A DNA stretch of 64,000 nucleotides from Bacilli bacterium (lineage in GTDB: Bacteria; Bacillota_I; Bacilli_A; ML615J-28; CAG-698), in assembly GCA_017450215.1 (NCBI GenBank), contig JAFSVH010000063.1, positions 1 through 64,000 of the forward strand. The letters run 5' to 3'. How positions within the stretch are numbered: position 1 is the first letter of the stretch; each line of letters begins with the position of its first letter. The notes under the pieces were generated by a model. It ran no database searches, was not told where the DNA came from, and saw only the letters and a list, made by a program, of their open reading frames with translations. The position numbers and the translations under genes are program-made. This document shows, piece after piece, positions 1 to 64,000 of the stretch.

Positions 1-421
1 AATAACGTGAAGGTATAGGTAGTCTATTAGTTATTGCTCTATATGTATCTTCACTAATATACACACCATAATAATCTATGTCTTCACATTTCTTTATACC
101 TAAATCTATATAAAAATCGCTTTTTTTTGCAACGAAATTTCCAATATCTACACATGGATAATATCCACCATTTACCAAATTGTTTTCAGCTAATAAATCA
201 TCTACTTCATCGACAGTATTACACTTATAATATGCATATATATCAAAAACATTTTCACACATAGGATGATAAGGAGAGCTAAAATTTGGACTAGTTTTAT
301 ACGGATTATTATCTAATAATTTTTCAATAAAATCTATATCACTTTGCCTAGTACAAGAAGATAGACTAATAGAAACAATTATTAATAATACTAATATAAT
401 TATTTTTTTAATCTTTTTCAT
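1..421 (-). CDS. Lipoprotein, C-terminus off the window edge
   Basis: The gene starts at 421 on the minus strand and runs off the left edge, so about 140 residues are visible. The N-terminus is two Lys pairs, a run of about 15 hydrophobic residues and a lipobox ending LSSC, so the product is probably lipidated and held on the outer membrane face. The rest is rich in Tyr, Asn and Asp with no domain I recognise. Its ATG lies 3 bp after the stop of the metzincin-like gene at 425, so the two are probably co-transcribed and translationally coupled. Function is unknown. Confidence 0.7.
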   Translation of the reverse strand, partial: MKKIKKIIILVLLIIVSISLSSCTRQSDIDFIEKLLDNNPYKTSPNFSSPYHPMCENVFDIYAYYKCNTVDEVDDLLAENNLVNGGYYPCVDIGNFVAKKSDFYIDLGIKKCEDIDYYGVYISEDTYRAITNRLPIPSRY

Positions 422-424
422 ATT

Positions 425-3415
425 TTAACTCCTAATAATAATATTTATAGTTATATTAACCGTTATTGTATTACCATTTGACATATAATACAAACCACTT
501 AAAGAAAAACTACCCAAACCATTTACTGTAACAATTGCATAATCATCAATGTCTACATCAAAATTATTATATCCACTTGGAATTGTAAGGGTCCAACTAT
601 ACAATGAATAATAAGGATATGGGCACATAAATTTTTCTAATTCAAGTCTAAACACTCCATTATCTGTATTTTCTAAATAATCAACATCGTAAGGATCATT
701 ATTTACAATCGTATTATTCACATAATAATCAGTAATAATAGTCATTTCTTTCACAAAACAAATACTACAATCAAATGCATAAACAGCCATAATTTTAACT
801 GTACCAACGCTAATTCCTCTAACTGTTCCATAATTAGTAACAGTTGCAACTAATGGATTACTAGAATACCAATAATAATGTAAACGCGAATTATCTGTCA
901 TCACATCACTATCAATATAAAGTAATCTAGTAAAACCTACAGTAATATAATTACATCTAAAACTTCTATTCTTTAATTCTTCTTCCGCTTCAACAATCCC
1001 AATTTGGCTTCCATATAAGGTGGAAGCATGTGGATCACTAATCAAAACACTAGAACCATATAAAGAAATTTCCCTAAAAAGACTAGATTCTAATGCACCA
1101 TTTTTATTTCCAAAACAGCCTATATAATAAACACCCTGAGGCAAATCAATATAGTCATCGTCATAATCATTACTACTATTAAAATTGTAATAATAAATAG
1201 GATTAAAAGTGCATTCATTATTATTACTTCCTTCAACATATTTTTTTTCAAACAATACAAACAATATATTGTCTGCTGATGATCCTGAATAAAAAGCATA
1301 TAAATGTACTTGACAAGCTTGATTAATCACAATTTCCTTAAAATTATCTCCATTAGATGCAGTAAAATAATTATACATATAATATTCATCATCTTCTGGA
1401 TAACTAAACATATTTAAACTGCTTGATTGAAGCTGACTAACTGACAAACTCAAAGATGAATAATCATTAACAGCACTTGATATAACACAATAATAATATC
1501 CTTTAGTTGGAAGGCTAATTATTATATTATTTTCATTAGCTTTGTTAGTAGCATTTTCACTAAGCGTACCGTTAATAGTATTAATATCATATTTATGAAG
1601 ATATGAAGTTAAAGTACTATCACTATATAAAGCTATCATTCCAGCAGGATATGACATTACTTGATTATTATTTCTTTGACCATTTAATTCTATTTTGAAC
1701 ATTCCTGGACCATAATTATTATTTATCTTAATAATTTTATGGTAATAACCACCATCACTATCATCATAATGATAATGTAATGATGAACAATTAATACTCG
1801 AACCTATGTTTACAACATTTTCTTCTGGATAATATGCACGATAAGTAAACAATACTTCATCTTGTGATGAAGAATCAATATGCTCAATTTTAAGATAATA
1901 AGTATTAGGATTTAAATAATGAGAGAAAATATTTTCGTAACTACCGTTAACAAGAACATTTGTTATACTATATCCCACATTAACGTCATTAGAATTCACT
2001 AATGATATTCTTGTTTCACTTAGCGATGAAGTCTTAAAATAAAAAGATTTAGTACAATCAATATCAACTTCATATAAATAACTATCATTAACATCAAATG
2101 TTAATTCTTCAGTTATATTATTACTTACACAGTCTAAAGAAATCTCATCATAAATAGAACCATCCGAACAATAATCACAACCAGAACATTTATAAACACC
2201 TGGGGCAACAAGAATTGAAAAATCATGTTCTTCAGTTAGATAATATTCTAAATTATTAACATCATTATATAAAAGGTGATTATCAGAATCATATATAATT
2301 CCAGTATCAACATAATTTTGAATTACATTATTTTCAAATGGAGCTACATACCTACAAAACTTACATTTATAATAATCAGTATTATCATAACTTGCAACTG
2401 GAATCATATATTCGTCTAAAGAAGTTGGTAAACTTTCAAAATTGTGTTCACAATTATGATATTGTAAATAATCATATCCATTTAATTCATCAACATATTT
2501 AACACAATTACATAAAGAACATATTAATTTATATTCATTATTAATTTTACCTTCATACAACCATAAATGATCATTATTATCGTGAAGGCCTCTTGTAATT
2601 GAAACTCCTGCAATATCTTTATATGTAATATTGTTTTGCCTTGGAGCCCCATAGCCCATCAATATTTCATCATGATGGTATTCGCCGCTTTCTATTGCAT
2701 CAATATCAAATAGCCCCAAGACATGCCCAAATTCATGTGAGCCCACTCGTTCTATATTTGTTTCACCCGAACTATTAAGATTATACAAATTCACTTCCAT
2801 ATAAAAACTCGAATAATGATCATGATGGACTCCATTAAATATTTGTTCATCTTCAGTTATTGCTGAATTACAATGACTTGTAGATGCGTTAATTGAATTT
2901 TCAATCCATGTAGGATAAATATATAATGAAATTGTTACATTTTGTTGCTCTGCTTGCGATAGATTATCATAATTAACTATATTTATTATTTTTTGTTTCG
3001 TGTAAACATTATTTCCAAGATGTTGATAATAATAAACATTATTCCATTTTTTAATTCCATCTTCAAAATTACTACGAATGAACTCTCCTTTTTCTCCTCC
3101 AACAACAGTTGACCATGTAATTGTATTATCATCTTTCCCATTATTTTGAAATTGATAGTATACAGTCTCAATATCATTATCAATATGATACATACGATAT
3201 CCATAATTAGTAGGTTTAACTATTTCATACCATTTTTCACCATATCTATCGCCATTATTATAATTATCGATACCCTCTAATGGTCCAATACAATCATCAT
3301 ATTCAATATCATCATAACCAGTAATTCCTAAGTTTGTGTCATGTGCAAACACTTCAAATTTCATAAACAATAATAAACTACAAATAGCAACAAAAATTAG
3401 TAGAGTCTTTTTCAT
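425..3415 (-). CDS. Secreted metzincin-like metalloprotease with Cys-rich repeats and Ig-like domain
   Basis: This 996-residue protein has a signal peptide (about 1-24, cleavage near VFA-HD). The zinc motif HEFGHVLGLFD is at residues 227-237 (HExxHxxGxxD), and ILMGYG about 25 residues later resembles the metzincin Met-turn. Residues about 295-425 contain three Cys-x-x-Cys knuckles spaced through Tyr/Asp-rich sequence, as in some gut Bacillota surface proteins. A bacterial Ig-like (BIG2) segment with SSNPLVATV and GTVRGISVGTVKI lies near residue 850. A good GGGAGGG ribosome site precedes the start. It is likely an extracellular protease acting on host or matrix protein, but the substrate cannot be read from sequence. 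The lipoprotein gene at 421 follows directly. Confidence 0.75.
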   Translation of the reverse strand: MKKTLLIFVAICSLLLFMKFEVFAHDTNLGITGYDDIEYDDCIGPLEGIDNYNNGDRYGEKWYEIVKPTNYGYRMYHIDNDIETVYYQFQNNGKDDNTITWSTVVGGEKGEFIRSNFEDGIKKWNNVYYYQHLGNNVYTKQKIINIVNYDNLSQAEQQNVTISLYIYPTWIENSINASTSHCNSAITEDEQIFNGVHHDHYSSFYMEVNLYNLNSSGETNIERVGSHEFGHVLGLFDIDAIESGEYHHDEILMGYGAPRQNNITYKDIAGVSITRGLHDNNDHLWLYEGKINNEYKLICSLCNCVKYVDELNGYDYLQYHNCEHNFESLPTSLDEYMIPVASYDNTDYYKCKFCRYVAPFENNVIQNYVDTGIIYDSDNHLLYNDVNNLEYYLTEEHDFSILVAPGVYKCSGCDYCSDGSIYDEISLDCVSNNITEELTFDVNDSYLYEVDIDCTKSFYFKTSSLSETRISLVNSNDVNVGYSITNVLVNGSYENIFSHYLNPNTYYLKIEHIDSSSQDEVLFTYRAYYPEENVVNIGSSINCSSLHYHYDDSDGGYYHKIIKINNNYGPGMFKIELNGQRNNNQVMSYPAGMIALYSDSTLTSYLHKYDINTINGTLSENATNKANENNIIISLPTKGYYYCVISSAVNDYSSLSLSVSQLQSSSLNMFSYPEDDEYYMYNYFTASNGDNFKEIVINQACQVHLYAFYSGSSADNILFVLFEKKYVEGSNNNECTFNPIYYYNFNSSNDYDDDYIDLPQGVYYIGCFGNKNGALESSLFREISLYGSSVLISDPHASTLYGSQIGIVEAEEELKNRSFRCNYITVGFTRLLYIDSDVMTDNSRLHYYWYSSNPLVATVTNYGTVRGISVGTVKIMAVYAFDCSICFVKEMTIITDYYVNNTIVNNDPYDVDYLENTDNGVFRLELEKFMCPYPYYSLYSWTLTIPSGYNNFDVDIDDYAIVTVNGLGSFSLSGLYYMSNGNTITVNITINIIIRS

Positions 3416-3659
3416 AACATCCCTCCCAAAATATAAAAAAACAAGAAAACAACAAAAAACTCAATCGTCTAGCATCATTATATCATCACGTGAAAGCATT
3501 TTCAAGCATTACTTTGCTTTTTATTTTTTCTTTTCTATATATAAATATATATACATATATAACAATTTAAACCTGCAAAATGTCACAAAAAAATTTATTT
3601 TTTTATTTTTTCGTTTACACTTCACTTTTTAACAATAATAGAGTTACTCAAATAAAAAA

Positions 3660-3687
3660 GATGATAAATGTTACTTCATTTATCATC
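3660..3687 (-). terminator. Rho-independent terminator of the radical-SAM operon
   Basis: A perfect 11-bp inverted repeat (GATGATAAATG / CATTTATCATC) with a 6-nt loop is followed on the minus strand by a run of six T. It lies about 45 bp after the stop of the gene at 3730. Confidence 0.8.
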
Positions 3688-3729
3688 AATTTAATATACA
3701 CAATAATTAAATCTTATAATTATATTTTT

Positions 3730-4431
3730 TTAAGCATTTTGTTCTTCACTACTTTTTTCTTCTTCCTTTATAGAAGTAGGAGCTGAAGGTTTATAATTCT
3801 TTGGAACATGAAGATCACGAATTCTACTTTCTTCTCTTCTTTGTCTTTCTTTTTCTTGGAGTCTTAGATTTAACATCTTCTTTTCATATTCTTCATTCAT
3901 CTTCGCTTTAATCCATTCAGTAGTATTATCTTTAACTTCATCTGGATTATTGCAAAGCACTTTTATAAATCTATTACCAGTCTTGAGATTAGTAATATCT
4001 TTAATTTCATAGATAATATATCCATATGGATTATCTTTAGGAGATGTAAATATCTTCTTAATTTCCATATTAATAATATCTTCTGGTGCAATTGAATGAT
4101 AATATCTTCTCCAATAAACCTTAAATTTCTTTATTTTTGTATCGTAAATAATAACGTTATATGGAGTCCTTGAATTTCTAATTAACAGGAAGAATAATGG
4201 ACCCATCAATACCATGTCAACAAATATAACCGATACTACAATAGCACCACGATAAGCATGATAATATATTTCATTAAATCCCCAAACAATCATACCAACT
4301 GAAACAAATACAATTAGACCAATAACAGCAAAGAACAATAACAAATTATAGTCATGTTTAATACCTACTGATCTTTCATGTATTTTAATCATGTTCTTCT
4401 TTCTTTTTGTGTTTTTATAAATTACCGGCAT
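3730..4431 (-). CDS. Two-TM membrane protein, bPH-like core, charged tail
   Basis: The 233-residue protein has two membrane segments (about residues 28-52 and 58-82). A beta-rich stretch from about 90 to 155 resembles a bacterial PH/DUF304-type fold, by impression only. The C-terminus is long and charged, probably coiled (about 165-210). The start is supported by GGAGG 7 nt upstream. It is the last gene of the long minus-strand run, 80 bp after the Cys-Ala-tail protein, and is followed by a strong terminator. No function can be assigned. It may be an unrelated downstream passenger. Confidence 0.65.
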   Translation of the reverse strand: MPVIYKNTKRKKNMIKIHERSVGIKHDYNLLLFFAVIGLIVFVSVGMIVWGFNEIYYHAYRGAIVVSVIFVDMVLMGPLFFLLIRNSRTPYNVIIYDTKIKKFKVYWRRYYHSIAPEDIINMEIKKIFTSPKDNPYGYIIYEIKDITNLKTGNRFIKVLCNNPDEVKDNTTEWIKAKMNEEYEKKMLNLRLQEKERQRREESRIRDLHVPKNYKPSAPTSIKEEEKSSEEQNA

Positions 4432-4511
4432 TTAAAAACCTCCATTAATGCTATTTTATACATTCATTTTACCAATTATCAATATTTTAATCAAGAATAA
4501 ATTTTAATAAG

Positions 4512-5528
4512 TCATAATCTTTTCTTATAATTGCTAACATCTAGCGAATTATAAAAATCTTTTTTCGAACAGCCTGCTCTACCACCACCTGCACATGCAC
4601 AAGCACAGGCGCAAGCACAAGATGAAGTTCCACCATGGGAAGCAGTACTATGGCTTGTTGGGATTAGCCTATCACCATAGCTATTTCTTCCTGGATTAAT
4701 GTAAAAATAGGTATTTCCAAAATAAGTTCTTCTAGGTGCTATAAAACCACGATTATATTCATATTCATTTTCTTTTCTTTGATGGATAATACCTAATATA
4801 ATAATACCACCAAAAAAACTAGCAACAATTATAAATACTATTATAGGAAGAAATTTAGAGCTTGACGAAGCAGTGTAGGTTTTACCTTTATCAATATTTG
4901 GAAAATTTGATGAAAGATAATAAAAATTAAATTCAACTTTTTCTCTATAATTTAATTGTGTTTCATATGTTTTATATCCATCAATTACAAGTCCATTAAG
5001 CTTTGTATTAACATTTAATACATTATCATCTTTCCATCTTAATACAAATTTAGATACTTCAATTTCATCAAACCAACCTGGAACATAATAAAATCTACAT
5101 GTCTCATTTTCTTCATCAATATTTTCTAAATAGAACATATAAGCTTGATGAAAAGAAAAACTAAATTTCACAACCTCACCAGCATAATAATTCTTCTTAA
5201 AATAAATCTCTAAATAAGCTCCACCTTCATTACTATATTTAATATAGTCAATATTATCACTTAATGCTTTATAATCATCACAATGATAATTAGGTACACC
5301 AATTCTAACCCAAGATAGTGGGCCTTCACTACTACTATCTAATACCTTCCATTCAATGTACATCTTAATATCTAAAGTAGCATCATCTCTTGTATCTACT
5401 GTAATATCATATAAATTGATAATATCTAAAGGAGTGAATGCTTTTATTTTAGATAAAGATAAAAATGATAAGCATAATAATAAAATTAAGATAAGACTAA
5501 AAAACTTTATACTTTTTCTAATAATCAT
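4512..5528 (-). CDS. DUF2207-like membrane protein with Cys-Ala repeat tail, candidate radical-SAM substrate
   Basis: The 338-residue protein has a signal peptide (1-30), a beta-rich ectodomain (about 31-222) reminiscent of the N-terminal part of DUF2207 membrane proteins, one TM (226-248) and a tail of about 90 residues that should be cytoplasmic. The tail has Cys at 304, 306, 308, 310 and 312 alternating with Ala, then AGGGRAGC with Cys320, then KKDFYN. The Cys and Ala codons vary (TGT/TGC; GCT/GCC/GCA), so the repeat looks selected as protein rather than as DNA. Its start overlaps the 3' end of the radical-SAM gene by 11 bp, with no separate ribosome site visible. I infer that the tail is modified by that enzyme. 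Confidence 0.7.
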   Translation of the reverse strand: MIIRKSIKFFSLILILLLCLSFLSLSKIKAFTPLDIINLYDITVDTRDDATLDIKMYIEWKVLDSSSEGPLSWVRIGVPNYHCDDYKALSDNIDYIKYSNEGGAYLEIYFKKNYYAGEVVKFSFSFHQAYMFYLENIDEENETCRFYYVPGWFDEIEVSKFVLRWKDDNVLNVNTKLNGLVIDGYKTYETQLNYREKVEFNFYYLSSNFPNIDKGKTYTASSSSKFLPIIVFIIVASFFGGIIILGIIHQRKENEYEYNRGFIAPRRTYFGNTYFYINPGRNSYGDRLIPTSHSTASHGGTSSCACACACACAGGGRAGCSKKDFYNSLDVSNYKKRL

Positions 5529-6942
5529 TTTTGTCTACCATATTTAATTCATCTAATGAATCTGATATATCAGATTCATTTGAATCCATATTTTTAGTCA
5601 TTAAGGGGCATTTATAATCAACATTACAACTATTATGTCTTATCTTTTTAGTTTTCTTATTATTCCAAATCTTCTTCCAATCAAGTTCTAAAATATTACC
5701 TAAAGGTTCATCGCTTAACCAACTTTGGCAAGGCACACAATCACCATTAGGTGCTATAGCCATATTAGATAAAGCTGCACCACATGAAGGTATGTTAATT
5801 TTTAGTGAACTTAAGATTTTTTCATCAATCCAACCAGGACTTGTGAATTGAATATCGCATTCATTTTCTCTTGCATAAGCTAATGCTTTTATTAATTCAT
5901 CTAATAATTCATTAGATGCTAATCTATTTTCCCTACTTCTTGATTTAACTGCATTACCACTAATAATTAACCCAGAACAAGTGAAATAAGATATTCCTAA
6001 TTCTTCATGGCAATATTTAACTAATTTTACATAATCCTTATTCAAAGTACATAATGGAGTATTAATACTAACATTAAGCTTATTCTTAATAGCATTCTTA
6101 ATTCCTTCTATTGTATCTTTAAAATGTGAAGTACCAACTAAAATATTGTGAATTGCTTCATCAGATGAATATAAAGTGATTTGTACACTATCTAAGCTAG
6201 CTTCATATAATTCTTTGCATAATGAATCATTTAGTAATACACCATTAGTATTAAGTCTTGTAATAAACCATTCACTTTTCTTCACTAACTCAACTAAATC
6301 ATCTCTCAATGTAGGTTCACCACCTGTAAAAGTGATTTGAGGAATTCTAGCTTCTTTTAGTTTTTCAATTATTCTAATCCATTCTTCAGTTGATAATTCT
6401 TTAGTGTTAGCTTCCGTTTGACTCCCTGCATAGCAATGAATACATCTTTGATTACAATTAAAGCTTCCATCTTTTTTCATTGATGAAATCATCAAATCCA
6501 TTCTATGTGGACTAGACATATATCGAGCATAATCTTTTAATCTCATAAAAGCTATGCCACCCACTGTATCGCCTTTACAAATAGCTATGAACGTACTGAT
6601 TATCTCCTTCATATCGCGTACTACCATAGCATCTTTCGTGTTTTTACCAAACACTTCAACAATCTTCCCACTAACTTTTTTAATGATGTCCTCTATTCCT
6701 ACATCATTAATAACATTACCATCTTTAGTTGCTTCATTGATAAATTCTCTTAAAAGAATCGCCCAAGAAAAGCCAATTGGCAAAATATAACTACCGTTAA
6801 GCAAAACAATCCAAGCAATATTAGGTTTAATTCTTTTAGGTGGAATCAAATGAATTCTTACTACTCCAGGCCCTTTAGGATCTAAAGTAATATGACTTAT
6901 TCCATCAATTTCTTTAATATATTTTCTTAATTTTTCATTCAT
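5518..6942 (-). CDS. Radical SAM/SPASM peptide-maturase-like enzyme
   Basis: This 474-residue enzyme has the radical-SAM [4Fe-4S] motif CNQRCIHC (Cys163, 167, 170) and FTGGEP (205-210) for SAM binding. A SPASM-type C-terminus has Cys387, 402, 405, 439 and 445, suggesting auxiliary Fe-S clusters. Residues 1-150 form an extra N-terminal domain beginning with a PP..IAWIVLLNG segment. It may be a peptide-recognition (RRE-like) domain, but I cannot confirm this. SPASM enzymes usually modify ribosomal peptides or activate proteins. The overlapping downstream gene encodes a Cys-Ala-tailed membrane protein that is the obvious substrate candidate. The PHP gene ends 34 bp upstream. The ribosome site is weak. 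The family call is sure and the substrate is inferred. Confidence 0.9.
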   Translation of the reverse strand: MNEKLRKYIKEIDGISHITLDPKGPGVVRIHLIPPKRIKPNIAWIVLLNGSYILPIGFSWAILLREFINEATKDGNVINDVGIEDIIKKVSGKIVEVFGKNTKDAMVVRDMKEIISTFIAICKGDTVGGIAFMRLKDYARYMSSPHRMDLMISSMKKDGSFNCNQRCIHCYAGSQTEANTKELSTEEWIRIIEKLKEARIPQITFTGGEPTLRDDLVELVKKSEWFITRLNTNGVLLNDSLCKELYEASLDSVQITLYSSDEAIHNILVGTSHFKDTIEGIKNAIKNKLNVSINTPLCTLNKDYVKLVKYCHEELGISYFTCSGLIISGNAVKSRSRENRLASNELLDELIKALAYARENECDIQFTSPGWIDEKILSSLKINIPSCGAALSNMAIAPNGDCVPCQSWLSDEPLGNILELDWKKIWNNKKTKKIRHNSCNVDYKCPLMTKNMDSNESDISDSLDELNMVDKNDY

Positions 6943-6976
6943 AAAAAAACACTTAATATTTATATAATAATTATAT

Positions 6977-7798
6977 TTATATCTTATATAAATATCTCTT
7001 TCTTCTCACAAAATAGCATAAATAATCAAAGCCTTCTTCTTTGATTATTTGTTTATAATAATCAAAATTTGATTCATATCTTTTTAATTCATGAGCATCA
7101 CTAGATAGTGTTAATAATTTACCACCACATTTTTTATATAAACGAAGCAAATAACGCACATGTTCATCATCATTAATTGCTTCTTGCACCTTAGTATTAA
7201 TTTCTAATGCTTTATCTTTTTCAATTAATGATTTAAATATTCTAATTAAATAATCTTCATATTTATCAATTTTCACATCATTATTATTCATTTTAATGGT
7301 CTTAAATGCATAATCAATATGACAAAGGCAATCAAAATCCATCTCATTAATAGCATCAAGCTCCATATTAAAATAAATCTTCATGATTTCATCAAGTCCA
7401 TATTTCTCATAATTATCATAGAAATAGAAATCTACATCTTTGTAATCATGAACACTTAAATTGATTAAATCAAAATCATTATCATTAAGTATTTTATTAA
7501 TTCTATCTTGATAATCTAAATTATCTTTAGTTTTATATCCAACTTCAATTCCAAGTAATAATTCAATATCATTATCTTTATATTTTGTCTTCTTTAAGAA
7601 ATCTAAATATTTCCTTTGTTCTTTATAATCAGCAATCCAATCAATATGTGAATCATTGATGTTAAAATCAAGATGATCAGTTGTAATATAATATTTGCAA
7701 CCTAATTCAATTGCCTTATCAATATAAAAAGATAATTCTTGCTTTGAATCACTCGAAAAAGATGAATGGACATGCTGATCATGTAAAGCAAAATCCAT
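6977..7798 (-). CDS. PHP-domain phosphoesterase, HisJ-like
   Basis: The 273-residue protein has the PHP-family metal motif HDQHVHSSFSSDS at the N-terminus (His9, His11). Later metal-ligand segments are present (YITTDHLDF near 40, LLLGIEVGYK near 85, LSSDAH near the end). Length and layout match HisJ-type histidinol-phosphate phosphatases. No other histidine-biosynthesis gene is nearby, so another phosphoester substrate is equally possible. The chosen ATG at 7798 has AAAGGTG 6 nt upstream. The in-frame GTG at 7807 lies inside that ribosome site. It sits between the two HTH regulators and the radical-SAM gene in one tight run. Confidence 0.8.
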   Translation of the reverse strand: MDFALHDQHVHSSFSSDSKQELSFYIDKAIELGCKYYITTDHLDFNINDSHIDWIADYKEQRKYLDFLKKTKYKDNDIELLLGIEVGYKTKDNLDYQDRINKILNDNDFDLINLSVHDYKDVDFYFYDNYEKYGLDEIMKIYFNMELDAINEMDFDCLCHIDYAFKTIKMNNNDVKIDKYEDYLIRIFKSLIEKDKALEINTKVQEAINDDEHVRYLLRLYKKCGGKLLTLSSDAHELKRYESNFDYYKQIIKEEGFDYLCYFVRRKRYLYKI

Positions 7799-7812
7799 TA
7801 TAAACACCTTTC

Positions 7813-8760
7813 TTAAATTAAATTAAATGGAGAACCAGCTAAATTGAATATTTTATCTTTTGCTTCTTCTAAAAGTTCAATATAATCTATGTCAAATTCT
7901 TCTCTAATCATTTCAAATTCTGCATCAATTCCAGGACCACAACTTGAAGATACAAGTCCATTAATATATTTAACTAAATAATATCTTTCACCATGCTTAT
8001 TATTCTTATATTTACAAATATAAGCATGATATAAATTCATTTCAACAAGTGGCTTCATAGCACTATAATATTTACTCATATCTAAATATTTATTAAAGAT
8101 TGCTTCTTTATGTTCTAATGTAAGAATATTTTTTGAAGAAAAATCTTTAGATAAAATAGTTCTCAAATACATTGAAAGCATAATAAATGAATAAATAGGA
8201 TTCATACAAAAATCATGCTCTAATACATATTTATATAATTTCATATCATCAATCATTGTAGTTTTAATTCTATAGCACTCAATCATGATGAATATTTTAT
8301 ATACATTAACATCTTCAATCTTATAAGCATCACTTAATATCTTCATCAATAATTTAGTATAACTATTTAAAGATATCTCTTTTCTTAAATAATTATATTT
8401 ATATAAATGCATATCAATAAATCTATTGATTAAAGGATTATCATCACGATAACCATCAAATTTAGGAATCAAATCTTTAATCAAATCTAATCTATTCCGG
8501 TAAATATTATAAACTAATGATAGAGTTCCAGGATCCTTTGATCTCTTCTGAGAATATGTTAAAATGATGAGTTCAAACAAAGAAACATTAAGTCGTTTCA
8601 TCAATGTCTCTAAAGTATTGAATTTCATTGAATTCATTTCTTGCATATGTCTGTAATATGACCTAGGAGAAATAACACCAGCACACAATTCTTCAATCGT
8701 GATTTTCCGTTTCTTCCTTATTTTTTCTATTTCTTCTAAAAAATTAATATTATTAGACAT
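7813..8760 (-). CDS. HTH regulator with helical repeat C-terminus, RRNPP/Rgg-like (paralog B)
   Basis: The 315-residue protein has an N-terminal helix-turn-helix (about 8-65, with CAGVISPRSYYRH as the recognition-helix region) and an all-helical C-terminus of about 240 residues. That is the plan of RRNPP/Rgg regulators, which bind a short peptide in TPR-like repeats. It is clearly a paralog of the protein encoded directly upstream: both have GV(I/M)SPR.Y followed by an N-rich helix and a LFE/FED turn. Its start overlaps that gene by 8 bp and has AAGGAGG upstream. It may control this operon. No pheromone gene was found. Confidence 0.7.
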   Translation of the reverse strand: MSNNINFLEEIEKIRKKRKITIEELCAGVISPRSYYRHMQEMNSMKFNTLETLMKRLNVSLFELIILTYSQKRSKDPGTLSLVYNIYRNRLDLIKDLIPKFDGYRDDNPLINRFIDMHLYKYNYLRKEISLNSYTKLLMKILSDAYKIEDVNVYKIFIMIECYRIKTTMIDDMKLYKYVLEHDFCMNPIYSFIMLSMYLRTILSKDFSSKNILTLEHKEAIFNKYLDMSKYYSAMKPLVEMNLYHAYICKYKNNKHGERYYLVKYINGLVSSSCGPGIDAEFEMIREEFDIDYIELLEEAKDKIFNLAGSPFNLI

Positions 8761-9739
8761 AGCTAGACCTCCTTGTTAGTCTAGTTCTAATAAATTTATC
8801 ATTCTTTAATAATTCATAATATAATTCAATATCTTCTTTATATAAATCATATTTTCTTCCTGCCATAAATAATTCATTAGAATTAGAAATAATACTAGAA
8901 ACATAATCAAAGATTATTGATTTATTAACAATACCTCTTCTTTTTATATAATGATATAACAATTCACACATCATAACATTATATGGCGAAAGTTGAATCT
9001 TATCATGAAATTCTATAACTTTTAAATAATATTCTCTAATTATAGCCATATCTTCTCTATTAATATTCTTTCTCATTATAAAGCAATATAAAATAGCATA
9101 ATATACTAAATAATTAATAACTGAATTACGTATACCAATCACCATATGTTCTTTATCATTAATTAAAGAAATAATCTTCTTGCCAATCATCTCAAGTTCG
9201 GTATCATTACATATTTTTAAATATATGATTAAAGATATAATATCTTCTGAATAGAGAAAACCACCTTTTCCAAATTCACTTAATTTAATAATACCTGATA
9301 AAACTACTTTACAAGCATCTAAACTAATTTTATTATTTTGATAATCTAAATATGTTTTAGATACAAGGAAATCTTTTCTTTTAGATATTGTATTATTTCT
9401 AACAGCAGAACCATCAAAATTATTAAATTCATCTTTTAATTTTTCATAATAATAATTGGCTTTATTAAAATTATTAAACAAAGTACAAATAACACAATTC
9501 TCAAAATCAATATTTTCTAATCTTTCAATAGAATTAGCATACATGCAAAAATCTTCAAAAGGAGTACCAAGATTATCTAACATACCAAGTAAATTATCTA
9601 TGCTAATATCTAATTCACTATTAACTAATCTATTATAATTTCTAGGAGACATAACACCATTAGTCATTTTAGTTATAGATATATGTTTAGAAATTCTCAA
9701 TTGTTCTAAAATACGTATAACGTCATTATTTGTAATCAT
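8753..9739 (-). CDS. HTH regulator with helical repeat C-terminus, RRNPP/Rgg-like (paralog A)
   Basis: The 328-residue protein has an N-terminal HTH (about 8-65, with TNGVMSPRNYNRL) followed by long helical sequence. The layout matches the adjacent paralog at 7813. AAGGA precedes the ATG. Tandem Rgg-like genes ahead of a radical-SAM gene recall streptococcal Rgg-controlled RiPP loci. The comparison is by architecture only, because the C-terminal helices are too diverged for a sure family call. The gap to the upstream membrane-helical gene is only 32 bp, which leaves no room for a hidden peptide gene there. Confidence 0.7.
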   Translation of the reverse strand: MITNNDVIRILEQLRISKHISITKMTNGVMSPRNYNRLVNSELDISIDNLLGMLDNLGTPFEDFCMYANSIERLENIDFENCVICTLFNNFNKANYYYEKLKDEFNNFDGSAVRNNTISKRKDFLVSKTYLDYQNNKISLDACKVVLSGIIKLSEFGKGGFLYSEDIISLIIYLKICNDTELEMIGKKIISLINDKEHMVIGIRNSVINYLVYYAILYCFIMRKNINREDMAIIREYYLKVIEFHDKIQLSPYNVMMCELLYHYIKRRGIVNKSIIFDYVSSIISNSNELFMAGRKYDLYKEDIELYYELLKNDKFIRTRLTRRSSYV

Positions 9740-9771
9740 AATCTTTTTTTCCTTTTTAGATTTTTAAATTA

Positions 9772-11304
9772 TTATTGTTTTATATCTTGTTTCTCTGTTT
9801 TTTGTTTACCTTGTGTTTTTTCTTTTTTAAAAGCATTAGAATTATAGTGATGCTTTCGTGTATTATTCACATAATTCTTATTATTAAATGCTTTATTGGG
9901 ATTTGCATTTTTATTAATATTTTCTTCATTATTATTCTTTCCACTAGCAATATCATAAATAGTATTTGTAATATAGAATACTTTCTCTGCAGCGTACATT
10001 TCAAAAGCTTCATCAATAAAAATATTATTTTTAATAATATCTTCAGCAACCTTTAAATCACCTTCAATATTATATCCTTCCCTAGATTCTTTTGATGCAT
10101 TAGCATAATTCGTATTATGTAATCGCATTAATTTAGCTCTTAACACTCTTAATTTCATCACACGATGCTTAACAATCATTATATTCTTTTGCTCTAATTC
10201 ATTCATTACTTTTATGTCGTCATCAATAAGCTTTATAGCCTCATTAATGATACTTTCTTTTTCACTAAAATTATACTTTTTAAAATTTAAAGCCAAAATA
10301 TTATGATATATTTTATTAGTATCATAACCTAGACGCATTTCATAATAGAAACCTTTTCTTTGAGAATTTTTAAAATAATAATCTTTAAATTCCTTCTCAT
10401 CTAATAATTTATAACCTTTATTCATATATTCTAAAGATTCTTTATTATCATTTCTAAATGTATAAAAAGTCGTAGATAAATGTCTATATGCTCTTATTAT
10501 CAACATCTTAGCACTATAAATATCATCTAATTTTTTAGGATCAATTGCTTTAATCTTTTTATTAAGAAGGTTTATTCCTTCTTTGATCTTTTCTTCTCCT
10601 TTTTTATATTTATATTTCATAATATAACTATAACCGATTAAATCAATATATCCTTTTATTACATCATCTAAATTATCTGAATATTTAACTACAAATTCAC
10701 CTAATTTAATTCTTGTATCATAATTTTCAAAATGAAGTAAAGATCTTTCCATACTCATTATTTCTTTACATAATTGTTGACTAGCTTTATAGCAAATTTC
10801 TTTTTTATGTTCACTATTTTTTTCTTTAGAAAAATCTTTATTAGTTTTTTTAATTATCTTATTAATGGCTATACTTTCAGCATGCTTCTTAATTGCAAAA
10901 CTCTTATTGATATGTTCATTATCAACTTCTTTCTTGTTTTCTTCCTTTTTTACATCCTCAAAACCACTAGCATCTTTTACTATATCATCAATAATATCAT
11001 CTAAAACATTAAGAGCACTTTTATTATTTATTTTCTCAATTTGTTTAGACATTTTTTTAACTAGTTTCCTTAATTTTCTAAAGTACAAAAATGAAGCAGT
11101 AATAATCCTAGTTCCTCTAGTTCTTTTATTAATTATTATCCACCTAACTATAGTATATATAGCTATGAGAGCAATTAACAAAGCAAATATATAAGTTAAA
11201 ACCTTAGTTTCCTGCTTGACAAAGGCAGCTGCAATACCTAAAATCGATGCAACAATTGTTGGTAATTTTTCAATTATACTTTTCCAATTCACATTCACAA
11301 TCAA
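9772..11304 (-). CDS. TM-anchored helical-repeat protein of unknown function
   Basis: This 510-residue protein has two N-terminal membrane segments (about 10-28 and 33-55). A Lys/Glu-rich linker follows (about 85-170), then predicted helical repeats (about 180-450) and a very Asn/Lys-rich C-terminus. The start is TTG at 11304, overlapping the HAD stop (TATTGA). A GTG at 11298 is the alternative, and neither has a clear ribosome site. It may be a cytoplasmic-facing scaffold on the membrane. The tight spacing places it in the same transcription unit as the radical-SAM genes. I do not recognise the family. Confidence 0.65.
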   Translation of the reverse strand: MIVNVNWKSIIEKLPTIVASILGIAAAFVKQETKVLTYIFALLIALIAIYTIVRWIIINKRTRGTRIITASFLYFRKLRKLVKKMSKQIEKINNKSALNVLDDIIDDIVKDASGFEDVKKEENKKEVDNEHINKSFAIKKHAESIAINKIIKKTNKDFSKEKNSEHKKEICYKASQQLCKEIMSMERSLLHFENYDTRIKLGEFVVKYSDNLDDVIKGYIDLIGYSYIMKYKYKKGEEKIKEGINLLNKKIKAIDPKKLDDIYSAKMLIIRAYRHLSTTFYTFRNDNKESLEYMNKGYKLLDEKEFKDYYFKNSQRKGFYYEMRLGYDTNKIYHNILALNFKKYNFSEKESIINEAIKLIDDDIKVMNELEQKNIMIVKHRVMKLRVLRAKLMRLHNTNYANASKESREGYNIEGDLKVAEDIIKNNIFIDEAFEMYAAEKVFYITNTIYDIASGKNNNEENINKNANPNKAFNNKNYVNNTRKHHYNSNAFKKEKTQGKQKTEKQDIKQ

Positions 11305-12428
11305 TACTCACTTTCTTCGTATGACTTAATTAAATTAACAATATCAATTTTTCTATTATTTTCAAGCACACGAATCCTTTTATTTTTCAATTCATCACTA
11401 GATGTAGCTACAATATAACCTCTACCAGTATTTTGAATCATAGGATAATCATTCATAGAATCACCTACACCTATACTAGCACGATAATATTTACCCATAA
11501 GTTCACTAATTCTCACAACACTCTTTCCTTTGTGTTGATCATGTCTTAATATTTCATAACATTGATATGCTGTTCTAACAGTAATTAAACCATCATATTT
11601 AGAAACAATATTCTCAACTTTATCTTCTAATTCTTTTTGCTTTTCACTTCCATCATCATTAATGAATAATAAGATCTTTACTACTCTATTAAAATCTACT
11701 TCTTTAAAGCTATCATCTAAGAATAATTCATTGTATTTTTCAAGCATTCCTCTACTATAATCATCAAGTGGAACTACTAGCTTAATACAATCTTCGTAAT
11801 AAGCAATATAAACACAATCAATACCCTTTAAATCATCAAGAATACCTTTACTAACATTACCTAATTTATTAAGTAATTCATATTTACCATCTTTACATAT
11901 TACTGATCCATTAAGACAAGAATAATAATTATTTTGTAAACCTAATTCTTCAATTACATTTTCAATAGATTTAGCTACCTTACCAGTAGAAAGAATAATA
12001 TTCTCTTTATTAGGTAAATTCTTAATATATTTAATCTTCTCTTTACTTAATTTACCATAATCAGTCAATGTATTATCTACATCAATAAAATAAAGTGGTC
12101 TATGCTTATAAATAAGATAATGAGTAAAATCACTATCAATTTGTCTAAAATATGCATAATGCTCTGTGATATATGCATCACTGCCTACTAAATCTTGTAC
12201 TCTACAATTATTACCTTCATTGTCAATATGCGAATAAATATATTGCAAAATGAATTTTGTAAATTCAAAAGCACCAATAGATTCAATAGTAGTTTCAAGT
12301 CTATTTTTATCTCTTAAAACATCAAAAAAGCATTCCCATTGTTCTTCTGTATATATATCATCATATTTAGAATAATATTTTAATTCTTTAATTATCTTTG
12401 CTCTTCTAATTTTAGTTAATTTAATCAT
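11301..12428 (-). CDS. Cof-type HAD hydrolase with novel N-terminal domain
   Basis: The 375-residue protein has a HAD core from about residue 110. Motif I is FIDVDNTLT (Asp116, Asp118), motif II is LSTGK, and the C-terminal motif is GVGDSMNDYPM, with a Cof-type cap between. It is likely a sugar-phosphate or related phosphatase. Residues 1-108 are an added domain with W.CFFD and YIYSHIDNEG, which matches the 114-residue protein encoded at 26170. AGGTGAA precedes the ATG. It appears to be the first gene of the run leading to the radical-SAM enzyme, after a 66-bp gap filled with a 15-bp tandem repeat. Confidence 0.85.
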   Translation of the reverse strand: MIKLTKIRRAKIIKELKYYSKYDDIYTEEQWECFFDVLRDKNRLETTIESIGAFEFTKFILQYIYSHIDNEGNNCRVQDLVGSDAYITEHYAYFRQIDSDFTHYLIYKHRPLYFIDVDNTLTDYGKLSKEKIKYIKNLPNKENIILSTGKVAKSIENVIEELGLQNNYYSCLNGSVICKDGKYELLNKLGNVSKGILDDLKGIDCVYIAYYEDCIKLVVPLDDYSRGMLEKYNELFLDDSFKEVDFNRVVKILLFINDDGSEKQKELEDKVENIVSKYDGLITVRTAYQCYEILRHDQHKGKSVVRISELMGKYYRASIGVGDSMNDYPMIQNTGRGYIVATSSDELKNKRIRVLENNRKIDIVNLIKSYEESEY

Positions 12429-12451
12429 ATCTTCACCTATTAATTATTATA

Positions 12452-12511
12452 ATAATTTATTATTTTATAATTTATTATTTTATAATTTATTATTTTATAA
12501 TTTATTATTTT
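12452..12511. repeat. Four perfect 15-bp tandem repeats
   Basis: ATAATTTATTATTTT is repeated four times without a mismatch. The array covers the last codons and stop of galE and the gap before the HAD gene. Slippage would change the galE C-terminus only slightly, since each unit carries a stop in that frame. Confidence 0.9.
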
Positions 12512-13493
12512 TCTTTTCAAAATTATATGAACTTCTACACATCTCATCAAGATCTCTTGTACACTTAAAACCAATTTCATCTTCTGCTTTCTTTGGTGAT
12601 GCATAGCATGTATCAATATCTCCTTCTCTTCTTGGAGCTATTTCATATTTTATTTTCACATTATTTACTCTTTCATATGCTTTCACAATCTCTAATACAG
12701 AATAACCATTTCCAGTACCTAGATTATATATATTAAGTCCCTTTAAGTGCTTTAAAGCACATAAATGGCCATAAGCTAAATCACATACATGAATATAATC
12801 TCTAACTCCAGTTCCATCAACAGTATCATAATCATTACCAAATACGAATAATTTCTCTCTTTTTCCTGTTGCAACTTGATTAATATATGGCATTAAATTA
12901 TTAGGGATACCATTAGGTACTTCACCAATCAAGCCAGACTCATGTGCACCAATTGGATTAAAATATCTAAGTAAAGTAATATCCCAGCTACTATCACTCT
13001 TATATAAATCTTTTAATATATTTTCAATATATAATTTAGTTTTACCATAAGGATTAGTTGGTTCATTCAATTTAAAACCCTCTTCAATTGGGAATTTATC
13101 TTGTTTACCATAAACTGTAGCAGATGATGAAAATATAATCTTTTTCACATCATTTTTCTTCATCACCTTAATTAAATTAAGTGTACTTAATATATTATTA
13201 TAATAATATTCAATTGGCTTCATTGTGCTTTCTCCAACTGCCTTAAGACCAGCAAAATGAATAACAGCATCAATTTTATTTTCATTAAAGAGTTTATCAA
13301 CTAATGTTTCATCACATAAGTCATATTGATAAAATTTTACTTTTTTACCTGTTATTTTATATATTTTATCTAAAACATCAATTTTTGAATTAGACAAATT
13401 ATCAACAATGATAACTTCATAATCATTGTTAAGCATCTCTACAACTGTATGAGATCCAATATATCCAGTACCACCAGTTATTAATACAGCCAT
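12495..13493 (-). CDS. galE: UDP-glucose 4-epimerase
   Basis: This 332-residue extended SDR has TGGTGYIGSHT for NAD binding at the N-terminus, SSSATVYG as the Ser region, YGKTK as the catalytic Tyr-Lys and RYFNPIGAHESGLIGE, typical of GalE. It interconverts UDP-glucose and UDP-galactose, and probably UDP-GlcNAc and UDP-GalNAc, feeding the polysaccharide locus at 34-54 kb. The ATG at 13493 is chosen because GGAGG lies 6 nt upstream; an ATG at 13505 sits inside that site. The last codons are formed by a tandem repeat. Confidence 0.95.
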   Translation of the reverse strand: MAVLITGGTGYIGSHTVVEMLNNDYEVIIVDNLSNSKIDVLDKIYKITGKKVKFYQYDLCDETLVDKLFNENKIDAVIHFAGLKAVGESTMKPIEYYYNNILSTLNLIKVMKKNDVKKIIFSSSATVYGKQDKFPIEEGFKLNEPTNPYGKTKLYIENILKDLYKSDSSWDITLLRYFNPIGAHESGLIGEVPNGIPNNLMPYINQVATGKREKLFVFGNDYDTVDGTGVRDYIHVCDLAYGHLCALKHLKGLNIYNLGTGNGYSVLEIVKAYERVNNVKIKYEIAPRREGDIDTCYASPKKAEDEIGFKCTRDLDEMCRSSYNFEKKNNKL

Positions 13494-13574
13494 TATGTCC
13501 TCCATTTATTATAAATCTATATAATATATATATTCATATTTTACCATACATAACTTGATAACACAAATAAAAAA

Positions 13575-13598
13575 GCAGTGCTAAAGGGGAAACACTGC
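13575..13598 (-). terminator. Terminator of the aminotransferase gene
   Basis: GCAGTG and CACTGC arms with a 12-nt loop are followed on the minus strand by TTTTTTATT. It lies between the aminotransferase and galE, so galE should have its own promoter below it. Confidence 0.75.
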
Positions 13599-13721
13599 CT
13601 TCTTACTAAAAATAATTTAAATATTCTTAAAAAGCTATATTTATAATATATTTTAAGTAACAAAATTAATAGTAATTAAATAATAAATAATGATTGATAA
13701 ATAAATTATATAAATCATATA

Positions 13722-15008
13722 TTATTTATTATTATATAAATATTTAGCACTCTCAAGCTTAACACTTAGAGTTAATATTTCACAAGCAACTTTAAGGTCA
13801 TCTAAAGCTGGGAAAGATGGAGCAATTCTAATATTAGAATTGTCTGGGTCTAAATGATATGGATAAGCTGATCCAGCAGGAGTTAAAGTTAAGCCTAAAT
13901 CCTTACAATCTTTAACTACGAATGAAGCAACAGGTTCCCTACAATATAAGCTGATGAAATAACCACCATGTGGTTTTGTCCACCATGCTATATCAAGATC
14001 ACTTAAATTCTTATCAAATTCATCTAATACTAATTCAAATTTAGGTCTTAAGATATTAGCATGTAATTTCATTTGCTTCTTAACACCATCTAAATTCTTA
14101 AAGAAACGAACATGACGAAGTTGATTAACTTTGTCAAAACCAATTGTTTCTATTCCCATTTGGTTTTCTATTTCTTCAATATTTCTATCACTTGTAGCAA
14201 GTGCTGCAATACCACTACCAGGGAAAGTGATTTTAGATGTTGAAGTGAATTTATATACTAAATCAGGATTTCCAGCTTTTTTACATTCATCTAATATTTC
14301 AAGTAAGAAATCTTGATTATCATCATATAAATGATGAACAGAATAAGCATTATCCCAATAAATTCTAAAATCTTTAGCAGCTGGTTTTAAATTAGCAAAT
14401 CTTTTTACTACTTCTTCACTGTAAGTTGTACCATCTGGATTAGAATATTTAGGTACACACCAAATACCTTTAACCATTTCATCTTTGATTAATTCTTCTA
14501 CCATATCCATATCAGGTCCATCTGAATTCATTGGAATGTTAATCATTTCAAAACCAAAATATTCAGTGATAGCAAAATGTCTATCATAACCTGGAACTGG
14601 ACATAACCATTTAACTGGTTTATCTAATTTACACCAAGGTTTTTCTCCTAATACACCATGAGAATAAGATCTAGATATACATTCATACATTACATCAAGA
14701 GATGAATTACCATAGATAATAATGTTCTTAGATGGAACTTCAATAATATCACCTAATAATCTCTTACATTCTTCAATTCCACCAAGCACTCCATAATTTC
14801 TACAATCTATTCCATCTTCACAATTCAAATCAGCACTTGAATTCAAAACATCCATCATAGCCATTGATAAATCTAATTGTTCTTTGCAAGGTTTACCTCT
14901 TGCCATATTTAGTTTCAAATTCATGCTTTTATATTTATCATATTCTTTTTCTAATTTTTCAATTTCAAGATTAAGTTCTTCTTTCGAACATAATTGATAT
15001 TTTTTCAT
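13722..15008 (-). CDS. Class Ic aspartate aminotransferase
   Basis: The roughly 428-residue PLP enzyme has the N-terminal pattern LNMARGKPCKEQLDLS, CPVPGYDRHF, CVPKYSNPDGTTYS and the lysine segment FTSTSKITFPGSG, which together mark the type Ic aspartate aminotransferase family (PF12897). It transfers the amino group between aspartate and 2-oxoglutarate in the cytoplasm. AGAAGGG lies 10 nt before the ATG at 15008, and an in-frame GTG at 15014 has 4-nt spacing, so either start is possible. It has its own terminator and appears monocistronic. Confidence 0.88.
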   Translation of the reverse strand: MKKYQLCSKEELNLEIEKLEKEYDKYKSMNLKLNMARGKPCKEQLDLSMAMMDVLNSSADLNCEDGIDCRNYGVLGGIEECKRLLGDIIEVPSKNIIIYGNSSLDVMYECISRSYSHGVLGEKPWCKLDKPVKWLCPVPGYDRHFAITEYFGFEMINIPMNSDGPDMDMVEELIKDEMVKGIWCVPKYSNPDGTTYSEEVVKRFANLKPAAKDFRIYWDNAYSVHHLYDDNQDFLLEILDECKKAGNPDLVYKFTSTSKITFPGSGIAALATSDRNIEEIENQMGIETIGFDKVNQLRHVRFFKNLDGVKKQMKLHANILRPKFELVLDEFDKNLSDLDIAWWTKPHGGYFISLYCREPVASFVVKDCKDLGLTLTPAGSAYPYHLDPDNSNIRIAPSFPALDDLKVACEILTLSVKLESAKYLYNNK

Positions 15009-15136
15009 TATCACAATACCCTTCTTTTAATTATTTACATTATACATTAATTGATTTTTCAAATCAATATAATACTTTTGTTTTGCCAATGAAAACCTTT
15101 ACTTTCGCAATTTTAAAAATTACAAAATAGAAAAAA

Positions 15137-15179
15137 GTCGTAAAACATCATAATGTTTTACATCATAATGTTTTACGAC
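15137..15179 (-). terminator. Terminator with a duplicated stem segment
   Basis: GTCGTAAAACAT pairs with ATGTTTTACGAC and TTTTTT follows on the minus strand. The interior contains a second copy of the pairing sequence (CATCATAATGTTTTAC occurs twice in direct repeat), so two alternative hairpins can form. It serves the gene ending at 15192. Confidence 0.8.
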
Positions 15180-15191
15180 CATAATTATCAA

Positions 15192-16634
15192 TTATTCTTT
15201 AGGTTCTTCAGTTGAGTCACCATAGATTGCTTGATTAGCAGCATTTAAGCCTTCCATTCTAGCTTTCATATCTCTTTCTTCAGCTGGCTTTTCAGCAACT
15301 TTCTTATTAGCTAATAATTCAGATAAGTCTTTCTTTTCGCCATCTTTCTTTTCAGGAGTTTCTGCCTTTTTTGCTGCTTCTTTTTCTTCTAAAGCTTTTT
15401 GTTTAGCTTTTTCTTTTTCTTCTAAAGCTCTTTGTTTAGCTTTTTCTTTTTCAACTTTTGCTTTTGCGATTGCTTTAGCTTTTTCAGCTTTTGCTTTTGC
15501 AAGTGCCTTTGCTTTTTCTTTCTTAGCAAGTTCTCTTGCTTTTGCTTTTTCAGCTTTTGCTTTTTCTTTAGCTTCTGCATCAACTACATATTTATATGAT
15601 GTATCAATCAATCCATAAATATCATGAGGTTCAATTCCACCTTTATTAGTCAACTTGAACCATTGTTCACCTTCAGGGCTAGCTGCTTTAACACAGAAAT
15701 TAGGATATTTATTTAATAATTTGATTGCACTAATTGGCTTACGTTGGAATGTAATTCTATAATCGCTATTAGTTCTTTGGCAAATTGCAACTACAGTGCC
15801 ATTACGTAAAATCTTAAAGTTATCTTCATCTTTACCATATTTGATTTCAATATCGCTATATTCTTTCTTAGCGTAATCTACAATCTCTTTTGGTGTAGGA
15901 TATAATTCTACTTGCTTCTTTAAGATCTTAACTTTTTCTTCAGCTGCTAATTGCTTTTCGATTTCAGCACTTTGTTCTAATTCTTGTTCTAAATTAACTT
16001 CTTCTTCAGCTTCTTCTTCAGCAGTTGCTTCTTCAGCAGTTTCAACTGTAGTAGTTTCTACTTTTTCTTCTTCAGTTGCTTCAACTTCTTCAACTGCTTC
16101 TTCTTCAAAAGCTGCTTCAGCTTTAACTTCTTCAGTTGCTTCTACTATAGTAGTTTCTACTTTTTCTTCTTCAACCTCTTCTTCAGCTTCAGGTTGAGGC
16201 TCTGGTTGAACTTCTTGTTGAACTTCTGGTTGAACCTCTGGTTTATATTCTACATAACTAGGTTCTTCCTTATATGCAACTTGCTTATATTGCTCTTGAG
16301 GCATACCCAATCTTTGATTTTGTTGTTGTTCTTCAAGAACTAATTCTTCTGCTAGTTTTTCTAAGAAATTATTAATTGCATCATTAACTTGTGTAGTATC
16401 AATTTTTACAACTAATGGTCCTTGCTTATCAGGTGCAGGTTGTGGTGTTGGTTGTGGATGTGCATATGGATTTGGCATAGGTCCAATTCCACCTCCATCA
16501 ATCTTATCACGTAGGTCTTGTCTACGTTTTCTTTCCATCATATCCTTTAAAGTAATAGTAAGAACTACTGTAATCATTAATAAAAATGCAATACCAAGCA
16601 CAATAATAACGATAATTAATCCAGTTTCGCCCAT
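15192..16634 (-). CDS. TM-anchored acidic/coiled-coil repeat protein with small central domain
   Basis: The 480-residue protein has a TM near residues 5-27 and then Pro/Gln sequence. A long Glu/Val/Thr/Ala repeat follows (about 115-235). A compact domain at about 240-350 (YPTPKEIVDYAKKEYSDIE at its start, later YRITFQRKPISAIKLLNKYP) has the feel of an MmcQ/YjbR-like fold. A Lys/Ala/Glu coiled coil follows (about 355-440). GGAGATATAAA precedes the ATG. It may be a cytoplasmic scaffold tethered to the membrane. Function is unknown. The repeats will make homology searches noisy. Confidence 0.7.
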   Translation of the reverse strand: MGETGLIIVIIVLGIAFLLMITVVLTITLKDMMERKRRQDLRDKIDGGGIGPMPNPYAHPQPTPQPAPDKQGPLVVKIDTTQVNDAINNFLEKLAEELVLEEQQQNQRLGMPQEQYKQVAYKEEPSYVEYKPEVQPEVQQEVQPEPQPEAEEEVEEEKVETTIVEATEEVKAEAAFEEEAVEEVEATEEEKVETTTVETAEEATAEEEAEEEVNLEQELEQSAEIEKQLAAEEKVKILKKQVELYPTPKEIVDYAKKEYSDIEIKYGKDEDNFKILRNGTVVAICQRTNSDYRITFQRKPISAIKLLNKYPNFCVKAASPEGEQWFKLTNKGGIEPHDIYGLIDTSYKYVVDAEAKEKAKAEKAKARELAKKEKAKALAKAKAEKAKAIAKAKVEKEKAKQRALEEKEKAKQKALEEKEAAKKAETPEKKDGEKKDLSELLANKKVAEKPAEERDMKARMEGLNAANQAIYGDSTEEPKE

Positions 16635-16779
16635 TTTATATCTCCTTTATTATAAATTATTTATTATGCTAGTTCTAATTAAAATCAGTGTATAATCTCC
16701 CACTTTAATTTAAATTAAAAACTATTTAATCCATTTTATCATAGCCAGAATAAAAAAGCAATTTCAAAAAACATTTTTT

Positions 16780-18627
16780 TTAATTACTTCCATCATTATA
16801 TTTACTAAAATATTCTACCATCCAATCATATACAGGTTTATTGATCCTTTCAATAACCCCATTCATAAGTTCTATTTTCTCATTAATCAATATTAAATCA
16901 AGTGCTTGGACATAACGATTATGATAATAATCAATCATATCGTCAATTGATTCCTTCCTATTCTTTAAATCAACTTTAGAAAGTTCTTCAATTGAACCTT
17001 CAAGAATCTTATACATATAATATGTATCTCCTGCATATTCATTATAGATAGCAATATAAAAAGCTTGAATGCTATGATTAACATTTACACTTGCAACTAT
17101 TGTATCTAAGTCTACTTCTTCTTCACTACTATCTAATAATAAATAATCATAATTTGTATATGTTCTTAAATATTTATCAATAAATTCTTCTTTAATATTT
17201 GTAAGATTAACTTCCTCTAGCATATCTAATTTTAATGATTTCATGAATTCATATATATCATTAATAACTTTATCAATTTCATCATTATCATTATTCTTTA
17301 ATGCACGTAAATACTTTACATAATAAGAAACAGGGAAAGTATAACCTTCAGTACTTTGATTATAATATTCATCTAAAAAGAAAGCAAAATGGACTTTAGA
17401 TGGAACATCTAGAAACCTTCCATCAGCATAAATATTACTAAAATCAATTATATTATTAACATAGAAATGATAACCAAAAGGACTAATTATTGCATCATAA
17501 AAATAAACATCTCTTTCAATTTTTCTCTTTTCTAATGCTTCATCTAAATTAGCTTCAATAATCTTTCTAACACCTGCTTCAAATTCTTCAACCATTACAT
17601 TCGGTTCAATTTCAAGCATCTCACAAACAACTGAATAATTATTCAAGAAATAAGGCTCAAAATCTGCCCCAGTTTCCATATCTAGACCAAAGTAGAATGA
17701 TAATGCATCTCCAACTTCGCTAAAATTAGCGTTAGAAAACAAATCTGACAATTTAACACAAAAGTCATAAATGTTATAACCTTTTTCTTCTAATTCTTCT
17801 TTATTATCATATTGTTCTATTTTCTTAATTATATTAATAATCTTATTATATAATTCTTGTGCTGTTTCTTTATCTTCATCACTCCAATTATCTAAATATG
17901 ATAATTGTCCTTCCTCTTTTTTACAAATCAATAAATGCCAACCTGAAGCATAAAAATAATTATCAATATCTTTTGCATATCTTATTTTCACATAATCATC
18001 ATTGATATTATTAAGGTTACATACTTCACTATAGAATTTACTCATTATTTTTTGATATAAGAAATAAATACAAACATCATTAATTCCATTAACTTCATAG
18101 CCATAATAATTACCAAATAAACTCTTACAAAAATCTAAGAAATCCATATCTTTATCATAACCATAATTTATATATGCACCATTTAATAGATTGGCTTTCA
18201 ATTGTTTTAGCTCAGAATAAATACTTTGCTCTTCTTCTTTTGAGCTAGTTGTATCAAAAAAGCATTCTTCATATTTTTTACCATCAAGATAAGCTTCATA
18301 ATCAAATATATCATTAATCAAATTACCATATCTATCTTTTGCATATATGAATACATAATCAAAAGTAAAACGAGAAACAAAAACACTAGCACTAAAATCT
18401 TCTTCATCAATTAAATCTAATGCTTTCTTTCTTCTTGTCCCATTATCAATTTCTCCAATCTCGACTGTATCTGGATCAATTAATTCAGGATCATCTATAG
18501 GGTCATCTGGATTATCAATTTCATTATCATTACAAGATACCATAAAAATAGTTAGTAATAATACAACAATGATTATTACAAACTTTTTTAAACTTATTTT
18601 ATTATTAATATTTTTCATAATTTGCAT
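16780..18627 (-). CDS. Large lipoprotein of unknown function
   Basis: This 615-residue protein has a signal sequence with a lipobox ending MVSC (about residue 32), a Asp/Pro linker (NPDDPIDDPE) and a long helical, Tyr/Asp/Glu-rich body without a family signature I know. It should be lipidated and extracellular. AAGGTG precedes the first ATG with 5-nt spacing. A second in-frame ATG lies four codons in. It has no close operon partner. Confidence 0.75.
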   Translation of the reverse strand: MQIMKNINNKISLKKFVIIIVVLLLTIFMVSCNDNEIDNPDDPIDDPELIDPDTVEIGEIDNGTRRKKALDLIDEEDFSASVFVSRFTFDYVFIYAKDRYGNLINDIFDYEAYLDGKKYEECFFDTTSSKEEEQSIYSELKQLKANLLNGAYINYGYDKDMDFLDFCKSLFGNYYGYEVNGINDVCIYFLYQKIMSKFYSEVCNLNNINDDYVKIRYAKDIDNYFYASGWHLLICKKEEGQLSYLDNWSDEDKETAQELYNKIINIIKKIEQYDNKEELEEKGYNIYDFCVKLSDLFSNANFSEVGDALSFYFGLDMETGADFEPYFLNNYSVVCEMLEIEPNVMVEEFEAGVRKIIEANLDEALEKRKIERDVYFYDAIISPFGYHFYVNNIIDFSNIYADGRFLDVPSKVHFAFFLDEYYNQSTEGYTFPVSYYVKYLRALKNNDNDEIDKVINDIYEFMKSLKLDMLEEVNLTNIKEEFIDKYLRTYTNYDYLLLDSSEEEVDLDTIVASVNVNHSIQAFYIAIYNEYAGDTYYMYKILEGSIEELSKVDLKNRKESIDDMIDYYHNRYVQALDLILINEKIELMNGVIERINKPVYDWMVEYFSKYNDGSN

Positions 18628-18769
18628 TTATTCACCTTTTTATTCACTACTTAAAATTATACAATATAAAGACTTAAAACAAAACAATATAATTAAAAAA
18701 CAATATAGAAATTTATCCATTTTGTATTGATAATATGATATAATCTAATTAGTAAAGAAGGTAACAATT

Positions 18770-19954
18770 ATGCTTTATAACAATTTTAAAGAATGCAAAA
18801 TATCTAGATTAGGCTTTGGTCTAATGCGACTTCCTGTAAATAGTGATGGTACTATTAATAAGAAAGAAACTGAAAAAATGATTGATTATGCAATCGCACA
18901 TGGTGTAAATTATTTTGACACTGCTTGGCCATATCATGGTGGAATGAGTGAAATCATCTGCTCTCAAATATTAAATAAATATCCTAGAGATTCCTACTTC
19001 CTTGCAACAAAGTTTCCAGGTCATCAAATAATATCTAATATGAATGTACAAGAAATCTTTGAAGAGCAATTAAAGAAATGTAATACAACTTACTTTGATT
19101 TCTATCTTCTTCATAATGTTTATGAAGGTTCAATAGATAGATATTTAGATAAAGAATTAAATATTATTCCATATTTAATTGAACAAAAAAAGAAAGGAAG
19201 AATAAAGCATTTAGGTTTTTCTAGTCATGGTGATTTAGATATTATAAAAAGAATAATTGATTTATATCCTAATGATTTAGAATTCTGTCAACTTCAAATC
19301 AATTATGTTGATTGGACATTACAAAAAGCCAAAGAGAAATATGATTATATCACTTCTTTAGGTTTAGGTGTTTGGGTAATGGAAACAGTAAGAGGCGGTA
19401 AGCTTGCAACACTAGATAGTGAATTTAGAGATAAACTAAAAGCAAGAAGAAAAGATGAATCCATTCCTTCTTGGGCTTTAAGATTTATCTTAAAGTTAGA
19501 GAATGTGAAAGTAATGTTATCTGGAATGAGTAGTTATGAACAAATGATAGATAATATTAAAACAATGGAAAACGATAAACCTTTGACTGATGAAGAATTT
19601 ATTTTTTTAATTGAACTTGGTAAAGAATTATCATATGGCATTCCATGTACATCTTGTAAATATTGTACTAGTGGTTGTCCTAAGGGATTAAACATTCCAA
19701 GATTATTATCATTTTATAATGATCTAAAATATCAAAAAAATATCATAAATGTATCAATGAAAATTGAAGCACTAGAAAAAGAAAAACAACCTTCTGCCTG
19801 TATATCATGTAAAAAATGTACAACCATTTGCCCTCAAAAAATAGACATTCCAAAATATCTTCATCTTTTAGCAGATGAAATAGAAAGAATGCCTAAATGG
19901 CTTGATGTGTGTAAGCAAAGAGAGGAAGCAAACAAAAAAGCTAAATTAGATTAA
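18770..19954 (+). CDS. Aldo/keto reductase with C-terminal 2[4Fe-4S] domain
   Basis: The 394-residue protein has the AKR barrel start GFGLMRLP and FDTAWPYHGG (catalytic Asp/Tyr), ATKFPG (Lys) and FYLLHN (His). Its C-terminus has two ferredoxin Cys clusters, CTSCKYCTSGCP and CISCKKCTTICP. This is the predicted Fe-S aldo/keto reductase family (COG1453), cytoplasmic, with unknown natural substrate. GAAGG precedes the ATG and TATAAT lies at 18739-18744, with only a weak -35. It is the only plus-strand gene between the left edge and 20.8 kb and is followed by a shared terminator. Confidence 0.9.
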   Translation: MLYNNFKECKISRLGFGLMRLPVNSDGTINKKETEKMIDYAIAHGVNYFDTAWPYHGGMSEIICSQILNKYPRDSYFLATKFPGHQIISNMNVQEIFEEQLKKCNTTYFDFYLLHNVYEGSIDRYLDKELNIIPYLIEQKKKGRIKHLGFSSHGDLDIIKRIIDLYPNDLEFCQLQINYVDWTLQKAKEKYDYITSLGLGVWVMETVRGGKLATLDSEFRDKLKARRKDESIPSWALRFILKLENVKVMLSGMSSYEQMIDNIKTMENDKPLTDEEFIFLIELGKELSYGIPCTSCKYCTSGCPKGLNIPRLLSFYNDLKYQKNIINVSMKIEALEKEKQPSACISCKKCTTICPQKIDIPKYLHLLADEIERMPKWLDVCKQREEANKKAKLD

Positions 19955-20031
19955 AACATCAGTTCAAAACGAGATTTTTTATTTTAAATTCAAAAACTAA
20001 AAAGAAACCCTAAATAATAATTGAATAAAAA

Positions 20032-20062
20032 AAGCATATGTGCATTTTTCGCACATATGCTT
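20032..20062. terminator. Bidirectional terminator between convergent genes
   Basis: AAGCATATGTGC and GCACATATGCTT form a perfect 12-bp stem with a 7-nt loop. A-run and T-run flanks can serve the reductase (plus) and the membrane protein at 20187 (minus). Confidence 0.85.
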
Positions 20063-20186
20063 ATTTTTCGTTCATATTTATCACAATAATATTTATTAAG
20101 TTCATTTTAATTCATTATAAATTCAACCCTCTGACAAAGCCCAAATTCACCATTTATTAAAAAATCATTACGACTTCATCATATAT

Positions 20187-20636
20187 TTATTCTTCTTCAG
20201 TTTTAACTTCTTCTTGTCTTGCTTTATCACTATTTATTCTTGAGATTGTGAAAACAAATCTCAAACTGCAAGTAAACAAGAATTCAAGTAGTGCAAAGAA
20301 TAAAGCCCACCAAATTGTGAACCAGCCTGTAATTAATATGAATATAATATTACATATAAATACTAAACCAGTAGCAATACCAATTCTAGCAATATCATTT
20401 AATTTGATTTTAAATAAATCAATTAAATATATTCCAAAAATAAAATATAAACCTATATTTAAGAATTCTAATCCTAATGCATAAAATGAAATATAATATC
20501 CATAATCAACAATAGAATTCTCTTTTCCTGGCATTAATAATGTAGCAATATTCATAGATAAAAATACAGTACATATATCAAATATAACAATGCCAATTAA
20601 TTTCCAATTAATTTTTAATTTCCAATTAATTTTCAT
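20187..20636 (-). CDS. Stand-alone four-TM domain related to PglF/CapD N-termini
   Basis: The 149-residue protein has four hydrophobic helices and a charged C-terminus. It lines up along its length with residues 1-135 of the dehydratase encoded at 24321: IFGIYLIDLFK against IFKIYRISLKY, then ..IGIATGLVF.., and LRFVFTISR against LRFGYRIL. It lacks the Rossmann catalytic part. The N-terminus carries an in-frame duplication (KINWKL twice). GAGG precedes the ATG. It may be a free membrane partner or a stable remnant. It is open and has a terminator, so I treat it as a gene. Confidence 0.7.
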   Translation of the reverse strand: MKINWKLKINWKLIGIVIFDICTVFLSMNIATLLMPGKENSIVDYGYYISFYALGLEFLNIGLYFIFGIYLIDLFKIKLNDIARIGIATGLVFICNIIFILITGWFTIWWALFFALLEFLFTCSLRFVFTISRINSDKARQEEVKTEEE

Positions 20637-20856
20637 ATAAGCCTCATATCTTTTTTAAATCTATTTATAACATTATACAATATAAACTTAAAAAATGCAA
20701 TTTTCTAATAATCTTTAATTATAATAGTTATAATATTAATTTGTACCTTATCTATTATTAATTTCAATTTTGTTTACTTTTAAAACTATTCAATTACTAT
20801 TTAGTTTATTTTGATGATACTTGTGATATAACAAATAAAAAGTTGAGGTGTTTATT

Positions 20857-21129
20857 ATGAATAATACTTCAAACGTTAGTTTCAGAATTGATTCTGAATT
20901 AAAAAAACAAGCTGATGCTTTATTCCAAAACTTAGGCTTAAATATGACTACTGCTTTTAATATATTTCTACGTCAATCAGTTAGAAAAGGAAGAATTCCC
21001 TTTGATGTAACTATTAATGTTCCAAATAGTGAAACCATCGAAGCAATGATTGAATCATTAAAATTATTAAGCGATCCAAACACTAAAGCATATAATGTAG
21101 AAGATGCATTGAAAGAGTTGAAGGCATAA
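20857..21129 (+). CDS. RelB/DinJ-family antitoxin
   Basis: The 90-residue protein starts with the ribbon-helix-helix segment VSFRIDSELKKQADALF and continues with LGLNMTTAFNIFLRQSVRKG and RIPFD, the classic DinJ/RelB pattern. It would bind its operator and neutralise a YafQ/RelE-type mRNase. The ATG at 20857 is chosen because GAGGTG lies 6 nt upstream; a GTG at 20848 falls inside that site. The toxin reading frame that follows 2 bp later is truncated, so the antitoxin appears orphaned. Confidence 0.9.
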   Translation: MNNTSNVSFRIDSELKKQADALFQNLGLNMTTAFNIFLRQSVRKGRIPFDVTINVPNSETIEAMIESLKLLSDPNTKAYNVEDALKELKA

Positions 21130-21131
21130 TT

Positions 21132-21206
21132 ATGTATAAAGTTATTTGGTCTAACAAGTTTAATAAAGATTATAAACTAGCTATAAACCATGATTACATT
21201 ATCTAG
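21132..21206 (+). pseudogene. Truncated YafQ/RelE-type toxin
   Basis: Only 24 codons remain, starting MYKVIWSNKFNKDYKLAI, the usual start of YafQ-family toxins. The frame ends at TAG, and the following DNA encodes no RelE-like core. The catalytic part is gone. Confidence 0.75.
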
Positions 21207-21238
21207 GCCTAATAATATTATAATTTATTTATATAAAT

Positions 21239-21270
21239 AAAAGATAATCAATTATAATTGATTATCTTTT
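21239..21270. terminator. Bidirectional terminator
   Basis: A 14-bp AT-rich perfect stem (AAAAGATAATCAAT / ATTGATTATCTTTT) with a 4-nt loop lies between the toxin relic and the convergent defence pair. Confidence 0.75.
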
Positions 21271-21298
21271 TTGTCTTTGCAAAGTGTTTCACAATATA

Positions 21299-21835
21299 TT
21301 AACAATTTATTATTTCTTTTAGTGTTAGTTGATTATCTTTATGAGATTTACCATGTTTTTTTACATACAAATTAATCAAATTGATTATTTCTTCATTTGT
21401 CATACTATTAAAACATTCTTTCACAAAAGATGCTTGCTTCTTATATTTTCTATTATATTCTTTATAATATTCACTTGGTTTTTTAAATGATTTTACTTTC
21501 ATATAATCATCATATAGATTTTCATTTAATAGAAATAATATTTCAAATTCTGGTGTAGTTGATATATCATATTTACAATTAATCTTTTCAGGCAAGATTT
21601 CTTTTGGTATTTTTAATTTATCTGATAATTTATCGCCAATCCGATAAATATTTACTGTATCACCAATAGGCAACGATTGAATATTTCCAATTAATTGACC
21701 TGTTATCTGTCTAGCATGGTAGATTTCTTCCATTAATAATTGTTCTTTATTGAATTTTAAAATACCTCTATCTATTAATACATTAATAAAAGATAGTTCA
21801 TCAGATCCTTCAGTCATTATTAATACATAATTCAC
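21299..21835 (-). CDS. TOPRIM/RloB-like partner of AAA ATPase (defence pair 1)
   Basis: The 178-residue protein begins VLIMTEGSDELSFINVL, like the first strand and Glu of TOPRIM/RloB-type nucleases. DISTTPEFEILFLLNENLY followed by KPSEYYKEY recalls conserved parts of that group. It overlaps the ATPase gene by 26 bp, which implies a coupled pair. The start appears to be GTG with AAGGAG about 11 nt upstream. By analogy with RloA/RloB, OLD and AbiL pairs it would be the nuclease arm of an anti-phage or abortive-infection module. The exact family is uncertain. Confidence 0.65.
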   Translation of the reverse strand: MNYVLIMTEGSDELSFINVLIDRGILKFNKEQLLMEEIYHARQITGQLIGNIQSLPIGDTVNIYRIGDKLSDKLKIPKEILPEKINCKYDISTTPEFEILFLLNENLYDDYMKVKSFKKPSEYYKEYNRKYKKQASFVKECFNSMTNEEIINLINLYVKKHGKSHKDNQLTLKEIINC

Positions 21836-22991
21836 TCGCTAAATTTCTCCTTACTTCTAACACTTGCTTATAATTTAGAGCTGTATTAAAAACATTATTA
21901 TCAAATTGCTTACTCTTTAATAACTCCGTTCTAACATCATAATCAGAATATAAATTATTTGAAGTTATTTTTCCATTTATTTTGTGAGCAATGAAAATTC
22001 CATCTCTTCTACTTAAATAATCTAGTATCTCAATATAATGAGTACTAAACAACAGTTGAGCTCCTTTATTATTTATTTTTGCATCATTGAATAAAAACAA
22101 TAAATTAAAAACTAAATTTTTTTGGAAACAATTCTCTATTTCATCAACTATAAACACTTTACCATATTTTAATGCATTTATGCACCTAATAAACAATTCA
22201 ACACCCCTAAATGTACCAGCTGATAATATTGAGACAAGTTCTGAATTAGACATTAATATTTCTTCTTCTCCTGCTCTTTTAAAGTATACATGATCACTAT
22301 TATCATATTTGATATATTCAATACTATCATCCAATAATTTAATTATTGAAGAAACTAACTTATTATCACAACTATTCAAACTCGTAAAAAAAGTATCTCT
22401 AACAATTATTTCACTAAAATTCGTAATATTGTTATTGTTGAAGCAATCAACAATAACATTACTATTTGTTATTTTAGTAATAGCTGATGTGTCATATAAT
22501 GATAAATCAAATAATTCACTTATATCTTCACCATTACTATATATTAAATTTATGTTACTTACGCCACGAGCTTTATCATATTTTAATTTAAATAATCTTT
22601 CTTCTTTGATTGGCGAATATTTATTAACTAAAGATGCTTTATTTAAATCTATTTTTTCTAATGAGAAATAATAATTATATAAATAACTATCAAGATAAAA
22701 TAAAACTTCAATTTCGATTTCTTCTTTATTAAAATCCCTTGGTATATATTCCCATCTTCCTGTTTGTATAAATATTAATATTTTTAAAAGTAATGATAGA
22801 ATTGTTGATTTACCAGATGAGTTTCCACCAACGAAAGCAATACTTCTAAATGCATATAATCCTTTATCTATTTCAAACATTTCTTTTTCTTTATCTTCTT
22901 GATAAACTCTAGTTCTAGCAGTAAGATCTAATTCAAAATTATCTTCTAATAATTTAAATCCAGTAACTTTTATTTTTAGTAGATTAAGCAT
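21810..22991 (-). CDS. AAA ATPase of ABC/SMC type (defence pair 1)
   Basis: The 393-residue protein has Walker A GGNSSGKST (55-63), an ABC-type signature region near LVSILSAGTFRGVELF, Walker B FIVDEIENCF and LFSTHYIEILD as the switch His. This is the AAA_15/AAA_21 overcoming-lysogenization-like group found with TOPRIM or RloB-like nucleases. The ATG at 22991 follows GGAGG by 8 nt; the frame upstream to 23006 includes that site. A relic of a close homolog's C-terminus is at 58885-59013. Confidence 0.85.
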   Translation of the reverse strand: MLNLLKIKVTGFKLLEDNFELDLTARTRVYQEDKEKEMFEIDKGLYAFRSIAFVGGNSSGKSTILSLLLKILIFIQTGRWEYIPRDFNKEEIEIEVLFYLDSYLYNYYFSLEKIDLNKASLVNKYSPIKEERLFKLKYDKARGVSNINLIYSNGEDISELFDLSLYDTSAITKITNSNVIVDCFNNNNITNFSEIIVRDTFFTSLNSCDNKLVSSIIKLLDDSIEYIKYDNSDHVYFKRAGEEEILMSNSELVSILSAGTFRGVELFIRCINALKYGKVFIVDEIENCFQKNLVFNLLFLFNDAKINNKGAQLLFSTHYIEILDYLSRRDGIFIAHKINGKITSNNLYSDYDVRTELLKSKQFDNNVFNTALNYKQVLEVRRNLASELCINND

Positions 22992-23043
22992 TGTGTTTTC
23001 CTCCATTTAGTCAATAAGAGTATAACATATTGAAGACATTATG

Positions 23044-23193
23044 TCAACCACTCAAACATTTTTTTTGTTTTAGTGATTGTGAGATTTGATTTGCAATTAT
23101 AAAAAAATGGGATTTAGAGCGTTCATTATTATTAACAATAAAATTATTTTCTCTAGCTATTTTTATTACCTCACTTTTTCTATATTTAAACAT
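23044..23193 (-). CDS. Small ORF coupled to abiEi, unknown
   Basis: A 49-codon frame starts at an ATG overlapping the abiEi stop (GATGTTTAA) and begins MFKYRKSEVIKIAREN. The position is where an AbiEii toxin would start, but the frame is far too short and I see no nucleotidyltransferase motif. It may be a remnant of the lost partner or a chance frame. Confidence 0.35.
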   Translation of the reverse strand: MFKYRKSEVIKIARENNFIVNNNERSKSHFFIIANQISQSLKQKKCLSG

Positions 23194-23947
23194 CCAAGCC
23201 TCCTACCTTATCTATTAAAGATCCAAGATATTCATATCCATATAATCCCCATTCCTTTATAAACTTAAGCTTCTTTATTTCAGAATAAGATAAATATCCA
23301 TAATTTAATACATTAGATTTTTCCTTACAAAAATTAAAAAAAACATTTGTAATATTTAAATCATTTTTAAAATAAGATAAAATGTATCCAACTTTACGAT
23401 AGAGTAGGTCTTTATCGTAATAATTAAGCATCGCTTTAATCTTATCCTCATTTATATGTTGTACAAGACTTATACATTTTATTAACTCTTCTACATCCAT
23501 TGATTTACCTAAAAGATTAATTGAATCCACTATCGTGCGTTCAATTGATGTTACTTTTACACCTTGGATATAATCAATTTGATTATTGTTATTAGAAATA
23601 AAGCATCGGTATCTATAATCATTATATTCTAATTCAGTAAATCGCTTAGAAGACATAACTTGAACATCATAATAACTTTGATTCTAAAAGCCATAAAATT
23701 CAAAAGCACTATGAAGAGAAATAAATGCATCGTTAGTGATATGAGAAGCAATTACGAATCTACTCATTGAATCATCTTTTATAATTGGATCAATTATTGA
23801 ATATAGATTCTTTTTTATTCTACGTATCTGTCCTATTTTTATTAATCTTGATAGATATTTTTTTGTGTTCTCTTCATTCCCAATTAATTTGACTGCTTCA
23901 TTTAACGAAAATACTCCCATAGGAGCTAATGTTGAAAAATATTTCAT
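23186..23947 (-). pseudogene. AbiEi-type antitoxin gene interrupted by one in-frame TAG
   Basis: Both halves are in one frame. Residues 1-87 contain a winged-helix-like start, RLIKIGQIRRIKKNLYSI and SLHSAFEFYGF; a TAG follows; then NQSYYDVQVMSSKRF and SIERTIVDSINLLGK. The order matches AbiEi-type (type IV) antitoxins, where HSALEYYGL.NQ is continuous, so a single codon is lost. A good promoter lies upstream. No AbiEii toxin gene follows. It could be a fresh nonsense mutation, a sequencing error or readthrough. An internal ATG after the TAG could express the C-terminal half alone. Confidence 0.8.
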
Positions 23948-23963
23948 TTACTTACCTACTTTG

Positions 23964-23991
23964 TTTATAGATTATCTTGTAATTTTGTCAA
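23964..23991 (-). promoter_or_regulatory. Promoter of the abiEi pseudogene
   Basis: On the minus strand TTGACA is followed after 16 nt by TATAAA, and the abiEi ATG lies 17 bp below. The promoter looks intact although the gene is broken. Confidence 0.65.
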
Positions 23992-24037
23992 GTAAATGGA
24001 TGTATTATTCCACTTTCTTGCTATTTTTACAACATGA

Positions 24038-24058
24038 ACTAAATTTCTTGAATTTAGT
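24038..24058. promoter_or_regulatory. Inverted repeat upstream of abiEi promoter
   Basis: ACTAAATT / AATTTAGT with a 5-nt centre lies about 45 bp above the -35. AbiEi proteins bind inverted repeats in their own promoters, so this may be an operator. The rest of 23948-24320 is plain AT-rich DNA with no gene that I can support. Confidence 0.35.
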
Positions 24059-24320
24059 GCTTTTAATATTGTTTGCAGTTTATACAATATCAATATATAC
24101 ATTTTTAATACTATACCTAAAAATTAAATAAAGGATTTATTAATTTATAATAAAGATAAAACAAAAAAACTAAATTGCAAATACTAATAAAAGAAAATAT
24201 CATGTAATGATTTATTGTCCTTTTATATTAATATTTATCAATTTAGTTTTAAAATTACTTCTTTAAAAATAAATTATTTTTAAAATAATAATTATTTTTA
24301 TTACAATAATTTATTATTTT

Positions 24321-26177
24321 TTATTCTTTATTATATTTATAAGTACTTACTATTTCACTTATATATTTTCTCATATCACAGTTTTCATCATATGCTTCTT
24401 TATAAAGATTTGATAATTGATTATAGAATAATTCATCATCCATTTCTATTGGTTTACCAATATGAATAAGTTTATTCTTAGTGTTTGTTAAGCCTTCTTC
24501 TGCCATTAGCATTTCTTCATACATCTTTTCACCAGGTCTTAAGCCTGTGATTTTAATCTTTATATCTACATCAGGTTCAAAGCCACTTAACTTAATTAAA
24601 TTATAAGCTAAATCATAGATCTTGACAGGTTCACCCATGTCAAGAACAAAGATTTCACCACCATGGGCATAAGCACCAGCTTGAAGCACTAATGATACTG
24701 CTTCAGGTATCGTCATAAAATATCTGATGATATCTTTATGAGTTACTGTGACTGGACCACCATTTTCAATTTGTTTTTTGAATAATGGTATTACACTACC
24801 ATTACTTCCTAATACATTACCAAATCTTACGGCAACAAAGTCAGTTTCACTCTTTCTAGCGTATGATTGAACAATCATCTCACAAATTCTCTTTGATGCA
24901 CCCATTACATTAGTTGGATTAACTGCTTTATCTGTTGAAATCAAGATGAACTTTTCAACATTGTATTTATCACTCATTTCAACACAATTAAGTGTACCAA
25001 ATACATTATTCTTAATTGCTTCATTAGGGCTTGTTTCCATTAGTGGCACATGCTTATGTGCAGCAGCATGGAAAACAACATTTGGACGGTATTTATTAAA
25101 TACATCATCAATTTTGTTTCTGTCTCTGACAGAAGCGATTAATGCGATTATTTTTACATCAGGTAAATTCATCTTCAATTCTTGTTCTATTTGATAAGCA
25201 TTATTTTCATATATATCAAGAATTATTAATAATTTTGGTTTATGTGTAGCAATTTGTCTACACAATTCAGATCCAATAGATCCACCACCACCAGTAACCA
25301 TTACTATTTTATTTTCAATATAACCTAAGATTTCATCTAAGTTTACCTTAATCTCTTCTCTACCTAATAAGTCCCCAATTTCAACATCTCTAACTTGACC
25401 TAAAGATACTTTACCATCAATGATTTGACCCATTCCAGGTATTACTTTAACTTTACATCTTGTCTCTTTACATTTATTAATTATTCTATTCATTGCTTCA
25501 CGAGAAGCTGAAGCAATGGTAATGAATATTTCATCAATGTTCTCATTATCACATATATCAGGTATACTATCAATTCCACCTAATACTTTAATACCAATAA
25601 TTCTATGTCCAACCTTACTTTCATCATCATCAACGAAGCATATAGGATATACATCTAAAGAATTGTTGTTAATCATTTCTCTAGCAATAATAATTCCAGC
25701 TTCACCAGCACCAACTAGTAATACTCTCTTTTTTCTTTTAAAAGCATCACCTGATAATTTTTGTTTTGTATTGCTTGTTAGTATCCTATACCCAAATCTC
25801 AATATGCAAGTAAAGAATCCACTAATAATAGTATAACAACAAGCCCATGAAATACTTAATAAATCTTTACCAGACCATCTAGCACTAATAATAGTAATAA
25901 AATTAATGGCAAACACTATTGCACTAGATAATCCAATTATTACTGCTTCATGCACACTTGCATATTTTAAACTTATTCTATATATTTTAAATATAATATA
26001 TATAAGAATATGAACTGCTGATAAAATTAAAAAATACCAATAAAATTTTTCAATTTGACTTGCAAAAGTATCTAATTCACGATTAAGCAATAAACAAGAT
26101 AAGATAGATGCAACAAAAAAAGAACAATAATCATATATTAATACTAATGTTAATCTAAAATTCCGCGATTTACTCAT
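24321..26177 (-). CDS. Membrane nucleotide-sugar 4,6-dehydratase, PglF/CapD type
   Basis: This 618-residue protein has four N-terminal membrane helices (about 10-130), a first Rossmann segment (VLLVGAGEAGIII) and a second SDR core with VTGGGGSIGSELCRQ, VFHAAAHKHVPLME, ISTDKAVNPTNVMGASKR and GLRPGEKMYEE. This is the long PglF/CapD/EpsC family, which makes UDP-2-acetamido-2,6-dideoxy-4-hexulose from UDP-GlcNAc at the inner membrane face, often for bacillosamine-type sugars. It overlaps the 114-residue gene at 26170 by 8 bp. It may have belonged to the 34-54 kb sugar locus before the accessory DNA between them was acquired. Confidence 0.92.
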   Translation of the reverse strand: MSKSRNFRLTLVLIYDYCSFFVASILSCLLLNRELDTFASQIEKFYWYFLILSAVHILIYIIFKIYRISLKYASVHEAVIIGLSSAIVFAINFITIISARWSGKDLLSISWACCYTIISGFFTCILRFGYRILTSNTKQKLSGDAFKRKKRVLLVGAGEAGIIIAREMINNNSLDVYPICFVDDDESKVGHRIIGIKVLGGIDSIPDICDNENIDEIFITIASASREAMNRIINKCKETRCKVKVIPGMGQIIDGKVSLGQVRDVEIGDLLGREEIKVNLDEILGYIENKIVMVTGGGGSIGSELCRQIATHKPKLLIILDIYENNAYQIEQELKMNLPDVKIIALIASVRDRNKIDDVFNKYRPNVVFHAAAHKHVPLMETSPNEAIKNNVFGTLNCVEMSDKYNVEKFILISTDKAVNPTNVMGASKRICEMIVQSYARKSETDFVAVRFGNVLGSNGSVIPLFKKQIENGGPVTVTHKDIIRYFMTIPEAVSLVLQAGAYAHGGEIFVLDMGEPVKIYDLAYNLIKLSGFEPDVDIKIKITGLRPGEKMYEEMLMAEEGLTNTKNKLIHIGKPIEMDDELFYNQLSNLYKEAYDENCDMRKYISEIVSTYKYNKE

Positions 26178-26514
26178 ATTTCTTATTCCTAATTTCCCCC
26201 ATTAATTTTTCAACTTCTTTATAATAATTAATATTATCTTTAATCCATATATTAAATTCACTTACATCATCTAAATCACATAATTTACCATCATTATCAA
26301 CATGAGAATAATAATATTGAACTAATACAATTTTATCATTATCAAGTATCATATTATCTATATAATTATCATAATTATCAAAATTAGAAATTTCATCAAA
26401 AAATTCATTCCATTTCTCTTTTTCTTCTTTTGTAATGTGATTAATCACATTATCAAAATAGAACTCTTGAATATAAGCTACTACTTTCTTTTGTATAAAA
26501 TCATGACGCCTCAT
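26170..26514 (-). CDS. Small protein with YYSHVDNDG domain
   Basis: The 114-residue soluble protein shares a whole-length pattern with the first 108 residues of the HAD protein at 11301: KWNEFFDE, VQYYYSHVDNDGKLCDLDDV and YYKEV align with the HAD protein's QWECFFDV, LQYIYSHIDNEGNNCRVQDL and YFRQI. GAGGTGAATT precedes the ATG. It is co-transcribed with the PglF-type dehydratase. The domain is unknown to me. Its use both alone and fused suggests a portable regulatory or binding module. Confidence 0.75.
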   Translation of the reverse strand: MRRHDFIQKKVVAYIQEFYFDNVINHITKEEKEKWNEFFDEISNFDNYDNYIDNMILDNDKIVLVQYYYSHVDNDGKLCDLDDVSEFNIWIKDNINYYKEVEKLMGEIRNKKYE

Positions 26515-26609
26515 AATTCACCTCATATAATATTATACACTATTTTATTTATAAAGTAATGTTTATTTGTATTTTACAATTAATAATGACAACAATTCAT
26601 ATAAATTTT

Positions 26610-26634
26610 TGGGGCATTTCCTATTTTTGCCCCA
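26610..26634 (+). terminator. Terminator-like hairpin in gene-free DNA
   Basis: TGGGGCA / TGCCCCA with an 11-nt loop is followed on the plus strand by TTTGTTTATAT. No plus-strand gene precedes it, so it may end an unseen transcript or be left over from deleted DNA. Confidence 0.4.
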
Positions 26635-26762
26635 TTTGTTTATATCTAATATCCTATTATATTTATATTCTTTTATACAAATAATTGTTTAATCCAATTT
26701 ATATATAATTATAATTTATGATCTTAATCAAACACTATTGATTATACTATATACCAAACCTC

Positions 26763-26879
26763 GAGGATTTTTAGTTGTAATAAACTTTCTGAATATAAAC
26801 AGCGCCTTAACTGACGAACCTAATGCTTATATCATAATTACCTTTCTTAATTGCTTTTTATGCAGAAGTTAAAATCCTC
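26763..26879. other. Long-range closed structured region in a 726-bp gene gap
   Basis: GAGGATTTT at the left pairs with AAAATCCTC at the right, closing about 99 nt. It contains the only G+C-richer stretch of the gap (AACAGCGCCTTAACTGACG). There is no ORF of note. It could be an ncRNA on either strand, but I do not recognise a known riboswitch, 6S or T-box consensus. Confidence 0.35.
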
Positions 26880-26924
26880 AGCACTAACCACGTAAAATAC
26901 TACTTCAATTTCATATAATAAAAA

Positions 26925-26988
26925 ACCACCTTTAGTATTAGCTAAGGCACAGGTATCAATTGACATGGTGCTTAGTTTCCAAGGTGGT
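26925..26988 (-). terminator. Two-tier hairpin with minus-strand T-run
   Basis: An outer stem (ACCACCTT / AAGGTGGT) and an inner stem (CTAAGGCAC / GTGCTTAG, one bulge) enclose a TCAATTGA core. On the minus strand TTTTTTATTA follows, so it can terminate transcription arriving from the NYN/KAP region. Confidence 0.55.
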
Positions 26989-27111
26989 ATTTTATAAATA
27001 ATCAAGAAAAATTAAATAAATTATTGATTCAATCTATTCTTACTATTAATGATACTTCATTTTATGGAATTTATTTTTTTTATTCACTATTTATTTAGAT
27101 TGTAACTTATT

Positions 27112-27208
27112 AAGCTAGTAGACCACCAGCTTCAAATATACTAAAGTACTCGCTTCTATCCCTCACTCGGGGATTTACATAAAAATTACATTTTTGTAAC
27201 TTTTATGT
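27112..27208 (-). mobile_element. Possible IS605/IS607-type right end or guide-RNA scaffold relic
   Basis: Read on the minus strand, three hairpins follow each other: ACATAAAAGTTACA with TGTAATTTTTATGT; ATCCC with GGGAT around CGAGTGA; and AAGCT with AGCTT around GGTGGTCTACT. The order, the GGGATAGAAGC phrase and the compact spacing resemble the 3' ends of TnpB-type elements that act as omega RNA scaffolds. No tnpA or tnpB frame is present. The NYN gene just upstream is C-terminally short, which would fit an insertion followed by deletion. The identification is by memory of pattern only. Confidence 0.3.
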
Positions 27209-27240
27209 TGTTTTAGATATTAACAAAAAAGTATGATGGT

Positions 27241-27715
27241 TTAGCCATAGTTAAATTCTGACCCGATTATCATAGTAAAGATATTTATATTGTTAATCTC
27301 TTGAATATGTTTATCTAATAAAGATATAATTGACTTTGGTGTTTTCTTCTCGCCTATGCCAATTACTCTTTTATTTTCCTCTTTTAATCTCGTAATAATT
27401 CCAGTAAAATCACTATCTGAAGAAAGTATATAAAATGAATCAACTGCTTTTGTATATAAAATATCCATTGCATCAATAATTAAACTTGAATCCGAAGTAT
27501 TCTTGCCAGAAACATAATTGTACTGAGTAACAGTTTTAATAGAGTATTCTTTGCATGCATCTTCCCTTTTTTTTAAGATTATCAACACCACAATAAAGTC
27601 TACTTATTAAAATTTGTCCATCTTTCTTTATTTCTGTAAAAATATAATCAATATCATTTTAGCTAATATTTTCCCCATCAATCAATACTGCTATTTTATT
27701 TTCTTTGTTCTCCAT
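27241..27715 (-). pseudogene. NYN (LabA/DUF88) nuclease gene, broken
   Basis: AGGAGG precedes an ATG at 27715. The frame reads KIAVLIDGENIS, then TAA, then DIDYIFTEIKKDGQILISR. A frameshift falls near VDNLKKK, and the remaining 27591-27241 frame carries SGKNTSDSSLIIDAMDILY, FYILSSDSDFTGIITRLKE and RVIGIGEKKTPKS. These are NYN motifs with the acidic metal ligands (Asp in IDGEN, IDAMD and SSDSDF). NYN proteins are RNA-cleaving nucleases. One nonsense and one frameshift, plus an abrupt C-terminus, indicate a dead gene. Confidence 0.8.
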
Positions 27716-27740
27716 ATACTATGACCTCCTAAAAAAATAA

Positions 27741-29423
27741 TTACTGATTATTTTTTTCTAAATAATCGTTATAGTATTTTTCAAAATCCATATTAAAATT
27801 ATATTTTGTCAATGCATCACATCGTTGAATAAGTGATTTTGAATCTGTTTTTTTTCTTTGTTCAACTAAAGTATCAAGAAATTCTTTTTTTGTGTCTTCA
27901 TATTGTGAAACAAACTTAGCAATTTCATGACAATATGACCAAACTGAATAATCAATAGTTTTTGCTAAGTCAGGTAAAACAAATTTTGCTTTAGAAAGAG
28001 TAATTGCAATCTCTTTAGAGTTTTCTTTATTTTTATTATTATATAAAATATCTATTAGAGTCTCATAATCCCTATTTATAATCGAATCCTCTAATATTTC
28101 ATTACTTTTCATTGCTTGAATATTTTTATTTTTATCTTCTATGATTTTTATAAAAGATGATAATCTATTTCTTTTACCAGGATCTTCGCAAAAAAGCAAA
28201 TATTTGTCAAACTCTTTCAAATAATTTTTTCCATCAACATTAGTACACTTTATAAAAGCAGATGATATTTTATCTATTTCTTCTTTAGAGAACTGTTCAA
28301 AAGGGTTTTGTATTAAATCAGCAAGAAGATCCATGTGTTTTTTCTTAGTAAAATCAAATTTTTCAATGCAATTTATGAATTCTTTTTGAAAAATGAGTTT
28401 CCCTTCATCATCTAAATAAAAGAACGTTTTACAAAATGGCTCAACAGACATAATATCATCTTCAGTCTTTTCATCGTCAATTAAATAATCATATGTTCCA
28501 TACAACAAAGCCATGAGTATTAATTTAACATCTTCGTATAAATTTATATTTTCCACATTATCCTTTGTATTAAAAAAGTAGTACAAAGCATTTGCAATAC
28601 GCTCATCATTAAACTGTGAAACATCTATTTCATATCTAATTCTATTCAAATCAAAAGTTTTTTCATTATCAAAAAAAGGTCCTTTTTTCTCTTCCCAATA
28701 TTCACATCTCAATGCAATTATTATGCACCTTAATAATAAAGAATGATTTTCAAATGAGCCTAACACAGGTTTTAATTTATGATCAGAAAAATATTCAATT
28801 ATTTCATTCATTATACCATTTGCTTTCTTTATTAATCTCAAGTTTTGGTCTGCTACCATTAGAATTCCTTCTTTTTTATCCAAATCAAAACCTAATATTT
28901 CATCAACATTATCACTATCACCAGTGACAACAAATGCCTTGTCGAATGTCTTTTCAAAATTCTTTTTATAGCTTTCAGTAATAATTATTTCTTCATCATT
29001 AACAATTGTTAACACTTTAAAGCCCTGCATTTTTAATGATGTTATTAATCCAAACAACTCTTCAAATTTAACATCATTAGACATTCTATCAATATCATCT
29101 AGTATAATTATTCCGCCATTATAAGGTTTTTCTACTGGCAAACTAGGAACAAAATAATGTTTATCGACAGATATAATATATGTTGAGTCAATTCTCACTG
29201 ATAATCTCACAACAATTTCATCAATTGATTTTGCACCAAATAAAGATAAATACATATAGTTTAATTTCTCCTTATTATCTTTTTCATCATTATATTCATT
29301 AAAAAACTTATTAATATTATAAGTTTTGCCGCAACCATATTTTCCTTTGAACAAAACTGTATAGGTTTTATTATCTCTTTTTACATACTCTTTTAAAAAA
29401 CCATTAATCTTTGTTGCAAGCAT
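27741..29423 (-). CDS. KAP-like P-loop NTPase
   Basis: The 560-residue protein has Walker A GKYGCGKT (27-34), Walker B GIIILDDIDRM (104-114) followed by ELFGLITSLKMQGFKVLTIVND, and a long helical C-terminus. This fits the KAP/STAND-like P-loop group used in several phage-defence systems, often with membrane partners. GGAGG lies 7 nt before the ATG, inside the preceding small gene. The gene upstream in the same operon is a six-TM membrane protein, supporting a membrane-linked defence module. The exact system is not one I can name. Confidence 0.75.
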   Translation of the reverse strand: MLATKINGFLKEYVKRDNKTYTVLFKGKYGCGKTYNINKFFNEYNDEKDNKEKLNYMYLSLFGAKSIDEIVVRLSVRIDSTYIISVDKHYFVPSLPVEKPYNGGIIILDDIDRMSNDVKFEELFGLITSLKMQGFKVLTIVNDEEIIITESYKKNFEKTFDKAFVVTGDSDNVDEILGFDLDKKEGILMVADQNLRLIKKANGIMNEIIEYFSDHKLKPVLGSFENHSLLLRCIIIALRCEYWEEKKGPFFDNEKTFDLNRIRYEIDVSQFNDERIANALYYFFNTKDNVENINLYEDVKLILMALLYGTYDYLIDDEKTEDDIMSVEPFCKTFFYLDDEGKLIFQKEFINCIEKFDFTKKKHMDLLADLIQNPFEQFSKEEIDKISSAFIKCTNVDGKNYLKEFDKYLLFCEDPGKRNRLSSFIKIIEDKNKNIQAMKSNEILEDSIINRDYETLIDILYNNKNKENSKEIAITLSKAKFVLPDLAKTIDYSVWSYCHEIAKFVSQYEDTKKEFLDTLVEQRKKTDSKSLIQRCDALTKYNFNMDFEKYYNDYLEKNNQ

Positions 29424-29674
29424 CTTTAACCTCCAATTTAATTACCTTTTCATTTTCAATTGACAAATAATAATCATAGTGAGCACCAACATTACTTTCG
29501 ATTTTCATTATGGCGCTTTCCACTATTCCGTTGTAGTTAAAACATAAACAAAACAAAAAATTCTGTTCAATGCATAAGTTTAATGATGCATTATATTCTT
29601 CATTGTTAACAATGAATCCTATTAATTTAAAAGAACATCTTGTGGAATTTTTTAAAATAATCTTTTGCTTTCAT
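29404..29674 (-). pseudogene. Small coupled gene between membrane protein and KAP NTPase, frameshifted
   Basis: Its ATG overlaps the upstream stop as ATGA and its 3' end overlaps the KAP start by 20 bp, so it was a true operon member of about 88 codons. The frame starts MKAKDYFKKFHKMFF and hits TAA. Removing one T from the TTTT run near 29629-29632 restores KLIGFIVNNEEYNASLN and continues to SNVGAHYDYYLSIENE. It is either a one-base frameshift or programmed slippage at TTCTTTTAAA. No family is recognised. Confidence 0.6.
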
Positions 29675-30522
29675 ATTGGAGAATCATCATCTCCATTATT
29701 TACAGAAATTTCATTAATTTCATCAAATTTATATCTTAGTGGAACATATATTTGAGGTTTATTTGCTTCTTCATTATTTTTCTTTTCCTTTTCTCTTTCA
29801 AATCCAATTGTCTTTTCAACTCCAAATAGGGTAAAGAAACCTCCTACAATAGCACAGAAACCAGAAATAACTGCAGCTAATACAGCAATAGAAAAACTGT
29901 TAAAAACATCAGAATCGTCTTTTATTGATTTTCTTAATGCGATGTACCAAATTACTATAAAAGTAAATAGAATAAATAATAAAACAATAATAACGTTAGA
30001 TTTACTAATACTATTATTTGTATGATTTGCAAAATTTTCTTTTTTAATCGCTTTCCAACTTACTTTCTCTTTTTTAAAATAACCAATTGTAATTAAATAT
30101 ATATTCCTAATTAAAACAATAAAATCAATCCAAATTGTAACATTTAAGAGTAGTATAGCTGAGTTTACTTTTTCTAAATCAATTATTTTATCTCCAGTAA
30201 CTTCATCAAATTTAATTGAAAAGCAATCATATCCATATGCAACTGATAAAAATAATATATTTAGCAAAATGCCTATTATAAAAAGAATAAGCTCAACTCT
30301 ACTATTCTTTTCGTCCAATATCTTAAACTTTGTTGTGACATTTATTCCAACTAAAAATATTACTATAGTGTAGCAAGTAGTTATTTCGTTACATAAATTT
30401 GTGGCGAAAGCTCCTGCGAAAATCATCCACACAAAAACAATAGTTATTGATATGAAAAAAACTTGCGCTATACAATTTATTATTTTATAAATTTTATTTT
30501 GATTATTATTTTTTTTCCTCAT
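29671..30522 (-). CDS. Six-TM membrane protein of the KAP operon
   Basis: The 283-residue protein has about six hydrophobic helices (starting near residues 14, 47, 76, 122, 176 and 210) and a charged cytoplasmic tail with EREKEKKNNEEANKPQ. AGGAGGG precedes the ATG. It is translationally coupled to the small frameshifted gene (ATGA). In a KAP-type defence module it would be the membrane effector or anchor. That role is inferred from context only. Confidence 0.65.
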   Translation of the reverse strand: MRKKNNNQNKIYKIINCIAQVFFISITIVFVWMIFAGAFATNLCNEITTCYTIVIFLVGINVTTKFKILDEKNSRVELILFIIGILLNILFLSVAYGYDCFSIKFDEVTGDKIIDLEKVNSAILLLNVTIWIDFIVLIRNIYLITIGYFKKEKVSWKAIKKENFANHTNNSISKSNVIIVLLFILFTFIVIWYIALRKSIKDDSDVFNSFSIAVLAAVISGFCAIVGGFFTLFGVEKTIGFEREKEKKNNEEANKPQIYVPLRYKFDEINEISVNNGDDDSPI

Positions 30523-30574
30523 TTTTCCCTCCTATTCTTTTGGTTTAAATTAGTTCTTTGGGTTTTTCCCGTTA

Positions 30575-30603
30575 ATTATAGTATACTATAACCGAACTTG
30601 AAA
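30575..30603 (-). promoter_or_regulatory. Probable promoter with palindrome for the KAP operon
   Basis: TATAAT (minus strand, 30580-30575) overlaps a perfect 14-bp palindrome TATAGTATACTATA (30577-30590). The -35 is weak (TTTCAA, 17-nt spacing). A repressor on the palindrome would block the -10. Confidence 0.4.
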
Positions 30604-30757
30604 GAATACTATTTTCTTTAATAAAGCAAATGAAAGTTTTTCATTATATATTGTAAAATGCTTATTAACAATCGGACTATAATGTCATTTAATGACATTA
30701 TTTTCTTTTAAGTATCTATATAAATGCATTATAGAATAAAGTGTTAATGCATAAAAA

Positions 30758-30783
30758 AATGCAAACTAATTAAAGTTTGCATT
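30758..30783 (-). terminator. Terminator of the LRR lipoprotein relic
   Basis: AATGCAAACT / AGTTTGCATT with a 6-nt loop is followed on the minus strand by TTTTTTATGC, just below the relic's stop at 30802. Confidence 0.7.
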
Positions 30784-30801
30784 AATATAAATAATATTAG
30801 T

Positions 30802-31226
30802 TTAGCATTGTGAAAGAACAATGTTTTCCATTAAATTCCACATTACTATTTTCATCTAACCAATAATAACTAGTTGCATAGCTCATTGGATTTGCTTTCT
30901 CATTTTCAAATTCAATATTCTTCCATTCTTCTATTTTCTTAACACTTTCAGGAACTTTTAAACTAATCAACTCACTACAATTGCTAAAAGCTCTTTTGCC
31001 AATATACGAAACAATATTAGGTATAACTTAATCTTTAAGATATAGATTCTTAACTCCAGTTATAATTATTTCATCATTATCATCAATACTTATTTCAAAA
31101 TTATTTGATTCAGGAATAGCATTCCATTTATCAAGAATTGATTATTTATCTTCATTTCCTCCATTACAAAAACTACATCAAATTAGTAATATAGAAATTA
31201 TAATTAAAAAAAAAAAATCTATACAT
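30802..31226 (-). pseudogene. BspA-like leucine-rich lipoprotein relic
   Basis: An ATG at 31226 starts a signal peptide. With 11 rather than 12 T in the following run the frame reads hydrophobic sequence to LLI-stop-CSFCNGG, a lost lipobox. The same frame then gives a TAA, SILDKWNAIPESNN, IIITGVKNLYLKD, another TAA, and VIPNIVSYIGKRAFSNC with LISLKVPESVKKI. This is the LRR_5 (BspA) pattern. The C-terminus ends normally with a terminator. One frameshift and three nonsense codons show decay by point mutation. Confidence 0.75.
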
Positions 31227-31319
31227 TTTTTATAAAAAAGCCATCAACTCTTTCTTTTTTTAATCATTAAAAAAATCATCACAAGTTTCCTAATTTTAAA
31301 TTTAATTATTACAATACCA

Positions 31320-31844
31320 TTATGACAAAAAACAATTAAACTTATTGTTTTTCGAACAACTTTGCATAGAATCATCATTTGATATAATTAAATTTTTAAA
31401 ATCATGCTTATAGTAATAAGTTTTGTAATTTATTACAATAAAAACCTTTTTAACCAAATCAGAATGGGAATTATCCTGCACACAAATTTTCGTTTCTACA
31501 CAATCGCCCGGTTCAAGAACAACACTTGAATGATACACATCAAAATGCATAATATGATTATTAAATCCTTGTCTAACTTCTGATAATGGTTTAGAATACT
31601 TTTGTTTATTACTAAAAAACAAAGTTTTATTAATTATATATCCTAAACCACTTATAGTAAACTTTGAATCTCCAACATTTACTACTCTTATAATACCTTC
31701 ATCTGATAATATCACTTTTTTCTTAATTCTTCTTGCTCTATTTGCTAAATATAAAGAAACTAAAACTGCAAAAAAAGTGCTAAATGCAGCAATAACTTGA
31801 ATCAATTCAGTTAATCCAAAACTCCAATCTGATCCCAATATCAT
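31320..31844 (-). CDS. Small membrane protein, one TM, beta-rich domain
   Basis: The 174-residue protein has one TM (about 12-34), RRIKKK after it (positive inside), then a beta-rich domain with VVNVGDSKFTISGLGYI and VVLEPGDCVETKICV. The domain is reminiscent of small immunoglobulin-like regulatory domains. GGGGGATC precedes the ATG. No partner is adjacent. Function is unknown. Confidence 0.6.
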   Translation of the reverse strand: MILGSDWSFGLTELIQVIAAFSTFFAVLVSLYLANRARRIKKKVILSDEGIIRVVNVGDSKFTISGLGYIINKTLFFSNKQKYSKPLSEVRQGFNNHIMHFDVYHSSVVLEPGDCVETKICVQDNSHSDLVKKVFIVINYKTYYYKHDFKNLIISNDDSMQSCSKNNKFNCFLS

Positions 31845-32058
31845 TTGTCTATGATCCCCCTTTTAAATCACGCTATTTCCTTTTGGAGAATGTTTATAGC
31901 TTGTAATTGAAAAATATTAGTACTACTTCGAGATTAATTATTAAAAATATTCTATGATATTTATGCTTTAATGACCGCGTTGCAATTAATAAGTACTTTT
32001 ACAAACTGATTACATATGTATTCCAATCTGTTCGCATCAACTTATTATAAAAGACTTA

Positions 32059-33414
32059 TTATAGTTTGGTTTTTTCCTTTAAATCACCTTCAATTTGCTG
32101 TAATTCTCTAATCATTTTAAGGTCAGTTATCAAATTACAGTACTGCAATGCTTCATTATAGCAATTACAATAATAATGTAATACCGCTAAACAAAAAGTC
32201 GCAATTTCAAATTCAAATTCTTTTTGTTGAGCTTCTATACAATATGACTTTATCCCTTCATAGTATTCAATTGATCTCAATGAGGTTTGTCTAAAATAAT
32301 TTTTATATATTCTTAATGCCTCACTATAGTCCTTTTTACAGATCATTAAATAAGCTTTACTTAAAATACCATTACCTTGTAAAGCAACGCTCTTTAATTC
32401 CAAAATACATCTTTTATAGTTTTTATCAAATTCAGTTTTTGAAGTCGATGACCTCATAATGTACTGACACTTTGTCACTAAATAGTTTTTATCGCCTGAA
32501 TAGAAAATAAATTTATCAATAAGCGATATTGCTGACACATATTCACGAGATTCTTTCTTTATGTCTAACACATGAAATAATTCACAAACAGATAAATCGT
32601 GAATATTCGGCAAATTTCTTTTTACACTAGCCGACTCTTTAAGTAAGGGCATATGATATTCAAGTGCCAAATCAAATTGTCTATTTAAACCATATAAGAT
32701 TCCAATATAGTAAGTTGAAATGTACGTATATATTTTAGAAACATCAAGAAAATCCTCATATTTATTTTCTAAAAAACAATATAATTCATTACAATCATCA
32801 ATTGTTATTCTCCATTCAATATTCTTTGAAAATATTCTTTTAAAACTATCTAAAAGAAGGACTGAATTAAGTATTTGAATTTTATTAGATCCACGTTTTG
32901 TAGTAATTTCTCCAAAGACAATTATATCTGCCTTCCATATTTTAGTTAGTATTCTATAAACTAAGCTTTTTTTAAAGTTTTTAACATCTCTTTTTTTTAT
33001 GAAATTAGACCAATTCTTCCTAGCACAATAATTAGGAACCTTAATTTTTATAGTGTCAGGAATGCATTTTTCCCTCATTTTTTCAATAATATTTCTTGTA
33101 ATTTCAAACACCATTTCATCATGCGAATCATCATCACCGCTGAGCAAAATATACATGTTAATACTTTTCTTATTCCCTATAATAATTCCTAGGTTTATCA
33201 AGATGATAATCAAAAGAGACAAAAATACGATAGAATTAAATAAAATAAAGTATAGCTTTTTATCAGTAATTCTATCAGTTATATCAATGTAAACATTTCC
33301 TACTAATGTAATAATTATTAGAACAAGATATGGCTTAAATCCCATAAAATGTTTCCATTTTAACTTTGAAACAGCATTTGATACTTTGCTGAGGCTTTCT
33401 ATTTTATCTTTCAT
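32059..33414 (-). CDS. Two-TM protein with helical repeats
   Basis: The roughly 451-residue protein has two TM segments (about 29-46 and 60-80), a small alpha/beta part with INMYILLSGDDDSHDEMVF and IIVFGEITTKRG, then helical TPR-like repeats to the end. The ATG at 33414 is chosen; the frame also has GTG at 33420 inside a GGTG site. The layout (two TM plus sensor-like domain plus helical repeats) is common among signalling or defence proteins, but no motif fixes a function. It lies in the decaying accessory region yet is fully open. Confidence 0.6.
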   Translation of the reverse strand: MKDKIESLSKVSNAVSKLKWKHFMGFKPYLVLIIITLVGNVYIDITDRITDKKLYFILFNSIVFLSLLIIILINLGIIIGNKKSINMYILLSGDDDSHDEMVFEITRNIIEKMREKCIPDTIKIKVPNYCARKNWSNFIKKRDVKNFKKSLVYRILTKIWKADIIVFGEITTKRGSNKIQILNSVLLLDSFKRIFSKNIEWRITIDDCNELYCFLENKYEDFLDVSKIYTYISTYYIGILYGLNRQFDLALEYHMPLLKESASVKRNLPNIHDLSVCELFHVLDIKKESREYVSAISLIDKFIFYSGDKNYLVTKCQYIMRSSTSKTEFDKNYKRCILELKSVALQGNGILSKAYLMICKKDYSEALRIYKNYFRQTSLRSIEYYEGIKSYCIEAQQKEFEFEIATFCLAVLHYYCNCYNEALQYCNLITDLKMIRELQQIEGDLKEKTKL

Positions 33415-33514
33415 ATTCACACCATTTAATTTTCATATTAGTCTGTTCAATAAAACTAATATTTATACTTATATGTTATTTATTCTATACTAAATTAGCA
33501 GCCAAGTCAAACAA

Positions 33515-33536
33515 AAACTGGACTATAGTCCAGTTT
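33515..33536 (-). terminator. Palindromic terminator
   Basis: AAACTGGAC and GTCCAGTTT pair around TATA, followed on the minus strand by TTTGTTTG. It ends the split beta-flower gene. Confidence 0.7.
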
Positions 33537-33632
33537 GTTTGCTAATACTATCAATTGACTCATTAATGATATTTATTTCCTTCTAGTATATCAGCAATTC
33601 TCTCACAAGCATATCCATATCCTAGAATTAAT

Positions 33633-33992
33633 CTACTGATTATTAATAAAATAATCCAACGCATCATATTTGCTGAAGCCATAATAGCTAGGGCGTCCAT
33701 ATATACCACCTAATCCAGGTATTCCAGGCTTTCCGGGAATACACGCCACTCCATGCGTAGCGCTGATTCCAGGATTATAAGGCAATCAAGTAGAACCCTT
33801 CAAAAAAGCAATAATTCCATTTTCTATATCAAATATTTTGCCAGCTTCAAACCAACCAATATGCCTACCATTTTTCAAAGAATAAACATAGTTGCCAAAA
33901 ATCCAGCATAAGTTCTCACCATGTCTACTAATTAATCTGTCATCACATTTATAAAAAACAGCCTGACCATGTTTATCATAAAACCATTCCAT
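33633..33992 (-). pseudogene. 4-fold beta-flower protein split by an in-frame TGA
   Basis: The first 68 codons give four short repeats built on (I/Y/F)-x-(D/N)...G-x-x-x-(A/G)-(F/W), ending IIAFLKGST. TGA follows, and the same frame continues LPYNPGIS, IPGKPGIPGLGG and YYGFSKYDALDYF before TAG. The family usually reads KGATGG-P.LP at this point, so TGA replaces a Gly codon (GGA to TGA). The Pro/Gly tail is typical. A clean ribosome site precedes the ATG. The truncated flower domain may still fold. Confidence 0.7.
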
Positions 33993-34139
33993 ATAATTCT
34001 CTCCTTTTTATATTAAAAAATACTTTATATTTGTCGAATACATATGAATTATTAAGAATGGGCGAGTTTTAAAAATAATTTATACCATCATTTACTGCTT
34101 AATTTATTCGATGAAAACAAACCGAGCACAAAAGACTCA

Positions 34140-35264
34140 TTATTTTCTCCATATTATTTTATTAATTATACCAGTATAACTTTGTATTATTTTCACAACT
34201 TTAGTACTTACATTGTTATCGTCATAAGCAGGTACAATAACTCCATTATCACCATTCTTATGCATTTCAACTGCTAAATCTACAGCTTGTAATACTTGTT
34301 CAGTTGTAATTGATCCAATTACAAATACACCTTTATCCATAGCTTCTGGTCTTTCAGTAGATGTTCTAACTGAAACTGCAGGAAACTTAAAGTATGCACC
34401 TTCTTCTGGAATTGTTCCACTATCACTTACTACACAAAAAGCATTTTGTTGAAGCTTATTATAATCAAAGAAACCTAATGGTTGATGTTGAATTACTCTT
34501 CTATCAAACTTAAAGTTTCTTGCTTCAATAAACTTCTTACTTCTTGGATGACAAGAATATAATATAGGCATATCATATTTTTCAGCCATTGCATTTACAG
34601 CATTCATTAAACTAAAGAAATTTGCTTCATTATCAATATTTTCTTCTCTATGAGCAGATAATAAAATATATCCATTTTTCTTTAAGCCTAATGTTTCTAA
34701 TACATTTGATTTATTAATATTATCAATACAATCATCTAATACTTCTTTCATTGGTGAACCAACAACAAATGTATATTCAGGTTTCACACCACTATCAAGA
34801 ATATATCTTCTTGCATGTTCAGAATAACACAAATTAACATCTGATGTTACATCAACTATTCTTCTAATTACTTCTTCAGGTAAATTTTCATCTTTACATC
34901 TATTACCAGCTTCCATATGAAAAACAGGAATATGAAGTCTTTTAGCAGATAATACACATAAACAAGAATTTGTATCTCCCAATACAATGATTGCATCAGG
35001 TTTAACTTCACTAAATAATTTATATGATTTAGCAATAACATTACCCATTGTTTCACCTAAATCATTTCCAACTACAACTAAATAATAATCTGGTTCTCTT
35101 AAACCTAAATCTTTAAAAAACACTTCATTTAATTGGTAATCATAGTTTTGACCAGTATGAACTAAAATATGATCAAAATACTTATCACATTTTTTAATGA
35201 TTGCTGACATCTTAATTATTTCAGGTCTTGTACCAACTATTGTCATTAATTTTAGTTTATTCAT
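34140..35264 (-). CDS. UDP-GlcNAc 2-epimerase-like, CapG/FnlC/WbjD group
   Basis: The 374-residue protein has TIVGTRPEIIKMSAI at the start, HTGQNYD, GDTNSCL, HMEAGNRC, PEEVIRR, SAHREENI and SDSGTIPEE, all hallmarks of non-hydrolysing UDP-GlcNAc 2-epimerases. Directly downstream of CapE- and CapF-like genes it should act on their deoxy product to give UDP-L-FucNAc or UDP-L-QuiNAc rather than ManNAc. The ATG at 35264 has GGAGG 8 nt upstream; the ATG at 35279 overlaps that site. It is the last gene of the polysaccharide locus. Confidence 0.9.
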   Translation of the reverse strand: MNKLKLMTIVGTRPEIIKMSAIIKKCDKYFDHILVHTGQNYDYQLNEVFFKDLGLREPDYYLVVVGNDLGETMGNVIAKSYKLFSEVKPDAIIVLGDTNSCLCVLSAKRLHIPVFHMEAGNRCKDENLPEEVIRRIVDVTSDVNLCYSEHARRYILDSGVKPEYTFVVGSPMKEVLDDCIDNINKSNVLETLGLKKNGYILLSAHREENIDNEANFFSLMNAVNAMAEKYDMPILYSCHPRSKKFIEARNFKFDRRVIQHQPLGFFDYNKLQQNAFCVVSDSGTIPEEGAYFKFPAVSVRTSTERPEAMDKGVFVIGSITTEQVLQAVDLAVEMHKNGDNGVIVPAYDDNNVSTKVVKIIQSYTGIINKIIWRK

Positions 35265-35295
35265 TAAACAATCCTCCATTATTATTTAGATTGCA

Positions 35296-36150
35296 TTATA
35301 AATGGTAATGTGGATATAAATCTTTATGATTCTTGATCCATTCAGCCATTTCTTTTACCATTGTTTCATAATCAGGAATTAAATAATCAAATTCAAATTT
35401 AGTTCTTTTTAATGATTTATCAGCATTAACTCCTTCAACAGGATTAATTTGAATTCTATCATTTCTTAAATATTTGTTGAAAAGTTTTAACAAATCATAT
35501 TTAGAAATTGATTTATTTGGGACAGTATTATATAAACCATGTGCTCTTCTCAATGCAGCTTGCTCCATTGTTTTAGCAAGTTGGAGTGTTGTTTGTCCTG
35601 TCCACATTGCTTTAGTATAACCATTAATTGGTCCCTCTTGCTTTAAAAACCAATTTAATAATCCAATTCCATTTGGATTTATGTCAGGTCCAACAATTGA
35701 ATTTCTTAAAGTAATATTCTTATTATCATTTAATTCTCCAAGTGCTTTACTTCTATCATAAAAAGTTGTTCCATCTTGGAAATCATCTTCTGTATATTCT
35801 CCTCTTTTTCCACTAAATACACAATCAGTAGACATATGAATAACTTGTATATTAGTGTCCTTTGTTATTTCAGCAAGATAATGAGGAAAATATGAATTTA
35901 AATATGTTGCTAAAGCCTTATTATCTTCAGCTGCTTGATTTAATATTCCAATGCAATTTATAACAGTATCATAATTACCTGATAAAACAATTCTTTTAAC
36001 ATATTCTTTATCACAAGCATCGCCAGCCTCAGAATCAATTAATTCTGATTTTCTTCTATCAAAGCCATAAACATAATGTCCTTGTTCTTTTAGATATAAA
36101 GAAATCATATGACCAGCCATACCACAACAGCCACAAATTAAAAATCGCAT
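35296..36150 (-). CDS. RmlD-like SDR reductase, CapF/WbvR type
   Basis: The 284-residue extended SDR has CGCCGMAGHMISLYL as the nucleotide loop, HMSTDCVFSGKRG and FYDRSKALGE (YxxxK as YDRSK). It resembles dTDP-4-dehydrorhamnose reductase but sits between CapE and CapG homologs and lacks the C-terminal cupin of staphylococcal CapF. It likely reduces the 4-keto intermediate of UDP-L-FucNAc/QuiNAc synthesis. The start is 1 bp after the CapE stop, with GGAGAAG provided by the last CapE codons. Confidence 0.85.
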   Translation of the reverse strand: MRFLICGCCGMAGHMISLYLKEQGHYVYGFDRRKSELIDSEAGDACDKEYVKRIVLSGNYDTVINCIGILNQAAEDNKALATYLNSYFPHYLAEITKDTNIQVIHMSTDCVFSGKRGEYTEDDFQDGTTFYDRSKALGELNDNKNITLRNSIVGPDINPNGIGLLNWFLKQEGPINGYTKAMWTGQTTLQLAKTMEQAALRRAHGLYNTVPNKSISKYDLLKLFNKYLRNDRIQINPVEGVNADKSLKRTKFEFDYLIPDYETMVKEMAEWIKNHKDLYPHYHL

Positions 36151-36151
36151 A

Positions 36152-37192
36152 TTACTTCTCCATTTTAGAAAGTTCTTCTTGAATATAATCAAGACTTAAT
36201 AATTTCTCTTTAACTTCTTCTTTATTCAATAATCTAGTATTATTTGAGTTAAACTCAGTTAATACATTTCTCTTCTCATCACCAATGGTAAAATACTTAT
36301 CATAATTAAGTCCACGATTGTCAGCAGGTACACGATAGAACTTACCCATATCTACTGCTTTTGCACACTCTTCATTAGTAAGTAATGTCTCATACATCTT
36401 TTCACCATGTCTAATTCCGATAACCCGAATATCTTCTTTCTTTCCACCAAACAATTCACATACAGCTTCTGCTTGTGTTTGAATTGTACATGCTGGTGCT
36501 TTTTGAATTAATAAATCACCATTTTCACCATGTTCCATAGCAAACATTACTAAGTCAACTGCTTCTTCTAATGACATAATAAATCTAGTCATTTCACCAC
36601 TTGTAATAGTAATAGGATTGCCAGCTTTGATTTGATCAATCCAAAGTGGAATAACAGAACCACGAGAGCACATAACATTACCATATCTAGTACAACAGAT
36701 CTTGGTATTTCTAGATTCTCTAGACTTAGCAATAGCAACACTCTCTTCTAATGCTTTAGATTTTCCCATTGCATTAATTGGATAAGCAGCTTTATCTGTT
36801 GATAAACAGATGACAGCTTTAACTCCTGCTTCAATAGCAGCAGTTAAAACATTATCAGTACCAATGATATTAGTTCTTACTGCTTCCATTGGGAAGAACT
36901 CACATGATGGAACTTGTTTCAATGCTGCAGCATGAAAGATATAATCTACATCATGCATTGCACTTCTGCAAGATTCTAAAGACCTAACATCACCAATATA
37001 GAATTTTACCTTTTCTGATTCGTTAGGGTATTTAACTTGCAATTCATGACGTAAATCATCCTGCTTCTTCTCATCGCGAGAAAAAACTCTAATCTCTTTT
37101 ATATCTGTTGTAATAAATCGATTAAGAACAGTAGATCCAAAAGAGCCTGTTCCCCCTGTAATCATTAAATTTTTTTCTTTGAAAAACGACAT
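36152..37192 (-). CDS. UDP-GlcNAc 4,6-dehydratase/5-epimerase, CapE/FnlA type
   Basis: The 346-residue soluble SDR has MITGGTGSFGSTVL, VFSRDEKKQDDLR, FHAAALKQVPSCEF, LSTDKAAYPINAMGKSK and IRHGEKMYE. The DEKKQ and CEFFPMEAVRTN phrases mark the CapE/WbjB/FnlA branch that starts UDP-L-FucNAc synthesis from UDP-GlcNAc. GAGG precedes ATG at 37192; the frame extends upstream only to a TTG. It is the first of a tight three-gene set with its own upstream gap of 367 bp. Confidence 0.92.
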   Translation of the reverse strand: MSFFKEKNLMITGGTGSFGSTVLNRFITTDIKEIRVFSRDEKKQDDLRHELQVKYPNESEKVKFYIGDVRSLESCRSAMHDVDYIFHAAALKQVPSCEFFPMEAVRTNIIGTDNVLTAAIEAGVKAVICLSTDKAAYPINAMGKSKALEESVAIAKSRESRNTKICCTRYGNVMCSRGSVIPLWIDQIKAGNPITITSGEMTRFIMSLEEAVDLVMFAMEHGENGDLLIQKAPACTIQTQAEAVCELFGGKKEDIRVIGIRHGEKMYETLLTNEECAKAVDMGKFYRVPADNRGLNYDKYFTIGDEKRNVLTEFNSNNTRLLNKEEVKEKLLSLDYIQEELSKMEK

Positions 37193-37559
37193 ACAAATAC
37201 CTCGCAAATTAATATATTGAAAAAGGAAACAAAAATAACAATATTTTCAATTAATTATGCATTTAATTATAATCCATTTCACATTACTTGATTCATGTTT
37301 GATTTGTTTATTCATATAGAACAAATGAACCAAATAATTGTATTAAAAGTTTTATAAGAAAATCGACATTTTGTTTTTTTCACCTTTTAAAATAATAATT
37401 TAAATCTAAATCAGTTAGTAATCATTAATAATAAATGATTGATTTTATTTAAATAATTTAATAAGTTTTTTTATTTAATTCTTCTACTCGTTTAAAAACT
37501 TTTTCACACTCAACTATTCTTTACTAAGCTGTTTTTATATCATTCATTAATTAAAGCAG
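37193..37559. other. 367-bp gap before capE-like gene
   Basis: The gap holds a possible minus-strand -10 (TATAAT at 37266-37271 read in reverse) without a good -35 and an AATCATT / AATGATT hairpin (37420-37440). A short minus-strand frame that reads VECEKVFKRVEELNKK before a stop near 37450 could be a relic of a gene end. I see no intact gene. Confidence 0.4.
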
Positions 37560-37982
37560 CTATTTTTTTCCGATTTTTTCTCTCAGTATCGTGCTACTTA
37601 TTCCATCTGTGTGGGGTAGATAAACAACCTCACAACCAATTTTTGCTAGTTCAATTTCAATCTTATTCCATTTTTCTGTTCCTTGCCAATCAGAACCAAC
37701 AAACATAACATTTATCCCATATTCCATCACTGTCGATATTTTTCCTTCTATATCATATCTTTCTTGTGGTATTGCTTTATCTACGTATTTTATTGACTCT
37801 ACAATAGCGATTCGTTCATCGAATGGAATGATTGGTGTTTTATGCTTGTTTTTTTCAACAACTGCATCTGTTGAAACTCCAACAATCAAATAATCACATT
37901 GCTTTTTAGCACGCATAATAACATTCAAATGTCCAATATGAAACATATCATAAACACCTGATGTATACCCTATTTTTTTCAT
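37560..37982 (-). CDS. TagD-like glycerol-3-phosphate cytidylyltransferase
   Basis: The 140-residue protein has the nucleotidyltransferase motif HIGHLN (HxGH), YLIVGVSTD, PFDERIAIVESIKYVD, VGSDWQG and VVYLPHTDGISSTILREKI, matching TagD. It would make CDP-glycerol from glycerol-3-phosphate, the donor for the TagF-like protein at 45874. It sits 13 bp after gmhA, so an alternative heptose-phosphate nucleotidyltransferase role is conceivable, but the GISST ending favours TagD. Confidence 0.82.
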   Translation of the reverse strand: MKKIGYTSGVYDMFHIGHLNVIMRAKKQCDYLIVGVSTDAVVEKNKHKTPIIPFDERIAIVESIKYVDKAIPQERYDIEGKISTVMEYGINVMFVGSDWQGTEKWNKIEIELAKIGCEVVYLPHTDGISSTILREKIGKK

Positions 37983-37995
37983 AATTCTCCTTTTT

Positions 37996-38646
37996 TTAAT
38001 AGAAAAAACAATCTTCCAACATTAAACACAAGCAATGATAAATTGGAAGATGATATTCCTGAACCATATAAGTTTCGTTAGAAGGCGCTTTTATTGATAT
38101 ATCAGCTATTGACATTAATTCACCACCTTTTTGCCCAGTAAGACCTATAACTTTTAAATCTAATGCATGTGCAACAATAGCGGCATTTATTATATTTTTT
38201 GAATTACCAGAAGTTGATATCCCCAATAAAACATCTCCTTTCTTACCATAACCATAAACTTGCTGAGCAAATGTCAATATTCCTCCATTTTGGACATCAT
38301 TTGTATAAGCAGTAGTTAGAGCTTGATGTCCATCTAAAGCAATGGCAGGCAAACCACCTTGCAACTTCTCAGAAAGTTCCTTTCCACGAATAGGATCAAT
38401 ACTTATTAACTTGCTAGCAAATTCTTTAGAGCATTTTCTTTGAAGTTTAAATCCTTTCATCAATTCTCCAACGATATGCTCAGCATCAGCACAACTCCCA
38501 CCATTACCAGCAATCAAAAGTTTATGACCTGCTGAAAAACACTCTTTTAAAATATAAAACGCTTCAATAATGGAATCCTTGCATTCCAACAAAGCAGGAT
38601 ATCTTTCGATTAATAAATCTATATGTTTTTGCATTTTTTCATCCAT
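37996..38646 (-). CDS. gmhA: Phosphoheptose isomerase
   Basis: The 216-residue SIS-domain protein has AGNGGSCADAEHIVGELMKGF at residues 46 onward, LTTAYTNDVQNGG, GISTSGNSKNIINA and a metal-site C-terminus (EYHLPIYHCLC), as in GmhA. It converts sedoheptulose-7-phosphate to D-glycero-D-manno-heptose-7-phosphate. It carries a loop (about 80-105) longer than E. coli GmhA. It lies 3 bp from the HddC-GmhB fusion. Confidence 0.93.
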   Translation of the reverse strand: MDEKMQKHIDLLIERYPALLECKDSIIEAFYILKECFSAGHKLLIAGNGGSCADAEHIVGELMKGFKLQRKCSKEFASKLISIDPIRGKELSEKLQGGLPAIALDGHQALTTAYTNDVQNGGILTFAQQVYGYGKKGDVLLGISTSGNSKNIINAAIVAHALDLKVIGLTGQKGGELMSIADISIKAPSNETYMVQEYHLPIYHCLCLMLEDCFFY

Positions 38647-38649
38647 ATT

Positions 38650-39912
38650 TTAATTTTCACTCAATATACTATTTACTGCATCTAGCAAATTGACTCCTTT
38701 CACTAATTTAATAGATTTACAACCAGCATTATTGCCAGCCATAATATCATTATCACCATCACCAATAATCCACGATTTAGACAAATCAATATTAAAATCT
38801 TTTGCTGCCTTAAGAAGCATACCAGGTTTTGGCTTTCTACACTCACACTCAATTTTTAGTTCAATTATTTCTCCATCATATCCTTTATTAGGGTGATGTG
38901 GGCAATAATACAAGCCATCAATATATGCACCATTTTTTCCAAGAAGTGTTTCCATTTTATTATGAATCTCATCAAGTTCAGAAAAAGAAACTTCTCCACG
39001 CGCTATGACAGGCTGATTTGTCACAACAATTGCAAGATAACTAGAATAATTAATTTTTTTAATTGCTTCAGTTACACCATCTATCAATTCAAATTGATCT
39101 ATACTTTTTAAAAAACCCACATATTTGTTTATCGTTCCATCTCTATCAAGAAAAATAGCTTTTTGCTTATTTCTGAAATTCTTACTATCAATAAGTCCGT
39201 TTTCACAATCTCTACAAACGGCATAATACCTATCAGGAGTGCCCATATCTTTAACATATTCTGGAGAATCATAAACAAACATTTTTCCAGAGCTAGCCAA
39301 TGGTTTTAAAATTTGGCGATCTAAATCAATCTTAGGTGTGTTAACGATTGTTTCTAAAACTCTTTTATTTATAACATGAAGTCCAGCATTAACTCTATTT
39401 TTATACCACATAGGCCTATCATCTTCTTTTGCAAGCCACTTTATCACAGACTTATCATCATCACAAATTAGAAGTCCACTATCAAAAGGATGGGAATTTG
39501 GATGTGTAAATAACGTAACCAAACCGCCCTTTTTTTTGTGATAGTTTATAAATCTATTAAAATCTATATTGAATAATGAGTCAGCATTCAAAAGAAGAAA
39601 ATCATCAGTCAACTTTTCTTTAATCTTGAATAGCGCTCCTGCATTTCCAAGAGGTTCTTCTTCAACAAAGTATTCAATACTTACTCCAAACTCACTACCA
39701 TCTTTAAAATAATCAATGATAACACTAGACATATGACTTACTGTTATAAGAATATCTGTAAATCCTTGATCTCTCAAGCACTCAATTTCATGTTGAAGAA
39801 CAGGTTTTCCACATATCGGAATCATTGGCTTTGGAATGTCACTAGCAATTGAAGTAATCCTAGTTCCTTTCCCACCTGCCATTATTACAGTTTTAATAAT
39901 ATTCACCTCCAT
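38650..39912 (-). CDS. Fused heptose-1-phosphate guanylyltransferase / heptose bisphosphate phosphatase (HddC-GmhB)
   Basis: The N-terminal half (to about 235) is a sugar-nucleotidyltransferase with VIMAGGKGTR, DIPKPMIPICGKP, LLNADSLF and NAGLHVIN. The C-terminal half (from about 250) is a GmhB-type HAD: KAIFLDRDGTINKYVG, VVTNQPVIARGE, CPHHPNKGY with CECRKPKPGM (zinc Cys/His) and GDGDNDIMAGNNAGC. Together they would take heptose-1,7-bisphosphate to heptose-1-phosphate and on to GDP-heptose. The start is unclear: the ATG at 39912 overlaps the only good ribosome site (GGAGGT), which is best spaced to an ATT at 39900 or 39897. Confidence 0.88.
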   Translation of the reverse strand: MEVNIIKTVIMAGGKGTRITSIASDIPKPMIPICGKPVLQHEIECLRDQGFTDILITVSHMSSVIIDYFKDGSEFGVSIEYFVEEEPLGNAGALFKIKEKLTDDFLLLNADSLFNIDFNRFINYHKKKGGLVTLFTHPNSHPFDSGLLICDDDKSVIKWLAKEDDRPMWYKNRVNAGLHVINKRVLETIVNTPKIDLDRQILKPLASSGKMFVYDSPEYVKDMGTPDRYYAVCRDCENGLIDSKNFRNKQKAIFLDRDGTINKYVGFLKSIDQFELIDGVTEAIKKINYSSYLAIVVTNQPVIARGEVSFSELDEIHNKMETLLGKNGAYIDGLYYCPHHPNKGYDGEIIELKIECECRKPKPGMLLKAAKDFNIDLSKSWIIGDGDNDIMAGNNAGCKSIKLVKGVNLLDAVNSILSEN

Positions 39913-39937
39913 AAATAACATTCATGACATTTATAAA

Positions 39938-40297
39938 TCAAGATGTCCAAATATCCTTCATAGTATCACTAAGTTCCACACCATCGCTATACATAGAAAT
40001 AAGTAAAGTATCTTCTATGTATTCAAAAGTATGAAAAGTATTAGGACCGATAGAAAAAAACATACCTGGTTTAATATTATAACTCTCATGTACTTGATCC
40101 TTCCAAACGGTCAATATAAAACTACCGTTAACAACGTAAAAAGCCTCTGAATTGAATTTATGATAGTGATTTCCACGAATAAAACCAGCCTTTGATTCAA
40201 TTACATTTATTTGTTTCCACCCATCATGCACTAATTGGACAAGACTTCCTCGCTCATTTTTGAGTTCAAAATCAACTGTTAAAAAAGTTACTAACAT
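39938..40297 (-). CDS. Cupin-fold nucleotide-sugar isomerase/epimerase-like protein
   Basis: The 119-residue single-domain cupin has GNHYHKFNSEAFYVVNGSF (metal/active-site histidines) and IGPNTFHTFEY. Such proteins occur as WxcM/FdtA-type 3,4-ketoisomerases or as 3,5-epimerases in deoxysugar loci. Next to a GDP-sugar 4,6-dehydratase and a reductase, it probably rearranges the 4-keto-6-deoxy-heptose intermediate. The exact reaction cannot be read from sequence. It lies 4 bp from the dehydratase gene. Confidence 0.7.
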   Translation of the reverse strand: MLVTFLTVDFELKNERGSLVQLVHDGWKQINVIESKAGFIRGNHYHKFNSEAFYVVNGSFILTVWKDQVHESYNIKPGMFFSIGPNTFHTFEYIEDTLLISMYSDGVELSDTMKDIWTS

Positions 40298-40301
40298 TTT
40301 A

Positions 40302-41339
40302 TTACCTAGTTAAAAAAACTTTTCCATTTGAGACTCTTTTTCTCCAGTAATTAAGCAAGTCTTCCATGGTTTTTTCAAATGAAATATTTGGTTCCCAGCC
40401 TGTATGTTCTTTAAACTTTCTACAATCAGGAACTTGCAAATCCGCATCAATTGGTCTTAATCTTTCTGGATCAACCTCAATCTTAATTAGATCCTTCATA
40501 GTCGACATATTTATAAGAGTTTGCAGAGTGTCACCAACTTCACAAGTATATGAACCACCAATATTATAGTATTCCCCTGGAATTGGATTGCATGTAACCA
40601 ACATATAATATGCTCTAACTGCATCTCTTACATCAGCATATGTTCTTAATGATTTTAAATTACCAACTTTAACAATCGGTGGAATCATTCCAGCTTCAAT
40701 CATTGCAATTTGTTTTGCAAATGTAGATTCATGGAATACATCCCCCCTTCTTGGTCCAGTATGAGTAAACATTCTAGTCGTCATAACAGTCATACCATAT
40801 GCTTCCGCATAATAACGTCCTAAAAGGTCTGTGCCTACTTTAGAAATTGCGTATGGCGAAGCTGGATGAAATGGACATTCTTCATGAATTCCAGTATCTG
40901 GTTTTTTTTCAGCAGGAATCTTCCCAAATACTTCCGAAGAAGCGCACACATGTACAATAGGTTTATAATTTTTATCATCATCCATTTCAAGACGAATAGC
41001 TTCAAGAAGGCGGCAAGTTCCAAGAACATTTGTATTTAGCGTATCAATCGGAGAATCAAAACTTGTTAAAGGATAACTTTGAGCAGCTAAATGAAAAATA
41101 TAATCAGGTTTAACTTTTTTTATTACATGAATTAAGGATACTTGATCATTCAAATCAGCATAATCAAAGAACACTCTATCACGCTTATTAACTCTTTCAA
41201 GTAAATGTTCTACATTATCCAGTGGACTTCTCCATCTGCAAACACCATATACATCCCAATTTGTGTTTTCAAGTAAAAAATCACAAAGGTGTGAACCTAC
41301 CATCCCTGTAATACCAGTAATCAAGGCTTTTTTATTCAT
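40302..41339 (-). CDS. GDP-mannose/GDP-heptose 4,6-dehydratase
   Basis: The 345-residue SDR has ITGITGMVGSHLCDFL, DLNDQVSL, HLAAQSYPLTSFDSP, CASSEVFG and SPYAISK with YxxxK. This is the Gmd family (DmhA/WcbK in heptose loci). In this operon the substrate is most likely GDP-D-glycero-D-manno-heptose. ATG 41339 is used because AAGGAGG lies 9 nt upstream. It overlaps the hddA 3' end by 8 bp. Confidence 0.88.
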   Translation of the reverse strand: MNKKALITGITGMVGSHLCDFLLENTNWDVYGVCRWRSPLDNVEHLLERVNKRDRVFFDYADLNDQVSLIHVIKKVKPDYIFHLAAQSYPLTSFDSPIDTLNTNVLGTCRLLEAIRLEMDDDKNYKPIVHVCASSEVFGKIPAEKKPDTGIHEECPFHPASPYAISKVGTDLLGRYYAEAYGMTVMTTRMFTHTGPRRGDVFHESTFAKQIAMIEAGMIPPIVKVGNLKSLRTYADVRDAVRAYYMLVTCNPIPGEYYNIGGSYTCEVGDTLQTLINMSTMKDLIKIEVDPERLRPIDADLQVPDCRKFKEHTGWEPNISFEKTMEDLLNYWRKRVSNGKVFLTR

Positions 41340-42351
41340 ACTTGTTTTCCTCCTTATATGTATGATATTCTTCAGGGGCATAATATACAACTTCAGTCCC
41401 TGATTCTTCAAATTTAAACGGAATATATAAACAATCAGATAAAGCTTTCTTTACATCATCTTGCTTATCTAATGGAACATAAAACAATAGAAATCCTCCT
41501 CCACCAGCTCCTAACAATTTTCCTCCTAATGCGCCACTTTCAATAGCCATAAGATACATCTCATCTATCTTTCCATTTGAAATAGTAGGTCCAGTAGACT
41601 TTTTTAATTCCCATGCATGATTAAGTAGTTTCCCAAATTCATCTAAGCTTGTTTCTTTGTTAACAAGAATACTTTCTGCTTTATATACAAGTGATTTCAT
41701 TTCTAAAAGTTGCTGCACTTTGTTTTCAATATTTTTAGATGTTTCAGTTTGAATTTCAGAAGAAAATCTAGAAAAACCCGTGAAAAATAACATTAATCTA
41801 TCATTCAATTCCTTTTTTCGGTTGGGTTCAATTATTAAAGGTCTAACAGTAAATGAGTTGTTGCTAAACTCTATTACATTAAAACCTCCATATGAAGCTG
41901 CAATCTGATCTTGCCATCCACCTTTTTCTTTACATATATCGCGTTCCAAATGAATAGCATCTTCTGCTAATTTCTTTTTACTCGCATATTTACCCTTTAA
42001 AGAATAAAAAGCACTTAGCATTCCAACTGCAAATGAACTACTTGTTCCTAAGCCCGTTCTTGCAGGCAAATCTGCATCATAAGTAATAATCAATTCTTCC
42101 ATATTGAGCATTTTCATGGCCTCTCGAACTGCAGGATGCTCAATCTGCTCAACTTCTTTCACACGTTCAATTTTAGAGTATGTAATTTGATTTTTGTAAT
42201 CAAAAAATCTTGGTAAATGTCTGACATTTACATAACAATACTTATCAAAGGTTGTTGACAAAACTGCACCACCATATTTATTAAAAAAATCAAGCATATC
42301 AGTTCCGCCACCAAAAAACGACATTCTAAAAGGGGTTCTTGTAATAATCAT
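41332..42351 (-). CDS. hddA: D-glycero-D-manno-heptose-7-phosphate kinase
   Basis: The 339-residue GHMP kinase starts RTPFRMSFFGGGTDM, has ARTGLGTSSSFAVGMLSAFY as the ATP loop, and KLLGAGGGGFLLFYVP near the C-terminus. The FFGGGTD start and length match HddA, which phosphorylates heptose-7-phosphate at C1 in the alpha (GDP) branch. Neighbours GmhA and HddC-GmhB complete the same route. Confidence 0.92.
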   Translation of the reverse strand: MIITRTPFRMSFFGGGTDMLDFFNKYGGAVLSTTFDKYCYVNVRHLPRFFDYKNQITYSKIERVKEVEQIEHPAVREAMKMLNMEELIITYDADLPARTGLGTSSSFAVGMLSAFYSLKGKYASKKKLAEDAIHLERDICKEKGGWQDQIAASYGGFNVIEFSNNSFTVRPLIIEPNRKKELNDRLMLFFTGFSRFSSEIQTETSKNIENKVQQLLEMKSLVYKAESILVNKETSLDEFGKLLNHAWELKKSTGPTISNGKIDEMYLMAIESGALGGKLLGAGGGGFLLFYVPLDKQDDVKKALSDCLYIPFKFEESGTEVVYYAPEEYHTYKEENKYE

Positions 42352-42363
42352 TTTCTCACTTCC

Positions 42364-43251
42364 TTACTTAAAAATAGGCTTTTCAAAAATATCAATATTA
42401 GAAACGCCAAGAATTTCTTTTAATAAACTATTATCCATTAATGTACTATCAGCACGCTTTGTTACGAAGTTTTTTTGAGTTTTATTAATACTTACAGGAA
42501 TAATTAGGCTTTTATCAAGTCCTTCAATTTCCGCAATTTTTAAAGCAACATCATATTTTGAAAGATCCGAATCTCCACATATATTTACAATACTAGAAGT
42601 ATTGCCTTTTTCAATCAATTGAACCAAAAGATATGATGCATTATCAAAACTTAATGAAGACCTATATGAATCTTTAAACATTTCAATCAAATTACCACTT
42701 TTTACAGTTTCTACGATTTCATCGTAAAAATGTTTTTTTCCAGCCAAACTAGGAGAAATCAAAAACGGAAATCTTACAACATTTCTTCCTCTATGAACAA
42801 CTATTGCTTCAGCAACGCACTTATTATGTCCATAAAAATTAACTGGATTAAGAGAATCACCCTCTTTAAAATGGTAGTTATTGATGCTATTACCATACAC
42901 ACTATCAGTTGATGCATAATAAAGGCACGTTGCAAAATCAACTTTATTAATAAATTTTGATAGACAAGTAACATTAATATTCCATGCTAAGGTTTTGTTC
43001 TTTTCAACATCATCAGGTCTATGATAAGCAGCAAGATAAATAATTTTCAAATTATTCTTATCGACGATTGAAAGCAAAGCATCGACAGATTCATCATCGG
43101 TTATATTGCACTCAACCCAAGTAATTCTATTTGTATTACGACAGTTTTTAACTCCTATACCAGCCCCAACAATGATGTCATTTGTATTGTCCAAAATATT
43201 TTTTATTAAATAACTTCCTAAAAAGCCATTTGCACCTACAATCAAATACAT
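42364..43251 (-). CDS. NAD-dependent epimerase/reductase, RmlD-like
   Basis: The 295-residue SDR begins MYLIVGANGFLGSYLIK and has YLAAYHRPDDVEKN, YYASTDSVYG and NFYGHNKCVAE (catalytic Tyr-Lys as YGHNK). It has the length of 4-keto reductases. In the operon it would be the last step making a GDP-6-deoxy-heptose after dehydratase and cupin. It ends 12 bp before hddA. Confidence 0.8.
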   Translation of the reverse strand: MYLIVGANGFLGSYLIKNILDNTNDIIVGAGIGVKNCRNTNRITWVECNITDDESVDALLSIVDKNNLKIIYLAAYHRPDDVEKNKTLAWNINVTCLSKFINKVDFATCLYYASTDSVYGNSINNYHFKEGDSLNPVNFYGHNKCVAEAIVVHRGRNVVRFPFLISPSLAGKKHFYDEIVETVKSGNLIEMFKDSYRSSLSFDNASYLLVQLIEKGNTSSIVNICGDSDLSKYDVALKIAEIEGLDKSLIIPVSINKTQKNFVTKRADSTLMDNSLLKEILGVSNIDIFEKPIFK

Positions 43252-43269
43252 ATTAAACTCCTTCCTTTA

Positions 43270-44297
43270 TTAATAATCTTTTTTTTCAAAAAGAATTTTT
43301 ATTTTAGTTTTCATAATAAGCTTCCCAACCCCATATAGCAATAAAATTGACATTAGATCAACCATTACAAGTTGCAACATTTCTATTTTTTCACCAAATA
43401 TGGCATTAATAAGATATCTAATAGAATCAATAACCGGATGATTTATGCAAACATAAATTACCGACATTTCTCCAATTTTTCTCAACATTCTAATAACTTC
43501 CAAATCTTTACCAACCTCAGAAAGTTTGGTTTATATTATAATTACCAAAAAAGATGCTATTAATGCATTCACTATTCCTAACGGTATAAATCCCCATTGC
43601 ATCAATCTCATGTTTACTTTAGTATTAAAAAATATTAAAGCCACAACAATACATGATAATAATAAAATGAAAACATAATATTTACGCTTCAAATTATTAA
43701 TAAGATTCATAAAGTTAATTTCATTTGCCATCCTTCCAATATGATAAAACAACAATGCCACTAAAGAAACATCAATACCAAAGGGTATCTTAAAAAGCGT
43801 AAAAAATGTTGAAAGAAAACCTAAAGTACATAAAACAATTATTATCGCAGAAACAATAATCTTATTGTTCTTTGATATTACATTAATAAAATAGTAAACA
43901 ATAGAAGTAATAAACATGACAGGTAAGAACCACAATGCACTTTTAATCACTATTCCTTCATTTGGAAATAGCAAAAAAAGTTTTTAGTGTCTGTATCCAA
44001 GCACTCGGCCTTAACATAAAAGAATTATTCAAATTGTATATTAAATAATATACCGCCCCCATAAAAAATATGGGATAAGCAAAGCTTTTATTATTGTCAC
44101 AACAATAGTTCGAGTATTCTTAGTTTTATAAAAAAACCTGAAATTATAAAGAATAGTGGCATATGAAAAGCGTAGATTAAATGATTTATAACTAATTCAC
44201 TAATATGAACATGACCTAAAATCATCAATAAAATACCAATACCCTCTGCAATGTCCATTCCAATATTTCTATATTTAGCAATTAAATGGTCATTCAT
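43270..44297 (-). pseudogene. Acyltransferase-3 family gene, broken
   Basis: Fragments in different frames read in order: GMDIAEGIGILLMILGHVHI and YAFHMPLFFIISGFFIK (44297-44097); ALLIPYF and YYLIYNLNNSFMLRPSAWI; LLFPNEGIVIKSALWFLPV (43974-43531); an in-frame TAA; then EVGKDLEVIRMLRKIGEMSV (to 43270). The helices and the first-helix His match OafA/YrhL-type O-acyltransferases. At least two frameshifts and one nonsense codon show that polysaccharide O-acetylation from this gene is lost. Confidence 0.8.
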
Positions 44298-44335
44298 AGA
44301 AACTCTCCTATAATTTAGTTTAATATTCGTTATAA

Positions 44336-45796
44336 TTATTTTTTAGAAACTTTTCTAATACTCAGTATTTCTTTAATTGTTCCGAAAATACTTTTATAAA
44401 ATACCAAAACAACAATCAAAAAAACACCAGTTAAAACATATCTCATTATATTATTAGAATAAGTGATTAAATATAGAAAGCCAATGCCTAAAAACGAAAG
44501 AGTAACTAATAACAACACTTTAGAATTATAAGGACATTCTCCATCTAAATGTTTTTTGCAAACATATTTCATAGCAAAGAAATGGAAAAGTGCATAAAGT
44601 ATATAGCAAAACAAGGTTGTGTATGCTGCTGCAATATAACCGAATAATTTTATAAAGATAAAATTTGTGACAATATTAATAGCGGCACCGACAAATGTAG
44701 CAGCAGCAATCAGTTTTGTCTTTTCATAATAAAACTCAAATTTTGCAAATAGATCATAACAAAATAGAAAATATACACTCATTGCTATAGGTGGAATACA
44801 CCAAATAGCATCATAATATTCCTTTGGTGCGAACAACCTAACTGCCTCGGGTGCGAAAGCTATTAAAATAATATTCACACCAGCAACAATCATCAAAGTA
44901 GCATAAGCAATTCTAGAAATATCTTTAATTTTATTATCCCTAATTTTTGTATAAATCCACGGAGTAAGAACATCAGCTAAAGCGACATTAAATAAAATCA
45001 TAATTTGTGCCAACGCGTAAGCAAGGCTATAAATTCCAGCACTACTTTTATCAACCATTCTTTCGATCATAATCCTATCAGAACTATTTAGAATTGTTTG
45101 TGACAAATAATGAGGTAAAAGTGGAATATTAAATAAAAGGGCATGCTTCCAAAATTTTTTAGAAAATAACTTTTTTCCCTTTATTATATGAATTATAAAC
45201 ATCCAAGAAAAACCAACAAGTTGAGCAATAACCAAACCAAGAATACGTGCGGTGACCTTATCATCTGAATGGATAATGAAAAATATACTTATTAATGGTT
45301 GAAAAATCGCAAAAAGAAGCGTTACAATAACCAGCGTTCGATATTTATATTCAACTCGTTGCTCTCCAGCCCATAAATTAAACACAACATTTGTCCAAAT
45401 CAAGATAAGCATAGCAAACATTTGTACTGTCGTTAAAGAAAACAAATCATTCCAAAATGAACTAGAGCAAATATAGACAATTGTCCAGCCAAAACATAAA
45501 ACAAACGTTAGTCCTTGAATAGACGAAATAAAAACCTTTCTTTCAAATTCAAACTTTACAAGGCCTCTTTGGTAAACGCCACCAAATAAGTTTAGTGTAA
45601 CAATAATGCTAACTATACTCATCCACGAATTAAACACGTTAAAACTTCCATACTCATCAGTTGATAAAAGTCGAGTAAAAATTGGAGTAGTGATCAATGC
45701 CACACCCCTTTGAAGAAATGAGCACATCAAGAACCAAAATGAAGCTTTTACTTGAACAGAAAGAGAAGAATACCATTGTTTAATTCTACTTATCAT
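44336..45796 (-). CDS. Oligosaccharide-unit flippase, Wzx type
   Basis: The 486-residue integral membrane protein has 12-14 hydrophobic helices and the family start (FLQRGVALITTPIFTRLL, then STDEYGSFNVFNSW). It would move lipid-linked repeat units across the membrane for Wzy polymerisation. It is placed in the middle of the locus, 77 bp from the TagF-like gene. The following gene is the broken acyltransferase. Confidence 0.9.
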   Translation of the reverse strand: MISRIKQWYSSLSVQVKASFWFLMCSFLQRGVALITTPIFTRLLSTDEYGSFNVFNSWMSIVSIIVTLNLFGGVYQRGLVKFEFERKVFISSIQGLTFVLCFGWTIVYICSSSFWNDLFSLTTVQMFAMLILIWTNVVFNLWAGEQRVEYKYRTLVIVTLLFAIFQPLISIFFIIHSDDKVTARILGLVIAQLVGFSWMFIIHIIKGKKLFSKKFWKHALLFNIPLLPHYLSQTILNSSDRIMIERMVDKSSAGIYSLAYALAQIMILFNVALADVLTPWIYTKIRDNKIKDISRIAYATLMIVAGVNIILIAFAPEAVRLFAPKEYYDAIWCIPPIAMSVYFLFCYDLFAKFEFYYEKTKLIAAATFVGAAINIVTNFIFIKLFGYIAAAYTTLFCYILYALFHFFAMKYVCKKHLDGECPYNSKVLLLVTLSFLGIGFLYLITYSNNIMRYVLTGVFLIVVLVFYKSIFGTIKEILSIRKVSKK

Positions 45797-45873
45797 TATT
45801 AAATGTAGACCTCTCTTTTACAAAATAAACATATTCATTTTCAAACGAATATACAAAAACGGACACATAAGTC

Positions 45874-47064
45874 TCATAAATCATACTTTTCTTTCATATA
45901 GTTATATAATCTATCACCACTTTTAAAATCAACATAATGATTAAAAGTGTATTTTGCTTCCTTTTGTTCATCAGATACATATCCTGAATCTACTTGATCT
46001 ATAAACTTTAAAAAGTCCTCAACTTTATATATGTATGTTCCTTTAATATTTCCTTCAAAAGTTGTATCTTTATAATTGTCAAAAGAAAATCCAGTTTTAT
46101 TACGATATACAACGATATCATCGCAAGTTAGGCCAATAGGTTTATCGGTCAATAAATAGTCAAAATATACTGATGAGTAATCTGAAAGCATTCCATCCGT
46201 TTCACCCAAAATATCATACAATTGGACATTCTTTTGAGCCATCTCAGGACTAGTAATAACTTTAATATTACTTAAGTCATCAACATTAAAACAACTCATA
46301 TCTTGCGAAGGATGAGGTTTAATAATAATAATAACTTTTTTCTCTTTTAAGTGATTATTAACAACTTTCATATCTTCTGGAGTTTTAATTATCGGTAGTC
46401 CGTAAAAAGAACCATCGAATGCAATAGCATTCATACTAGTATGATCTTTACGTTGTCTAAAAGTAGGTAACCAAATAATTATTTTTTCATCAGGTCTAGC
46501 ATAACCATTACTTCTTAAAAAGCCAACATTTGATTTTAATTGATCATTCCTAACTAATCCAAAAGTGGTGAATTTAGCAGGATCAAGTCCATATTCCATG
46601 AAAAAAGGAGCAAACCAATCACTTTGAATTTCAATCCCATCATAACCTTTAAAAGGATCAAAATATGTATCAATGCGTTTTATTGGTGTACCATGATGCA
46701 AATACATTCGAACTTGTTTTTTTCGCCTTTTATTAACAAAAACACATCCATCAAAGATAAATTTAACCGTGAAAATTACATAGTATTTCTTTATGAATTC
46801 AATTGGATTTTTAGGATCTAAATAAATCAATTTAATGTTCCAGCCATTTGGAGCCTTTGTTATGGTGTGATCTTTTACAATCCAATATAATTTATATTTA
46901 TTTTCAATCCCCTTTTTTTCAAGATAATTGCACCACCAGTACACATTATCTGTAAAATCAGGAAATGATTCAAATAAAATTGCATTTCTTAATGGAAATA
47001 TTCTAAATATATTAACTAAAATATTTCTAAAAAATCTTAAAATATTTTTAATTATTTTTTTCAT
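45874..47064 (-). CDS. CDP-glycerol glycerophosphotransferase (TagB/TagF-like)
   Basis: The 396-residue protein has YLHHGTPIKRID, WLPTFRQ, IIKPHPSQDM and MLSDYSSVYFDYLLTDKPI, the core of the Glyphos_transf family. It transfers glycerol-phosphate from CDP-glycerol to an acceptor and is membrane-associated. With the TagD-like gene at 37560 in the same locus, the polymer probably carries phosphoglycerol side groups. There is no chain of polymerase repeats, so it may add single units rather than a teichoic chain. Confidence 0.9.
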   Translation of the reverse strand: MKKIIKNILRFFRNILVNIFRIFPLRNAILFESFPDFTDNVYWWCNYLEKKGIENKYKLYWIVKDHTITKAPNGWNIKLIYLDPKNPIEFIKKYYVIFTVKFIFDGCVFVNKRRKKQVRMYLHHGTPIKRIDTYFDPFKGYDGIEIQSDWFAPFFMEYGLDPAKFTTFGLVRNDQLKSNVGFLRSNGYARPDEKIIIWLPTFRQRKDHTSMNAIAFDGSFYGLPIIKTPEDMKVVNNHLKEKKVIIIIKPHPSQDMSCFNVDDLSNIKVITSPEMAQKNVQLYDILGETDGMLSDYSSVYFDYLLTDKPIGLTCDDIVVYRNKTGFSFDNYKDTTFEGNIKGTYIYKVEDFLKFIDQVDSGYVSDEQKEAKYTFNHYVDFKSGDRLYNYMKEKYDL

Positions 47065-48443
47065 CAGTATTGTTCTCCTAAAATATAATTTTTATTGAGA
47101 GGTAAAGATAATATTCTGTTTAGTATAAAACAAAAAATCACAGGCGAAAGAAGCTTTATTGCCTCATAGTTACCTCCCATAATGAAACTAATTACAGTTA
47201 CATGTAGTGCAAACAAACAAATAAAAGCATTTACTTTTATAAATTGATTGCATTTATGTATTCTAATTAGTTTTAAATAACCCATAGCTTTTTTTGAGAA
47301 AAGTCCATTTAATAATGAAATGTATATAATAATAAAAAACCACCCTATTGGTCCATAAAATAACGCAGAAATAAAGGCTGGAGCAGCAGAACCAGTTTGG
47401 TCATTTGTGGGATAACCCTGAATAAAAAAAGTATAAAATTGATTAGCCCTAAAACCAGTCGAATGATTCCTTTGCTCATTTATCATAACACCAAAAAAAT
47501 TTTTATAATCCAACTTTACAATATTGTTTTGTAAATACTTAAGAATTGTAGTCCCATCGAACAATCCAGTCATACGTCGAATTATTAAATATAAAACATT
47601 ACTGCTAGCATCAACGCCTTCTCCAAACTTAATTTTAGAAATCAATTGAAAAGAAGCAAGAAACACAAATACAAGCAATAATAAAACAAAAATATGTTTT
47701 TTAAAATAATTTATTACACCATTTTTATTGACTAAAAAAACAAAAATAAACGAATAAACAAAAGCAAGAAAAAAATCAGTTCTCATTCCAACAAGAATAT
47801 GTGGCAACCCATATAAAACAACAGCAATAAAAATTCTAAATAAATCACGAAAATGAATTTCTTTATTCTGATTTACACTTAAAGAAACAATTTGAGCTAG
47901 AAAAAACAAAGAAAGCCCTCGAACTGCATAATCTATAACACCATTTGCATTAAGACGCATTTCTACAATATGGAGTAAGCACGAAAGTGTTAACCATAAA
48001 AATGGAAACGGAATAACCAATTGATTGTATTTATAACCATAATCAAATAAAACAAATCGCTTATGGCGTTCAACTAATCTACATACTAAAAATACGATAG
48101 CCAAACATATAGTTCCCAAAAGAAAATATTGAATCATCAAATCATTATCAAAAAATAAGGTTTCATCATAGAGCTTATTAAATCTTGTCGCAACAAGCCA
48201 AGATGGCAAAAATAATGAGATAAGCATTTGAAAAGGCATAATAACGATGTAATAAATCAAAACAAACGAAATGCCAATAGAAAACTTCTTTTGCAATCTA
48301 TAAATGCAAAATAATGAAATTAGGCTAGATATTAAAAATAAATACCCATTTACGCTTTTATAGTTTTCAAAAATGCACGCAATAAATAAAGCAAAAACAA
48401 TAATAATTAAAACAAAAAATAATATTAGTTTATTCTTTTTCAT
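47064..48443 (-). CDS. Polysaccharide polymerase, Wzy-like
   Basis: The 459-residue membrane protein has about 12 TM helices and a long extracytoplasmic loop (about 285-345) with RNHSTGFRANQFYTF and YPTNDQTGSAAPAFI. This is the layout of O-antigen/oligosaccharide-unit polymerases. It overlaps the TagF-like start by one base. Wzy sequences diverge widely, so the call rests on topology and locus context with Wzx. Confidence 0.78.
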   Translation of the reverse strand: MKKNKLILFFVLIIIVFALFIACIFENYKSVNGYLFLISSLISLFCIYRLQKKFSIGISFVLIYYIVIMPFQMLISLFLPSWLVATRFNKLYDETLFFDNDLMIQYFLLGTICLAIVFLVCRLVERHKRFVLFDYGYKYNQLVIPFPFLWLTLSCLLHIVEMRLNANGVIDYAVRGLSLFFLAQIVSLSVNQNKEIHFRDLFRIFIAVVLYGLPHILVGMRTDFFLAFVYSFIFVFLVNKNGVINYFKKHIFVLLLLVFVFLASFQLISKIKFGEGVDASSNVLYLIIRRMTGLFDGTTILKYLQNNIVKLDYKNFFGVMINEQRNHSTGFRANQFYTFFIQGYPTNDQTGSAAPAFISALFYGPIGWFFIIIYISLLNGLFSKKAMGYLKLIRIHKCNQFIKVNAFICLFALHVTVISFIMGGNYEAIKLLSPVIFCFILNRILSLPLNKNYILGEQY

Positions 48444-48455
48444 CGTTTCTCCAAT

Positions 48456-49559
48456 TCAATCATTTTCGATAGGCTTCCTGTTTAGTAATTCAACAAACTC
48501 TCGAGTGATTTCTTCATCATCATAATCTTTAATAAAGTTCATAAACTGAGTTTGATGGTCATTAAGAATATTATCTTTAGAACTTATCAACTCAAAAAAA
48601 TCATTTAATTCATCAAACATTGTAAAAATATCACTATATTTTTTAGCATAATATTCTAATGTATTACCGCTTTTTAATATAATTCTTTTATTATTGGCAG
48701 CAGCATCAAAAATAACACCACTTGTTCTATAATTATAATTATTATCATATGGAATTAAAATTGCATTTGACTTATAAAAATAATGTAAATATTCATCAGT
48801 CAATAATCTTTTACTATATATCAATAAATTATCATCCTCATAATCAAACAGGCTTTTATAAATTATTTTAATATTCTTAGGTATAAGCGATGAACTTTCA
48901 GACAATTTTTTCGCAAAGTAAAGTGAATTACTAGAACTTGGTGCAAATATTAGATATTTATCTGAAACTTTCTCTATTTCATTTTCATTTAAACTTATGT
49001 TTTGAGAAATTGGATGTTTTAATAAATACACTGGGTTTTTTACTTTTAAATCTCGCCTTAAAAATTGATAAAAATATTCTTCAAGCAAACAAACATTTAT
49101 TCTTTCATTTAAATGCTTCCAGAAAAACCTAACATACTTTCTTTCTATAGCTAAGTAAAGACCATGATCTATTAAAAAAATATTTTTAGTTTTCTTGAAT
49201 TTTGTTAAAAAAGAAAAAAGTGGTAAATCGATACAAGAAAAAATAATCATATCATAGTTATTCTTTTTAAAAACATTAAAGGCAAACAAAATATTATGTC
49301 TTAATGCAAACATTGTACGCACAAAAAAACCAATTCTACTTTTGTGAGGAATATTATCCCAACAATACTTTTCATCCCAATATATTTGCTTTTCCAATTT
49401 GAAACAAGAAGATTCTATATAGTTTGATTTTACATAGATTGATAATCTACAAATTTTAGATAAAATCCTAATATTATTCGTATTATAATATTTATGTGCA
49501 CTATAAGAAATAGGATCAACATAAAGAACCCTTGTTTCATTCAATTTAATGTAATTCAT
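48456..49559 (-). CDS. Glycosyltransferase-like protein (GT-B fold, divergent)
   Basis: The 367-residue soluble protein has IDHGLYLAIERKY in the N-domain and a C-domain with YLIFAPSSSNSLYFAKKL and NYRTSGVIFDAAANNKRIIL, which matches the acceptor/donor loop style of GT-B transferases. It has no classic EX7E. Placed between Wzy and GT4 genes, it likely adds one residue of the repeat unit. The family number is uncertain. Confidence 0.65.
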   Translation of the reverse strand: MNYIKLNETRVLYVDPISYSAHKYYNTNNIRILSKICRLSIYVKSNYIESSCFKLEKQIYWDEKYCWDNIPHKSRIGFFVRTMFALRHNILFAFNVFKKNNYDMIIFSCIDLPLFSFLTKFKKTKNIFLIDHGLYLAIERKYVRFFWKHLNERINVCLLEEYFYQFLRRDLKVKNPVYLLKHPISQNISLNENEIEKVSDKYLIFAPSSSNSLYFAKKLSESSSLIPKNIKIIYKSLFDYEDDNLLIYSKRLLTDEYLHYFYKSNAILIPYDNNYNYRTSGVIFDAAANNKRIILKSGNTLEYYAKKYSDIFTMFDELNDFFELISSKDNILNDHQTQFMNFIKDYDDEEITREFVELLNRKPIEND

Positions 49560-49573
49560 TTTGCCTACACCCT

Positions 49574-50764
49574 CTATTTTGTAATTTGATCATACAATTT
49601 TAAATAATTTGAAAAACACGAGTTTTTATCGTATTTACGAGCTTCTTTCACACATTCTTCTTTGCTAATATTCAACGAAACACATTCATATATTTTATCA
49701 ACAAATTCTTCAGCAGTTTTTGTCTGCACAATTCGTCCAAATTTGTTTCCAGCGATTTCAACACTTCCACCTGTATTGTTTGTTACAATTGGTAAGCCAC
49801 AAGCCAGTGCTTCAATATTTACAGTCGGAAAATTATCTCCAAAAGTTGGATTTATAAAAAGGTCAGCTGTAGAATACCATTTAACTAATTCTTCTAAATT
49901 ATTTGTTCGCTCAATATATATAATTGATTTTGGTCGATTTTTCCTTGAACTCTTGCCAACCATTACAATTTTATAATTTTCATTAAGCTTTGTTGAAATC
50001 TCATATAATAGATGTTCGCCTTTCATTTGATTCCATACACCAGCTACTGCAAGCAAAACAATCTTGTCATCTAAATTATATTTTTCCCTAAAATTAGATT
50101 TAACAGGATGAAAAACAGTTAAATCAATACCATTAGGAAAAACAAAAATTGGATAATCTTTTAAGAAGGAATTAGCGATTATATTTTTCAACCATTTTGA
50201 TGGACATACTAATACCATATTAGGTATACCAGTGAATACTTCTCTTTTCTCAACCCAATTCCTCTTACTTAAATCAAAGAAATAAGATTCAGGATACTCT
50301 TTTTTCAACTTGCAATCATAACATCCTGCAACCCATTTTTCACAATTAATTCTTTCAAAATTAATACAATGTCCAGTAACTGGCCAACAATCATGAATAG
50401 TCCAAATAACTGGTTTATTATATTTTTTTAAAAATGAAAATAACACTTCAATATTAATATAATAGCCAAGCAAATTATGTAAATGAATAATGTCAGGATT
50501 ATTTGCACTAATCATTTTTATTAATTTTTTAGTCGCTAAAGTAGAACCAAAACCAGCTCTATCAAAAAATCGAGTAAACAAAGCATGAACATAATTATCA
50601 AATTTACTACCTATTCTTATCGAAGAAATGTCACTTGGAATGCGATCTCTACCATAGGCTATCACGGACTCGTCACCATTATTGATTATACAATAGTGCA
50701 AGTCTTTTACCACTCCGCCAGGACCTCCACGTCCCCAATTTGAACTAATTTGCAATATTTTCAT
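49574..50764 (-). CDS. Glycosyltransferase family 4
   Basis: The 396-residue GT4 protein starts KILQISSNWGRGGPGGVV, has HLHNLLGYY, WTIHDCWPVTGHC, a Cys-rich insert (CEKWVAGCYDCK), FPNGIDLTVF and the C-terminal donor loop NPTFGDNFPTVNIEALACG. Cytoplasmic retaining transfer from a nucleotide sugar is expected. The ATG at 50764 follows GAGG. The start overlaps the previous glycosyltransferase by 20 bp. Confidence 0.88.
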   Translation of the reverse strand: MKILQISSNWGRGGPGGVVKDLHYCIINNGDESVIAYGRDRIPSDISSIRIGSKFDNYVHALFTRFFDRAGFGSTLATKKLIKMISANNPDIIHLHNLLGYYINIEVLFSFLKKYNKPVIWTIHDCWPVTGHCINFERINCEKWVAGCYDCKLKKEYPESYFFDLSKRNWVEKREVFTGIPNMVLVCPSKWLKNIIANSFLKDYPIFVFPNGIDLTVFHPVKSNFREKYNLDDKIVLLAVAGVWNQMKGEHLLYEISTKLNENYKIVMVGKSSRKNRPKSIIYIERTNNLEELVKWYSTADLFINPTFGDNFPTVNIEALACGLPIVTNNTGGSVEIAGNKFGRIVQTKTAEEFVDKIYECVSLNISKEECVKEARKYDKNSCFSNYLKLYDQITK

Positions 50765-51989
50765 CTTTTTCCTCAATAATTTCAGTTAAATATGTACTTC
50801 TTAAATATTTTTCAAGAGAATCGATGTGTTTATCTAAAGTGAACTTCTCTAAAAAATATTTTCTACCATTCATACCCATTTCTAAAACTTCATTTTTATC
50901 ACTAGTTATCATATTCATAAGAGCGATAAAACCAGCAATATCATCAGCAGGACATACTAATCCACACTTTGCATCCTCTATAATAGTTCTAGCAGCACCA
51001 TTAATAGATGCAATAATTGGTCTGCAAGCTGCCATATATCCTGACAATTTTGTTGGAGGAGTCAATCCAGTGCAGGTCTTATTGGATAAAGCAAGAAGGC
51101 AAACATCAGCTAAATTATAATAAGCTATTGTTTCCTCTATTGTTTTACGCCCATGAAAAAAAACATGATTTTCCAAACCCAAAGATAATGTCAATTCCTT
51201 TAACGCATCAAGATATGATCCATCTCCAACAAAATGAAGAATTGCGTTAGATTTATCAATACTCGCAAAGGCACGAATCATTAAATCGCAATTTTGTGCC
51301 TTCCCAATATTACCAAGAAACATAAAATCAATTATACCATTATCAATTGGCATTTTATTTACGGTTAAATATGTATTTTCAGCATGCTCGTACAAAGTTA
51401 CCATTTTATTAGTACTAATGTTTAATGTTTCAATTAAATAATCACCAAATTCATCACATTTATTTAATATTAAATCAAAATTACTATATACATATTTAGA
51501 TATTATTTTTGAAATTACATAAATAAGATTTGCTTTAGACATTGTCTTCCCACCACGAGAATCTCTAACGCTGTCTGGCCAAATATCCAAATTATATATT
51601 ACTTTTTTGATATTATACTTTTTTCCATATTTAATGGCAGGAATACCTGAAGATATTGGAGAAAGCCCATAATAATAAATAATGTCAAAGCATGGTTTAA
51701 TCTTTTTTAGTGTTTTTTTTGCTTGTCTGGCAAAGCTCAAATAATTTAATGCTAAATTAATTGCTCCATTCTTTCGAGGTCTTAAATTACATCTGTATAC
51801 TTTTGCTCCAAAATAATTGGAAATTGTTTTATATGAATCTTCATAGCCTGGGTATATTTCTCCCTTAGGGTAATTTGGTAATCCAGTTACTACTGTAACA
51901 TCATGACCTCGGTTAACAAGTTCAGAAACAATATCGTTTATTCTAAATGTTTCTGGATAAAAGTATTGAGTAATAACAAGTATTTTCAC
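50745..51989 (-). CDS. WbuB-like glycosyltransferase family 4
   Basis: The 414-residue GT4 protein begins KILVITQYFYPETFRINDI and VVTGLPNYPKGEIYPGYE, and has YNLDIWPDSV, FLGNIGKAQNCDLMI and a donor region with TPPTKLSGYMAACRP. This start is characteristic of WbuB, the L-FucNAc transferase of E. coli O26-type loci. The CapE/F/G-like set downstream would supply that sugar (or QuiNAc). It overlaps the next GT gene, so both are translated together. Confidence 0.85.
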   Translation of the reverse strand: MKILVITQYFYPETFRINDIVSELVNRGHDVTVVTGLPNYPKGEIYPGYEDSYKTISNYFGAKVYRCNLRPRKNGAINLALNYLSFARQAKKTLKKIKPCFDIIYYYGLSPISSGIPAIKYGKKYNIKKVIYNLDIWPDSVRDSRGGKTMSKANLIYVISKIISKYVYSNFDLILNKCDEFGDYLIETLNISTNKMVTLYEHAENTYLTVNKMPIDNGIIDFMFLGNIGKAQNCDLMIRAFASIDKSNAILHFVGDGSYLDALKELTLSLGLENHVFFHGRKTIEETIAYYNLADVCLLALSNKTCTGLTPPTKLSGYMAACRPIIASINGAARTIIEDAKCGLVCPADDIAGFIALMNMITSDKNEVLEMGMNGRKYFLEKFTLDKHIDSLEKYLRSTYLTEIIEEKDENIAN

Positions 51990-51991
51990 AA

Positions 51992-53128
51992 TTACTTAAA
52001 CTCCTCCCAATGTTCAAATAAAACTTTAAATGGCTCAGGATCATATTCATCATAAAAGTATGTACCTTTAGCTTGTTTAAACTCTAAAAGCCATTGAGCC
52101 AAACTGATTTTTCCACTATCTACTCTTTTACCGAAATCAATAACCTCAGACATATCAGTAAAAGGTATAAAGTTTTTCTTATCTTTTTTATCTATCTTTC
52201 CATTAAGGGTTGATTTAACCCACAAATATGAAAGTGGCATTCCAGCAATAGATCCAGTATGATTCCATGCAGATGCCCTAAAATTAGTTTCTAAAAAATA
52301 GTAAGAACCATCTTGATCTATCAAAAATTCAACTTCAAATATTCCTTCAAATCCAATTTCCTCAAACATTTTTTGAAGTTTTTCTCCCATATCTTTATTC
52401 TCAAAAGGAATTACATCGTGATATGGAGAATAGTAACCTTCGATAAGATATTTCCAAGTTAATGATGTTACTATCATCATTTCTTTTCCTTGATTTATAC
52501 AAAATCCCTCTAAAGCGTATTCATTTTTTTTATTAACAAAACGTTGTATTAAAACCTGTGGACTTGTAATTACTTCATATGCTTTTTTTAATTCTTCTTC
52601 ATTATTACAAATAAAAACATCTGATTTCCAAGACCCAGAATTAGGTGAAATATCTTTTGTAATTATTGGATAAACTAAATTCACAGGAATCTCACCTTTA
52701 TTCACGACATATGAGTCAAGGACATTAAACCCATATTTTTTAGCAATATCCAATATTTTCTTTTTATCCATAAATTCATTAATTCTACCTGTTTTTCCAG
52801 CATTGTAACAAATGAATTTATCTTTAATTTCATCATAATGAAGATCAAAATATCCAACTGATTTGTCATCTGAAAACAAAACGATTGGTCTATGTTCATA
52901 ATCAAAATGACCATATTCCTTCAATAATAATCTATAACCCTCTTCAACAGAATTAGCACGGTATAATTTCGAAATATATTTACTATATGTTGCAACTTCT
53001 TGTCTTCGTTTAATAGAAAAATATACTGGATAAATTCCATTTTCACCTAAACTTCTTATCAATCCAAGTGGGTTATAATGCTCTAAAGCGAAAACTATAA
53101 CAAGGTGATCATTATAATTATTAATCAT
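51992..53128 (-). CDS. ATP-grasp ligase
   Basis: The 378-residue protein has an ATP-grasp middle and end: YPIITKDISPNSGSWKSDVFI, LIQRFVNKKNEYALEGFCI and IFEVEFLIDQDGSYYFLETNFR, with Glu and Asn metal ligands. Such proteins occur in capsule loci and may attach amino acids or modify sugars. The substrate is unknown. ATG 53128 is preceded by AAAGGG and overlaps the sugar-transferase 3' end by 8 bp. Confidence 0.82.
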   Translation of the reverse strand: MINNYNDHLVIVFALEHYNPLGLIRSLGENGIYPVYFSIKRRQEVATYSKYISKLYRANSVEEGYRLLLKEYGHFDYEHRPIVLFSDDKSVGYFDLHYDEIKDKFICYNAGKTGRINEFMDKKKILDIAKKYGFNVLDSYVVNKGEIPVNLVYPIITKDISPNSGSWKSDVFICNNEEELKKAYEVITSPQVLIQRFVNKKNEYALEGFCINQGKEMMIVTSLTWKYLIEGYYSPYHDVIPFENKDMGEKLQKMFEEIGFEGIFEVEFLIDQDGSYYFLETNFRASAWNHTGSIAGMPLSYLWVKSTLNGKIDKKDKKNFIPFTDMSEVIDFGKRVDSGKISLAQWLLEFKQAKGTYFYDEYDPEPFKVLFEHWEEFK

Positions 53129-53723
53129 TTTTGTCGCCCTTTCCTTCTTCCTTATATACATTTTTACCTGTAATAACTGTTTTTACGATTCCAAAAAAAG
53201 TTTTAAAATCAATACTAAATTTCACATTTTGTGCATATTCTGAATCCATTTTAAATTGAATATCTCTGGATGCAGTTGCACGATAATCCAAATCAACTGT
53301 GCAAAACATTCCAGGACGAACATCGAATCTAGATTCATATTCATCTTTAGCATATTCATTATATTCCCAATCAAGTATTGGTCTTGGGCCAATAATAGCC
53401 ATTTGTCCTAATAATATATTTATCAACTGAGGAAATTCATCAATACTTGTTTTTCTTAAAAACTTTCCAACTTTTGTAATTCTACTATCATTTTCACTGC
53501 TAGCTATTCCACCTTTTTCATAAGCATGGTTGCACATAGTTCGAAACTTGAATATTGTAAATATCTTTTTATTTTTCCCTATTCTTTTTTGTTTAAATAT
53601 AGCAGGTCCCTTACTATCACATTTTATAATAATTCCTATAGCAATCATAGGTAGTAGCAAAATAGACAAAGCAATAAAAGAAAGTACAAAATCTATTAGT
53701 CTTTTAAAAAAATGTTTATACAT
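53121..53723 (-). CDS. Initiating sugar-phosphate transferase, PglC/WcaJ-catalytic type
   Basis: The 200-residue protein has one N-terminal membrane segment (about 8-32), then FKQKRIGKNKKIFTIFKFRTM, SRITKVGKFLRKTSIDEFPQL and GQMAIIGPRPI, the conserved catalytic core of bacterial phosphoglycosyl transferases. It loads sugar-1-phosphate onto undecaprenyl phosphate to start each repeat unit. The start (ATG 53723) shares a base with the deacetylase stop as TAATG, with GTGAGG upstream. Confidence 0.92.
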   Translation of the reverse strand: MYKHFFKRLIDFVLSFIALSILLLPMIAIGIIIKCDSKGPAIFKQKRIGKNKKIFTIFKFRTMCNHAYEKGGIASSENDSRITKVGKFLRKTSIDEFPQLINILLGQMAIIGPRPILDWEYNEYAKDEYESRFDVRPGMFCTVDLDYRATASRDIQFKMDSEYAQNVKFSIDFKTFFGIVKTVITGKNVYKEEGKGDKND

Positions 53724-54394
53724 TAGTTCCTCACAAATACACATTCAAAAGCTTCAGCATAATTACATCCTGATTGACCACCTCTATATGCAGCTAATCC
53801 TTCAATTACTTCTTTGCTTCTTGGATGTGGATAAGGTCTCATAACACCTTTGTATTTATTTAAAGCATCAATCTTAACATTCAATCCATCTTTACGAATC
53901 TCAACAAAATAATTAGCATTGAATTTATTTGATGCAGGTTCGAAACTCCACTCTGTTGAAGACATAATTTCCATAAATAACACAAGTTTTAATGCAGGAA
54001 CGCCTGGTTTTCTTTGTGCTATTCTTGATGCTGCTTGAGCAGCATAAGATGTTTGAACATGATCATTATTAGTATCACTAGGATGATGCGTAATAATTGC
54101 TTCAGCACCAAAATCTTCAATACAGCCCTCAATAAACTTAACTAAATCTAGATGAGGAACTGTATTCATCTTAATGTTTGGAAAATTAGCAGCATAAGAT
54201 TTGCTAACACCCATTATTTTAAATGCTTCTTCTTGATCACTAGCTAAAGTATCTGAAATATTGGCACGTGCAGCAGCATGATTTGCCATAGTTGCTACAG
54301 CAACCTCATCACCTTGATCAACTAATTTACGAATTGTTGCGCCAGCGCCTAACACTTCATCATCAGGATGAGCAACTACTATTAAATATTTCAT
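53723..54394 (-). CDS. PIG-L family deacetylase
   Basis: The 223-residue protein has VVAHPDDEVLGAGATI (zinc motif HPDDE) near the start and ITHHPSDTNNDHVQTS (HxxxDxNxDH) later, as in PIG-L/LmbE N-acetyl-sugar deacetylases. It probably deacetylates a GlcNAc-type lipid or nucleotide sugar for the polymer. AGGGAG lies 9 nt before the ATG at 54394. It appears to be the first gene of the 54-37 kb polysaccharide operon. Confidence 0.9.
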   Translation of the reverse strand: MKYLIVVAHPDDEVLGAGATIRKLVDQGDEVAVATMANHAAARANISDTLASDQEEAFKIMGVSKSYAANFPNIKMNTVPHLDLVKFIEGCIEDFGAEAIITHHPSDTNNDHVQTSYAAQAASRIAQRKPGVPALKLVLFMEIMSSTEWSFEPASNKFNANYFVEIRKDGLNVKIDALNKYKGVMRPYPHPRSKEVIEGLAAYRGGQSGCNYAEAFECVFVRN

Positions 54395-54546
54395 AATTTG
54401 ATTCTCCCTCTTTCTAAAACCATACAAATATTTAATTTAAGATTATATACTAATGAATTTTAAAATCATATAACGATTATAGCCTATAATAACACATATT
54501 ATATTATAATATAAAAATCCAAAGATTGCCAACTTATAAAAAGAAA

Positions 54547-54587
54547 AGAGATTTATTTGTCTTAATATTACATACAAATAAATCTCT
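54547..54587 (-). terminator. Terminator of the phosphodiester glycosidase gene
   Basis: AGAGATTTATTTGT / ACAAATAAATCTCT with a 13-nt loop is followed on the minus strand by TTTTCTTTTT. It separates that gene from the polysaccharide operon. Confidence 0.85.
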
Positions 54588-54637
54588 ATTTTCTTATTTT
54601 GCTAATTATATTAAATGATTATTGCCTATTTTATTAT

Positions 54638-56620
54638 CTAATTAAATAGTCCACTAATCATACATACACATTCATCAATAACACCATCAAACACTAACTC
54701 ACTATCTTCAATCTTACAACTAGCAACTAAATAATCAATAACTGTACCATTTAAATCATTAACATTATAAGCTAGTTCTAGATGAGATAAAGAACATAAT
54801 GGTGATAAATATGAAGTCTCTATTTTGAATCTTTGTTTAGTAGTCATAAATCTTTTACCATTAATCACAAAATTTTGGGTGAGTAATGTTTCATATTCAT
54901 CTTTTATATTATAACTAATATCATAATATAATTTATCATTTTCTTCTAATAATTTAAGTTCTATATTAGATATTGTATATTTATCTTTCGCTGAAAAGAT
55001 ATAACCTGAATATGGTAACATACAATATTCATCATTAATCTTAGAATATAATCTATAATTATATTTTGTATTCTTATCAAGATTATTATATGTTATATTC
55101 TTTCCATTAATCACCTTTATATATTCTTCCTTTGCACTAGAATAAATATATAAATCTTTATATTTATCATCTATGTTACTAATAATAACTTTTATATCAA
55201 AAGATTCAGTTGTCACATTTTCACATTTAATTTCAAGTGTAGGTACACTTGCAACAATCAATAAACAATTACCATCACTTCTAGGATTACCATCACTAGG
55301 TGAATTCTGGATTGTGAGTTTACCATCTTGAATCAAGCAGATGGTGCTCGATCCACCACCATCTAGGTTGAATGCTTCAACACAGCCATAATATTTCATT
55401 AAAGCTGCTTCTTCATTTAAAGTACAACCATAACAATTAATGTTAGTTTGTCTACCATCAATTTCAGCCATTACAATCGTACCATCAGCTTTAACTCCAA
55501 TTGCAGTTCTTGGATGTCTGTATTCAAGAGGTGCAACATTCTCTCCCTCTAACATTACAGTATGAGGATAACCAATCACACTATCATATTCTCCAAGTTC
55601 ACCTTCTAAAACAAATTGAACTCTAATTTTAACACCTTGTTTTATTTTTTCTTTTACTTCATTATTATTAGTCTTAATAGCAAAATTCCTTTTACCTAAA
55701 CTAGCACTAGTATCACCACTTACTTCACCAATACCATAAATAGATCTTTGATCTATTGCAACTAGCTTTTCAGCATTCACTACATAAGCATTACTAACAT
55801 TGATAGTAACTGGTTCATGATTTTGGTCCCAAAAAGCAATGAAGCAACTTGTTTCACCATCTTTTGGTTCCACATTGATGTTATCAATGTCAATGCTAAA
55901 GATGGCATTGTCATTTTCATCAAAGATATCAAGTTTAGGTTTTTCACTAATACTTCCTGTTATATTACCTTTTAAAGTTCCATCTTTAAATCCAATACTA
56001 TTCCATCCTTCATTTACCCTCATGTAATTACCTTGAACAACAGTTGAACCTGTTGAAGTATAAGGGTAATTACCACCTGCTGAAATGTCAAAGAAATCAC
56101 CATTAATAGCACCTATTACTTTTTTGCCAGGATGACTAGCTTCATAATCTTCAGCCATTGCTAAAACTGTGGCCAAACTCCAATTACCATTCTTGAATTT
56201 AGCCCATGGTATAACTTCTAATCCTAAATCAGGAGAAATCTCAAACAACCTTACATCTGTAGGATAATATGTATTAGCCATCATCTTACCACTTGCAGCA
56301 TAAGCTCCACCACCTGCTGCATTCATATCTCCTGTAATCTCATTAGGATCTGTAGTATTAACATAAGCCTTATCATAACGATACTTAAGACCAAATTCTA
56401 ATACTCTATCTTCAACACTTTCTTTAACAGCATAAATAGCTTTATTATTCTCATAAGATCCTATTATTTCTACTTCTTCACCTTTATTATTTATTATTTT
56501 ATTGTTTGCATTTATTTTTAAAGATAAACTTGATACAAAAATAAAAAACAAGAAAAGAGAAATAATTAAAAAAGATGATACTTTAATTAAACAATTATTA
56601 ATAAAATTAACTTTCTTCAT
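54638..56620 (-). CDS. Surface phosphodiester glycosidase (NAGPA domain)
   Basis: The roughly 660-residue protein has a TM/signal segment (about 12-38). A NAGPA-type domain is at about 95-455: AINGDFFDIS, RTAIGVKADGTIVMAEIDGRQ (near 375) and EAFNLDGGGSSTICLI. A beta-rich C-terminal part (about 460-660) looks like fibronectin-type repeats. The family removes GlcNAc-phosphodiester caps or phosphoglycerol-type groups. Next to a TagF-type locus it could trim cell-wall phosphodiesters. ATG 56620 follows GGAGAT. Confidence 0.85.
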   Translation of the reverse strand: MKKVNFINNCLIKVSSFLIISLFLFFIFVSSLSLKINANNKIINNKGEEVEIIGSYENNKAIYAVKESVEDRVLEFGLKYRYDKAYVNTTDPNEITGDMNAAGGGAYAASGKMMANTYYPTDVRLFEISPDLGLEVIPWAKFKNGNWSLATVLAMAEDYEASHPGKKVIGAINGDFFDISAGGNYPYTSTGSTVVQGNYMRVNEGWNSIGFKDGTLKGNITGSISEKPKLDIFDENDNAIFSIDIDNINVEPKDGETSCFIAFWDQNHEPVTINVSNAYVVNAEKLVAIDQRSIYGIGEVSGDTSASLGKRNFAIKTNNNEVKEKIKQGVKIRVQFVLEGELGEYDSVIGYPHTVMLEGENVAPLEYRHPRTAIGVKADGTIVMAEIDGRQTNINCYGCTLNEEAALMKYYGCVEAFNLDGGGSSTICLIQDGKLTIQNSPSDGNPRSDGNCLLIVASVPTLEIKCENVTTESFDIKVIISNIDDKYKDLYIYSSAKEEYIKVINGKNITYNNLDKNTKYNYRLYSKINDEYCMLPYSGYIFSAKDKYTISNIELKLLEENDKLYYDISYNIKDEYETLLTQNFVINGKRFMTTKQRFKIETSYLSPLCSLSHLELAYNVNDLNGTVIDYLVASCKIEDSELVFDGVIDECVCMISGLFN

Positions 56621-56825
56621 TTTTATCTCCATTTATTTATTTTTATTACATATTCATTTTACCATATATGTATTAATCATAAAAGGAAATAAAACAAATA
56701 ATCTCTTAAATCATAATAAATAAAATCTATATCTCAAACAAGAAAATAAATAAATATATAAAGCAAACAATGAAGCACTAAGAAAAATAAACAGCACATC
56801 CCACCAACTGTAAAAAACATACGTA

Positions 56826-56844
56826 TCCGTAAAAAAATTACGGA
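56826..56844. promoter_or_regulatory. Inverted repeat above the defence promoter
   Basis: TCCGTAA / TTACGGA with 5 A between lies 5 bp above the -35 at 56850. It could be an operator. No regulator gene is adjacent. Confidence 0.45.
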
Positions 56845-56849
56845 ATATG

Positions 56850-56878
56850 TTGACATCTCATTTGCTTAGTGATAAAAT
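56850..56878 (+). promoter_or_regulatory. Strong promoter of defence pair 2
   Basis: Consensus TTGACA, a 17-nt spacer and TAAAAT, then GGAGG at 56891 and the ATG at 56904. It is one of the best promoters in the window. Confidence 0.75.
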
Positions 56879-56903
56879 GTATTTAGATATGGAGGAAAAT
56901 AAT

Positions 56904-58025
56904 ATGCTTATTGGTTTTTCTGTTGAAAATTATAGAAATTTTAAAGATAAGGTTACTTTAAATTTTGAAAATGTACATGATTATGAATATAATAAACAAT
57001 GCATTAAAAACGGTCTACTTAGCAAAGCAATAATATATGGTGCCAATGCTTCAGGAAAAAGCAATTTTGGCTTTGCTCTTTTTGATATTGTTGGTTTACT
57101 TACAGACAAAAATACACATTATTGTCAAAACGATGAACAAACATTCGTTAATGCAGATTCTGATTCAGATGTTGCAACATTCGAATATGTCTTCAAAAAC
57201 AAGAAAGATACAATTACATATTTGTATAAGAAAAAAAGCCCTAAAATTATTACTTATGAAGAATTAGTAATAAATAAAAAAAGTATTTTTTCATATGACT
57301 TTGAAAAAAGGAATTTCATTCAAATTGATTTGAAGGAAATTCATGCTGAAAACGCTAATTTCAATTACTTTGAAAATAATTTTGCAGTTCTAAGATATAT
57401 AGCTAATAATACAAGTCAGCCAGATAATTCACATGTTAAGTTCATCATGAACTTTGTTTCACATATGTTATGGTTTAGAACTCTACAAGAAAATGGATAT
57501 ATTGGCCTAATTTCAGGTAGTGAAAATGTGAATCAATGGATTTCAAACAATAATTTAGATAAAGAATTTCAAAAGTTTTTATTAGATTTAGCAAACATTG
57601 AAATTAATTTAGATATCGTTGATTTACAACAACCAATAAAACAAAAGTTTTTAGTTGAAAAACACAAGAAAGGTGTATTTGCTTTTGATCAAGTTGCTTC
57701 TAGTGGATGTAAAGCATTAGAACTATTATTTTATTGGACTAAGCGATTTAAAGATGTTTCATTCTTATTTATGGATGAATTTGATGCATTTTACCATTTT
57801 GATTTAGCAAGAAATGTTGTAAAGTATATTAGCGAATTTGATAATTTACAAGCAATTATGACAACACACAATCCATATTTAGCAAGCAATGAATTATTAA
57901 GACCTGATTGCTATTTCATTCTTGAAAATTGCAAATTAACTTCTTTTGCTGATAGCACTGAAAGAGAATTGAGAGAAGGTCATAATTTAGAAAAAATGCT
58001 AAAAAACGGAGAATTCAATGGGTAA
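56904..58025 (+). CDS. AAA ATPase of AAA_15/AbiLi type (defence pair 2)
   Basis: The 373-residue protein starts MLIGFSVENYRNFKDKVTLN, has Walker A GANASGKS (46-53), SSGCKALELLFYW, FLFMDEFDAFYH as Walker B and AIMTTHNPYLASN as the switch. This N-terminus is the signature of AbiLi/RloA-type ATPases found beside a small nuclease. The ATG at 56904 follows GGAGG by 8 nt. It overlaps the next gene by 8 bp. It is distinct in sequence from the ATPase at 21810. Confidence 0.9.
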   Translation: MLIGFSVENYRNFKDKVTLNFENVHDYEYNKQCIKNGLLSKAIIYGANASGKSNFGFALFDIVGLLTDKNTHYCQNDEQTFVNADSDSDVATFEYVFKNKKDTITYLYKKKSPKIITYEELVINKKSIFSYDFEKRNFIQIDLKEIHAENANFNYFENNFAVLRYIANNTSQPDNSHVKFIMNFVSHMLWFRTLQENGYIGLISGSENVNQWISNNNLDKEFQKFLLDLANIEINLDIVDLQQPIKQKFLVEKHKKGVFAFDQVASSGCKALELLFYWTKRFKDVSFLFMDEFDAFYHFDLARNVVKYISEFDNLQAIMTTHNPYLASNELLRPDCYFILENCKLTSFADSTERELREGHNLEKMLKNGEFNG

Positions 58026-58788
58026 AAATGTTCTTCTTATTATAGAAAGTGATTCAGACGAACCAAAATTCTTTGATAAATTATTTTCTAAATGTAATAG
58101 AAAAGCAAAATATAAATTCTATTCTTATAGAACTACTATTCATATCCTATCACAAGAATTATATAATAATTATCCTGACTTTGATGATGGGTATATTGAT
58201 ATTAAACTAATTTTGGCCTCATTAGAAAAAGATGAACAGAAAAAGGCACTTCTACTTTCTCAATACTCTGATATTTATTTAGTTTTCGATTTTGAGCCAC
58301 AGCATGATCATCCTCATTTTGATACAGTAAGAAGAATGATTGCATATTTTAACAATTCCACAAATCAAGGTAAATTATTCATCAATTATCCAATGATGCA
58401 ATCTTATAAACATTTTGATAAATTACCATGCCCTAATTATGAATTTCTAAAAGTAACTTTAGATGAAATTAAAGATTATAAAAGAATAGTTGGCGAATTT
58501 AGTAACTATACTGATTTAAATACATATGATTATATATTTTTTTATAGTATTACTATTCATAATCTAAAAAAAGCAAATAAGTTATTTGGGGATAAATATG
58601 AAATCTATAATGATGAAAAATATGTGAAACGTGACTTCACTAACATTTTTGATTATCAATTGCAGGCTCTTCAATGTAAAGAAATAGTTTATGTACTAAA
58701 TACATGCATTTTTGCTTTAATTGATTTTGCTCCTAAAAAATTCTTTTCATTCATAGAAAAGCATAGAACTTTTTTACTAATTGATTAA
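58018..58788 (+). CDS. AbiLii/RloB-like partner (defence pair 2)
   Basis: The 256-residue protein starts KNVLLIIESDSDEPKFFDKLF, a TOPRIM-like first motif with Glu, then SDIYLVFDFEPQHDHP (acidic DxD-type site) and INYPMMQSYKHFDKLP, a phrase common in ATPase-linked abortive-infection partners. It would cleave or modify nucleic acid upon phage infection. Coupled by overlap to the ATPase and followed by a strong terminator, it forms a complete two-gene module. Confidence 0.75.
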   Translation: MGKNVLLIIESDSDEPKFFDKLFSKCNRKAKYKFYSYRTTIHILSQELYNNYPDFDDGYIDIKLILASLEKDEQKKALLLSQYSDIYLVFDFEPQHDHPHFDTVRRMIAYFNNSTNQGKLFINYPMMQSYKHFDKLPCPNYEFLKVTLDEIKDYKRIVGEFSNYTDLNTYDYIFFYSITIHNLKKANKLFGDKYEIYNDEKYVKRDFTNIFDYQLQALQCKEIVYVLNTCIFALIDFAPKKFFSFIEKHRTFLLID

Positions 58789-58823
58789 ATATGGTCATCT
58801 AGCATAATAAACATCAATTAAGA

Positions 58824-58865
58824 ATTAAAGGCTTTAGAGCAATCATCTACTCTAAAGCCTTTAAT
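58824..58865 (+). terminator. Terminator of defence pair 2
   Basis: A 16-bp perfect stem (ATTAAAGGCTTTAGAG and its complement) with a 10-nt loop is followed by TGTAATTTTT. Confidence 0.85.
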
Positions 58866-58884
58866 GTAATTTTTATCATTAATC

Positions 58885-59013
58885 CTACTTCACTTGTCCT
58901 TTCTCTAAAGTTTCCAGTATTTCACTCACAACGCCTCGTTTCACTTTCATCAATAGTTCATAATTAAGTAATGTTTTAAATGTATTATTATAAAATTGCT
59001 TACTTTTTAATAA
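58885..59013 (-). pseudogene. C-terminal relic of an AAA ATPase related to defence pair 1
   Basis: The 42-codon minus frame reads LLKSKQFYNNTFKTLLNYEL and then MKVKRGVVSEI. The intact ATPase at 21810 ends LLKSKQFDNNVFNTALNYK with EVRRNLASEL, so this is the tail of a homolog. The codon before it is TAA and the rest of the gene is absent, replaced by a 21-bp minisatellite. Confidence 0.75.
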
Positions 59014-59030
59014 TTATGGCAAACAGGGAA

Positions 59031-59146
59031 TGTGGTCTATTGGTGGTTTTTCGGTGGTTTCTTGTGGTCTATTGGTGGTTTTTTGTGGTTTATTGGTGGT
59101 TTTTTGTGGTTTATTGGTGGTTTTTTGTGGTTTATTGGTGATTTCT
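59031..59146. repeat. 21-bp minisatellite, five copies
   Basis: The unit starts TGTGGTTTATTGGTGG and ends TTTTT. Five head-to-tail copies are at 59031, 59063, 59084, 59105 and 59126. The first is followed by an 11-bp partial copy, the first two have C for T at position 7, and the last is degenerate. It lies in the 474-bp gap between defence pair 2 and the AbiE pair, beside the ATPase relic. The G/T strand bias is strong. Confidence 0.85.
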
Positions 59147-59213
59147 CTAAATAAGGCTTATCTTAAGCACTGACTATTAAATAAACAATTAACTTCGATA
59201 CGTATAATTAAAA

Positions 59214-59246
59214 AGTCGCAATACCTATATTTAAAGTATCGCGACT
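59214..59246 (-). terminator. Terminator of the AbiE pair
   Basis: AGTCGCAATAC / GTATCGCGACT (one mismatch that is G-U in RNA) is followed on the minus strand by TTTTTAATT. Confidence 0.8.
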
Positions 59247-59262
59247 CTTCTAAAACAATAAC

Positions 59263-60126
59263 TTAACAATACTCAATTAAATCTATACTACTAATAAATA
59301 TATCTTTATTAAAAGAATTAAAAAGTATGTCATTACCAAATATAAATGGAATAATATCTTTTTTTGCTTCTTCAAAATCAATAGAATTAAATCTATCAAA
59401 AAGCAATTCTTTTAATTCTATTATTGTTAATTCATCTTTTTCCAAATATCCAAATCTCTTTAATCCACTAATCAAAAAATCTTTATTAATTTTAGCTCCT
59501 TTATAAATATAAAATAAATAATCATAAAAATCTCTACCTTTAATTCTATTTTTCCAACCACGATTTAAAACAGCAATTAACTTTGATGCAAATAAAGTTT
59601 CTATTTTGAATATTCTAATTTGTGAAAGAGAAGGATATGTTAATAATTTGAACTCAGTTTCACCACCACTAAAGCACTTAGTTTCAATTTCTACTTTTAT
59701 AGATAATACTTCATTATTAATTATTTGATTAGCATATTCTTTATAACTAATTTCAAACAAGTGCTTCATATTAAATCTGAAATATCTTGATAGGACTGTT
59801 GAATCAACATTCTTATCTTTATTATAAATATTATAATCTATTAATAAACTATCTAATTCTATTTTTGCTAAAGAGATATATTTATCAAAATCAAATCCTG
59901 ATATTTCTTTAATTAACATAAAATCTAATCCATCAGAGAATCTAGTTAGATCCCTAAAAATTCTAAGAGATGTACCACCATAAAATACTGCATATTTAAA
60001 GAAATCAGTTTTACCAAATCCTGATAAAATCACTTTTTGCAATGTTTCTTTCATCGCATTTTTAATTTCGTTAATATTTCTAGGATTTAGTCTTTTCACT
60101 TCATCAAAGAATAATGTATTAATCAT
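59263..60126 (-). CDS. AbiEii-type nucleotidyltransferase toxin
   Basis: The 287-residue protein has FYGGTSLRIFRDLTRFSDGLDFML at about residues 48-71, the AbiEii motif GG(T/S)xLR...RxSxDLDF with Gly replacing the first Asp-side residue, KIETLFASKLIAVLNR and GRDFYDYLFY. In AbiE systems this DNA polymerase beta-type NTase modifies tRNA and causes bacteriostasis. The ATG at 60126 follows GAGGAG by 7 nt; a GTG at 60141 lies in that site. It overlaps the antitoxin by 8 bp. Confidence 0.88.
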   Translation of the reverse strand: MINTLFFDEVKRLNPRNINEIKNAMKETLQKVILSGFGKTDFFKYAVFYGGTSLRIFRDLTRFSDGLDFMLIKEISGFDFDKYISLAKIELDSLLIDYNIYNKDKNVDSTVLSRYFRFNMKHLFEISYKEYANQIINNEVLSIKVEIETKCFSGGETEFKLLTYPSLSQIRIFKIETLFASKLIAVLNRGWKNRIKGRDFYDYLFYIYKGAKINKDFLISGLKRFGYLEKDELTIIELKELLFDRFNSIDFEEAKKDIIPFIFGNDILFNSFNKDIFISSIDLIEYC

Positions 60127-60712
60127 ATAACTTCTCCTCACTCAACATATTAGCAAACATCGATACATTTCTAGAATGATATAGTGGAGCTAATTCACTC
60201 ACTATATTCTTATCTAATGTATCTAATATCATCTCATTAATCCTTAAATCTTCAAATATTAAAGCTCTCATGTCCTTCATATTTTGCATTGGTTTAATTT
60301 TATATAACATATCTAATAAAGCTTTTTCTTTTGTTGCCATTTTATATACATAACCATTAACATTAATTATATCTACACCATATGGGAATACTTGTTTAGG
60401 TACATCTTGATACATATATAAACCAAACATAGTATGATATTCTTTATTCTTCCTTTTATTATATGTTGCATTAGTAATTGCATATACTCTTTCAGGAATC
60501 AATTCATGAAAAGATAATGCACTTTCAAATGAAATATATGATGGAGAATAAATAGGATCTGCTAAATAATATCTTTCAACATCTTTATTAGTTTCATATA
60601 ATCCTTTTGTAATTGGATATATTTCTTTATTAGTTACCATTCTTTGAATCTTAGTTTTAGGATTCTTATAATTCTTTAATTCTTCTAATAACATTTGATA
60701 AGTCTTTATCAT
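60119..60712 (-). CDS. AbiEi-type antitoxin
   Basis: The 197-residue protein has a winged-helix N-terminus (IQRMVTNKEIYPITKGLYETN), YISFESALSFHELIPE, and MATKEKALLDMLYKI, all standard in AbiEi/DUF6088 type IV antitoxins. It would repress its promoter and counter the toxin. The ATG at 60712 follows TAGGTGGTG; the frame also has an ATG at 60733 within the promoter palindrome. Unlike the copy at 23186 it is intact. Confidence 0.85.
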   Translation of the reverse strand: MIKTYQMLLEELKNYKNPKTKIQRMVTNKEIYPITKGLYETNKDVERYYLADPIYSPSYISFESALSFHELIPERVYAITNATYNKRKNKEYHTMFGLYMYQDVPKQVFPYGVDIINVNGYVYKMATKEKALLDMLYKIKPMQNMKDMRALIFEDLRINEMILDTLDKNIVSELAPLYHSRNVSMFANMLSEEKLYD

Positions 60713-60725
60713 ATTTTCACCACCT

Positions 60726-60744
60726 AGTATCATTATACGATACT
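60726..60744 (-). promoter_or_regulatory. AbiEi operator/promoter
   Basis: The minus-strand -10 TATAAT (60737-60732) lies inside the inverted repeat AGTATC / GATACT. AbiEi proteins bind such repeats, so this is a likely autoregulatory site. The -35 is weak. Confidence 0.6.
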
Positions 60745-60791
60745 TTGTGGCAAAAATAAAGCATTTTTTAAATTTTTATATAATAAAAATA

Positions 60792-60825
60792 AAGTGATGA
60801 AAGATATAAACACCTCTCATCACTT
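60792..60825 (-). terminator. Terminator of the solute-binding protein gene
   Basis: AAGTGATGA / TCATCACTT around a 16-nt loop is followed on the minus strand by TATTTTTATT. Confidence 0.7.
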
Positions 60826-60878
60826 ATATAAATAAATATATGTATATATAAATATATTTAAATATATTTGTCTATTTA

Positions 60879-62753
60879 TTATTCGTAAAAATCTTTTACT
60901 TCTTTTTCTAGATAATCTTTATATGGACTAACTACTTCTTCCCATGTTTTTGTAACACTTTCTCTTTTCATATATGAAATCATATCAGTTTTAAATGGAT
61001 GAACATAACTAGTAGATTGCGTACAAGCTGAAGCAACAAATGGGTCAATAATCCCATCTTCTCCTAATCCACCAATAAAGGATCCATCTTCTTGCTTTTC
61101 ACCTAACATAATTTTCATATATACTTTAACTGAAGCTTCGCTAGAAAAATTATTATTAGCAATTGCTCTTATTTTTTCTTCATAATTATAGCCATCACTT
61201 GCTTCATAATATTGCTTTGAAGTATTTAAGTAATCCATATATATTCTATATATATTTTCAGTTGTGCAGTCATCACCATAATCCTTATATGCCCATGATC
61301 TACCACTTGACATTACAAGGCTATCTGTTGTTGAAAGGGCGAATAAACTTTCTTCATTTTCAGTTGGGAATGGAACAAAACCTAATTTTGCATTATTATC
61401 ACTCCAATACCTCTTATTAAAATATGTATCATTACTAACATCAGCTACTTGTGCGACACTAAACAAAGCTAAACCATCAGACCAATATTTAGAATTAAAT
61501 GCTAATTCAAAATCAGTATCCATTGCACCAGCTAAAGTAATATCTCTCAATGCCTTTGCTGCTTTTTGTTGAATCAAACCATCCATGTTAGCACTTAGAC
61601 CAACTATATCAAAAACCTTAACACCACTAGCATTAACTAAACCACTCCACAAAGCAAGAGCACCACCAGTTAATGCATAATAAGATTTACTATCAGTATT
61701 AAAACTATTTAATATATTTTGAACTTTAATACAATATTCTTTAAATGTATCAAAGTTCCAATCTCCATCTAAATACATTTGAGCAGGTTCTTTAATACTA
61801 GGATCTTTTTCTTTTATCTTTTCAAATAATCCAAGATTATAATATAGAATATTATCCATATTTAATGCTCTTTCATTAATTGTATATAATTTATCTTTAT
61901 ATGTTCCAGAATTAATAGAAACTTTATTCATATAATTATTGCCATATAAATTATAAAAATCAGTTAAATCAAGTAGTGCTCCTTCTTTCACAATAGTTGG
62001 AATAATAGAATCTTGAATTACATAAAAATCATATTCAGCTTTTTCGTTTTTATTTTCATTAATAATATAATTCCATCTTTGAGGACCCCATGGTGCATCA
62101 TCAGGATATGCAACATAAGCTATCTTACAATTATATTTTTCTTCAATATCTTTAATAGCTTTTATTTTATATTCTCTATCATCTTTATCATAATAATATT
62201 CATTTTCAGTCTCTTTACCAAGTCTTGCATCATAAACACCTAGAGAATGCAAAGATTGAGCTATTTTAATTGTATATCCTTTTAAATCAATCTTTACTTC
62301 TTGATTCAATACCTCAAAATCAAATGATTCAGTTTTCTTAACACCTGATATTTCATAGGTAATAGTAATACTAGCATTTCCAACTTTCAATGCTTTAATA
62401 TTACCATTATCATCAATAGAAAGAACATCAGGATTATCGCTTGTAAAAGTAGGATTAACATTTTCCCACTTTAACAATTCAACATCATCATATTTATCAC
62501 TAGGATAAAGAACTTTTGATAAATTATATTCATCACCGACATATATCTTGCTATCACAATCAAAGCTTAATTCATAATAAGCATCACTATAATCATGCGT
62601 AGAATCTCTATCATCATTATCATCATCCTTATTATGATTATCATCATTTACATTATCATGCTTTTTATCATCATTTATATTCTTATCTTCACAACCAACT
62701 AGGCAAAAAATAAACAAGAATAAAAATAAACCAAATATGATTTTCTTCATCAT
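60879..62753 (-). CDS. Extracellular solute-binding lipoprotein with BIG2 domain
   Basis: This lipoprotein of about 624 residues has a lipobox LVGC (about residue 20). An Asp/Asn/His/Lys-rich linker follows (about 25-55), then a BIG2-type Ig domain (about 65-148: FTSDNPDVLSIDDNGNIKAL). The rest is a family-1 type solute-binding protein (from about 150: YTIKIAQSL, DFYVIQDSIIPTIVKEGALLDL, YKDKLYTINERA). It probably binds an oligosaccharide, but no permease gene lies in the window. GAGG precedes the ATG pair at 62753/62750. Confidence 0.85.
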   Translation of the reverse strand: MMKKIIFGLFLFLFIFCLVGCEDKNINDDKKHDNVNDDNHNKDDDNDDRDSTHDYSDAYYELSFDCDSKIYVGDEYNLSKVLYPSDKYDDVELLKWENVNPTFTSDNPDVLSIDDNGNIKALKVGNASITITYEISGVKKTESFDFEVLNQEVKIDLKGYTIKIAQSLHSLGVYDARLGKETENEYYYDKDDREYKIKAIKDIEEKYNCKIAYVAYPDDAPWGPQRWNYIINENKNEKAEYDFYVIQDSIIPTIVKEGALLDLTDFYNLYGNNYMNKVSINSGTYKDKLYTINERALNMDNILYYNLGLFEKIKEKDPSIKEPAQMYLDGDWNFDTFKEYCIKVQNILNSFNTDSKSYYALTGGALALWSGLVNASGVKVFDIVGLSANMDGLIQQKAAKALRDITLAGAMDTDFELAFNSKYWSDGLALFSVAQVADVSNDTYFNKRYWSDNNAKLGFVPFPTENEESLFALSTTDSLVMSSGRSWAYKDYGDDCTTENIYRIYMDYLNTSKQYYEASDGYNYEEKIRAIANNNFSSEASVKVYMKIMLGEKQEDGSFIGGLGEDGIIDPFVASACTQSTSYVHPFKTDMISYMKRESVTKTWEEVVSPYKDYLEKEVKDFYE

Positions 62754-62891
62754 CAATACCTCACTATAATAACCTGAATAGCCAACTACATTATATCACA
62801 TTTACAAAGGGATTAAAATTAAAGATTAGCATTTTGTATCATTTTTTAATAGAGAAAGATAATAAATAATAATATTCTTACAGAATAAAAA

Positions 62892-62919
62892 CGGCCCAGC
62901 TCGTTATTGAGTTGAGTCG
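62892..62919. terminator. Imperfect hairpin with T-run between divergent genes
   Basis: CGGCCCAGCTC and GAGTTGAGTCG pair with G-U and one mismatch around GTTATT. TTTTATTTTC follows on the plus strand and TTTTTATTC on the minus strand. No gene on either strand feeds into it, so its role is unclear. Confidence 0.4.
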
Positions 62920-62959
62920 CTTTTATTTTCTTTAACTTTAATCCCTAATTAAATACTTC

Positions 62960-62988
62960 TTTAAAACTTTTTATTATTTTGCTATAAT
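62960..62988 (+). promoter_or_regulatory. Promoter of the leader-RhuM operon
   Basis: TTTAAA, a 17-nt spacer and TATAAT (62983-62988). Transcription should start near 62995, a few bases before the leader ribosome site. Confidence 0.6.
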
Positions 62989-63015
62989 AAATGTAATAAA
63001 AGGAGGTAATCGAAA

Positions 63016-63063
63016 ATGAAAAATCTCATTAAAATAACAAAGCAATTTAACATAAAGACCTAA
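63016..63063 (+). CDS. 15-residue leader peptide
   Basis: AAAGGAGGTAATCGAAA, one of the best ribosome sites in the window, precedes ATG and 15 codons (MKNLIKITKQFNIKT) that end in TAA. The stop codon lies at the base of a following terminator hairpin. The peptide is too small for an enzyme. Its position suggests a translation-controlled attenuator for the RhuM-PLD gene. The composition (Lys, Ile) gives no clear sensed amino acid. Confidence 0.55.
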   Translation: MKNLIKITKQFNIKT

Positions 63064-63089
63064 CTCCATCGTAGAAATACAATGGAGTT
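63062..63089 (+). terminator. Attenuator-like terminator after the leader peptide
   Basis: AACTCCAT / ATGGAGTT (8 bp, 12-nt loop) is followed by seven T (63088-63094), then AAAGGAGG and the main ATG. The 5' arm begins at the leader stop, so a ribosome there would block the hairpin. The CTCC in that arm could also pair with the leader AGGAGG. Confidence 0.65.
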
Positions 63090-63114
63090 TTTTTCGAAAA
63101 AAAGGAGGAAAAAT

Positions 63115-63960
63115 ATGAATATTAAAGAAAAGAAATACGATTTAATAAAATTTGAAGATGGTGATTTTAGTTTAGATGTAAATGTATCACCAAATGAAGA
63201 AACCGTATGGTTAAACGTTCACGATTTGGCACAATTATTTGAACGCGATGAAAAAACGATACGAAAACATATTAATAATGCACTTAAAGAGGAATGTATT
63301 AATTCAACAGTCGCAAAATTTGCGACAGTTCAAAATGAAGGAAATAGAAAAGTTACAAGAGAAATTGAATATTTCAATTTAGATATTATAACTTCCGTTG
63401 GATATAGAGTAAAATCTAAACGTGGTATACAATTTCGTATATGGGCTAACTCAGTTTTAAAACAATATTTATTAAATGGGTATGCAATTAATACTGAAAG
63501 AATTATGGCTTACCAATCTAATATATTACAATTAGAAGCTAATGTGATAAATATAGAAAATAGATTAAAGAATTTAGAAATGACTATATATTCTGATAAT
63601 ACTCAAATTATATTTGAAGGCGAGATATTAGAACCATATACATTTTTAAGAAAACTATTCTTTTTAGCAAGAAATGAAATAACTATAATAGATCAATATG
63701 CAGATAAGTTTTTACTTTCTATGTTATCTGATTTAAAAGTTAAAATATTAATCGTTACTTCTACTTCATCATATTTAAATAAAGAAATAATACCTAATAA
63801 TATAACAATCATTCATAACGATATTATTCATGATAGATTCATCATTATTGATGATTTAGTATATGCAATAGGTTCTTCATTTAATGATATAGGTAAAAAA
63901 AGATTCTTTATGATGAAATTAGAAAATATTACAAAAAAAATGATATTAGAAAATAAATAA
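63115..63960 (+). CDS. RhuM-family protein with C-terminal PLD-like domain
   Basis: The 281-residue protein has a RhuM-type N-terminal part (about 30-135: VWLNVHDLAQLFERDEKTI, YFNLDIITSVGYRVKSKRG, FRIWANSVLKQYLL), a coiled linker (about 140-165) and a PLD-like C-domain (about 195-270: IIDQYADKFLLSML, IIHDRFIIIDDLVYAIGSSF). The DRFIIID site has His-Asp-Arg in place of HKD. RhuM proteins are often mobile or defence-associated. The ATG at 63115 follows AAAGGAGG by 6 nt. Confidence 0.85.
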   Translation: MNIKEKKYDLIKFEDGDFSLDVNVSPNEETVWLNVHDLAQLFERDEKTIRKHINNALKEECINSTVAKFATVQNEGNRKVTREIEYFNLDIITSVGYRVKSKRGIQFRIWANSVLKQYLLNGYAINTERIMAYQSNILQLEANVINIENRLKNLEMTIYSDNTQIIFEGEILEPYTFLRKLFFLARNEITIIDQYADKFLLSMLSDLKVKILIVTSTSSYLNKEIIPNNITIIHNDIIHDRFIIIDDLVYAIGSSFNDIGKKRFFMMKLENITKKMILENK

Positions 63961-64000
63961 TGAATTTCATATTATACCTAATGTTTTATATATAATAGAT

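Follow-up and report, generated by a model that had tools for sequence, protein, structure and literature searches.

A lineage-limited family of probable leader-peptide attenuators upstream of two phage-defence candidate gene families in Anaeroplasma-type Acholeplasmatales

How bacteria silence costly or self-harming defence genes until infection is a largely open question. It is raised in compact form by a locus near the end of the 64,000-nucleotide stretch of DNA analysed here (the window), which stems from a genome of 2.05 Mb on 141 contigs: a short open reading frame (ORF) runs into an intrinsic terminator directly ahead of a gene for a RhuM-PLD protein. Is this arrangement a regulatory leader, and if so, how might it act? 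The elements that an earlier note had described at this locus, i.e. a promoter, two ribosome-binding sites, a 15-codon ORF, a terminator and the start of the RhuM gene, were all recovered in place:

62960-62988, plus strand: promoter TTTAAA-17-TGCTATAAT, with a -35-like TTTAAA, 17 nt and an extended -10 element TGcTATAAT, agreeing with the consensus at 10 of 12 positions
63000-63007, plus strand: Shine-Dalgarno sequence of the leader ORF, AAGGAGGT
63016-63063, plus strand: leader ORF MKNLIKITKQFNIKT, 15 codons, with ATG at 63016 and TAA at 63061-63063
63043-63051, plus strand: core codons CAA TTT AAC, read as Gln-Phe-Asn (family consensus Gln-Leu-Asn)
63062-63094, plus strand: intrinsic terminator with the stem AACTCCATcGTAgaaaTACaATGGAGTT (63062-63089), a GAAA loop and seven T (63088-63094)
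63104-63108, plus strand: Shine-Dalgarno sequence GGAGG of RhuM-PLD, a conserved block in alignment A1
63115-63960, plus strand: RhuM-PLD gene, 281 amino acids, with ATG at 63115

The promoter match alone is uninformative, since 40 promoter-like sites are observed against 34.8 expected from shuffles. The terminator hairpin (-12.0 kcal/mol, z -4.3) was equalled by none of 200 shuffles, and its first two stem bases are overlapped by the leader stop codon. As the upstream neighbour (60879-62756) lies on the opposite strand and is transcribed away from the leader, the terminator is unlikely to be owned by an upstream gene on the same strand. No Rfam family was matched at its gathering score anywhere in the window, and an Rfam scan of 20 loci returned tRNAs, one unrelated fluoride riboswitch and nothing else.

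The leader family and the genes behind it

The same layout was seen upstream of RhuM-PLD relatives at nine loci and also before a DUF1016 gene at G001:C80. This first DUF1016 case was reached via a search for a 16-base motif with one mismatch, a search otherwise swamped by chance matches. R1, a covariance model built for the distal leader, was trained on ten leaders (the seed loci) and searched in 8 named genomes, 60 relatives and 55 genomes of the Anaeroplasma bactoclasticum family, sets which overlap; it matches the window leader at 63040-63108. The search for related leaders by R1 and inspection yielded 57 copies, the window copy included, in 28 Acholeplasmatales/Anaeroplasma-type genomes; as descent and recombination connect these copies, they do not count as independent events. 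The leader and attenuator noted ahead of RhuM-PLD are thus conserved. Leader-bearing genomes make up 6 of the 8 named genomes, 3 of the 60 relatives and 23 of the 55 family members, with up to 6 copies per genome (G069). Two copies (L054 and L236) reside in the cultured type strain A. bactoclasticum ATCC 27112, and the closest relatives at the RhuM-PLD gene itself are found in rumen Acholeplasmatales and A. bactoclasticum.

Membership of weak matches was settled by inspection. Four matches in the 55-genome set (L318, L320, L321 and L292:537-607) score below 45 bits, are leaderless or precede another gene and were dropped, which gives 23 rather than 24 genomes of 55; the alignment A7, with 58 rows, still contains the dropped L292:537-607. 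Four others (L319, L322, L323 and L324; 39.8-41.9 bits) precede RhuM and were retained. In the 8-genome and 60-relative sets, inspection of weak matches covered exactly eight (L240, L243, L244, L245, L246, L248, L249 and L250), all of which were dropped. In the window, a weak R1 match at 20009-20081 on the minus strand (29.9 bits, E 0.007) is probably an ordinary terminator.

As to spread beyond the lineage, 91 loci with other RhuM relatives, among them Bacteroidota, Spirochaetes and copies of RhuM within the same order, produced a single weak R1 match (27 bits, E 0.08), so that the leader module is limited to one lineage as far as searched. Viral spread finds no support in a protein scan of viral contigs, which gave no relative. 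The two leader arms, searched as a DNA pattern, matched 11 viral contigs; these are regarded as chance matches because none of the 11 fits R1. On present sampling, the family thus appears confined to Anaeroplasma-type Acholeplasmatales. In the literature searched, preprints and most subscription papers excepted, we met with no description of a leader peptide ahead of RhuM or DUF1016.

Behind the 57 leaders lies RhuM in 37 cases, DUF1016 in 16 and neither in four, where the RhuM gene is broken, the contig ends, the leader is an orphan or tblastn gave no match. When only R1 matches of at least 45 bits are considered, to which the four retained weaker copies do not belong, 49 of 53 precede RhuM (33) or DUF1016/YhcG (16); with the ten seeds removed the figure is 39 of 43. 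RhuM and DUF1016 are separate Pfam families, and a single module thus serves two phage-defence candidates that are unrelated to each other. Such a leader is missing from many RhuM relatives and the association accordingly runs from leader to gene, not in the reverse direction. Leaders have been exchanged between the two kinds of gene: in G075, adjoining RhuM and DUF1016 genes carry leaders that are 99% identical, and in G077 a RhuM protein opens with first residues typical of DUF1016 proteins.

The window protein consists of a RhuM N-terminal part (Pfam RhuM in the N-terminal half, E 2e-24), a coiled linker and a C-terminal PLD-like domain; PADLOC PDC-S05 covers residues 6-278 (E 3.9e-72). PLD-like phosphodiesterases bear the catalytic motif HxKx4D. 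Here, an HxR with a downstream D is present, with arginine in the place of the lysine, and there is no Pfam PLD match; H239, R241 and D246 are invariant in 15 aligned relatives including the protein of the window. An AlphaFold model based on 15 sequences (pLDDT 82) retrieved PLD nucleases, NucT and Zucchini among them, in Foldseek, and the modelled C-terminal fold agrees with the PLD family. DUF1016 (YhcG) proteins match PADLOC PDC-S02. The earlier remark that control of this kind would suit a defence gene is therefore well taken for both targets, which are phage-defence candidates and not proven systems here.

Conservation of terminator and leader frame

Across 55 distinct sequences the terminator positions are paired in 98.5% of 540 cells, and compensatory changes occur in nine of the ten stem pairs. 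The covariation score was reached by none of 500 shuffles and in slid registers merely 31-59% of the alignment is paired.

Two leader types can be told apart. Type 1 (n=49) has a -10 box with at least 5 of 6 matches ahead of the start in all 49 copies, extended by TGn in 37, and its ATG usually follows the box by 22-29 nt. In type 2 (n=8; genomes G105, G107, G110 and G111) the ATG lies 6 nt past the -10 box in seven of eight, and translation apparently starts without a leader of its own. The ORF comprises mostly 12-23 codons; type 1 spans 12-37, the broken copy L302, which has an early stop, aside.

The frame from the ATG to the terminator foot is open in 54 of 55 distinct leaders, compared with 0 and 1 of 55 for the two alternative frames and an expectation of 10.9 from mononucleotide shuffles. 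This bears on the view that the terminator is a simple insulator, holding expression constantly low, for instance of a toxic gene, with an ORF that is incidental or aids re-initiation at the second Shine-Dalgarno sequence. Terminators before costly genes are plausible, and at the ten seed loci 36-60 nt separate the leader stop from the ATG of the gene behind it. An incidental ORF, however, would neither stay open in this one frame nor retain an in-frame core, and we consider an insulator unlikely.

That core is the tripeptide Gln-Leu-Asn. The first statistics on it used an anchor pattern drawn up after viewing the sequences. When the frame test was repeated with the alignment to R1, whose own training set was ten of these leaders, the core proved to be in frame in 50 of 52 distinct copies, the model-aligned CAA codon being in frame in 44 of 46 of type 1 and six of six of type 2. 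Among the 44 in-frame type-1 cores, leucine is found in 39 (CTT, CTA, CTG, CTC) and asparagine in 43 (AAT, AAC), a pattern of synonymous change with little replacement at these two positions. In the anchor-based statistics, the ratio pN/pS at the core amounts to 0.47 in the true frame and to 1.9 and 2.4 in the others; for the codons upstream of Leu-Gln-Leu-Asn it is 1.04, that is, without purifying selection. L012 and L161 have the conserved nucleotides in a different frame, and the tripeptide is thus not indispensable.

A conserved core and many copies per genome would also be expected of a peptide acting in trans, antitoxin-like or toxin-like, with a terminator that merely ends its transcript. 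Yet outside the core neither sequence nor length is conserved, and the leader's place, immediately ahead of the same two families of genes, argues for action in cis; we regard a trans-acting peptide as very improbable.

Comparison between loci is decisive here, as the layout is found again at 56 further places, with a covarying terminator and an open leader frame. On these grounds the leader attenuator is judged to be real, well supported and far beyond chance, conserved as a unit of leader and terminator, and shared between two gene families.

How the leader may work

Of 56 leaders with a located stop, 51 have it between -4 and +21 nt relative to the foot of the stem; four ORFs extend beyond the hairpin. 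The earlier note had a ribosome on the leader stop block the folding of the terminator. The geometry allows this for 55 of the 56 located stops, while occlusion itself is what we infer. The further idea that release-factor state could be the switch is rejected, since all three stop codons are used (TAA 38, TAG 10, TGA 8) and their position relative to the hairpin is variable.

An antiterminator was sought by comparing the duplex energy of the 5' arm and the upstream leader with shuffles in 56 leaders, and the pairing proved no better than chance (z +0.22); the mean energy is -4.5 kcal/mol for the alternative pairing of the 5' arm and -16.7 kcal/mol for the terminator arms. With no alternative pairing beyond chance, occlusion is favoured over an antiterminator and is the simplest device. 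We therefore think it reasonably probable that the leader is a ribosome-occlusion transcription attenuator placed before phage-defence candidates. The promoter would give rise to a short transcript carrying an ORF of 12-23 codons (a few longer) that enters the intrinsic terminator. If the end of the ORF were free of ribosomes by the time RNA polymerase arrived at the U-tract, the hairpin would form, the transcript would end and the gene would be off. A ribosome following closely and standing at the end of the ORF would cover or open the 5' arm, and polymerase would continue into RhuM-PLD or DUF1016, turning the gene on. Three steps of this scheme are presumed from the arrangement of the sequence: ribosomes translate the leader ORF, they occlude the stem, and occlusion is the "on" state. 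The signal would most likely be a changed speed or recycling of translation during infection or stress. The four ORFs running past the hairpin fit occlusion and do not fit a rule based on stop position. In E. coli, coupled ribosomes have been described to prevent intrinsic termination (PMC5021804).

A possible refinement concerns the tetranucleotide GTTG, which occurs near the leader start or Shine-Dalgarno sequence in 45 of 48 type-1 leaders and is absent from the window copy, L035 and L161. In most copies it could pair with CAAC of the Gln-Leu-Asn codons, and such pairing might allow no ribosome but the first one after the polymerase to translate the leader, which would turn the device into a gauge of how closely the two stay together. 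The predicted hairpin has a mean z of -1.74 against shuffles (45 segments). Partner shuffles yielded no covariation for it and it is therefore kept as a possibility.

The conserved core could alternatively mark a classical attenuator, in which the ribosome pauses at Gln-Leu-Asn, owing to the nascent chain or to a shortage of charged tRNA, with its front edge just reaching the stem foot, so that the pause decides. In keeping with this, the core is retained in frame through synonymous changes, and the distance from CAA to the stem foot is 18-23 nt in 46 of 49 type-1 leaders, the remaining three having 26-29 nt. On the other hand, no run of one regulatory codon was seen by eye in the 57 peptides, two leaders lack the in-frame core, and, as there is no competing antiterminator, the terminator could still fold while a ribosome pauses at the core. 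Inspection of the peptides by eye showed no established arrest motif of the RLR kind. Such a pause is conceivable, though we think it the less likely course of events.

Occlusion as preferred here has relatives among known systems. The trp-type attenuator of E. coli relies on a leader peptide, coupled transcription and translation and an intrinsic terminator. The present leaders share the peptide and the terminator with it, but have no visible run of regulatory codons and no detected antiterminator pairing. The leader of bmrCD in B. subtilis, bmrB, likewise has a small upstream ORF whose coding region contains or adjoins an intrinsic terminator (PMC4191407). There, blocking leader translation is described to lower read-through and the authors favour an antiterminator mechanism; translation-dependent read-through is thus a published feature of bmrB (PMC4191407), while our leader is known from sequence. 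bmrB is reported with 53 codons, predicted antiterminator structures and a drug transporter as its target (PMC4191407), unlike the present leaders with mostly 12-23 codons, no detectable antiterminator and phage-defence candidates as targets. The rli80-hflXr system of Listeria resembles ours in its short ORF (14 codons there) and terminator before a single gene, and a stalled ribosome is stated to prevent termination (PMC6310831). It is described as having an RLR drug-stalling motif and an antiterminator (PMC6310831), in place of which we find a Gln-Leu-Asn core and no antiterminator. RCd22-abiF of Clostridioides difficile is comparable as RNA-level control of a phage-defence gene in the Bacillota (PMC12373285), a control that is presumed in our case. 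RCd22 is, however, described as a protein-binding non-coding RNA (PMC12373285), and the conserved object here is an ORF plus terminator in cis. We regard the present leaders as a new leader-peptide attenuator family that is limited to one lineage and placed before phage-defence candidates; it has no detectable antiterminator and its mechanism is plausible.

A wider reading would make the leader a mobile cassette, with its Gln-Leu-Asn core and ribosome-occluded terminator, that puts unrelated defence nucleases under the control of translation state and thus acts as a shared infection sensor. We advance it tentatively and hold it to be rather doubtful as yet. If it were true, disturbance of ribosomes or tRNAs by phage would free defence genes from premature termination. 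In any case, a short and defined candidate control element is common to two unrelated phage-defence candidates, many genomes and one cultured type strain, and translation state as a trigger of defence genes becomes directly testable with a 150-bp element.

A second structured RNA and further observations

Four RhuM genes without the leader carry a structured RNA of about 180 nt that ends in a terminator. One copy (L326, G000:C99:4533-4711) is located in the window's own genome; further copies are L325, L327-L331, L333-L337, L339-L347, L349, L350 and L352. A model of this RNA, R2, found copies in eight of 40 relatives, with up to 11 per genome. Compensatory changes occur in 16 of 43 pairs (24 aligned copies) and comparison with Rfam gave no match. 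The RNA precedes genes for RhuM-PLD, RhuM-Fic, DUF1016/YhcG, AbiEi, AlbA/Schlafen-like and TnpB-like proteins. It is a second putative riboregulator, unrelated to the leader, and were the shared-sensor reading true, defence genes of the Acholeplasmatales would generally be switched by premature termination.

A further element was noted by eye upstream of RhuM in L009, L010, L047 and L048, where an AT-rich, hairpin-like stretch, GAAATTAAT ... ATTAATTT with a T-run, recurs. Tandem runs of RhuM-PLD genes with truncated copies occur at L171 (G041:C48), L164 (G023:C24), L165 (G014:C2) and L163 (G006:C2), and an ORF in L164 (5043-5906) fuses a DUF1016 N-terminus to a RhuM part; judged by their sequences, these arrays look as if shaped by internal recombination. 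In the type-2 leaders L312 and L315-L317, a difference of one A in an A-run decides between a stop before the stem and read-on, and reflects polymerase slippage or a sequencing error.

The surroundings of the window locus are rich in defence genes: an AbiEi/AbiEii pair (59263-60733) and a two-gene PADLOC candidate, PDC-M12, made up of an AAA ATPase and a partner (56847-58788), lie within 7 kb. Immediately upstream, a 130-bp stretch reaching into the promoter (62847-62976) is 92% identical to G000:C137:23294-23423, in which a small gene, PIN-like by eye, ends and a terminator is located. G000:C29 has a shorter version, and this duplication suggests a past rearrangement upstream of RhuM.
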